Positions 1-35,699 of a DNA stretch of 35,699 nt are shown here, piece by piece. Position 1 is the stretch's first letter; each line of letters opens with the position of its first letter. The stretch spans positions 1 through 35,699 of the forward strand of contig VGIO01000008.1 in NCBI GenBank assembly GCA_016867855.1, read 5' to 3'. Under the pieces are notes generated by a model, which was not told the DNA's origin, made no database searches, and saw nothing but the letters and a program-made list of their open reading frames with translations. This stretch comes from Calditrichota bacterium. GTDB taxonomy: Bacteria > Electryoneota > AABM5-125-24 > Hatepunaeales > Hatepunaeaceae. Made by a program: the position numbers and the translations under genes.

Positions 1-54
1 GCAGAAGCGATCCGCGAAAGAATCGGCAACGCGCCGACGGTTGTAGCAATCTGA
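1..54 (+). CDS. 3' end of a gene, possibly hicB antitoxin (partial)
   Basis: The window opens inside a reading frame whose last residues are AEAIRERIGNAPTVVAI before a TGA at 52-54. The stop overlaps the ATG of the next, HicA-like frame (TGATG), which is the tight coupling expected of a toxin-antitoxin pair. A HicB/UPF0150 antitoxin is the obvious partner, and a short hydrophobic C-terminal tail fits that family, but 17 residues are too few to prove it. Identity rests mainly on the neighbour. Confidence 0.4.
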   Translation, partial: AEAIRERIGNAPTVVAI

Positions 55-278
55 TGACTGCACGTTTGGCTGGAATTTCGGGACACCAAGCCGCTTAAGC
101 CTTCAATAAGGCTGGCTGGATAAAGATCGGTCAAGTGGGAAGCCATCTAATTCTCACAAAGGAAAATGTCCGCGTCAACTTGAGTGTTCCACTGCACAAA
201 GAACTATCAATCGGAACCATCCGGGCTCTTGTTCGCAATGCTGGAATGACGGTAGAAGAGTTTCTGGATTTACTTTAA
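54..278 (+). pseudogene. hicA: HicA-type mRNA interferase toxin, inactivated by a nonsense codon
   Basis: The frame reads like a full HicA (YcfA) double-stranded-RNA-binding toxin of about 74 residues: an ISG start, a KAGW segment, a GSHLIL strand carrying the family's catalytic histidine (codon 31), a V-P-hydrophobic-KEL strand and a C-terminal VRNAGMTVEEFLDLL helix. Codon 15 is TAA (96-98) in the first helix, where relatives usually have Lys, Glu or Gln, so one substitution (AAA, GAA or CAA to TAA) explains it. The rest of the frame is open and well conserved, so the mutation looks recent. Restart at a downstream GTG would lose the first helix. It follows the presumed hicB with an overlapping stop and start. 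A sequencing error at this base cannot be excluded. Confidence 0.75.
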
Positions 279-323
279 AGACCAACACGCTGAAGACTTA
301 TATCTTCAGCGTGTTGGTCTTTA
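276..323 (+). terminator. Strong hairpin after the hicBA remnant
   Basis: A perfect 20-bp inverted repeat (277-296 against 303-322) with a 6-base loop, extended by one T-A pair, overlaps the hicA stop codon. It starts AAAGACC and ends GGTCTTT. The T-tract after it is short, so it may be a bidirectional or processing hairpin rather than a classical terminator. Confidence 0.65.
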
Positions 324-425
324 CATTAGAGCTGATTCACTCATCGACATTGAAAAGTTATTCTCGAAGAGTGTTTGAGATTCATTGAGAATAGAAAAAA
401 TTATCGACGCTTGCTGGATGACTAA

Positions 426-719
426 TCGCAGCCAGCCCTCATCGACTATCTGCTCAAGACGCCCGATTTAAATACCAACAATCCCGCCTTATTCGGCATT
501 GCGGTCGGTTATGCGATGCAGCATAACCGTGATAACACACTTAAATATCTCGAACAAGCCGCCGACAACGGCGACTACCATCTGTATGCAGCCAAATCCG
601 CTGTTGTTTTCAATTGGCTGCAAAACGATGACGAATTCAAAATCTTAGCCGAGAAAAGCAAAGCCAATCATTATCGCAAAATTGCCGACATCGCAACTGA
701 TCCAGTTTTCGTATATTAA
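426..719 (+). pseudogene. C-terminal remnant of a TPR-type protein
   Basis: The frame is open from just after a stop at 423-425 to TAA at 717-719. The product begins SQPALIDYLLK and includes LKYLEQAADNGDYHLYAAKS, then DDEFKILAEKSK. The pattern, a helix pair with 'LEQAADNG' followed by a 'DDEFKIL' segment, is the usual ending of TPR arrays on adenylate-cyclase-like, kinase-like or SARP-like proteins ('dprF..LL'). There is an ATG at 516, but similarity clearly runs upstream of it to about 426, where the frame is blocked. I therefore read this as the 3' remnant of a longer gene rather than a 67-residue protein. The parent protein cannot be identified. Confidence 0.5.
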
Positions 720-720
720 A

Positions 721-897
721 CGAAAGAAATCTTATGATTGTCCAAATTCCGCTTATACCTTATACCTCACACCTAATAATTACTAACTTCCTGCGTATAA
801 TCTTCTAACTTTACTACAGCGCATAAAAGACGGGTAGGGACGCCCGTCCTCCTTCAATAAAAACGGACCCAATTTTCTATATCAGATTTTAAAGAAT
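721..897. other. Non-coding stretch with a short GC-rich hairpin repeat
   Basis: AT-rich sequence with no supported gene. It contains GACGGGTAGGGACGCCCGTC at about 829-848, related to the paired hairpins at 32930-32985 (GGGCGTCCCTGCCC and CAGGGACGCCTGTCC). The repeat lies directly upstream of the truncated reading frame that follows, so it may mark the breakpoint. Confidence 0.5.
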
Positions 898-1035
898 ATG
901 GAAATTTGGCTTGAAAAATATAAATATGACTCAATTGAACAACTAAAAGGCAGTATGAGTCAGAAATCGATTGCAGAACCTGCCGCTTTTGAACGTGCTT
1001 TATATTTAAAAGAACTGCAAAGTTATAATAATTGA
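898..1035 (+). pseudogene. C-terminal remnant of a dihydroorotate dehydrogenase-like protein
   Basis: The 45-residue product contains WLEKYKYDSIEQLKGSMSQK, then AEPAAFERALYLKELQSY. This matches the distinctive C-terminal tail of the dihydroorotate dehydrogenase-like FMN proteins (PyrD-related, 'SMSQ...DPaaFERanYmk.LqSY'). The FMN-binding barrel, about 280 residues in intact relatives, is absent. Upstream the frame runs into repeat-derived DNA and a TAG at 835-837. It is followed by a good terminator, which supports this being the true 3' end of a once-functional gene. The ATG at 898 is probably an internal methionine. Confidence 0.7.
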
Positions 1036-1038
1036 AGT

Positions 1039-1068
1039 AAAAAGGCGGCTTTTTAAGGTCGCCTTTTT
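1039..1068 (+). terminator. Rho-independent terminator
   Basis: A 9-bp perfect stem (1039-1047 with 1060-1068, AAAAAGGCG against CGCCTTTTT), with further weak pairing in the loop, starts three bases after the remnant stop codon. The stem's own T-run supplies the U-tract. Confidence 0.8.
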
Positions 1069-1096
1069 ATTTTATTAACACCGTAATAAAGATGTA

Positions 1097-1261
1097 ATAC
1101 CAATTTGCATTCAAATGAATAATAAAGGGATGCAAAATTAACAACGGATTAAACGGATAGAACGGATAACATAGCGGCTTTACAGGATTATCCGTTTCAT
1201 TCGTTTAATCTGTTGTGAATTTGTTTTGACATTTATCATCCGATTGATTGCGACTTGGTAT
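1097..1261. repeat. Dispersed repeat A, copy 1 (uninterrupted)
   Basis: A 165-bp element begins ATACCAA and ends TTGGTAT, a 7-bp terminal inverted repeat. Its middle consists of imperfect inverted arms built on 'ACGGATTAAACGGATAGAACGG' type motifs. The same sequence recurs in inverted orientation at 9968-10286 with the same two ends; that copy carries an insertion. There is no coding capacity, so this is a non-autonomous, MITE-like element. Confidence 0.8.
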
Positions 1262-1346
1262 AAGCCCCCAATTAGGACAATGGTTAGCAGTGCGAAGCAG
1301 ATGAAGTAGTTTATCCCTGTTCATTCTGAGTTATCTGCTAATCTGC
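1262..1346. other. Short intergenic repeat fragment
   Basis: No gene is seen. The segment CAGATGAAGTAG with flanking GGTTAGCAG and AATCTGCTGAG resembles, in inverted orientation, sequence at about 33005-33075 (CTGCTTCATCTG). It is a degenerate low-complexity dispersed repeat. Confidence 0.35.
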
Positions 1347-1510
1347 TGAGCTAATTGTAAAAGTGATGATTAATCCAGAAAACTCAGACCATGGCAAGGC
1401 GGACGCCCTCGTCCGCCGCATTCTATTCTTGATTTTCGGTGGACGAGGGCGTCCGCCTTGCCATCAGTTAAATATTTCATAAACTCTGTTTAACACATTG
1501 CACATATCAT
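1347..1510. repeat. Dispersed repeat B, copy 1 (right end degenerate)
   Basis: The left end TGAGCTAATTGTAAAAGTG matches the terminal repeats of the copies at 10116-10267 and 30301-30453. The core has the long inverted arms ATGGCAAGGCGGACGCC... (from 1391) and ...GGCGTCCGCCTTGCCAT (to 1464). Beyond 1464 the right terminal repeat has decayed, with an apparent short insertion before a weakly recognisable end near 1510. Confidence 0.7.
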
Positions 1511-1557
1511 CTAAATCTTAATAAATCACCTAATTATAAAAAATCGAAAAATGACAC

Positions 1558-1587
1558 TTGACAAATCGGAATAATTATATATATATT
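1558..1587 (+). promoter_or_regulatory. Sigma70-like promoter for comM
   Basis: TTGACA (1558-1563) is followed 18 bases later by TATATT (1582-1587) inside a very AT-rich stretch. The start codon of the gene is 48 bases downstream of the -10 box. Confidence 0.55.
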
Positions 1588-1634
1588 ATTTTGCTAAATT
1601 AAAACTTATAACAATTTACAGCGGATTATAATAA

Positions 1635-3170
1635 GTGTTTGCCCGGACGCTTTCGGCCGCGGTGAACGGCATCAGAGCCGTCATAGTCAAAGTCGAAGTG
1701 CATCTCGACATCGGAATGCCGACATATACGACGGTCGGCTTGCCGGATAATGCGGTGCGGGAGTCGCGCGAGCGGGTCAGCGCGGCGGTTAAGAATTCAG
1801 GCTTTTTAGTTCCGCCCAAGAAAATTACCGTCAATCTGGCGCCAGCCTCAATTAAAAAAGAAGGCTCAGCGTTCGATTTACCGATTGCGCTGGGGCTGTT
1901 GGCGGCGACCGGGCAAATTTCGACTGAAAAACTTTCGCGTTATGTGTTTTTAGGCGAATTGTCTTTGGATGGAATTTTGCGTCCAATTTGCGGGGCGCTG
2001 CCAATTGCCGCCGAGTTAAAAAACACCAAATACGACGGATTGTTAGTGCCGAGCGCGAATGCCGCAGAAGCCGCGATGGTCGATTCGCTGCCCGTGCGGC
2101 CTTTAAAAACTCTGCGCGAAGCCGTGGCTTTCTTAAACGATGAATTGACGATTGAACCGGTTATGGTCAATATTGATGAGATTATGTCCGTGTCGGCAAA
2201 GTATTGGGTCGATTTCAGCGATGTGCGCGGGCAGGAGAACGCCAAACGGGCATTGGAAGTCGCGGCGGCCGGCGGGCATAACATCCTGATGATGGGCCCG
2301 CCAGGCTCAGGCAAAACGATGCTCGCCAAACGCCTCCCGACCATCCTACCTAACTTAAGTTTAGACGAAGCGCTTGAGACGACGAAAATATATTCCGTCG
2401 TTGGAATGCTTCCCGCCAATACGCCGTTGCTGGCAATACGCCCATTTCGCAGCCCGCATCACACAGTATCCGACGCCGGACTCATCGGCGGCGGTCAAGT
2501 CCCGCGTCCCGGCGAGGTCTCGCTGGCGCATAAAGGCGTCCTGTTCCTCGATGAACTCCCAGAATTCCACAAGAGCGTGCTGGAAGTCCTGCGCCAGCCG
2601 ATGGAAGACGGCGAAGTTACCATCACTCGCTCTAAGATGTCGCTGACATATCCGGCGAATTTCATATTAGTCGCGGCGATGAATCCCTGCCCGTGCGGCT
2701 TCAAAGGTCATCCATCTCGCGAATGCCGCTGCAGCCCGATGGTAGTTCAAAAGTATTTAAGCCATATCTCCGGTCCGCTGCTCGACCGCGTCGATATCCA
2801 AATCGAAGTTCCACCGGTTGAGTATGAGCATCTGACCTCTGAGCGCGGCGGCGAACCTTCAGCAGCCGTTCGTCAACGGATTTTAGAAGCACGTCAAATC
2901 CAAATCGAGCGCTTCCTGCATATTCCCAAAATCACCGTCAACGCGGATATGGGATCGCGCGAACTGCGCAAATACTGTAAACTCAATCATGACGGCGGTA
3001 ATTTACTCAAACAAGCCATCGATACGATGGGTCTCTCGGCGCGCGGTTACGACCGAATTCTGAAAGTCTCACGCACCATCGCCGATTTGGATAAATCGCT
3101 CGAAATCAAACCCGGCCATATCGCGGAAGCCATTCAATACCGCAATCTCGACCGCGAATTCTGGGCTTAA
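1635..3170 (+). CDS. comM: YifB/ComM family magnesium-chelatase-like AAA+ ATPase
   Basis: This 511-residue protein has the standard length and architecture of YifB/ComM. An N-terminal ChlI/Lon-S5-like domain (about 1-190, starting MFARTLSAAVNGIRA) is followed by an AAA+ magnesium-chelatase core and a C-terminal domain (about 400-511). Walker A is GPPGSGKT at 221-228 and Walker B is VLFLDE at 302-307. A cysteine-rich loop (PCPCGFKGH...CRC) typical of the family lies between them. Family members act as hexameric helicases that promote branch migration during integration of foreign DNA in natural transformation. The start is GTG without an evident Shine-Dalgarno, but it matches the conserved N-terminus. 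A TTGACA-type promoter precedes it. The gene is followed after 45 bases by an HTH gene on the same strand. Confidence 0.93.
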   Translation: MFARTLSAAVNGIRAVIVKVEVHLDIGMPTYTTVGLPDNAVRESRERVSAAVKNSGFLVPPKKITVNLAPASIKKEGSAFDLPIALGLLAATGQISTEKLSRYVFLGELSLDGILRPICGALPIAAELKNTKYDGLLVPSANAAEAAMVDSLPVRPLKTLREAVAFLNDELTIEPVMVNIDEIMSVSAKYWVDFSDVRGQENAKRALEVAAAGGHNILMMGPPGSGKTMLAKRLPTILPNLSLDEALETTKIYSVVGMLPANTPLLAIRPFRSPHHTVSDAGLIGGGQVPRPGEVSLAHKGVLFLDELPEFHKSVLEVLRQPMEDGEVTITRSKMSLTYPANFILVAAMNPCPCGFKGHPSRECRCSPMVVQKYLSHISGPLLDRVDIQIEVPPVEYEHLTSERGGEPSAAVRQRILEARQIQIERFLHIPKITVNADMGSRELRKYCKLNHDGGNLLKQAIDTMGLSARGYDRILKVSRTIADLDKSLEIKPGHIAEAIQYRNLDREFWA

Positions 3171-3215
3171 AATAGAATTTATCTCAAATCATATAAAGTC
3201 TTAAACGGAGTCGAA

Positions 3216-3671
3216 ATGGAAGATTTCCCTAAAAATCTTCGCGCCTGGCGCGAAAGCCGCAATATGTCCCAGAAACGGCTGGCTGAAGCCGCCGGGCTTA
3301 GTCTGGCGACAGTCTATCAAGCCGAATTGGGCAAAGTCAAACCACAGAAAAAGACTTTGGAAAAGTTGCTCAATTATATTCGCTCTTGCAGGTCGGAAGA
3401 TAGTGCATTCGAAGTGTCAACTCTCGCCAAGCCGGAAGCGCCCAAAGAAGCGGTTGACGAACTTGCAATTCCGGCTGAACCGGCAATACCGACCGAACCG
3501 GAGGTTTGTTCATCATCCACGACTGTTGTGACGAAAGGACCTCGCAAGTCATCAAAAACTGAATTCGCCGGCGCTATAAAGTTGACCAACCTCGACCTTG
3601 AGTTAATCAACCGGGCGCTTAACTTGAGTATGAAAGAAAAACTGGCTTTAATTGAGAAATTGATAGACTGA
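3216..3671 (+). CDS. XRE-type helix-turn-helix protein with a C-terminal extension
   Basis: The 151-residue protein begins with a compact Cro/C1-type HTH at about residues 7-55 (LRAWRESRNMSQKRLAEAAG, then LSLATVYQAELGKVKPQKKT), where 'SQKRLAEAAGLS' and 'TVYQAELGK' form the turn and recognition helix. A Pro/Glu/Ala-rich linker (about 65-105) leads to a C-terminal helical segment, LDLELINRALNLSMKEKLAL. GGAG lies upstream of the ATG. The next gene begins immediately after its TGA, so the two are translationally coupled. It is probably a DNA-binding regulator; its target is unknown. The Pro/Glu linker makes the two ends likely independent modules. Confidence 0.8.
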   Translation: MEDFPKNLRAWRESRNMSQKRLAEAAGLSLATVYQAELGKVKPQKKTLEKLLNYIRSCRSEDSAFEVSTLAKPEAPKEAVDELAIPAEPAIPTEPEVCSSSTTVVTKGPRKSSKTEFAGAIKLTNLDLELINRALNLSMKEKLALIEKLID

Positions 3672-3965
3672 ATGAACGGGGAAGGTTTACCAAATAGACA
3701 GACTATCGAAGTCGAAGCCCGGCGGCAGGAGAATATACGGCTGGCGAAAATCCGCGCCATAGTTGACCGCGCCGGCATCGGACTCAGCCTGGGAATTCTG
3801 ACCGCCGAAGGCGCGCGGGCTTTAATTAAAGAGACGCGTCGTCAGGTCTTGGAATTGGCGCCGGGCGAAGACGATAAATTCGATTTGATCTATACCTCGC
3901 GCCTGCGCCGCATCGCGCGGCAATTCGGAGGGCTGTCCGAAAATGACTTGAACGAATTTAGTTAG
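3672..3965 (+). CDS. Conserved-looking small protein of unknown function
   Basis: A 97-residue, mostly helical, charged protein with no motif I recognise. Its ATG directly abuts the stop of the HTH gene (TGA-ATG), the clearest sign that it is real and co-expressed. The central segment GIGLSLGILTAEGARALIKE is followed by a basic-acidic helix (TRRQVLELAPGEDDKFD) and by YTSRLRRIARQFG. There are no signal peptide, membrane segment or Cys/His clusters. Because it is coupled to the regulator it may be its partner, but this is only inference. Confidence 0.65.
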   Translation: MNGEGLPNRQTIEVEARRQENIRLAKIRAIVDRAGIGLSLGILTAEGARALIKETRRQVLELAPGEDDKFDLIYTSRLRRIARQFGGLSENDLNEFS

Positions 3966-3982
3966 ACTTGCTATATGCGAAT

Positions 3983-5491
3983 ATGACCTTAATCAACGTT
4001 ATCGAAAACACTGTCGAAAAGTATCCTGAAGCCTGCGCTCTGCAACATTCTGGCGGGATTATAACTTATAAAGTCCTTTATGATGCTATCTTGCGTCTGG
4101 CAAACGGACTTCAGAATTTGGGACTTGGCCGCAGCGAGCGGGCGGCGGTGATGCTGCCGAATATTCCGCATTTTGCTATGGTCTATCACGCCATTATGCG
4201 TCTCGGCGCGGTCGTCGTCCCGTTTAACACTATGCTCAAGGGCCGCGAAATCGCCGCGCTGCTGGACGAATGCGAAGCGCGGACGTTTATAACACTCCAA
4301 ACAATTTACAAAGACTGCTCAACTTATGTCAATCTAATACGCTCGCTTAGGAATGTAATTCTCTTAGGCGAAGAGACGCCTAAAAACGCCGTAAATCTGA
4401 CCCGTCTGATGGCTAAAAGCACGCCTCTTTTCGATGTCGCGCCAGTGGACGAATCGGATATTGCGGTCGTTAATTACACCGCCGGCGAGACCGGCCGGCC
4501 CAAAGGCGCGGAATTGGCTCATTCAAACTTGCTGTCAAACACGTCGGCTTGCGCAGAAATTTTCAACATCGAACCGAACGATGTTTTGTATGCTGCGCTG
4601 CCCTTTTTTACGCCGATGGGTCAGACTTTATTGCTGAACCAAGCGATCTTATCCGGCGCGGCTCTAAATCTCGTCCCCAAATTCGATCCCAGCGAGACCG
4701 CCAAGCACATCTGTCAAGGCAAAAGCACGGTTTTTATCGGCACGCCTTCGATGTTCAAAATCGTCCTTTATGTTGCCGCCGGCTATGAGGTCGAAAAACC
4801 GCTGCGCTTGTGCATTTGCGGAAACGGCCAACTAGATGAAGATACGATTAAAGGTTTCGAGAAGCGCTTTGCAACACATATACTTGAATGTTATACCGCT
4901 GCAGAAACTTCGCCGGTTATCGCTGTAAATAAATGGCGCAGTGGACGACGGATAGGTTCGCTCGGTCATCCGCTGCCGGGCGTGGAAATGAAAATCGTCG
5001 ATGAGCGCAGCCGTGAGTTGCACATCGGAGCGACTGGCGAAATTATCGTGAAAGGTCCGAATGTGATGAAAGGCTATCTCAACCGTCCGACTTTGACCTC
5101 GCTGGTCCTGCACGACGGCTGGTTTTATACCGGCGACCTGGGCAAAATGGATATCAATGGCTTCTTTTACCTCGTTGACCGACTCTACGACCGCATTATG
5201 AAAGGCGGCTTTACTATTTATCCTTATGAAATCGAAACGTTACTCAAATGCCATCCGGATGTGTCTGATGCAGCGGTCGTCGGCATTCAGGAAACGCCCT
5301 ACGATCAGGAATTGAAAGCCTGCATAGTTTTAAAATCCAGCAGTAATATTTCGACCGAGCAAATAGCCGCGTATTGTCTGGAACATTTAGCATTATATAA
5401 AGTTCCCAAAGTCGTCAGGTTCTATAAAGAACTGCCGCGTCAGGATGACGGTCAATTAAACCGGGAAGAGTTAAAACGCGAAATTAAATAG
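3983..5491 (+). CDS. AMP-dependent acyl-CoA synthetase-like protein (divergent active site)
   Basis: About 502 residues of ANL-superfamily adenylating enzyme, closest in layout to medium/long-chain fatty acid-CoA ligases. Recognisable parts are the N-terminal 'ITYKVLYDAILRLANGL', the P-loop (TAGETGRPKG, residues 166-175), 'GWFYTGDLGKMD' and the hinge 'DRLYDRIMKGGFTIYPYEIE'. Two key positions are unusual. The P-loop consensus TSGTTGxPKG is TAGETG, and the C-terminal A10 motif, normally ending GKxxR with the catalytic Lys, is DDGQLNR with Gln at 491. A10 Lys is needed for adenylation in related enzymes, so activity may be altered. I prefer ATG 3983 over the in-frame TTG at 3968 because homologous N-termini start near MTLINVIENT; neither has a Shine-Dalgarno. 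It lies 17 bases after the small unknown gene. Confidence 0.85.
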   Translation: MTLINVIENTVEKYPEACALQHSGGIITYKVLYDAILRLANGLQNLGLGRSERAAVMLPNIPHFAMVYHAIMRLGAVVVPFNTMLKGREIAALLDECEARTFITLQTIYKDCSTYVNLIRSLRNVILLGEETPKNAVNLTRLMAKSTPLFDVAPVDESDIAVVNYTAGETGRPKGAELAHSNLLSNTSACAEIFNIEPNDVLYAALPFFTPMGQTLLLNQAILSGAALNLVPKFDPSETAKHICQGKSTVFIGTPSMFKIVLYVAAGYEVEKPLRLCICGNGQLDEDTIKGFEKRFATHILECYTAAETSPVIAVNKWRSGRRIGSLGHPLPGVEMKIVDERSRELHIGATGEIIVKGPNVMKGYLNRPTLTSLVLHDGWFYTGDLGKMDINGFFYLVDRLYDRIMKGGFTIYPYEIETLLKCHPDVSDAAVVGIQETPYDQELKACIVLKSSSNISTEQIAAYCLEHLALYKVPKVVRFYKELPRQDDGQLNREELKREIK

Positions 5492-5626
5492 GGTCGGCTG
5501 AATAATTCGAGAAAATGCCTTGACTGGCAAGGCGCACGCCCCCGTGCGCCGACAATATGTGTTCAACGAACGGCGGACGAGGGCGTCCGCCTTAACACAA
5601 AGTGAATTATTCACTAGATCCTAAAT
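5492..5626. repeat. Composite short repeat with GC-rich hairpins
   Basis: Directly after the ligase stop, GGGTCGGCTGAATAATTCGA and AGAAAATGCCTTGAC resemble the sequence after the dehydrogenase at 13340-13377. They are followed by GGCAAGGCGCACGCC-CCGTGCGCC and CGGCGGACGAGGGCGTCCGC, the second a half of the repeat B core. It looks like a mosaic of two repeat families. Confidence 0.5.
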
Positions 5627-5662
5627 AAATCTTAAAAATTGACGCAAATCACAGGAATTATT

Positions 5663-6022
5663 ATGCCCCAAATATATCGTAAAGACAATGTTAAAATCAT
5701 CGCCGAAAAAATCGCCGATAATATCGCCAAACACAATCCGGACAAGTATTTAATACTAACTGAGCCGGATACTGAACATTTTCCGATACCGTCAGATATA
5801 AAATTCGATATCGCTCTCATCGATAAAGCCGCCTCAAACCTGATTTCGGTCATCTTGGTCGAAACCGAATCATCACTTTCATACTCGCACGCGCAACAGG
5901 TCTGGCTGCCGATTGTCGAACGTCAAATACCGCTCGAAATTGCCGCGCCTAAATCGAAACTAAAACAAGCCAAAACGTTGGCGAAAAGGCTAAGTATTCA
6001 TATCAAAGTCCTTGAATATTGA
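5663..6022 (+). CDS. Small hypothetical protein, weak PD-(D/E)XK-like pattern
   Basis: A 119-residue protein. The frame is open from a TTG at 5639, but ATG 5663 has AGGA seven bases upstream and is the better start. The core pattern KFDIALIDKAASNLISVILV followed by ETESS resembles the D...(E)xE/K half-site of PD-(D/E)XK nuclease folds. After it come a helix (SYSHAQQVWLPIVERQIP) and a Lys-rich helix (KSKLKQAKTLAKRL). The catalytic signature is incomplete, since it has ETE rather than ExK, so function cannot be assigned. It stands alone between a repeat and glmS. Base use resembles neighbouring genes. Real-gene confidence is moderate to good. Confidence 0.65.
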   Translation: MPQIYRKDNVKIIAEKIADNIAKHNPDKYLILTEPDTEHFPIPSDIKFDIALIDKAASNLISVILVETESSLSYSHAQQVWLPIVERQIPLEIAAPKSKLKQAKTLAKRLSIHIKVLEY

Positions 6023-6313
6023 AACATTAATCCAGCAATAAGCGCTTTATCTTTTCACCCGATTGGTGCGGCTATGTCATACTGCTCCCTGCGCAGGCAG
6101 GGGGAAGCATCTCGTCTGAAAGCGGGGGACGGGATTCTTCACTTCGTTCAGAAGGACAAATACGTGTGCTAACTTACATTATCAATACAATCAGGAAGTA
6201 TCGATTATTTAATTAAGTCGTCAAATCTCTAATTTTTAGAACCTAACAAAACCAATGTCATCTTTCTATTCTGCTGCCGGGGAATTTTCACACAATCATT
6301 CAAGGGGTTTCCT
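6023..6313. other. Intergenic region before glmS with a degenerate hairpin repeat
   Basis: No gene is seen. The stretch at about 6105-6157 (AGCATCTCGTCTGAA, GGGATTCTTCACTTCGTTCA) resembles the hairpin element at 34470-34590 before pheT. I looked for a glmS ribozyme core and did not recognise one, so control of glmS here is not evident from sequence. Confidence 0.4.
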
Positions 6314-8146
6314 ATGTGTGGAATAATTGGCTACATCGGGAAGCGCGAAGCCACGCCGATTTTAATCAATGGCTTGAAGCGGATGGAATACCGCGGTTAC
6401 GATTCAGCCGGTATCGCTGTGCTTCATAACGGCAATATAAATATCACCAAAGTGAGCGGTAAAATCGCTCAACTCACCGAGCGGCTAAACGGATTGACGC
6501 TTAACGGCAGCGTCGGACTCGGTCATACACGCTGGGCGACGCACGGCGAACCTAACGAGACCAACGCTCATCCGCACACCGATTGCAGCGGAAGCATCGT
6601 TTTAATTCACAACGGCATCATCGAAAATTATTACACAATTAGAGTCAAACTTGCCGCGAGCGGGCATATCTTTCGCACGCAGACCGACAGCGAAGTCTTA
6701 GCGCACTTAATCGAAGAACTCTATGAGGGCGATATCGAACAAGCCGTCCGTTCAGCCTTATCTAAAGTCAAAGGCACATACGGTATCGCTGTGATGCACC
6801 ACGACGAACCCGAAAAACTGATTGCCGCCCGGATGGGCAGCCCTTTAGTCTTAGGCTTGGGCGCAGCGGAGAATTTCATCGCTTCCGACCTGGCTGCAGT
6901 AGTTGATCATACCAGAAATGTCATCTACCTCAACGACGGCGAAATGGCGGTTGTAACTTCAGATGGCGTAATTCAAACCAAACTTGATAAATCCCCGGTC
7001 AGCGCCAAGGTCGAACAGATTTTTTTCAATATCGCCGAGATCGAAAAGGGCGGCTATCCACACTTTATGCTCAAGGAAATCCACGAGCAGCCCAATTCGT
7101 TGACCGATTCTATTCGCGGCCGGCTTTTGCCCGAAGCCGGCGCGAGCAAACTCGGCGGACTGGCAAATTTCGAAGAGCAACTCGCGGCGGTCAAACGCTT
7201 CATCATCCTTGGCTGCGGAACATCTTGGCATGCCGGGCTCATTGGCGAATACCTAATCGAAGAACTCGCCGGTATCCCGGTTGAAGTCGAATACGCATCC
7301 GAGTTTCGCTACCGCGAACCTATCATCGAACCGGGAACTATCACGCTATCTATCAGCCAGTCCGGTGAGACTATAGATACTCTGGCGGCGATGCGCGAAG
7401 CCAAAGTCCGCGGCGCGTTGACGCTTGGAATATGCAATGTCGTCGGCTCGACGATTGCCCGCGAATCTGAAGGCGGCGTTTATATCCACGCCGGACCGGA
7501 AATCGGCGTCGCTTCGACTAAAGCCTTCACATCACAGGTCGCCGTGCTTACATTGTTAGCGCTGCATTTAGGACGCCAACGCGGACGCATTTCCCTCGAT
7601 CGCGGACAAGAGTTAACTCAAGAATTAATTAACCTACCTAAAAAGGTTCAGCAGGTTTTAGATAATTCCGATAGAATTTTAGAATTAGCCAAGAAATATG
7701 TCGATTCTAAAAACGCTCTTTACTTGAGCCGCGGCATCAATTATCCGGTCGCTTTAGAAGGCGCGCTTAAACTTAAAGAGATATCATATATTCATGCTGA
7801 AGGATATCCGGCGGCCGAGATGAAACACGGTCCTATCGCGCTCATCGACGAAAATATGCCGGTCGTATTTATTGCCGTGAACGGCGGCGCCATTTATGAA
7901 AAAGTCATTAGTAACATCGAGGAGGTGCGCGCTCGCAAAGGCGTCATCATCGCAGTGGTCAACGAGGGCGACCAAGTGATTACGCGCTACGCTGACCACA
8001 TCCTCGAAATTCCGCTGACCGACCATATTTTAAGCCCGATTTTAGCGGTGATTCCTTTGCAGTTGTTGGCTTATCACATCGCCGTCCTGCGCGGTTGTAA
8101 TGTTGACCAGCCGCGTAACTTAGCGAAAAGCGTCACTGTCGAATAG
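6314..8146 (+). CDS. glmS: Glutamine-fructose-6-phosphate aminotransferase (isomerizing)
   Basis: The 610-residue protein matches GlmS in length and domains. It begins MCGIIGYIG with the Ntn nucleophile Cys2 of the glutaminase domain (about 1-220, with GLGHTRWATHGEPN and HNGIIENY). Two SIS sugar-isomerase domains follow (about 285-430 with GCGTSWHAG and SISQSGETIDT; about 455-600). It ends in the characteristic DQPRNLAKSVTVE. It converts fructose-6-phosphate and glutamine to glucosamine-6-phosphate, feeding peptidoglycan and lipid A synthesis. AAGGGG lies seven bases upstream of the ATG. The next gene, kdsA, also serves the envelope. Confidence 0.98.
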   Translation: MCGIIGYIGKREATPILINGLKRMEYRGYDSAGIAVLHNGNINITKVSGKIAQLTERLNGLTLNGSVGLGHTRWATHGEPNETNAHPHTDCSGSIVLIHNGIIENYYTIRVKLAASGHIFRTQTDSEVLAHLIEELYEGDIEQAVRSALSKVKGTYGIAVMHHDEPEKLIAARMGSPLVLGLGAAENFIASDLAAVVDHTRNVIYLNDGEMAVVTSDGVIQTKLDKSPVSAKVEQIFFNIAEIEKGGYPHFMLKEIHEQPNSLTDSIRGRLLPEAGASKLGGLANFEEQLAAVKRFIILGCGTSWHAGLIGEYLIEELAGIPVEVEYASEFRYREPIIEPGTITLSISQSGETIDTLAAMREAKVRGALTLGICNVVGSTIARESEGGVYIHAGPEIGVASTKAFTSQVAVLTLLALHLGRQRGRISLDRGQELTQELINLPKKVQQVLDNSDRILELAKKYVDSKNALYLSRGINYPVALEGALKLKEISYIHAEGYPAAEMKHGPIALIDENMPVVFIAVNGGAIYEKVISNIEEVRARKGVIIAVVNEGDQVITRYADHILEIPLTDHILSPILAVIPLQLLAYHIAVLRGCNVDQPRNLAKSVTVE

Positions 8147-8224
8147 TGTTTTAAATTGAGTTATGATGATTTTCTTTATATCTAAAGTCCAGTTTGTTCA
8201 TTATATTCATTAAATTCCGCCGCT

Positions 8225-9046
8225 TTGACCAACCCTGAAATTTTTGAAATAACGCCCGGACTAATGGTCGGCGGCAAAGTCCCGCTACTCATCGCCGGTC
8301 CTTGCGTCATCGAAGGCGAGGATATGCTTTTGCGGAATGCCGAGGCTGTTACGCGCATCGCCAAACGGCTTCAAATGCCGCTTTTATTTAAGGCTTCCTA
8401 TGATAAAGCCAACCGCACCTCGCGCGCTTCGTTTCGCGGTCCGGGTCTGGAAGAAGGCTTGCGTCTTTTACAACGCGTCAAAACCGAATTCGACACGACG
8501 GTTTTAACTGATGCGCATTCGGTCGATGAAATTAAAAAAGCCGGCGAAGTCGTCGATGCGATTCAAATTCCAGCCTTTCTCTGCCGGCAGACCGACCTGT
8601 TAGCCGCCGCCGCGCAGACCGGCAAAACGGTCAATGTCAAAAAGGGACAGTTTCTCGCTCCGGACGATATCCCGCATATTATAAATAAATTAACCGCCGC
8701 CGATTGTAAGCGCCTGATGATAACCGAGCGCGGCTCATCTTTCGGCTATCATCGGCTGGTCGTTGACTTTACCGGCATCGTTCAGATGCGCCAGTATGGC
8801 TGGCCTATCATCTTCGATGCCACGCACTCGGTTCAGATGCCGGGCGGGTTGGGCGCACAATCGGGTGGCAATCGCAGATTCGCACCCTATTTGGCATGGG
8901 CTGCTGCCGCCGTCGGTGTGGACGGTGTGTTCATAGAAACGCACTTTGAACCCGATAAGGCGCTGTCCGACGGACCTAATATGATTCCGATTCAAGAACT
9001 GCAGGATGTTTTAGCCCATTTTTTGGATATCTGGAATATTAAATAA
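8225..9046 (+). CDS. kdsA: 3-deoxy-8-phosphooctulonate synthase (Kdo-8-P synthase)
   Basis: 273 residues, the usual KdsA length. It condenses phosphoenolpyruvate with arabinose-5-phosphate to make Kdo-8-phosphate for the lipopolysaccharide core. Diagnostic motifs are IAGPCVIEG, FKASYDKANRTS, NVKKGQFLAP, FDATHSVQMPGG and ETHFEPDKALSDGPNM. Cys27 in AGPC marks the metal-dependent class (the metal-independent E. coli type has Asn here). The start is TTG; no ATG suits the conserved N-terminus. It lies 78 bases after glmS, and expression together is plausible. Its presence implies an LPS-bearing outer membrane. Confidence 0.96.
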   Translation: MTNPEIFEITPGLMVGGKVPLLIAGPCVIEGEDMLLRNAEAVTRIAKRLQMPLLFKASYDKANRTSRASFRGPGLEEGLRLLQRVKTEFDTTVLTDAHSVDEIKKAGEVVDAIQIPAFLCRQTDLLAAAAQTGKTVNVKKGQFLAPDDIPHIINKLTAADCKRLMITERGSSFGYHRLVVDFTGIVQMRQYGWPIIFDATHSVQMPGGLGAQSGGNRRFAPYLAWAAAAVGVDGVFIETHFEPDKALSDGPNMIPIQELQDVLAHFLDIWNIK

Positions 9047-9114
9047 TCAGCCCTTTCTTTAAAGCGCTGAATTAATTCTATCCTCCAAGCCCTGCTTAAT
9101 AAGATTTTCGACAC

Positions 9115-9993
9115 TTGCCGCGCCTAGATCTCCACACCCATACGACCGCCTCTGACGGCAGCCTCTCCCCTACTGGTCTCGTTCAACGCGCCTTAAGTCA
9201 AAACTTGACCGCCCTCGCTATCACTGACCACGACACCCTCGCCGGATTGGCTGAAGGTATTTATGCCGGCGAAAAGTTCGGTCTGCGGGTCATCCCCGGC
9301 GTAGAACTATCGGTGGAGGTCGAGAACGGCTGGATACACCTGCTCGGTTTGGGCTTAGATCCTGCTAACCTGTTATTGCCGCAAAAACTCGCCGATTTAC
9401 GAATATCTCGACAGGAGCGCAATGTTAAAATCATCGAGAGGTTGAATTCGCTTGGTTTTAGCATTACATTAAAAGATATTCAATCCATCTCTGTGTATCC
9501 AACGCTTGGCAGAGGGCATATTGCACAGGTGCTTGTCGCAGCCGGCGCAGTCGGTTCGCTTAATGAAGCCTTCGAGCGATTCCTGCGTAAAGGCGCTGCG
9601 GCTTACTTCGACCGCCTGCGCTTGACATTGCCGGAGGCTTGCCGGCTCATTCATAACTCCGGCGGTTTGGCAGTCTGGGCGCATCCCGGTCTGTCGGGCG
9701 ATAAGACAGAACCTTTTCTTATGAAGTATAAAGACTGGATTAAAGCAGGTTTGGACGGTCTGGAGAGCGATTACAGCGAGCATTCGCTCAAATTACGCGA
9801 TAGGCTGAGGCGCATCGCTTTAGCCAATGGGTCAATCTACACCGGCGGATCCGATTTCCACGGCGAGTTGAAACCAAACATTGAAATCGGCGACGGACCG
9901 GAGAAGAAGCCTATTCCTTCACAAATATTGAAACGACTTGACGATCGACTAAGTCGAATAAGAACTGATACCAAGTCGCAATCAATCGGATGA
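9115..9993 (+). CDS. PHP-domain phosphoesterase (RNase AM/TrpH-like)
   Basis: 292 residues with a PHP metal-binding fold. Seen are DLHTHT (His7, His9), ITDHDTLAG (His39), GVELS, AHPG and a C-terminal GGSDFHG, the usual metal ligands. The family includes 3',5'-nucleoside bisphosphate phosphatases and the RNase AM (YciV/TrpH) 5'-3' exonuclease, which share this length. The start is TTG. The last seven residues and the TGA lie inside dispersed repeat A, whose left end starts at 9968. The native C-terminus was therefore replaced or trimmed by the element, downstream of the last metal ligand. The exact substrate is not decided by sequence. Confidence 0.88.
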   Translation: MPRLDLHTHTTASDGSLSPTGLVQRALSQNLTALAITDHDTLAGLAEGIYAGEKFGLRVIPGVELSVEVENGWIHLLGLGLDPANLLLPQKLADLRISRQERNVKIIERLNSLGFSITLKDIQSISVYPTLGRGHIAQVLVAAGAVGSLNEAFERFLRKGAAAYFDRLRLTLPEACRLIHNSGGLAVWAHPGLSGDKTEPFLMKYKDWIKAGLDGLESDYSEHSLKLRDRLRRIALANGSIYTGGSDFHGELKPNIEIGDGPEKKPIPSQILKRLDDRLSRIRTDTKSQSIG

Positions 9994-10286
9994 TAAATGT
10001 CAAAATAAATTAACAACAGATTAAACGGATGAAACGGATAATCCTGTAAAGCCGCTAAGTTAATCCGTTCTATCCGTTTAATCCGTTGAAAATTTGAATC
10101 CCCTTATTATTCATTTGAGTAAATTGCAAAAGTGATGATTAATATAGAAAATTCAGACCATGGCAAGGCGGACGCCCTCGTCCGCCGAAAAGCAAGCCTA
10201 GAATGCGGCGGAGAGGGCGTCCGCCTTGCCATCAGTTAATAAATCCAACACTTTTGCAATTACCTAATTTGAAAGCAAATTGGTAT
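9968..10286. repeat. Dispersed repeat A, copy 2 (inverted, interrupted by repeat B)
   Basis: It carries the same ATACCAA (9968-9974) and TTGGTAT (10280-10286) ends as the copy at 1097-1261, in inverted orientation, with close identity across the arms. It is interrupted near 10115 by a complete repeat B. The left end overlaps the 3' end of the PHP gene and supplies its stop codon. Confidence 0.85.
10116..10267. mobile_element. Repeat B, copy 2: MITE-like element inserted in repeat A
   Basis: A 152-bp insertion with terminal inverted repeats (TGAGTAAATTGCAAAAGTG at the left; the right end, reversed, reads TTAGGTAATTGCAAAAGTG). The core has GGCAAGGCGGACGCCCTCG and GAGGGCGTCCGCCTTGCC arms. Comparison with the uninterrupted A copy gives a TT duplication at the junctions (10114-10115, 10268-10269). 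A 6-bp ATTTGA duplication with ends shifted three bases in at the left is an alternative reading. It encodes nothing, so it would need a transposase from elsewhere. Confidence 0.8.
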
Positions 10287-10328
10287 GAATAGTTTTTATT
10301 AAGAAAACGCAATTTTATCTCTATACAT

Positions 10329-11207
10329 TTGCCCGATTCTAAGACCATACCGCGCGGCTTAGGCCGCGGCTTATCCGCTCTGCTGCCAGAGGCTTCATCT
10401 GCTGATGACGGGACTGACCTGCGGCTTGTGCCGGTGGACCGAATTCATCCCAATCCTCATCAACCGCGCAAGGATTTTAAGAAGGCGGAGTTAGCCGACC
10501 TCACAGCATCGATAGTTAAAAATGGCATTCTGCAGCCGCTGCTGGTGACGCGAGCGGTCGATGGCTATCGCCTAATCGCCGGCGAGCGGCGCTGGCGCGC
10601 GGCTAAAACCGCCGGTCTTACCGAAGTCCCTGTTCGAATTCTGTCCGACCTGCCTGAATCTGCGGCGCTTGAGTTATCGCTAATTGAGAATCTGCAGCGC
10701 GAAGACTTAAACCCGGTCGAACTCGCCGAAGGCTACCGACAACTTCAGAAGGAATTCCACCTAACTCAAGAGCAAATCGCCCAGCGCGTCGGCAAAGAAC
10801 GCGCCACTGTCGCCAATACCCTGCGCCTGCTTGACCTGCCGGAAGTCATTCTGAACTCGCTGCGTCAAGGCGATATCAGCGCTGGACACGCCAAAGTTAT
10901 TCTCAGCCTTGACACTAACGCGCGACGCAGCGCGTTGCACAAACGGATTCTTGCCGACCATCTATCAGTCCGGCAAGCCGAGGAGGCTGCCAAGTCCATC
11001 GGCAAAACTCAATCCCGCCTCCCTAAATCAAGCAAAACTAATCAACCTCCCCTATTTGAGGATTATCGCCACCGATTGATGCAGTGTCTGGGAACGCGGG
11101 TCCAAATTTCCAAACGCGGCAAGAAGGGGGCAATCCGCATCGATTTCTATTCCGACGACGACCTCGACCGCATCCTGTCGCTTATCCTACATTCGAACAA
11201 ATCGTAA
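10329..11207 (+). CDS. parB: ParB/Spo0J chromosome-partitioning protein
   Basis: 292 residues with the canonical ParB plan. A short ParA-interaction tail [11 protein letters not shown] (10-20) is followed by the N-terminal domain with GERRWRAAK (85-93), the CTP-binding motif of ParB CTPase clamps. A central HTH follows ([20 protein letters not shown]), and a C-terminal dimerisation domain ends the protein. It loads at parS and helps origin segregation and SMC loading; scpA and scpB are encoded elsewhere in this window. The start is TTG directly before PDSKTIPRG. Unusually, no parA lies next to it: upstream is a repeat and then an unrelated phosphoesterase. I found no parS-like TGTTTCACGTGAAACA in the window. 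Confidence 0.95.
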
Positions 11208-11243
11208 TTTCTTCATAACTCAACCACTAACCAACCAACTGCC

Positions 11244-12356
11244 GTGTCACTCGCTATCATCCCGGTTTATACTGAAAAAGAACTGCGCGCCTTCATTCAA
11301 TTTCCATATCGTCTGCATTGCCGGCAGCCGGTTTTCGTGCCACCGTTGTTATCCGAAGTCAAAACGGTCTTAAATCCAAAGAAAAACCCCTTCTACGAGC
11401 ATGCCCGGATGCAGATGTTCCTAGCGGTCTGGGATAAACAAGTCGTCGGACGCATCGCAGCGATTGTCGATGATAATTTCATCAATGTCCGTCAGGAGAT
11501 GGTCGGTTTGTTCGGCTTCTTCGAGTGCGTGGACGATATCGATGTCGCTCACGCGCTGTTCAACAGCGCTTCGCAATGGCTGCGACGGCTGGAATTGCGC
11601 AAAATGCTGGGCCCTGCCAATCCTTCGATGAACGATGAAATTGGCGTTCTGCTCGATAACTTCGACCAGCCACCAACAGTCAAGATGGTCTGGAATCCGC
11701 CTTACTATCCGGCGCTTTATGAAAATTCAGTTTTTCGTAAGGCAATGGATGTTCACGCCTGGTGGGCAAATACGGAGGATATTTCCGACCGTCTGCTGAA
11801 ATTCGGCGAGGCTATCTTGAAAAGGACAAAAGTTACCTTTCGCAATGTCAATATGAAGAAATTCGATGAAGAGGTCGAAACTATCCGTGCCATATACAAT
11901 TCCGCTTGGTCGCAGAACTGGGGCTTCGTGCCTTGGACAGCAGCCGAATTTCACCATGCGGCAAAAGGACTTAAGCAGATTGTGGATTCAGACTTCGTGA
12001 TAATAGCTGAAGTCGATGCTAAGCCGGTGGCTTTTGTCTTGGCTTTACCCGATATCAACATCGCGCTTAAACATATCAACGGCAGACTATTTCCATTTGG
12101 ATTTATAAAACTGCTCTGGTATTCAAGGAAGATTAAAACCGCCAGAGTGGTTATTCTCGGCGTAATAAAGGAATATCGCGGACGCGGCATCGACACGGCA
12201 TTGTATTATAAATCCTTTCTGACCGCCAAAGAGAAAGAATACATCGGCGGCGAAATGTCCTGGATTCTTGAAAACAACGAACCGATGATAAAAGCCCTGC
12301 AAATGATGGGCGCCAGACGCATTAAGACTTATAGACTCTATGAACGAGATTTATAG
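11244..12356 (+). CDS. GNAT-like acyl-CoA N-acyltransferase family protein
   Basis: 370 residues resembling a family common in FCB bacteria that begins 'kelk.Fi.fPyrLy...p.wVPPL' and contains 'LNPKKNPFYEHA'. The N-terminal half (to about 150) includes WDKQVVGRIAAIVDD, a GNAT-like strand-turn-strand. The C-terminal half contains a second GNAT fold with VVILGVIKEYRGRGIDTALY (acetyl-CoA loop, R-G-x-G-I). Substrate and role are unknown; a cytosolic acyl- or acetyltransferase is the most that can be said. The start is GTG, 36 bases after parB, same strand. Confidence 0.75.
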   Translation: MSLAIIPVYTEKELRAFIQFPYRLHCRQPVFVPPLLSEVKTVLNPKKNPFYEHARMQMFLAVWDKQVVGRIAAIVDDNFINVRQEMVGLFGFFECVDDIDVAHALFNSASQWLRRLELRKMLGPANPSMNDEIGVLLDNFDQPPTVKMVWNPPYYPALYENSVFRKAMDVHAWWANTEDISDRLLKFGEAILKRTKVTFRNVNMKKFDEEVETIRAIYNSAWSQNWGFVPWTAAEFHHAAKGLKQIVDSDFVIIAEVDAKPVAFVLALPDINIALKHINGRLFPFGFIKLLWYSRKIKTARVVILGVIKEYRGRGIDTALYYKSFLTAKEKEYIGGEMSWILENNEPMIKALQMMGARRIKTYRLYERDL

Positions 12357-12569
12357 ATATAATCCTCTATACCTTGCGTCGGATGTAATTTCGCATTTTA
12401 ACAAGCATCCAGCTATCCTTTACTATTTATGGGTGAAGAATAGAGCGTCTCGGGCTTGGAGTGCAGGATTTATCCCGTCCAGCTTCGGGCGGGTTGAAAT
12501 CCGCCCTTCAAGGGACACTATAAGTTGCCCTAGTAAAAAGTCTTTAAAAATACTCATCAGGAAATCATA
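12357..12569. repeat. Intergenic hairpin repeat
   Basis: No convincing gene is seen. A short hairpin GGGCGG-(8)-CCGCCC lies at 12487-12506, preceded by GGATTTATCCCGTCCAGC. This looks like a further small GC-rich dispersed repeat. An open frame crosses it but consists mostly of repeat sequence. Confidence 0.4.
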
Positions 12570-13340
12570 TTGTCTTCGCTGATTGGTAAGGTCGTCTTTA
12601 TCACTGGCGCTTCGAGCGGCATCGGTGCAGCCTGCGCACGCGTTTTTGCCGGGCAGGGCGCAGTTCTCGTGCTGACCGCGCGGCGCCACGCACGACTCAC
12701 CACCCTGGCTTCCGAATTATCAGCCAAATATCAAACAAGGTGTTTCAGCGGCGAATTAGATGTCCGTCAGCAGCCGCAGGTCGAACAATTCGTAAATAAT
12801 CTGCCGCCGGAATTCGCATCCATTGATATTCTCATTAATAATGCCGGCTTATCGCGCGGGCTGGATCCGCTGTTCGACGGTGAACTTGAGGACTGGGAGG
12901 AGATGCTGGATACGAATGTAAAGGGATTACTTTATGTGACCAAAGCAATTCTGCCCGGAATGCTCGTCCGGCAGAGCGGACACATCATAAATATCGGCTC
13001 CATAGCTGGTCGGCAGGTTTATCCAAGCGGTAATGTCTATTGTGCCTCGAAATTCGCTGTTCGGGCGTTGACGCAAGGGCTGTTGATAGACCTTGTTAAT
13101 ACGCCAATTCGCGTTACAGAGGTGGATCCAGGAATGGTTGAGACGGAATTTTCATTGGTGAGATTTCGCGGCGATGCCGAGCGCGCCGCGCAGACCTATC
13201 GAGGTCTGACGCCGCTCAAGCCGAATGATATTGCCGAAGTCGTTCTGTTCGCTGCGACCAGACCGGCTTATGTGAATATTAGCGAGGTCGTCGTTCTGCC
13301 CACTGACCAGGCTTCAGTCTATCACGCCAATCGAAAATAA
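12570..13340 (+). CDS. Short-chain dehydrogenase/reductase, YdfG-like
   Basis: 256 residues of classical SDR. The cofactor motif TGASSGIGAA is at 12-21 and NNAG follows. The catalytic Ser is in NIGSIAGRQVYPSGN, and Tyr-Lys is in YCASKFA. It has the PGMVETEFSLVRFRGD segment typical of YdfG-type NADP-dependent 3-hydroxy acid dehydrogenases (serine/malonic semialdehyde). A basic residue (TARRHARL) after the second strand favours NADP(H). The start is TTG, chosen because homologs start just before the first beta-strand. Substrate is not proven. A repeat follows its stop. Confidence 0.88.
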   Translation: MSSLIGKVVFITGASSGIGAACARVFAGQGAVLVLTARRHARLTTLASELSAKYQTRCFSGELDVRQQPQVEQFVNNLPPEFASIDILINNAGLSRGLDPLFDGELEDWEEMLDTNVKGLLYVTKAILPGMLVRQSGHIINIGSIAGRQVYPSGNVYCASKFAVRALTQGLLIDLVNTPIRVTEVDPGMVETEFSLVRFRGDAERAAQTYRGLTPLKPNDIAEVVLFAATRPAYVNISEVVVLPTDQASVYHANRK

Positions 13341-13468
13341 GGGTCTGCTGGCTAATTTGAGAAAATGCCTTGACGCAAAGCGAACATTCCAATAATATTG
13401 TCTGTTCCATCATAATAGACAAACCAAGATTACCGTCCTCCTACAACGGCTCACTATGCAAAAAGCAA

Positions 13469-13498
13469 AATGCCGTCGGATTTATTCCGAACGGCATT
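13469..13498 (-). terminator. Rho-independent terminator for the beta-helix gene
   Basis: An AATGCCGTCGGA/TCCGAACGGCATT stem with a 5-base loop and one bulge lies 24 bases beyond the stop of the minus-strand gene. On the minus strand it is followed by TTTTGCTTTTTGC. Confidence 0.75.
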
Positions 13499-13522
13499 CC
13501 CGCAACCCGCAGATTTTGGTTG

Positions 13523-15079
13523 CTAAGGTGAGTAAATCAGCATTACAGTCTGTTCGTCGGTATTAGATTGCAGTTTAACGATGTAACTGCCAGCGGCTAT
13601 CCCCTTGGGCGTCCAGGCAATCCTGTGAAAACCCGCTTCGAGAGCGCCGTTATAGATAAAATCCGTTAAACAACCGCGTGTATCGAATGCCTTCACACTA
13701 ATCTGCCCGGGTTGCGATAGTGCAAATTCGATGTTAGCGGAACTGTTGAAAGGATTTGGATAAACGGCTTTCAAATCGAATACGGCGGCTAGCGTAGCCG
13801 GCAGCGAGACCGATGTCTGCGCCGGATTATAGATAAACGGATAGCGTCCTATATCGGAACGGGTGTTGTATATATCTCCTTCGTCGGTAATGTTCGGACA
13901 GCCAGCGTCGATGCAAGGCGATTTCGAATGGCGGTCGGGGAACGAAGCCCAGGTCAAATGATAATCAGCATCGGAATTGATAGTAAAATTCGCAAAGAGC
14001 GGGTCGGCGTGAATCTCGCCTTCGCCGCCATTCCAACCACCGAAATGATTTGTGGCGTGCAGCCAATAATCATTCCAGCCACTGTTGCCGTGAACTGTGC
14101 CGCCTATTGTCCTGTCGCCAATGCTGGAACCGTTGCCAATGACGATGTTGTTTCTTATCTCAACTTCGGAACCGAACATAAATATCCCGATGGCGTCGTT
14201 CGAACTTGCCATAAGATGTAAAGTATTGCTTTCAAAAGAAATACCTGAAGCATTTAAAATCCATAGACCACGCATCGACCGCATCGAATAAGTGCGAATA
14301 ATATTGCGGTTGATTAATAATTTAAAGGTTCGTTCGATATGGATACCGGTTGCTCCAACATCGGAGCGTGCCTCAATCCAATTGCCGTAAAGAAGCGGGC
14401 TGCTTCGAACTGAGTGAATGCCGTAGGCTTCTCCGCCGCCATAAGCGCGGGCTATGATGAGTTGGTTATTTACAATTTGAGGATTAGACGAATTCTCCAG
14501 TAAAATCGCTTTAACTGAGCTTATCGTATTTGCGCCTGAAGCGCTAATCAAACGATTATTATGAATATACGGCGCAGCGCGGTTGCAGGAAATGCCGATA
14601 CTTAACGCATTGATTGAGCAGCCCTGAATTAATAAACCGGAATGATTATTTATCGAAACGCCCCACCAAGCGCTGTCGATGTCGCAATTTACCAATCTTG
14701 AACGCGCATCGGCTTCCTGGAAAAATTCTATGCCTAACCATTGCGTAGTTCGTCCGTTGCTAAATCTTATGCGTTCATTCTCTTCCACACCGCCTTCGGC
14801 TCGCAACAGTCCAAAAACTGTGAAGCGATATATACCGTTGAATAAAACCTGCACGCCCGGTTCAATAACTAATTCTTCGCCCTCTGGAACATAAATGCTG
14901 TCCATTACATAATACGGCGAGAGATCGCGCAGCCACCGCCCGGACACCGAGCCGAATACAGTCATATCGGCGCAAGCATCGGTAAAGACGGCAACGACCA
15001 GCGCTGATAATATTATAATTGTAAGTATTATCTTGGCGACGCGCTGCGTCATTGCGAATATCTCGCAACTACGAACCAT
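13523..15079 (-). CDS. Secreted right-handed beta-helix protein with C-terminal sorting domain
   Basis: 518 residues. The N-terminus carries a signal peptide: a hydrophobic run IILTIIILSALVVAVFTDA at about 17-35. The middle (about 60-340) contains parallel beta-helix repeats rich in N/G/I ladders (IQGCSINALSIGISCNRAAP, IHNNRLISA, IVNNQLIIARA, LLINRNIIRT). The last ~85 residues (YPNPFNSSANIEFAL...GQISVKAFDTRG...GSYIVKLQS) form a FlgD-Ig/type IX secretion C-terminal domain, 'YPNPFN' being its hallmark. It is probably exported and surface-bound or released, acting on or binding polysaccharide, but no catalytic motif is visible. AAGGA precedes ATG 15079; an internal Met at codon 10 is a weaker alternative. 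Flanked by its own promoter and terminator. Confidence 0.85.
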   Translation of the reverse strand: MVRSCEIFAMTQRVAKIILTIIILSALVVAVFTDACADMTVFGSVSGRWLRDLSPYYVMDSIYVPEGEELVIEPGVQVLFNGIYRFTVFGLLRAEGGVEENERIRFSNGRTTQWLGIEFFQEADARSRLVNCDIDSAWWGVSINNHSGLLIQGCSINALSIGISCNRAAPYIHNNRLISASGANTISSVKAILLENSSNPQIVNNQLIIARAYGGGEAYGIHSVRSSPLLYGNWIEARSDVGATGIHIERTFKLLINRNIIRTYSMRSMRGLWILNASGISFESNTLHLMASSNDAIGIFMFGSEVEIRNNIVIGNGSSIGDRTIGGTVHGNSGWNDYWLHATNHFGGWNGGEGEIHADPLFANFTINSDADYHLTWASFPDRHSKSPCIDAGCPNITDEGDIYNTRSDIGRYPFIYNPAQTSVSLPATLAAVFDLKAVYPNPFNSSANIEFALSQPGQISVKAFDTRGCLTDFIYNGALEAGFHRIAWTPKGIAAGSYIVKLQSNTDEQTVMLIYSP

Positions 15080-15394
15080 TTATTCCTTAAGCGAGGAATT
15101 AGAAATTATAACCGCGGTATTATTTGCGATTATCTAACGAAAGATATGTGGTATTAGATTTGAATGCAGTCGAAATAGACTAAAAGCAGGAATGTGCGCA
15201 GGTAGGTTGAACTTAATTTAGGTTATTTCGACCGGTTTTACTCTTGCGTATAATAATACGAATTATATTTTCATTTGTCAAGTGTTTTTTTAACTATTTA
15301 TAAAAAAAATGCAGAATCTGCATATTCCGTGCAAAAATGTAATTTATCTCTCTTATTCGAACTTACCAACTTGCTAACTCGCAACTTACCAATT
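15080..15394. other. Intergenic region between the beta-helix gene and mtaB
   Basis: About 315 bases of AT-rich DNA with no gene. It holds the minus-strand promoter at 15253-15281 and an approximately 165-base leader for the beta-helix gene. The part nearest mtaB is low-complexity sequence (ACTTACCAACTTGC, ACTTACCAATTC). Confidence 0.6.
15253..15281 (-). promoter_or_regulatory. Near-consensus sigma70-type promoter
   Basis: Read on the minus strand, TTGACA (15281-15276) is followed by a 17-base spacer and TATTAT (15258-15253). It points to the beta-helix gene and implies a leader of about 165 bases. The flank CACTTGACAAAT is shared with the candidate promoter of comM at 1556-1566. Confidence 0.7.
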
Positions 15395-16687
15395 CTACTT
15401 TATGACGCCTATATAATTTCCATTTTCATAGGATACTTCACACTTCAAAGCCCGGCCTTTTAGCGTTTTCGAACAATGCATTTTCAATTTGAGATAATTT
15501 TCAGATACGGCCGTCGTCCAAGCGCGGCTGGCTGTGGCGCTATCCGGAACAGCCCATACCGTTCGTCCGATTTGCGAGTTATAGAACATTGCGCGCTTAG
15601 CCGCGCCCAATTCCCTTAATTTACGCGCCCGCTCCTTGATGATGCGCGCGCTATTTTGGTTGACCTGTGTATAAGCGGGCGTGCCACGGCGGGCAGAGAA
15701 GCCAAACACGTGCAAATATGTTATCGGCAGATTTTTTAAATCATTAAACAGGCGTTCAAAATCAGCCTCAGTCTCGGCAGGAAAGCCGGCAATGACATCG
15801 ATACCTAAAGCCAGATTTGGATTTCTTTTTCTAATGCTTTTCAGTAATATCAACTCATCTTCGACTACTGGACGATGCATCGCCTTGAGAACAGGCGCCG
15901 AGGTGTGTTGTAAAGGAATATGCAGATGCGGCGCAACTTTGTCGCCTTCGACGGTTAACTCCAATAGCCGCGCGTCTAACTCCCAAGGTTCGATGGAACC
16001 TAAACGGATCCGCCTCAGTTGAGGGATTTTAATCAGCGCTTGGCAGAGGTCGAACAAGGTCTGCCGAGGTGTCAAATCTTTGCCCCAAGCGCCTATTCGC
16101 ACGCCGGTCAGATTAATCTCCTCAAAACCATTATCCGTTAAACACCGCGCCTCCGTCAATATCTCATCGATCGGCTGGCTGCGCATTGTCGAGCCGCGTA
16201 GATGGGGAATTATACAAAACGAACAAAAGTGGTCGCAGCCATCCTGTATTTTTACCAGCGGTCGAGCGCGATGATATGATGTTGACTTATATGATACTTG
16301 CTCAAAATGATTTTTGTCAGAACCAATTAGATCATTAAACTGTTTATTTAAATCAGAATTAAGCCAATTATCAATTCCACCGACCGCGTTTAAGAACTGA
16401 ATATTAAGCCAATTTAGTTTAATTGTTGGATTATATTTGCTTGCACAGCCAGCGGCTATGACGACGGCTTCCGGATATTGGCGGGCAACTTTAGCGAGCA
16501 GATGCCGTGATTTAGCCTCGGCGCGCGCGGTAACCGCGCAAGTGTTGATAAAGACCAAATCGACCTTTTCGCCTCCATCCGATGTTCCGATTAACTCGAC
16601 CCCATTTTGTGCCAGACGGGCGGCGAGTTGGGCGGTCTCAGCCTGATTGAGTTTGCAGCCGAGAGTCAGCAAGAGTGCACGTTTCAT
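15395..16687 (-). CDS. mtaB: tRNA t6A37 methylthiotransferase MtaB
   Basis: 430 residues. The N-terminal methylthiotransferase domain has conserved cysteines (TLGCKLNQAET with Cys11, NTCAVTARAEAKS, AAGCAS) for the second 4Fe-4S cluster. The radical-SAM core carries CDHFCSFC (C-x3-C-x2-C). IIPHLRGSTMRS and INLTGVRIGAWG follow, and a C-terminal TRAM-like region ends the protein. 'GCKLNQAE' and the length point to MtaB, which converts t6A to ms2t6A at tRNA position 37, rather than MiaB or RimO. It is just downstream of rpsA and separated by a terminator. No Shine-Dalgarno is visible, the start lying beside the terminator hairpin. Confidence 0.93.
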   Translation of the reverse strand: MKRALLLTLGCKLNQAETAQLAARLAQNGVELIGTSDGGEKVDLVFINTCAVTARAEAKSRHLLAKVARQYPEAVVIAAGCASKYNPTIKLNWLNIQFLNAVGGIDNWLNSDLNKQFNDLIGSDKNHFEQVSYKSTSYHRARPLVKIQDGCDHFCSFCIIPHLRGSTMRSQPIDEILTEARCLTDNGFEEINLTGVRIGAWGKDLTPRQTLFDLCQALIKIPQLRRIRLGSIEPWELDARLLELTVEGDKVAPHLHIPLQHTSAPVLKAMHRPVVEDELILLKSIRKRNPNLALGIDVIAGFPAETEADFERLFNDLKNLPITYLHVFGFSARRGTPAYTQVNQNSARIIKERARKLRELGAAKRAMFYNSQIGRTVWAVPDSATASRAWTTAVSENYLKLKMHCSKTLKGRALKCEVSYENGNYIGVIK

Positions 16688-16695
16688 AGAAAAAG

Positions 16696-16733
16696 TTAAA
16701 CGGCGGTATCAGATGTCTGATGCCGCCGTTTAA
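16696..16733 (-). terminator. Terminator between rpsA and mtaB
   Basis: An 18-bp stem with one G-T pair (16696-16713 with 16716-16733, TTAAACGGCGG.../...CCGCCGTTTAA). It lies just past the rpsA stop and is followed on the minus strand by CTTTTTCT. It overlaps the leader of mtaB, so read-through may set mtaB expression. Confidence 0.8.
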
Positions 16734-16740
16734 TACATCC

Positions 16741-18951
16741 TTATTCAGCCGGCTTTTCTTCTTCCAATACCGGCTTTTCATCTATCGAATGAACTTCTAC
16801 TTCCGACTTTTCAACTTCGCCGACCGGCTCTACCGCCTGAGTTTCGATTGTTTCAGCCGGTTGTCCGGACTTGAAATGCACATCATTTATTCTCGGTTCG
16901 TCCGAAAGAATCTCGATTTCAGGCGATTCGACTTTTTCAACTTCGCCGGTCGTTTTGGCTGGCGCAACAGATTCAACCGGCTCGCTCGCTTCGCCGGTCG
17001 CCTCAACTTCCGCAACAGCCTTTTTGCCTTTCTTCCGTTTTGGTTTCTTCGGCGCTAATTCGGTTTCAGGGATGGCTTCCGCTTCCGGTGCCGGTGCTGC
17101 TACAGACTCCACTTGCACGATATCGCCGATAGTAGTCTTCACTTCTTCAGAAGTATCCTGATACTGACGCAGCGCCGCTTTTTCTTTGGCTTTCTCGACT
17201 AATAAGTGCGACAGCACAATGCGGTGGTTGGATTTGTCGAATTCGATGACCTCCAACTCCAGGTTGTCGCCTTCTTTCAGCGTCTTCTTATTGTCGCCGG
17301 CGTATTCCTTACCCAATTGCGAATTTGGTATAAAACCTTCGACGCCCATCGGCAGCATCACCACTACGCCCTTCTCCAGCAGCCGAATGACTGTGCCGTC
17401 GGTCTTGGCGCGGATGGAGTATTCGCGTTCGAATCTATCCCACGGGTCATCCTCCATCTGCTTTAAGCCCAAAGCAATTCGCCTTTCATTGCGGTCGAAA
17501 CTAAGCACGACGACTTCCAGTTCCTGCCCCTTCTTGACGACTTCGCCGGGATGCCGCACCTTGCGCGTCCAAGACAAGTCTGATATATGAATGAGACCGT
17601 CGATGCCGGACTCTAATTCTATGAACGCCCCAAAAGGCACTAAATCACGCACCGTTCCTTTATGTTTGGTGCCCGGCAGGTAAGTCGCCTCCAGACGCTG
17701 CCAAGGGTCTTCTTCAATCTGCTTCATTCCTAACGAAATCTTGCGGTTCTCTTTATCTATATTGAGAACAACTATCTCGACTTCATCGCCGATGGTTACT
17801 AGTTGAGAGGGATGCTTGATATGCTGCGTCCAGGACATTTCGGAGATATGCACCAAGCCTTCGATACCCGGCTCAAGCTCGACAAAGGCGCCGTATTTTA
17901 CAATCGAAACGACCTTGCCATGCACGCGGGAATTCACCGGATATTTGACATCTATCTCGTCCCAATGCTGTTCCTTCAATTGCTTAAGCCCGAGGCTGAT
18001 GCGCTGCTTTTCTTTATCGTAGTGCAGAACCTTGACCTTGAGACGTTCGTCGAGTTTAACAATGTCGGATGGATGTGAGACGCGTCCCCAGGATAGGTCG
18101 GTGATATGCAGCAAGCCGTCCACGCCGCCCAAGTCAACGAATACGCCAAAGTCGGTGATATTCTTTACCACGCCTTCGACCACCTGTCCGATTTCCAATT
18201 CCGCCAGCACTTTTTGGCGGATTTCGCGCAGCGATTCTTCGACCAATACTTTATGCGACAACACAACATTCTTGCGGGCTTCGTTCACTTTGATGATGCG
18301 GAAATCCATCGTCGCGTTGACCAGCGCGTCGAAATCGCGCACCGGATGCACATCGATCTGCGACCCCGGCAGGAAGGCTTCAATGCCGAACAGGTCAACA
18401 ACCATACCGCCTTTGATGCGTCTTGTAATTTTGGCTTCAATCATCTCGCCGGTCTCATAGAGATACCGAATCTTTTCCCAGGTGCGCATAAATTCGGCTT
18501 TCTCTTTCGACAGCGCTAATGTGCCTTCCTTATCCTCGATCGAGTCGATAAACACTTCAACATCGTCGCCGACCTTAAGTGTATCTATGTTCTTGAATTC
18601 GATCTTGGGTATCGAACCTTCGGATTTGAAACCGATATCAACGGAGATTTCGCTATCGGAAATCGCTACTATGCGACCTTTGACCAATTCGCCGGCGCGA
18701 AACACCTTCATCGTGTCGGTATAACGCAATATCCATTGCGCACGTTCTTCGGGGGTGTAATCATCGGCCTCAGCTGCACGGCTGATATCTAGTTCCTCGA
18801 TATCCGGTTCGAACTCCGGCAGAGCGACCGGAGTGTAAAATAATTGTGCCGCCGGAATCTCATCAGGTTCCACAGTGAGTTGAACTTCAGGCTCTTCAGT
18901 CGCTGTTTCCGGGATGGTATCCGTCGGGTTAAGGGTTTGTTCGTAGGACAT
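16741..18951 (-). CDS. rpsA: 30S ribosomal protein S1 with long acidic tails
   Basis: 736 residues with six S1 RNA-binding domains at roughly 80-150, 167-235, 252-322, 337-407, 424-494 and 511-580. The last four carry typical 'G.V..i..fGaFVeL..gidGLiHiSdlSW' motifs. It binds mRNA on the 30S subunit and helps initiation, which matters where Shine-Dalgarno sites are weak as here. It is much longer than E. coli S1 (557). An acidic ~70-residue N-terminal leader and a ~135-residue low-complexity tail (about 600-736, Glu/Pro/Val-rich with one basic patch PKRKKGKK) account for the difference. AAGGA precedes the ATG. cmk and plsC lie upstream, a gene order widespread in bacteria. It ends with a strong terminator. 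Confidence 0.95.
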   Translation of the reverse strand: MSYEQTLNPTDTIPETATEEPEVQLTVEPDEIPAAQLFYTPVALPEFEPDIEELDISRAAEADDYTPEERAQWILRYTDTMKVFRAGELVKGRIVAISDSEISVDIGFKSEGSIPKIEFKNIDTLKVGDDVEVFIDSIEDKEGTLALSKEKAEFMRTWEKIRYLYETGEMIEAKITRRIKGGMVVDLFGIEAFLPGSQIDVHPVRDFDALVNATMDFRIIKVNEARKNVVLSHKVLVEESLREIRQKVLAELEIGQVVEGVVKNITDFGVFVDLGGVDGLLHITDLSWGRVSHPSDIVKLDERLKVKVLHYDKEKQRISLGLKQLKEQHWDEIDVKYPVNSRVHGKVVSIVKYGAFVELEPGIEGLVHISEMSWTQHIKHPSQLVTIGDEVEIVVLNIDKENRKISLGMKQIEEDPWQRLEATYLPGTKHKGTVRDLVPFGAFIELESGIDGLIHISDLSWTRKVRHPGEVVKKGQELEVVVLSFDRNERRIALGLKQMEDDPWDRFEREYSIRAKTDGTVIRLLEKGVVVMLPMGVEGFIPNSQLGKEYAGDNKKTLKEGDNLELEVIEFDKSNHRIVLSHLLVEKAKEKAALRQYQDTSEEVKTTIGDIVQVESVAAPAPEAEAIPETELAPKKPKRKKGKKAVAEVEATGEASEPVESVAPAKTTGEVEKVESPEIEILSDEPRINDVHFKSGQPAETIETQAVEPVGEVEKSEVEVHSIDEKPVLEEEKPAE

Positions 18952-19301
18952 TTTTCCTTAAGAATTTTGGCTCGCTCGCGAGAGCGAGGTTTAGGTTTAT
19001 AGTGAAATTTGTAATATTCGAGAAGTTATAGACAAAATGGACAACATTTGATATATTAAGGGGTGTAGATTATAGTGATTTTTTTAATTGAGTTATGGGC
19101 GATGACAAGCATCGCCCGTACGGGCGAACCTCGTGTTCGCCCTTTAAAATACTACTATAAACTGACCTCATTAATAATATTATGTGGATATGCACTTAAG
19201 TAAGGTTCATACTATATATTGTAGTTTTATGGTTTAAAAGTCTAATATGCCACAAGATATTGTGTATACCTTACACAAGTGCATATCCGCATAATATTAA
19301 T
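18952..19301. other. rpsA leader and upstream region
   Basis: About 350 bases without a gene. Nearest rpsA is a Shine-Dalgarno (AAGGA), then a GC-rich palindrome CTCGCTCGCGAGAGCGAG (18971-18988) that would form a hairpin about 20 bases before the start codon. S1 is known to autoregulate translation through its mRNA leader in Enterobacteria, so this hairpin is a candidate control site. Farther out lies repeat C (19058-19163). The remainder toward plsC is AT-rich, with TGTGGATATGCACTTA (about 19181-19196) and its inverse ACAAGTGCATATCCGC (about 19275-19290) as an outer inverted repeat. Confidence 0.5.
19058..19163 (-). repeat. Dispersed repeat C, copy 1 (single hairpin unit)
   Basis: GGGCGATGACAAGCATCGCCC, one hairpin, then GGGCGAACCTCGTGTTCGCCC, a second. 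The flanks GTGTAGATTATAGTGATTTT and TATAAACTG also match, in inverted orientation, the element at 33082-33328 before purM. Here the 25-bp unit occurs once; there it occurs seven times. The end nearest rpsA lies about 107 bases upstream of the rpsA start. Confidence 0.8.
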
Positions 19302-19976
19302 TCAAACACTCACAGGCGGTTCAACGCCGCCGACTTCGGCAATCTTATACATCACAGCACAAGCGACCTTTTCATAGGCGTCCTTGCCATATACATTATC
19401 CATATTAATATCGCTCAAAGTGAACGGTTTTCCAAATGTTATGGTCAGTTTTCGACGAAAAATCTGCCGGCGGATTTTAGCGCTGTTCTTGACATAAACC
19501 GGCACAATGGGAACTTTGTATTTGATTGCCAACATCCCTACGCCGGCTTTGGGCAAATGCAGTTTATCATCAAGGTAGCGTGTGCCTTCAGGGAAGATGA
19601 TAATACCTCTGCCGGACTCAAGCCGCTGCCCAAGCCGAACTAAAGCCTCACGGTCGAAACCTTTGCGTCTGACCGGTATCGAATTCAGATAGGTTATAAA
19701 CCCGCCTAATAGCGGGATGGAGAAGAGTTCCTTTTTAGCGGCAAAATTTATTTCGCGCGGACAGGCGCAGCCCACAATCGGCGGGTCGAACCAGGATTTG
19801 TGATTCGACGCTAAAATGAAAGCGCCGGTTTCAGGCACGTTTTCCCGTCCAATTTTCCGCAGTCCGAACAAGGTTTTAAATAGTATTGTAGCCGCTAACG
19901 CGGTCAGACGATAACCCAATCTCATTCGACGCGCTATTTTATTGGATTCTGTCGCCGACTCCGTGTCAAACTCCAT
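19302..19976 (-). CDS. plsC: 1-acyl-sn-glycerol-3-phosphate acyltransferase family (PlsC)
   Basis: 224 residues of the PlsC/LPLAT family. NHKSWFD (Asn58-Asp64) gives the HxxxxD catalytic motif, and IIIFPEGTRYLDDK gives the substrate-binding EGTR. A basic N-terminus with a weakly hydrophobic helix (about 24-38) suits membrane association. It would acylate lysophosphatidic acid to phosphatidic acid. Its ATG overlaps the end of cmk by 11 bases, and rpsA lies downstream; the cmk-plsC-rpsA neighbourhood is common (some genomes also have ispH here, which is absent). Confidence 0.9.
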   Translation of the reverse strand: MEFDTESATESNKIARRMRLGYRLTALAATILFKTLFGLRKIGRENVPETGAFILASNHKSWFDPPIVGCACPREINFAAKKELFSIPLLGGFITYLNSIPVRRKGFDREALVRLGQRLESGRGIIIFPEGTRYLDDKLHLPKAGVGMLAIKYKVPIVPVYVKNSAKIRRQIFRRKLTITFGKPFTLSDINMDNVYGKDAYEKVACAVMYKIAEVGGVEPPVSV

Positions 19977-20670
19977 ATAGCCGCATTTCGAAACGCCGCG
20001 CTGCTAAACGCAGTATAAAATCGACCTGTTCGCCGAAAATCATATCGCTGTTATCCAATAGTATCGCATCGTCGGCTTGTTTGAGGGGCGAGTTGGCGCG
20101 CTGGCTGTCGCGTTGATCGCGTTCGATGATTTCAGCCGTTAACTGCGCTATAGTTTTCGACTCGTCAGGCAGGTTTAATTCTTTTAGCCGGCGCCGGGCG
20201 CGCACTTCCGGCCGAGCCGTGATGAACACCTTCAACCTTGCTTGCGGCAGCACGACCGTGCCGATATCGCGTCCTTCCATCACGCCGAAGCCGCGCTCAG
20301 CCCAACAGCGCTGCATAGCGACCAATTTGTTTCTCACTTCCGGTACCTCGCAAACCGGACCGACGATTTTAGTTATCAACGGCTCGCGAAGCGCGGTTGT
20401 TATGTCAACTCCATCCACTACTACCAGCAGACCTTTCGACGCTTCAACAATGGTAATCGCCGCTTTTTCGACGACGCGCGCCACAGCGGCCGCATCGAGC
20501 GGATTTACGTCGGTTTTGTTCACAGCCCAAGCCGCGGCTCGATAGAGCGCGCCGGTATCCAGAAAAGGAACGCCCAACCGTTTCGCAACGGCTTGCGATG
20601 TCGAACTTTTGCCAGCCCCGGCCGGACCGTCGATAGCGATTAAAGGCAGTGATTTATTCACAATGTCCAC
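19966..20670 (-). CDS. cmk: Cytidylate kinase
   Basis: 234 residues. The P-loop IDGPAGAGKSSTSQAVAKRL is followed by FLDTGALYRAAA, EGRDIGTVVLPQA and ITARPEVRARRR, the standard bacterial CMP kinase landmarks. It phosphorylates CMP and dCMP for nucleotide recycling. Overlap with plsC indicates a shared transcript. The start Met is preceded by no strong ribosome site; the conserved region begins eight residues in, so the chosen start is plausible. Confidence 0.96.
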   Translation of the reverse strand: MDIVNKSLPLIAIDGPAGAGKSSTSQAVAKRLGVPFLDTGALYRAAAWAVNKTDVNPLDAAAVARVVEKAAITIVEASKGLLVVVDGVDITTALREPLITKIVGPVCEVPEVRNKLVAMQRCWAERGFGVMEGRDIGTVVLPQARLKVFITARPEVRARRRLKELNLPDESKTIAQLTAEIIERDQRDSQRANSPLKQADDAILLDNSDMIFGEQVDFILRLAARRFEMRLYGV

Positions 20671-20744
20671 TTAATCCATAAATTGACCGCTGCCGACTCG
20701 CGTAGTCGATGGCATTTAAAAGGTTTAGGACAAATACATCTGCC

Positions 20745-22442
20745 CTACTTCATCCTATTTCCGTCATCCTCGTCGATGAATATCCAGCCGACGATTTCGC
20801 CTTCGTCGAGCGGCTTATCAGGATGCCAGAATGTTTTATCGCGCAAAATCTGAGAACTCGTGTCGCTGATATCGACCGCGGCGACCTGCTCAAGCAGCCG
20901 TTTAAATCGGCATTGCCATCTTTCCATATTCGCTATGCGCAAGTCCACCCAGCCATTGTGACACCAGTTGTCGATGTTCTCCGCTGTGATGCTAAATCGA
21001 CTGCGGCGCGGGTCGGCCGGCACTTTGACTTCCGGACCACGCAACAGCCGCTTGCCATCGGGCATAAGAATGGGAATGGCTATGGATATAATCCGGCTGC
21101 GCAGTGAAATATCCCGGGCGATTAAATCCGCTGCGCGCTGCGATAAATCAGCCGCTGAAGCGCTCATCACGCCGTCTATAGAACCGGCAATTCGATTGAG
21201 AATGTGCGCCTCGTAGAGCAGTTTGGACAACCGAGGCGGTCCGAGCAACTCAAAAGCCACCGGGTTATCGGTGAAATTCCTAGCCAATTCGTGTATCTTC
21301 TGCAGCGCTAACGAGCGCATCAAGCCGGCGCGGTATGTAGGTCCGAGAATGGCTGCGTCGAGCGCGCCGACGACATCATGTCCGCTGTTGCCACCCTCAA
21401 TCTCCCAGATAATCGTCTGCGCTATTTCTTCCGGTGTGATGTATTCCATCTGGCCGTAAGTAGTAATGGCTGAAAACTCGCCAACCGAAAAAGTCCCGTT
21501 CTCCCCGGTGTCGATAAACACCCCTTCGAGATTGCGGTTCAACGGCTGACAGGCAGGATGACCGGCGGCATCGAACTCGGATTTCAATTCGACCGCCGCG
21601 TCCGGGCTGCAATCGAACAATGGAATCGGCTTGCCGGCTTTAAGAATCTCGCCGCGCTCGATGCGCTTCCAGGCAATGGCGGTCGAAGGTTTGACTTCCT
21701 TGACATACGGACCGTCTGGAGTCCGCCCCATTAGAAAGAGCAGCAGCGAATGCGACCCAGCGATGCTGGTCTTGGAGAGCAGCACGCGCGACGGGCGGTC
21801 TTCCGAGTGGGTGTAAGGTATGTTCAGCCCCATCCCGCCGGTGCCTGAAGTGCCGACTTTAATATAGGTTTTCGTTCCGGCTGTCTTCATTGCAGCGTAA
21901 ATCACTTGCACATGACGCACGACCTGCGGAATGTAGAGCGTGCCGAGCAGTTTTTCCACTTCGGATAGGAACTCCGGGCCCGCACCCTGCACGCGAGCCT
22001 GCTTAACGCCTTCCAAGACCCGAAGTCCGGCGGAATAAATATCCTGATAAGCCACACCGGTGGCGGTGTTGACGCAATCGATGATTATATCCGGTTTCTC
22101 TTTTGTAATTAAATCGTATAAATAGAAATGCTTGAACGATGTGGCGGTCGTCCGTTCGAGGACATCCGAAGCCATCGTCAAACGACGCTCCGTATCGCCT
22201 AATATTTCATTGCGCGTAAGGTCTTTGTATTCGCTGCGCACAAAGATATTGCCCCAGGCAGGTGCAATTTCGATGTTGCCGGCGTGAGGTTGTAATTCAG
22301 CGCAAACCTCTTCGGCTTGCGCACGCGTCAACGACCCGACCACGATGCGGCGCGGTCGTTTGGGCAATAGTTGACGACAAACGGCTGTCCCAACAAGCCC
22401 CCATCCTCCCAAAACGAGAACATTCCTGCCAGTTATTTCCAT
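20745..22442 (-). CDS. Large Rossmann-fold (epimerase/dehydrogenase-like) protein of unknown function
   Basis: 565 residues. The N-terminus VLVLGGWGLVGTAVCRQLL is an NAD(P)-binding GGxGxxG fold, followed by RRIVVGSLTRAQAEEVC. A later segment, PDIIIDCVNTATGVAYQD, resembles the fourth strand of extended SDR or saccharopine-dehydrogenase-like folds. Residues about 200-260 include TYIKVGTSGTGGMGLNIPYTHSEDRPS, suggesting a second substrate domain. There is no classical YxxxK. The C-terminal ~200 residues are helical without recognised motifs. I know of similar unannotated proteins in uncultured bacteria but no function. It lies 33 bases past scpB, so it probably belongs to the trpS-scpA-scpB operon. 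Substrate and pathway unknown. Confidence 0.8.
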   Translation of the reverse strand: MEITGRNVLVLGGWGLVGTAVCRQLLPKRPRRIVVGSLTRAQAEEVCAELQPHAGNIEIAPAWGNIFVRSEYKDLTRNEILGDTERRLTMASDVLERTTATSFKHFYLYDLITKEKPDIIIDCVNTATGVAYQDIYSAGLRVLEGVKQARVQGAGPEFLSEVEKLLGTLYIPQVVRHVQVIYAAMKTAGTKTYIKVGTSGTGGMGLNIPYTHSEDRPSRVLLSKTSIAGSHSLLLFLMGRTPDGPYVKEVKPSTAIAWKRIERGEILKAGKPIPLFDCSPDAAVELKSEFDAAGHPACQPLNRNLEGVFIDTGENGTFSVGEFSAITTYGQMEYITPEEIAQTIIWEIEGGNSGHDVVGALDAAILGPTYRAGLMRSLALQKIHELARNFTDNPVAFELLGPPRLSKLLYEAHILNRIAGSIDGVMSASAADLSQRAADLIARDISLRSRIISIAIPILMPDGKRLLRGPEVKVPADPRRSRFSITAENIDNWCHNGWVDLRIANMERWQCRFKRLLEQVAAVDISDTSSQILRDKTFWHPDKPLDEGEIVGWIFIDEDDGNRMK

Positions 22443-22474
22443 TTGCGGTTCTCTGCTGTGTTAAAGGTTGATTA

Positions 22475-23101
22475 TTATGTTATATGTTGATTTTCTTCGA
22501 CTTCGAAGAATTGCGACTGGACTTTAGACTGCCCCAATGAGGCGACTTCCTTCACTTCAGCCGGTTTCGGCAGGTCGTCGAGCGAATCGAGACCGAAATG
22601 TTTCAAGAAATCGACAGTCGTGCCATATAATAACGGTCTTCCGGCGCTGGAACGTCGGCCGCTGATTTTTACCAAGCGTCTTTCCAGCAGCATTTTCAAT
22701 ACTCCAGTGGAGTCCACGCCGCGCACATCTTCGATCTCAGATTTAGTGAGCGGCTGGCGGTAAGCGATGAGCGAGAGGGTCTCCAACGCCGCCCTTGTCA
22801 GCCGCACCCTTCCCGACCCGACCACCAATTTGCGCACCCAGCGTCCGTATTCCGGCAACGTGGCGAACCGAAAGCCGCCCCCGCCGCGAATGATGTGAAA
22901 AGCCCGGCCTTGTGAAGCATACTCAGCGTCGAGCCGGTCAATAGCCGCGCTAACCTCCGACGAACTGGTCTGTCCGATGATCTCAGCTAGACGCTCCTCG
23001 TTCACAGGTTCCGGCGCAGCGAAAATCAAAGCCTCGATAATCCGCGCCAGCGAATTCCGCTCATTTTCACACGGAGCGCGGCTTACTTTTTGATTATCCA
23101 T
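22475..23101 (-). CDS. scpB: Segregation and condensation protein B
   Basis: 208 residues with two winged-helix domains. Seen are LARIIEALIFAAPEPVNEERLAEI at the start, LRGGGGF-like IIRGGGGFRFAT, and LTRAALETLSLIAYRQPLTKSEIEDVRGVDS, the family signature. It is the kite subunit of the SMC-ScpAB complex that compacts and individualises replicated chromosomes. It overlaps the end of scpA by 19 bases, consistent with stoichiometric co-translation. The C-terminal ~30 residues (after DLPKPAEVKEVASLG) are an unstructured tail. Confidence 0.94.
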   Translation of the reverse strand: MDNQKVSRAPCENERNSLARIIEALIFAAPEPVNEERLAEIIGQTSSSEVSAAIDRLDAEYASQGRAFHIIRGGGGFRFATLPEYGRWVRKLVVGSGRVRLTRAALETLSLIAYRQPLTKSEIEDVRGVDSTGVLKMLLERRLVKISGRRSSAGRPLLYGTTVDFLKHFGLDSLDDLPKPAEVKEVASLGQSKVQSQFFEVEENQHIT

Positions 23102-23892
23102 AAAGGTCCAAAGGCTTCCGACTGCCGAACCGCCAGCCGTCCTAATCGTAATAATTCCAGCATCGCCAAAAATGTCATTACCACTGCCAACCGGCTGTCC
23201 AAGGCAGCGGATAATTTGGTAAAAGCGATGCGTTTAGATGCGCTGATGAAGCCCAAAATGAATGCCATCTGCCCTTCGAGCGTGTAAGGTATCTGTTCGA
23301 CCAGGTGTGTCGGTTCCGGTGGTAGATTATAGATTAAATCGCGGAACGCCACGGCAATATCGTAGATGGACACATCCGCCAGCATCTCTTCGGACAACTC
23401 CGCTTCCAGACCGGCTACATAAATCCCGCCGCGGTCGAAAAGATTGGACTGACGTTCCTCTAGTTCGGCTAGTCTTTGAACCGAAGTGCGTAACGCTAAC
23501 AATTCGGCTAATGAATGCTCGCGCAACGCTTCCCCCATCTCGGCCTCGGTAATTTCCGGCTCCGGCGCGGATAATAACTCGTTCACTTTATATTCCAGCA
23601 GCGTCGCTGCAAGAAGTATGAAATCGCCGATTTGGTCGAGGTCGGGCGCCGGGCAGCGCTCAAGCCAGTTTAAAAAATCAGTGGCTAAGGCGCTGATGGA
23701 AATATAGGCAATATCAAGTTCCCGTTTGCGCACTAAATAGACTAACAAATCCATCGGTCCGGCATAATCCGGTGTTGCGGCTTCAAAACGAGGACCAAAC
23801 GCTTTAAAATACTGCGAAGGCTCTTGGCTTGACAGCAAAGTATCAGGATTCGCCAGTCCGATATTTCCAACCGCTCTGTTCAAACCGTTCAT
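23083..23892 (-). CDS. scpA: Segregation and condensation protein A
   Basis: 269 residues, kleisin family. The family signature is F.GPMDLLVYLVRKRELDIAYI, followed by FLNWLERCPAPDLDQIGDFI and LLAATLLEYKVNELLSAPE. The C-terminal winged helix (LAVVMTFLAMLELLRLGRLAVRQS) binds the SMC head. A ~30-residue N-terminal extension before the kleisin domain is longer than usual; an internal start is possible. Its start overlaps the trpS stop by four bases (ATGA type). Confidence 0.93.
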   Translation of the reverse strand: MNGLNRAVGNIGLANPDTLLSSQEPSQYFKAFGPRFEAATPDYAGPMDLLVYLVRKRELDIAYISISALATDFLNWLERCPAPDLDQIGDFILLAATLLEYKVNELLSAPEPEITEAEMGEALREHSLAELLALRTSVQRLAELEERQSNLFDRGGIYVAGLEAELSEEMLADVSIYDIAVAFRDLIYNLPPEPTHLVEQIPYTLEGQMAFILGFISASKRIAFTKLSAALDSRLAVVMTFLAMLELLRLGRLAVRQSEAFGPLWIIKK

Positions 23893-24860
23893 ATCCCCAT
23901 TGCGGCGCGCACCTGCGCCATCGTTTTGGCGGCTTCTTCACAGGCGCGCCTTTCGCCATCGGTTAAAACATCGTCGATTACGCTATCGGTAATTTGCGCG
24001 CGCCGTTCGCGTAGCGGCGCCAAATATAGATTAAGGCAATCTGCGCAACGTTTCTTGCATTGGACGCAGCCTAAAGCGCCGGAACGGCAATCGTTGGAAA
24101 CTTGTTCGGTTTCGCTTTGGTTAAATTTCTGATGGTATGTGAATACAAGACACATTTCCGGATGTCCCGGATCGCCTCGCCGCAACTTTTGCGGGTCTGT
24201 GAAAGCCGTCTTCAACTTGGCAGCCACTTCTTCAGGCGGGTCGGTCATTAAAATCGCATTATTCAAAGACTTTGCCATCCGCTTGCCGTCCAGCCCGGGC
24301 AGACGGGCGTATTTCGTCAACATTCCTTCCGGCTCAGGAAACACTTCGCCATATAGATTATTGAAACGCCGGGCAATTTCACGCGCAACTTCGATGTGCG
24401 GCATCTGATCTTCGCCCACCGGCACTACATCGCCTTTATACAGAAGTATATCTGCAGCTTGCAGCACCGGATAGCCAATATGCCCGTAACTCATTAAATC
24501 TTCAATCCCCAAATCGCGTGCTTGTTCTTTAACGGTCGGATTGCGCAACAAGCGGTTTAACGTAACGAACATCGAGAAAATCAGGTGCAGTTCGGCGTGT
24601 GCCGACACGCGGGATTGGCGGAACATCGGCGACTTGACCGGGTCCAGGCCGGCTGACAGCCAGTCCGCGACCATTTCACGCGTGTTAGTGGTAATTTCAC
24701 GCGCCGACTCCGGCGCTGTAGTCAAAACATGCCAATCGGCAATCAGGTGATAGTTGTTATAGAAATCCTGCAATTGCACCCAGTTCTCGAGCGCGCCGAC
24801 TAAATTCCCGATATGCAGCCGACCGGTCGGACGCATCCCGCTTAAAATACGCTTTTTCAA
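23889..24860 (-). CDS. trpS: Tryptophan-tRNA ligase with a probable iron-sulfur cluster motif
   Basis: 323 residues of class Ic synthetase. The ATP site 'HIGN' is at 16-19 and the KMSKS loop is KRMAKS (193-198). LLRNPTVKEQ, YPVLQAADILLY and VGEDQMPH are family blocks. Cysteines at 237, 258, 265 and 268 form C-x20-C-x6-C-x2-C, close to the C-x22-C-x6-C-x2-C 4Fe-4S site described in Thermotoga maritima TrpRS; two more cysteines follow at 272 and 275. Relatives with this motif are common among anaerobes, so an anaerobic or microaerobic lifestyle is plausible. It is the first gene of the trpS-scpA-scpB block and is followed by scpA with a four-base overlap. Confidence 0.95.
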   Translation of the reverse strand: MKKRILSGMRPTGRLHIGNLVGALENWVQLQDFYNNYHLIADWHVLTTAPESAREITTNTREMVADWLSAGLDPVKSPMFRQSRVSAHAELHLIFSMFVTLNRLLRNPTVKEQARDLGIEDLMSYGHIGYPVLQAADILLYKGDVVPVGEDQMPHIEVAREIARRFNNLYGEVFPEPEGMLTKYARLPGLDGKRMAKSLNNAILMTDPPEEVAAKLKTAFTDPQKLRRGDPGHPEMCLVFTYHQKFNQSETEQVSNDCRSGALGCVQCKKRCADCLNLYLAPLRERRAQITDSVIDDVLTDGERRACEEAAKTMAQVRAAMGI

Positions 24861-25324
24861 AATGCTAATCGTATTTGCGATGGTTTAACTGATTCTTTTA
24901 TATTATATTTTCTTTAACCTATTAAAATAAATAATTTCATTCAGAAAATCAAAGGTTCAAAGACTCGCCGAGGCATTAAGAGAAAATAGACCAGATTTGA
25001 AGGATTTCAGCAGAAGGCGATGGACAATAGGGATATTATGGACGAGATGGACTGTATAGACACATTGAACACTCATTAAAAGAGACCTTAAAAATTAAAA
25101 TTCACGGAAGATCGTTTAAGCATTCACAATTTTATATTCAAATTAACAAACCGCTATATTAAGTGATTGACAAACTAATAATTCGTTAGTAAATTATCAA
25201 GAAAGCAACGCCGCGCCAAACCTTTCTGCATTATTCACAATAACAATAACCTACATTCAATTTCAGCGCAGCGGAAATAAAATTAACCGATTTGTGAAAT
25301 TATGAACAAAATATCGACGGTTCA
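24861..25324. other. Divergent intergenic region between trpS and the kinase operon
   Basis: 464 bases, AT-rich, between oppositely transcribed genes. I see no supported gene. A short frame near 24950-25060 (AEALRENRPDLKDFSRRRW) is open but has no credible start. GGACAATAGGGATATTATGG and GACGAGATGGACTG near 25024-25054 resemble scattered simple repeats elsewhere (for example near 19030). A candidate promoter for the kinase operon is annotated separately. Confidence 0.5.
25167..25195 (+). promoter_or_regulatory. Candidate promoter of the kinase-CBS-transporter operon
   Basis: TTGACA (25167-25172), a 17-base spacer, then TAAATT (25190-25195), a 4/6 match to the -10 box. It would give a leader of about 120 bases before ATG 25325. 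Confidence 0.45.
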
Positions 25325-27001
25325 ATGAGCGCGGAGCATCGCGGCCGCAGCGAGCCGAACATCCTGCAGGACAAGCGCTATCGCGACCTCCTGCAGAAAA
25401 ATCTGGTGCGTCTTTTTTTAACCTACCTCTTCCCACTCATCGTTCTGACCATCTATTTTCACATTCAGTATCGGGCGACCGGCCGCGAGAGCCGTAATCT
25501 GCATCTTAAATCCATCGCCGAATATCAAGCCAACACACTCGACCTGTTTCTATGGGAACGCGTTGTCAATCTCGCCAATCTCATCGACGACCCGCGCGCT
25601 GAATTCCCGCCTTCGACCGGCGCCACCCAAAGACTGCTTATGCACTTAAAAAAGAACAGCGACGCCTTTATCGATATCGGCTATTTCGACTCCTCCGGCG
25701 TGCAGATCGCCTACGCCGGACCGCTGCCCTTTTTAGAGCGGCAGAACTACAGCGCGCAGGAGTGGTTCGTCAAACTGCACAGCGCCCCGACGGAATATAT
25801 CATCACCGACATTTATCTCGGACTGCGTCACGAACCGCATTTCACTATCGCGGTCTGCCGCTGGAAATCAGGCGAATATCACGTATTGCGCGCCAGCCTC
25901 GACCCCAAGAAACTCTACGAATACATCACATCCTTTGAAGGCACGCGCGAGGTTGACATCTCCATCGTCAATCAAGCCGGCTTTTATCAATTGGTCACAC
26001 CGCATGTCGGCACATTGTTGGAATCCTCTTCCATCATCCCGCCGCGTGCGCCGACGTTTGGCGTGCAAACCGTCGATATAGAAAGAACTCGATTATCTTA
26101 CGCATACACCTGGCTGAAGCGCGCCGATTGGGCGGTCATTGTCCAGTGGAATCCGGAATATGCGCCGCCAGTCTTTTCAGCCGTCCAAGCCAAGATACTC
26201 GGTATTTCACTTGCCGTCATTCTCATAATTTTCGGTGTGATAATCATCCGCGCTTGGCACCTGGTGCTGGCGCAGCAGGAGAAGGACCGCGTCGAAAGAC
26301 AACTCGAACACGCTGCCAAATTAGCCGCCATCGGCGAACTTGCCGCCGGCATCGCTCACGAAATCAACAATCCGCTGGCAATCATCTCCGAAGAGGTCGG
26401 GTTGATGAAAGACCTCACGGATCCACAGTTCGGCAGGACACTCGACCTAAACGAAATAATGCCGCGGCTGGATACGATTCAAGAAGCGGTCTTCCGCTGC
26501 CGCGACATAACCCGCAAACTGCTCTTTTTCGTGCGTAAAGCCCCCATCAAACCCGAACGGCACGATGTGAACACCCTCATCGACGAAGTGGTCGTCGGCT
26601 TGCTCGGCGCCGAAATGCGCGTCTCCAACATAGAAATCATCCGCGATTATCAGCCCGACCTGCCGCCGATTATGACCGACCGCCACCAATTCCAGCAAGT
26701 TCTGCTCAACCTGCTCAATAACGCCGTTGACGCCATCGAAGGCAGAGGCTCGATTATGGTCAGCACCAGCCTCGAACAGAATAAACTCGAAATCACCGTC
26801 ACCGACACCGGCAAGGGAATGACCCGCGAACAACTCGATAAAATATTCCTGCCTTTCTACACAACTAAAGAAGTCGGCAAAGGCACGGGCCTTGGTCTGT
26901 CGGTCTCTTATGAGATTATCAAGGGAATGGGCGGCACCATTTCGGTCGAAAGCAAACCCGTCAAGGGCAGCGAATTCACGATTCGACTACCTTTTAAGTA
27001 G
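25325..27001 (+). CDS. Membrane sensor histidine kinase with an extracytoplasmic Cache-like domain
   Basis: 558 residues. A transmembrane helix at about 28-48 (LVRLFLTYLFPLIVLTIYFH) is followed by a ~240-residue periplasmic double-Cache-like sensor region and a second helix at about 290-312. HisKA carries ELAAGIAHEINNPLA with phospho-acceptor His345. The HATPase domain shows the N box (QVLLNLLNNAVDAIEG), DTGKGM, LPFYTTK and GKGTGLGLS. This is the hybrid-free 'NtrB/Cache' kinase type that senses small molecules outside the membrane. It heads a same-strand cluster with a CBS protein, a receiver-transporter fusion and a receiver protein, so its probable targets are those receivers. No PAS or HAMP domain is evident. 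Confidence 0.93.
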   Translation: MSAEHRGRSEPNILQDKRYRDLLQKNLVRLFLTYLFPLIVLTIYFHIQYRATGRESRNLHLKSIAEYQANTLDLFLWERVVNLANLIDDPRAEFPPSTGATQRLLMHLKKNSDAFIDIGYFDSSGVQIAYAGPLPFLERQNYSAQEWFVKLHSAPTEYIITDIYLGLRHEPHFTIAVCRWKSGEYHVLRASLDPKKLYEYITSFEGTREVDISIVNQAGFYQLVTPHVGTLLESSSIIPPRAPTFGVQTVDIERTRLSYAYTWLKRADWAVIVQWNPEYAPPVFSAVQAKILGISLAVILIIFGVIIIRAWHLVLAQQEKDRVERQLEHAAKLAAIGELAAGIAHEINNPLAIISEEVGLMKDLTDPQFGRTLDLNEIMPRLDTIQEAVFRCRDITRKLLFFVRKAPIKPERHDVNTLIDEVVVGLLGAEMRVSNIEIIRDYQPDLPPIMTDRHQFQQVLLNLLNNAVDAIEGRGSIMVSTSLEQNKLEITVTDTGKGMTREQLDKIFLPFYTTKEVGKGTGLGLSVSYEIIKGMGGTISVESKPVKGSEFTIRLPFK

Positions 27002-27093
27002 ATTATAGAATATCGAACAAACAAATAGCCGCCAGAAGATGTGTAGTCTATGTCCACTATATTCACTTCATCCACTTAATTTTAGAGCCTAAA

Positions 27094-27642
27094 ATGCACC
27101 AAAAACGCGCCAAAGACTTGATGCTTCCATTGTCCGAGTATGCCGTTGTGCCGGAGGACGCAACTATAATGGAAGCGCTCGAAATCCTCGAAGCATCCCA
27201 GAAATCGCTGCCGCCGGGACGTCAGCCGCACCGGGCAGTTCTGGTGCGCGGCCGAAACGGCAAAATCGTCGGCAAACTCGGCCAACTCGGTTTTCTAAAG
27301 AGTCTCGAACCCCGCTACAACGCCTTGGGCGATATCGAGACCCTTTCGCGCGCCGGACTAAGTTCCGAATTCATCTCCTCGATGATGGAGAATATGCGTT
27401 TTTGGCGCGACGACATAACGGATGTCTGCGCCCGCGCCCGCACGACCCGCATTGCCGACGCTATGCACCCGGTAACGGAGAACATCGATGAGAACGCATA
27501 CATCGTCGAAGCCGTGCATATGCTTGTGATGTGGCAGACATTATCGATTTTAGTCACCCGCAACGGCGAAGTCGTTGGCATTCTGCGCTTATCGGATGTA
27601 TTCGGCGAAATTTCGCACTATATTCAATCCTGCCCGAAGTAA
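27094..27642 (+). CDS. Two-CBS-domain protein
   Basis: 182 residues. The first CBS motif spans about 1-75 (AKDLMLPLSEYAVVPEDATI, HRAVLVRGRNGKIVGKLGQL). The second spans about 120-180 (RIADAMHPVTENIDENAYIV, QTLSILVTRNGEVVGILRLS). A helical linker rich in Met and Glu separates them. CBS pairs bind adenine nucleotides or nucleotide second messengers and often gate transporters and channels. Its place between a kinase and a receiver-transporter fusion suggests it senses energy status for that transporter, which is inference. The ATG lacks an evident Shine-Dalgarno. Its stop is 19 bases before the next start. Confidence 0.88.
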   Translation: MHQKRAKDLMLPLSEYAVVPEDATIMEALEILEASQKSLPPGRQPHRAVLVRGRNGKIVGKLGQLGFLKSLEPRYNALGDIETLSRAGLSSEFISSMMENMRFWRDDITDVCARARTTRIADAMHPVTENIDENAYIVEAVHMLVMWQTLSILVTRNGEVVGILRLSDVFGEISHYIQSCPK

Positions 27643-27661
27643 ATTCTTGAGGAGAAATAAA

Positions 27662-29698
27662 TTGCCTAAGATAATGCTCGTCGATGACGAGGAACAATTT
27701 CGCACCTCGCTCAAACAGCGGATAGAATTGCGCGGCTATGATGTCCTCCCGCTTGACAACGGACAGGACGCTGTCAAAGCCGTTCGCGCCGACAACGACA
27801 TCGAAGTCGTCATCCTCGACCGCAAAATGCCCGGCATCTCAGGCGAACAAGCGCTCAAAGAAATCAAACTCTTTCGACCTGAACTGCCGGTGATTATGCT
27901 GACCGGCAACGCCACTATGGCTTCCGCGATGGAAGTCGGCAAGATGGATGCTTATGCCTATCTCGAAAAACCCTGCGATTTTGAGAAACTCATCGCGACT
28001 GTCGAGACAGCGCGCAAGGAACGTATCCACGCCGCTGCGCGGCACGAGATACCCGTCATCGAAAAAGGTTCCCTCTGGAAGTGGCTGGTCGGTTCGCATA
28101 ACTACCGGCCCGGCATCGTAGCGCTTGGTTTATTGATATTCCTCGCAATGGCCTTTATGCCTACACCGCGTCGAATGAGTGAATTGCTATCGTTCAAGAA
28201 AAGCGGCGATAAGGCAGCGGATATCAACATCGGCTACGCCAACTGGAGTAAGATGAAGGATGGCGAATCTATAACTGACTATTACAGCCGCACCGCCAAG
28301 GTCGGCACAGTAGTCGAAGATGAACAGGGCAGGGAGAGAACATTGCCGTTAACGCTCGACCAAGCGGCGCGCCGGGCGAGGATGATGTTAGCCGTGCTGA
28401 TTGTCTGCGCCTTGTTCTGGGCGACAGGCGCGCTGCCCATAGGCATCACATCGTTAGTCATAGGCTTGGCTATGTATTACGGCGATATCTTAAAGCCCGA
28501 CGATATCGCTCAGGCTTACGCCAAGGATGCGGTCATATTTATCTTCGGTGTTCTATCCGTGGCGTTGGCAATCTCAAAAACCGGCCTCGATCGGCGCATC
28601 GGCTTATTGCTGCTCGGCACCTCTAATTCGCTCTGGAAGTTGATGTTCATCTTTCTGCCTTTGATGGCGGTGGCTTGTTCGTTTATGTCCGAGCATGCTT
28701 TGGTCGCCTTTATGATGCCGGTGATGATGTTAGTCTATGCCTCTTCGGTTCAAGCCGCCGGAATAAAAAAAGACCGGACACTGGCCGTGATGTTTGTCCT
28801 CTCGATGTGTTTTGCCGCTAATATGGGAGGACCGGGTTCGCCAGCCGCGGGAGGGCGAAATGCCGTGATGTTGGGAATTCTCTCCGAATACGACCAGACC
28901 ATTAATTTCGGACAGTGGATGAAATACGGTCTGCCGTTTGTGCCGGTGATGGCGCTGATCGTGGCGGCTTATTTCTATCTGACCTTCCGCTCGAAAATAA
29001 AAGTCAAACAGTTGAATGTCTCGGCCCATGTCCGCGCTGCTGCCGAAAAAATCGGACCGATGAACAAGACCGAATATATCACCGCCGCAATTCTAATCCT
29101 GTTGATTGCGATGTGGTGCTTCACCAGCGAAGAGAAGGGTATGGGCGGACCAGTGCTTATCACGATTGTGCTGTTGAACCTGTTCCACATCCTGCGCTGG
29201 AAGGATATCTCACGCATCCAATGGGAGGTCGTCGCGCTCTATGCCGGCGCCTGCGCCATCGGCAAAGGCCTTTCGATGACCGGCGCCGCTCTATTTATGG
29301 CTGACAGCGCCGTTAACTTGATGCCGGACTTTATGAAAGCCGGCGAAGGCTTGGCTATTGCCTCCAGTCTCATCACCGGCATTGTTACTAACTTTATGAG
29401 CGACGGCGCGACTGTAGCCGCTATAGGTCCTATCACCGTGCCAATGGCTATCATCGCTAACACCCATCCCTGGATGGTCGGTTTAGCCACTGCTTTTGCA
29501 TCGTCCTTCGCCCATATGCTGATTATCGGAACGCCTAACAATGCCATTGCCTACGCTCTGGCAAAGGACCCGATTTCCGGCGAACAATTACTGACTTTAG
29601 GCGATTTTTTTAAGCACGGCGGCATTATTCTGTTGCTCTCATTTGCCGTGCTGTGGGGCTGGTGTATCTTCGGTTACTGGCGCTGGATAGGATTTTAA
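27662..29698 (+). CDS. Response-regulator receiver fused to an SLC13/DASS-type transporter
   Basis: 678 residues. GAGGAG (27649-27654) seven bases before TTG 27662 fixes the start; the frame is open farther up but overlaps the CBS gene. Residues 2-125 are a complete receiver domain: acidic Asp8-Asp9, phospho-acceptor Asp53 in VILDRKMPG, Thr81, Lys103. A linker leads to a transmembrane helix at about 150-166, a ~75-residue soluble loop, then a polytopic SLC13/DASS-like permease (about 240-678) with GGPGSP...RNAVMLG (389-405) and IIGTPNNAI (621-629). The two SNT carboxylate motifs of DASS are replaced by SEH (343-345) and SDG (580-582), so substrate and coupling ion may differ. Phosphorylation of Asp53 by the upstream kinase could gate transport directly. 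Confidence 0.9.
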   Translation: MPKIMLVDDEEQFRTSLKQRIELRGYDVLPLDNGQDAVKAVRADNDIEVVILDRKMPGISGEQALKEIKLFRPELPVIMLTGNATMASAMEVGKMDAYAYLEKPCDFEKLIATVETARKERIHAAARHEIPVIEKGSLWKWLVGSHNYRPGIVALGLLIFLAMAFMPTPRRMSELLSFKKSGDKAADINIGYANWSKMKDGESITDYYSRTAKVGTVVEDEQGRERTLPLTLDQAARRARMMLAVLIVCALFWATGALPIGITSLVIGLAMYYGDILKPDDIAQAYAKDAVIFIFGVLSVALAISKTGLDRRIGLLLLGTSNSLWKLMFIFLPLMAVACSFMSEHALVAFMMPVMMLVYASSVQAAGIKKDRTLAVMFVLSMCFAANMGGPGSPAAGGRNAVMLGILSEYDQTINFGQWMKYGLPFVPVMALIVAAYFYLTFRSKIKVKQLNVSAHVRAAAEKIGPMNKTEYITAAILILLIAMWCFTSEEKGMGGPVLITIVLLNLFHILRWKDISRIQWEVVALYAGACAIGKGLSMTGAALFMADSAVNLMPDFMKAGEGLAIASSLITGIVTNFMSDGATVAAIGPITVPMAIIANTHPWMVGLATAFASSFAHMLIIGTPNNAIAYALAKDPISGEQLLTLGDFFKHGGIILLLSFAVLWGWCIFGYWRWIGF

Positions 29699-29711
29699 TG
29701 ACGAAGGAATC

Positions 29712-29739
29712 GGCTGTCAACCCTCCGCAGTTGACAGCC
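29712..29739 (+). terminator. Hairpin between the transporter and the receiver gene
   Basis: A 10-bp perfect stem GGCTGTCAAC/GTTGACAGCC with an 8-base loop is followed by AATTTAAGG, not a U-tract. A partial direct copy (GCTGACAATCCTCGGCGGTTGACAAC) lies at about 29758-29783. It may be an attenuator, an mRNA-stability hairpin or a small repeat. Confidence 0.5.
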
Positions 29740-29810
29740 AATTTAAGGCTTGTTCAAGCTGACAATCCTCGGCGGTTGACAACAATTATAGAAATATTCA
29801 AGGATTTATA

Positions 29811-30299
29811 ATGGCAGGCAATATTAAACTCCTCATCGTTGACGATGAGGTCAAATTTCTGGATGCGATTGCCGAGCGGCTTAAAATGCGCGGCTTCGAT
29901 GTCGCCAAAGCCACGGATGGTTATCAGGCTCTCGAAATTGCCAAGAATGAAAAGTTTGACCTGGCGCTACTCGACCTCAAGATGCCTGGTATGGACGGCA
30001 AACAGGTCTTAGCGGAAATCAAAACCCAGCACAAATTCATCGAAGTCATCATCCTGACCGGGCACGGTTCGCTGGAGTCGGCGGTCGAATGCACCAAACT
30101 CGGCGCCTTCAGCTACCTCCCCAAACCCTATGAACTCGACAAACTCATCGACACCCTGCGGTCGGCTTATGAAGCGCGGATGCGCAAGAAGTTCGCCATC
30201 GACGAAGCGCGGATGGCGAAAATCCAGCAGATCGCGACTGGACAATCCGCGCTCGGCATCCTGCGCAGCCTGCGAGAATTAGACGATGATGTGAAATAG
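29811..30299 (+). CDS. Stand-alone response-regulator receiver protein
   Basis: 162 residues. The receiver domain covers about 5-122, with Asp11-Asp12, phospho-acceptor Asp55 (LALLDLKMPG), Thr83 region (VIILTGHGS) and Lys105 region (YLPKPY). The remaining ~40 residues are a charged helical tail (RKKFAIDEARMAKIQQIATG) without a DNA-binding or enzymatic domain. It resembles CheY/Spo0F-like phosphate shuttles or NtrC-type receivers that lost their output. In this cluster it could compete with the receiver of the transporter fusion for phosphoryl groups. A repeat B element begins one base after its stop codon. Confidence 0.9.
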   Translation: MAGNIKLLIVDDEVKFLDAIAERLKMRGFDVAKATDGYQALEIAKNEKFDLALLDLKMPGMDGKQVLAEIKTQHKFIEVIILTGHGSLESAVECTKLGAFSYLPKPYELDKLIDTLRSAYEARMRKKFAIDEARMAKIQQIATGQSALGILRSLRELDDDVK

Positions 30300-30300
30300 T

Positions 30301-30453
30301 TGAGGTAATAGCAAAAGTGTTGGATTAACTGATGGCAAGGCGGACGCCCTCGTCCGCCGCATTCAATGCTTGGCTTGGTTTTCGGCGGACGAGGGCGTCC
30401 GCCTTGCCATGTCTGAATTTTCTGGATTAATCATCACTTTTGCAATTAGCTCA
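30301..30453. mobile_element. Repeat B, copy 3 (complete, MITE-like)
   Basis: A 153-bp element with terminal inverted repeats TGAGGTAATAGCAAAAGTG and, at the other end reversed, TGAGCTAATTGCAAAAGTG. The flanks are GT on both sides (30299-30300 and 30454-30455), fitting a 2-bp target duplication. The core has perfect 28-bp inverted arms (30332-30359 and 30383-30410), each arm itself able to fold (GGCGGAC...GTCCGCC). It lies between the stop codons of convergent genes, where its long hairpin could also act as a bidirectional terminator. Confidence 0.85.
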
Positions 30454-30534
30454 GTTGAATGTTGAAAAGTGAAAGTTGGAAAGCGAGAAAGTTCCTCGCT
30501 CCCTTGCTCTCTAACTTTCTCCCTTTTTTCCTTT

Positions 30535-31302
30535 CTACTTATTCTCTTGCACTTCCACCGCCTTTGCCAGCAGTTCGGCCGCCGGCGTATTCAACACTAA
30601 ATCGGCGTAGTCGTCCAACGGCGTCGGGTCGATGTTTATAATCGCCAGCTGTGCGCCGGCTTGTTTGGCATAGAGCGGGATGTTTGCTGCCGGATAGACC
30701 ACGAGCGACGAGCCGATGACTAAACATAAATCGCAGGCTTGCGCTTCAGCGATGGCGCGCTCCATCGCGAACTCCGGCAGGAACTCGCCGAATAAAACTA
30801 CATCCGGTCTAAGCACGCCGCTACAGCCGCAATGCGGAACATCCTCTTTCTGCAGCGCTGCGCGGATAGTATCCAAATCGTAATACTCACGGCAACGCGT
30901 GCAGTAGAAGCGTGTTGTATTGCCGTGCAACTCATAGACCTGCTGTGAGCCGGCGCGCTGATGCAGCCCGTCGATGTTTTGAGTAACGACCGCCGATAAT
31001 CTGCCGCGGCGCTCCAGTTCGACCAACGCCAAATGCGCGCCGTTAGGCTGGGCTTTGGACATTATGTCCATCCGCACTTCGCGAAAGAAACGCCAAAAGT
31101 AAGATGGATCGCGGCGAAAATAATCGATGGAAGCGTATTTCTCCGGGTCATACTTCGTCCAGGTCCCGCCGTGTCCGCGATAGGTCGGAATGCCGCTCTC
31201 TTCAGATACCCCTGCCCCAGTGAAAGCCATAATACGCCGGCTGGCATCGATGACGCGGCGCAGAGCGAGAATGTCTTGTTCGGTAAGCAAATTGAAAATC
31301 AA
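30535..31302 (-). CDS. SIR2-family NAD-dependent protein deacylase (sirtuin)
   Basis: 255 residues. NAD-binding GAGVSEESGIPTYRG (29-43), TQNIDGLHQRAG (107-118), catalytic His126 in YELHGNT, and the zinc ligands Cys134, Cys137, Cys158 and Cys160 (CTRC...CGC) are all present. VIGSSLVVYPAANIPL closes the Rossmann fold. It would remove acetyl or other acyl groups from lysines in the cytoplasm. Bacterial members are called CobB. The gene is convergent with the receiver gene and downstream of an Eis-like acetyltransferase on the same strand. The start Met lies within a low-complexity AAGTTAGAAAGT flank without a clear Shine-Dalgarno. Confidence 0.92.
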   Translation of the reverse strand: MIFNLLTEQDILALRRVIDASRRIMAFTGAGVSEESGIPTYRGHGGTWTKYDPEKYASIDYFRRDPSYFWRFFREVRMDIMSKAQPNGAHLALVELERRGRLSAVVTQNIDGLHQRAGSQQVYELHGNTTRFYCTRCREYYDLDTIRAALQKEDVPHCGCSGVLRPDVVLFGEFLPEFAMERAIAEAQACDLCLVIGSSLVVYPAANIPLYAKQAGAQLAIINIDPTPLDDYADLVLNTPAAELLAKAVEVQENK

Positions 31303-31469
31303 GAAAGTAAGAAAGTTAGAAAGTCGTCACGATGATATAAGTCATCGTGTAAGTAATATTAATTTACAGCAGATTCAGCAGATTAAGCAGATAATCTTAA
31401 AAATCTCAATCCGTTTAATCCGTTCAATCTGTTGTTAATCCTAAATCGCTACCACTTTCACCTTACAAC
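31303..31469. repeat. Intergenic repeat with inverted arms
   Basis: No gene. Contains the hairpin CACGATGA-(6)-TCATCGTG (31328-31349). It is followed by about 31366-31439 a repeat of CAGATTAAGCAGAT/AATCCGTTTAATCCGTT type bounded by ATTAATTTACAGCAGATT and AATCTGTTGTTAAT, a relative of repeat A in composition but not in its ends. Confidence 0.5.
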
Positions 31470-32723
31470 TTAAAAATAGTCGTAACAGACAGGTTTTGAA
31501 ATATTAAAAATCCCCATTAAGAAGTCCCGACTATTCTTCCCCTCGATTTCCACCAATCCAAGCGCGGCGGCTTTGTCGATTGCCAGCGCGCCCCAATAGA
31601 TGCTCGAAAAGTTGGATATATCGGTTTTCAAGGCTATATCCGCAGTCTGTTTGACGAATTCGGCTTTCCCGGCGTCGAACTCAACCGTCAACGGTTCGCT
31701 GTTGGCAGGATTTACATCGTCGCGGATTTCGAGTCTTAATCGTCCGTGGCCGGCGCCGAAGTTTGAAGCCGTTAAAATCCGGCGCAGCGAGATGATACGC
31801 CCCATTAGCGATGCGCCCTGCCAAGCGGTCTCGGCGCCCATCTGCCAGGTATGCCGGCCGGCTTGCATCAGAGGAGATGCGCAAAGATAATCGAAAGGAA
31901 TTTCACATTGGTCGGCTAAAATGACGCAACGCGCCTGGTCAGCCTGCGCCGCCAGAAAGCCTATAAGACCGCGCAGCGCCCGCTCGGTAAGCCAGACGAA
32001 ATCTATTACACGCACATCCGCGCCGGTAAAACGCTCATCCTTAGGCAACGGTTCGTAGTTCAACGTGATATAGCCCTCCAACTCGCCGCTGTCTGGCGCG
32101 CGATAAGCATAGCAAAAGCAGCGCTTGAAAACGCTTTCGAACCACACCGGCTCAGGACGTTGTAACAGGCCGTTATGCCTTTCAGCGAAGCGCCGGTAGC
32201 AGAGCATAACTTCCTCGCGCTCTTCCGTTGACCAGATATAGACCATATCGCTCCGCTCAGGCAAGACAGGCAGCGCCCCGGGCGGGAAACGATAATAATC
32301 CACCTTGCCAACCACGCCCCAACCTAATTGCCGGTAAAAAGCGTGGTTGAACGGATAAAGCAACGACAACGGCACGCCGTTCTGTTCCATAACCTGCACC
32401 GCCTTCAGCATCATCCAGTAGGCAATCTTCTGCCGGCGCGCCTCAGGCGCCACAGATACAATCGCAATCCCGCCGGCGCGAATTAAATCGCTATATCGAT
32501 ACATTTTTAGGTCATACAGCGCAAAGAGCCCGATTAACTTGCCAGCGCGTTCGCAAACCCAATGATCTTCCAATTGGATTAACGGACCGCTGCGGAAGCG
32601 CTCGGCGCGCTCTTCCGGCGTGACGCCCAATTCGGGAAAACTGGCATAGTGCAGGCGCGCCATCCCTGGAATATCCCCTTCACGCGCCCGACGTATTTGA
32701 AGGTCGGAAGGAATAGAAGGCAT
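31470..32723 (-). CDS. Eis-like GNAT N-acetyltransferase
   Basis: 417 residues. An N-terminal GNAT fold (about 8-155: IRRAREGDIPGMARLHYASF, GGIAIVSVAPEARRQKIAYWMM) has the acetyl-CoA loop RRQKIA and FYRQLGWG. A second GNAT-like domain follows, and a C-terminal SCP2-like beta domain (about 310-417, ending FNISKPVCYDYF) completes the three-domain plan of the Eis family (enhanced intracellular survival-type acetyltransferases). Known members acetylate aminoglycosides or protein lysines; this one's substrate is unknown. The C-terminal carboxylate, used in Eis catalysis, is an aromatic residue, Phe, as is usual. The start codon is directly preceded by four 7-bp tandem repeats rather than by a Shine-Dalgarno. 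Confidence 0.88.
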   Translation of the reverse strand: MPSIPSDLQIRRAREGDIPGMARLHYASFPELGVTPEERAERFRSGPLIQLEDHWVCERAGKLIGLFALYDLKMYRYSDLIRAGGIAIVSVAPEARRQKIAYWMMLKAVQVMEQNGVPLSLLYPFNHAFYRQLGWGVVGKVDYYRFPPGALPVLPERSDMVYIWSTEEREEVMLCYRRFAERHNGLLQRPEPVWFESVFKRCFCYAYRAPDSGELEGYITLNYEPLPKDERFTGADVRVIDFVWLTERALRGLIGFLAAQADQARCVILADQCEIPFDYLCASPLMQAGRHTWQMGAETAWQGASLMGRIISLRRILTASNFGAGHGRLRLEIRDDVNPANSEPLTVEFDAGKAEFVKQTADIALKTDISNFSSIYWGALAIDKAAALGLVEIEGKNSRDFLMGIFNISKPVCYDYF

Positions 32724-32751
32724 TTGGAATTTGGAATTTGGAATTTGGAAT
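32724..32751 (-). repeat. 7-bp tandem repeat abutting a start codon
   Basis: Four perfect TTGGAAT units (on the minus strand ATTCCAA) run directly up to the ATG of the acetyltransferase and replace any Shine-Dalgarno site. Confidence 0.9.
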
Positions 32752-33081
32752 TAGAACATAATGTTTCAAAATAAGCGATGTTAGCGAAAATTCCAATTCT
32801 AATTTGAGGATATACGCTATGATACTAAATTGAATTCGATTATATACTAATAATCTTGGTATGTTGTTCGGCTGTTATTAACAGCAGAACGATTGTTTTA
32901 TCAAGGCTATACTGATAGGTAGGCGAACGGGCGTCCCTGCCCGTTCACTTTAAGGACAGGCAGGGACGCCTGTCCTACTACCCAGAGTCCGTAATATTAC
33001 ATTGACATAGCATGAGCAGATTAAGTGGAAATTGAGTAATAACCCACTGCTTCATCTGTAAAATCTGCTGTTATTAGGGGC
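32752..33081. other. Intergenic region with small hairpin repeats
   Basis: No gene. Contains paired hairpins GAACGGGCGTCCCTGCCCGTTC (32936-32957 area) and GGACAGGCAGGGACGCCTGTCC (32954-32976 area), of the family also seen near 829-848. A segment at about 33005-33075 is related to 1262-1346. Confidence 0.55.
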
Positions 33082-33328
33082 AGTTTATAAAGGGCGAACA
33101 CGAGGTTCGCCCGTACGGGCGATGCTTGTCATCGCCCATACGGATGATGCTTGTCATCGCCCATACGGATGATGCTTGTCATCGCCCATACGGGTGATGC
33201 TTGTCATCGCCCATACGGATGATGCTTGTCATCGCCCATACGGGCGATGCTTGTCATCGCCCATACGGGCGATGCTTGTCATCGCCCATAATTCAATCAA
33301 AAAAAATCACAATAATCTACACTCCTTG
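33082..33328 (+). repeat. Dispersed repeat C, copy 2, expanded to seven 25-bp units
   Basis: The element opens CAGTTTATAAAGGGCGAACA with a GGGCGAAC hairpin. Seven tandem units of 25 bp starting at 33121, 33146, 33171, 33196, 33221, 33246 and 33271 (GATGCTTGTCATCGCCCATA + CGG[AGC][TC]) follow. It closes with AAAAAATCACAATAATCTAC. Units differ only at a few positions (GGATGATG, GGGTGATG, GGGCGATG). Each can form a GATG-CTTGT-CATC hairpin. There are no spacers, so it is not a CRISPR. It ends about 108 bases before purM. Confidence 0.9.
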
Positions 33329-33436
33329 ATAATTTGAAAGAAAACACCGGCGGTCATTAATATATCAATGGGCGCTTTTATCAGGACGGCTTTTATATTA
33401 TATTTGTTAGAGTCATAATTCCTATAAGGAGAAATT

Positions 33437-34420
33437 ATGGATTATCGCGATGCCGGCGTCGATATCGAGAAGGGGGACCGCATTGTCGCCGGAATTAAGC
33501 GTCTGATGGGTGAATCTGGGAGTTGCATCGGGCATTTTGGCGGCGCTATACCATTGCCTTGCGCCGGGCGCCGCAATCCGCTGCTCGTCTCCTCCATCGA
33601 CGGCGTTGGAACAAAAGCCACTGTGGCTTCCGTCTTAGGCCGGTATGCAGATGTCGGACGCGACCTCGTTCACCATTCCATCAACGACATCGCCGTATGC
33701 GGCGCCGAGCCACTGTTCTTCCTCGATTACATCGCTATGGGACGGATGGATGAGGAATCGGCGATTGCGGCCGTCGGCGGCATCATAAAAACCTGTCAGA
33801 GATGGGGCATCGCCTTGGTCGGCGGCGAAACCGCCGAAATGCCGGGAGTTTATCGCGACAATAAATTCGACCTGGTCGGTTCTATCACCGGCTGCGTCGA
33901 AGCCGACGAATTCATCGACGGACATTCGATACAAGAAGGCGACTGGTTAATCGGCTTCCCCTCAACCGGTCTGCATACCAATGGCTATAGCCTGGCGCGG
34001 CAGGTTCTACACGATGCAGCCATAGAATATGACGAATATATCGTTGAGTTAGGTTCGACCGTCGGCGACGCTCTGTTAGCCGAACATCGCTGCTATTTGG
34101 ATGTGATTCGCATTTTGAAAAAGGACTTTCAACCCAGGGGACTGGCGCACATAACCGGCGGCGGTTTGGAAGGCAACACCAAGCGAATTATCCCGACCGG
34201 GCTAAAAGTCGTCTTCGATTGGGGAAACTGGTATGAACCGCCGATTTTCGACCTTATCCAACGGATAGGCGAAGTATTAGAAGAGGAAATGCGGCATACA
34301 TTCAATTTAGGCATCGGACTTGTCGCTATTCTGTCGCCTGTATCAGCGCAGAGCGCGCTTGATAGAAGCGACTGGGAATTCCCTCCCGTTTTGGTGGGTA
34401 AAGTCGTAAAAATTACTTGA
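33437..34420 (+). CDS. purM: Phosphoribosylformylglycinamidine cyclo-ligase (AIR synthase)
   Basis: 327 residues; the start MDYRDAGVDIEKGDRIV is the typical PurM beginning. SSIDGVGTKATVAS, DLVHHSINDIAVCGAEPLFF, LVGGETAEMPGVY, PSTGLHTNGYSLAR, HITGGGLEGNTKRIIP and FNLGIGLVAIL are family signatures. It closes the imidazole ring (FGAM to AIR) in purine synthesis using ATP. AAGGAG precedes the ATG. It is slightly shorter than the ~345-residue E. coli enzyme, mainly at the C-terminus. It stands alone between repeats with no other pur gene adjacent. Confidence 0.97.
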   Translation: MDYRDAGVDIEKGDRIVAGIKRLMGESGSCIGHFGGAIPLPCAGRRNPLLVSSIDGVGTKATVASVLGRYADVGRDLVHHSINDIAVCGAEPLFFLDYIAMGRMDEESAIAAVGGIIKTCQRWGIALVGGETAEMPGVYRDNKFDLVGSITGCVEADEFIDGHSIQEGDWLIGFPSTGLHTNGYSLARQVLHDAAIEYDEYIVELGSTVGDALLAEHRCYLDVIRILKKDFQPRGLAHITGGGLEGNTKRIIPTGLKVVFDWGNWYEPPIFDLIQRIGEVLEEEMRHTFNLGIGLVAILSPVSAQSALDRSDWEFPPVLVGKVVKIT

Positions 34421-34469
34421 AAATTATAGTCAGTTCAATATTATAAATTTCACAAGGCAGATAGCGCTA

Positions 34470-34590
34470 TGTCAAGTATAAGATGTCGTATTCCTGAACG
34501 AAGCGAAGGATCTCGTCCTAAAGACTTACTTATCCAAACGAGATCCTTCACTTTGTTCAGGATGACATGCGTCATTGCACAATTGACATA
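34470..34590. repeat. Dispersed repeat E: long hairpin before pheT
   Basis: A 24-bp stem (34493-34516 with 34538-34561, CCTGAACGAAGCGAAGGATC... against its complement with two G-T pairs) sits between outer ends ATGTCAA and TTGACAT. A degenerate relative lies at about 6100-6160. It follows purM and could act as a transcript-end hairpin. Confidence 0.7.
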
Positions 34591-34690
34591 ACACTAGGCC
34601 ATTGAGCGGGAAAGACGCTCCTTTTAGCGCCACGTTCTGCTTATCACAACGGTTATAAGACACCGCCTAAAAAAGTAATCATTCGAATAA

Positions 34691-35699
34691 TTGAGACTAT
34701 CCTACACTTGGCTGCGTGAGTTTATCGACTTTCCGCACTCGCCGGAGGAGTTGTCCGGTATCTTGACCGGACTTGGGCATACTGTCGATGGCATCGAAGC
34801 CGTCGGGGCGAAATGGACGCAGGTCGTTGTCGGCAAGGCGCTCGAATGCAAACCTATCGCAGGCAGCGACCATCTGAAGGAGTGCTATGTTACGACCGGT
34901 GGCGCGCCCTTGGTAAGCGTCTGCGGCGCGCCGAATGTAGCGGCTGGTCAGACCGTTCCGCTGGCGCTTCCCGGCGCGACTCTGCCGGGTGGTTTTATAG
35001 TCCGTGAACGCAAAATGCGCGGCATCCTCTCACAAGGCGTGATCTGCTCCGAGCGCGAACTGGGATTGTCGGACGACCATAAAGGCATTCTTGTTCTACC
35101 GAATGACTTGCCGTTAGGCGCGCCGCTCGAACAATACTTGGGATTAAAAGACTGGATATACGACCTCGACTTAACTTTCAGTCGGCCGGATTGCCTCTCG
35201 CACCTCGGCATCGCACGGGATGTCGCCGCCAAACTTCGTCTTCCCCTGCGCTTGCCTGACATCGGTTCGCTTGCGGTTGAAACTACTAATGGACGAGGCG
35301 CTGCCCAAGCCGCGGCGGATTATCTAACTGTCAACATCGAGTCGCCGGAGTATTGTCCACGCTATTCAGCGCGTTTACTGCGCGCTGTTAAGATACATCC
35401 CTCGCCATTATGGCTGCAAGAACGGCTGCGCAATTTGGGCGTGCGGACGATATCCAATGTCGTCGATGCTACGAACTATGTAATGCTCGAATTAGGGCAT
35501 CCCCTACATGCTTTCGATTATCATCTGGTCGCAGAGGGTCAAATCATTGTACGCAAGGCTGCGGAAGACGAGCGTTTCATAACGCTCGACGAAAAAGAAC
35601 ATACGCTAACAGCCGATGACCTGTTGATAGCCGACCAGCAGAAGGGTATCGCCTTAGCTGGTGTTATGGGAGGCCTCAACAGCGAAATCAAAGCCGACA
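34691..35699 (+). CDS. pheT: Phenylalanine-tRNA ligase beta subunit (5' part)
   Basis: An open frame from TTG 34691 runs off the window end (336 codons). It starts MRLSYTWLREFIDFPHSPEE, the usual PheT beginning. A tRNA-binding OB-fold follows (about 40-150: GSDHLKECYVTTGG, VCGAPNVAAGQTVPLALPGA, GVICSERELGL). The B3/B4 domain follows (YDLDLTFSRPDCLSHLGIARDVAAK, ..NVVDATNYVMLELGHPLHAFD). It forms the alpha2-beta2 enzyme with PheS and carries the editing site. No ATG fits, so TTG is the start; no Shine-Dalgarno is seen. pheS is not immediately upstream (purM is), an uncommon arrangement. Confidence 0.95.
   Translation, partial: MRLSYTWLREFIDFPHSPEELSGILTGLGHTVDGIEAVGAKWTQVVVGKALECKPIAGSDHLKECYVTTGGAPLVSVCGAPNVAAGQTVPLALPGATLPGGFIVRERKMRGILSQGVICSERELGLSDDHKGILVLPNDLPLGAPLEQYLGLKDWIYDLDLTFSRPDCLSHLGIARDVAAKLRLPLRLPDIGSLAVETTNGRGAAQAAADYLTVNIESPEYCPRYSARLLRAVKIHPSPLWLQERLRNLGVRTISNVVDATNYVMLELGHPLHAFDYHLVAEGQIIVRKAAEDERFITLDEKEHTLTADDLLIADQQKGIALAGVMGGLNSEIKAD

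Follow-up and report, generated by a model that had tools for sequence, protein, structure and literature searches.

A single gene in the 35,699-nucleotide stretch of DNA analysed here (the window) encodes a CheY/NtrC-type receiver domain, a 30-residue juxtamembrane linker and a DASS/SLC13 permease, in this order as assigned by Pfam and Foldseek. The protein is probably a membrane-embedded response regulator, in which transport is the output and is gated by phosphorylation. Both halves have precedents, and so do a regulatory domain on a DASS protein and a two-component part on a transporter. As the original prediction had supposed, no described receiver-DASS protein was found in the open-licence literature searched; the architecture may sit unremarked in domain databases.

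Receiver, linker and permease in one reading frame

Translation of positions 27662-29698 on the forward strand gave 678 codons with a single terminal stop and no interruption (Table 1). The original prediction had held that one open frame crosses the junction and is not an annotation artefact, to be refuted by a stop or frameshift between the halves; none occurs in the 678 residues. The strong ribosome site that it had placed before the receiver was found as AGGAG about 7 nt ahead of a TTG start codon. The open frame extends upstream as far as another TTG at 27575, but this extension would run into the CBS gene, and the homologues have their N-termini at 27662, which was preferred as the start. 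By scanning 84,980 species genomes, 212 relatives were obtained, and the best 80 were retrieved, all of which (80/80, in named genomes) carry receiver, linker and DASS domain in one ORF, the ranking by score favouring full-length matches. An AlphaFold2 model of the fusion built from 60 homologues had a mean pLDDT of 88.4 and a pTM of 0.81. In Foldseek, its N-terminus matched receiver domains (for instance, the NtrC1 receiver 1zy2, rmsd 2.1), and its membrane part matched NaS1, NaCT, VcINDY, Pho90 and ArsB. In the Pfam search, the N-terminus was assigned to Response_reg with no match to an SPX domain, and neither an SLC5 nor a kinase domain was found within the fusion.

Response_reg (PF00072) was detected at residues 4-114 with E = 8.4e-24 and 84.3 bits, above the gathering threshold of 30.2, and all residues claimed for a complete receiver are in place: the acceptor D53, the acidic pocket D8/D9, T81 and K103. 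In an alignment including the best 80 of the 212 relatives, D8, D53, T81 and K103 were invariant in 81 of 81 rows and D9 was found in 80 of 81. Such invariance of the catalytic residues over many phyla indicates that phosphorylation of the fused receiver is under selection. The fusion shares the receiver fold and all catalytic residues with NtrC-family receivers such as NtrC1 (1zy2), whereas its output is a membrane permease and theirs are AAA+/DNA-binding domains. In the tree, the fused receivers formed a single clade (support 0.997) adjoining the downstream stand-alone receivers. One distant fusion (L036:238-2307, G020; 51% identity) keeps the architecture and has a receiver with D53 changed to A and D9 to P, a natural pseudo-receiver on a transporter; this protein, if functional at all, would work without phosphorylation.

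The segment from receiver to TM1 was 30 residues long in 77 of the 81 rows of the alignment including the best 80 of 212 relatives. The loop after TM1 (residues 169-237) varied between 64 and 84 residues, with 68 residues in 61 of 81 rows, and is presumed to be periplasmic, its sidedness being taken from the DASS topology.

Table 1. Features of the fusion gene and its operon in the window
Feature	Position	Strand	Evidence or remark
Membrane histidine kinase, probable phosphodonor	25325..27001	+	Two TM helices, dCache-like periplasmic sensor, HisKA (AHEINNPL), HATPase_c
182-aa protein with confident C-terminal CBS domain	27094..27642	+	Pfam CBS 4.2e-9
Shine-Dalgarno-like TGAGGAGA ahead of TTG start	27648..27655	+	Sequence
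REC-DASS fusion protein, 678 aa	27662..29698	+	Translation, Pfam, homologue alignment, AF2
Receiver domain, residues 1-121	27662..28024	+	Pfam 8.4e-24; residue conservation; Foldseek NtrC1
Juxtamembrane linker, residues 121-150	28022..28111	+	Length conserved; RHEIP, W141, G144, R149, P150 conserved
TM1 and following conserved loop	28109..28372	+	AF2 secondary structure; model helix 150-164
DASS/SLC13-fold permease, residues 233-678	28358..29695	+	Pfam, AF2, Foldseek
SEH, residues 343-345, at VcINDY S150-N151-T152	28688..28696	+	VcINDY alignment; 81/81
GGPGSPAAGGRN loop, residues 389-400	28826..28861	+	Invariant R399 at VcINDY P202
SDG, residues 580-582, at VcINDY S377-N378-V379 (second SNT motif)	29399..29407	+	VcINDY alignment; 81/81
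Stand-alone receiver, 162 aa, conserved C-terminal tail, without output domain	29811..30299	+	Pfam Response_reg 1e-30

Altered binding-site motifs of the permease

Na_sulph_symp (PF00939) was detected at residues 238-670 (E = 1.4e-38, 133.5 bits against a cut-off of 27), and the Foldseek matches of the permease included NaS1 (7.7e-18), NaCT (5.7e-17), VcINDY (7.9e-16) and the Pho90 structures 8r33-8r35; the score for the NCBIfam DASS subfamily (TIGR00785) was 178.8 bits, below its cut-off of 198.6. The GGxG and GTPNN motifs expected in the permease are present, as GGPG and GTPNN. The description as an SLC13-like permease thus holds for the fold, as seen in Pfam and Foldseek, and has to be narrowed otherwise: as read from its sequence, the permease is non-canonical and falls into a diverged clade of DASS proteins whose predicted binding site is rebuilt. 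VcINDY, NaCT, NaS1 and LaINDY have in common with it the fold, the permease length, the two hairpin-tip motifs and the TP-N motif, whereas the fusion has SEH and SDG in place of SNT and Arg399 in place of VcINDY Pro202, and adds the N-terminal receiver and the loop of about 68 residues behind TM1. SEH, SDG and R399 were invariant in all 81 rows (including the best 80 of 212 relatives) and both SNT signatures were absent, with some bias for SDG, which stood in one of the scan patterns, SEH and R399 lying outside them. Arg399 is buried. The median identity to the window protein was 64% for the DASS part and 54% for the receiver, indicating that the better conserved DASS part is not a decaying anchor.

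In VcINDY, N151 coordinates Na1 as well as the substrate (PMC13394699), and in the LaINDY exchanger Arg159 and His392 replace two sodium ions, Arg159 pairing with Glu146 (PMC7553777). By analogy, E344, H345, R399 and D581 of the fusion may form a charge-compensated site, which could be Na+-independent or H+-linked. Because SNT is replaced by SEH and SDG, Na+-coupled dicarboxylate or sulfate transport is not to be assumed, nor can transport activity of the fusion be presupposed.

Operon, spread and unfused relatives

The gene order in the window is dCache kinase, CBS protein, fusion and stand-alone receiver. The kinase (Pfam HATPase_c 5e-28, HisKA 1.1e-7 and dCache_1 5.9e-8, the last under the gathering score), which had been described as adjacent, lies two genes upstream on the same strand; the CBS protein is a possible adenine-nucleotide sensor. 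A DNA-binding regulator is missing from the window operon, whose one further receiver lacks an output domain. Among the best 80 loci, 67 have an HK core on the same strand no further than 1.5 kb ahead of the fusion (upstream sequence exceeds 1.8 kb at 68 of the 80), 40 have a CBS relative as the closest upstream gene, and in 68 the first same-strand gene after the fusion encodes a receiver. When the flanking ORFs of these 80 loci were clustered, no metabolic gene emerged as a conserved neighbour hinting at the substrate, and the largest cluster was mostly antisense noise. Pairwise distances in 51 operons were correlated among HK, fused receiver and DASS part (0.82-0.85), and those of the kinase correlated with the stand-alone receiver and the fused receiver at 0.87 and 0.84, respectively, values that do not separate the two candidate partners. 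Since the kinase correlates at least equally with the stand-alone receiver, the latter may be the main phosphoacceptor. At five loci (L095, L098, L099, L118 and L143), the kinase by the fusion has a receiver N-terminal to its dCache sensor, an unusual order, and is 681-692 aa long. Elsewhere in the window (13523-15079), a 518-aa protein carries a type IX secretion sorting tail (Por_Secre_tail) just under the cut-off.

Among 39 genomes of the same phylum, the DASS part was found at 60% identity or more in 16, 15 of which have it together with the receiver in one frame of 677-714 aa, the remaining one (G032) being broken by a frameshift; full-length relatives of 51-66% identity occur in 14 other genomes of the window's phylum. 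In G032:C565 (L037:3190-5308), a frameshift inside the DASS domain splits the fusion on a short contig of a fragmented MAG, probably through an assembly error. The best 80 relatives, nearly all MAGs, come from Zixibacteria, Electryoneota, Acidobacteriota, Planctomycetota, Gemmatimonadota, Desulfobacterota, Myxococcota, Calditrichota and others, a phylum count that may be inflated by MAG binning errors; their tree shows phylum-wise clustering, yet is mixed. At L086:5461-8019, the fusion frame has 852 codons, about 170 residues more than the window protein, and a long tree branch. Spread by plasmid was rejected, as no PLSDB record covered 80% of the query.

In another phylum, close DASS relatives occur in 7 of the 297 genomes sampled; one of the seven is fused and the other six are not. 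The two domains are not always separate genes, which would have refuted the original prediction, for they are fused in all 80 best relatives; in some close relatives, they are indeed separate, so fusion is not required. The six unfused proteins (547-576 aa, 48-51% identity) have SEH, GGPGSPAAGGRN, SDG and TPNN as in the fusion and mostly adjoin HK, REC or CBS genes, showing that this DASS branch is associated with two-component genes, fused or not. Three of the six have a separate receiver gene 18-45 bp upstream, which is degenerate in one of them (L146); the gene order at L144 is CBS, receiver, DASS, kinase, receiver. The tree gave no support for an origin of the fused receiver in the receiver gene ahead of an unfused DASS, and in it the fused receivers group with the downstream stand-alone ones; since the upstream receivers are not their closest kin, such an origin is not claimed.

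A paralogous operon (L025:7547-12944, L031:4056-9400, L038, L039, L041 and L143) consists of a dCache kinase, a receiver or tandem-receiver protein, a DASS protein of about 615 aa and a receiver-CBS fusion. This DASS protein has a long N-terminal region, no receiver, and SDH and ADG at the SEH and SDG positions, so that the non-canonical DASS branch is a wider one; receiver, DASS and CBS parts are thus combined repeatedly and fused in differing ways. MAHTAVAAT and N-V-A-type motifs mark a third group of divergent DASS proteins (L028:12848-14659, L030:12596-14074, L033:14077-15615 and L022, the window's own genome), which adjoins the operon in some genomes.

Probable gating of transport and alternative readings

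In the mechanism that we favour, the dCache kinase would sense an extracytoplasmic cue and phosphorylate Asp53 in the cytoplasmic N-terminal receiver. The resulting change in the alpha4-beta5-alpha5 face would be passed through the 30-residue juxtamembrane segment to TM1, in the scaffold domain of the DASS part, and alter the elevator movement, opening or closing the path of a small anion, for uptake or release, post-translationally. The likely role of the stand-alone receiver is to compete for phosphate, as a sink or relay, and that of the CBS protein to supply an energy-status input. The invariant catalytic residues, the upstream kinase, the correlated distances of HK, fused receiver and DASS part, the single receiver clade, the lack of a DNA-binding regulator in the window operon, the fixed spacing between receiver and TM1 and the well-conserved DASS part argue for gating; the replaced SNT motifs, the L036 protein lacking D53, the unfused relatives and the kinase tracking the stand-alone receiver argue against it. 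The strongest functional precedent, by analogy, is the SPX domain on the yeast DASS proteins Pho87 and Pho90, removal of which from the N-terminus raises phosphate uptake up to eightfold (PMC7381174). Like the fusion, Pho90, Pho87 and Pho91 carry a cytoplasmic regulatory domain N-terminal to a DASS-fold permease; in the Pho90 type, this domain restricts transport (PMC7381174), a functional analogy for the fusion. SPX senses inositol pyrophosphates, whereas the bacterial fusion has a phospho-receiver and an operon-encoded kinase, and its binding-site residues differ. The fuller claim of a new response-regulator class, in which Asp53 phosphorylation directly gates a DASS-fold permease with an SEH/SDG/Arg site, independently of transcription and in several phyla, could go either way.

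The main rival is a transceptor or co-sensor, in which substrate occupancy of the DASS part would alter the phosphate gain or loss of the fused receiver, or kinase docking, so that the transporter would inform the kinase, and the stand-alone receiver would relay the signal. We regard it as rather unlikely. The altered SEH/SDG site could favour binding over transport, and the stand-alone receiver, next to the fusion in 68 of the 80 best loci, tracks the kinase slightly better in its distances than the fused receiver does; this receiver, however, has no output domain, and the kinase already has its own periplasmic dCache-like domain. Sensing transporter-kinase fusions do exist: CbrA, in which SLC5-STAC is joined to a histidine kinase, is a histidine transporter (PMC13022988, PMC7918813). 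CbrA and CrbS(MxtR) thus resemble the fusion in having two-component signalling and a secondary transporter in one polypeptide, but there an SLC5 (LeuT-type) transporter is attached to the kinase, on the sensor side, whereas here a DASS protein is attached to the receiver, on the output side, without STAC.

Still less probable, in our judgement, is a docking or phosphate-sink module, in which the receiver would bring the transporter to the kinase or buffer phosphate without gating transport. Phosphate sinks made of single receivers are established in chemotaxis, one operon here encodes two phosphorylatable receivers, and the unfused DASS relatives do without a fused receiver; a mere tether, however, need not retain its catalytic residues in 81 of 81 rows together with a fixed linker length. 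Joining of two adjacent genes by a sequencing error in annotation or assembly, for which the frameshift-split relative G032 on its fragmented MAG contig could be cited, has a negligible probability and is refuted by the full-length relatives of the same phylum and the single ORF in all 80 best loci, with a junction conserved in sequence and length.

The usual targets of response regulators are DNA, RNA, second messengers or partner proteins. The recurrence of the fusion and its neighbouring kinase in many phyla suggests that bacteria may switch a transporter directly rather than genes. If phosphorylation gating is confirmed, the transport step would be the output of a two-component system, a bacterial parallel to the SPX-gated phosphate transporters, raising the question of by what means a receiver could drive the movement of an elevator transporter; bacteria of several phyla would then have fast, transcription-independent two-component control over solute flux. 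The altered yet invariant binding-site residues suggest that the SLC13/DASS fold includes a branch yet to be characterised.
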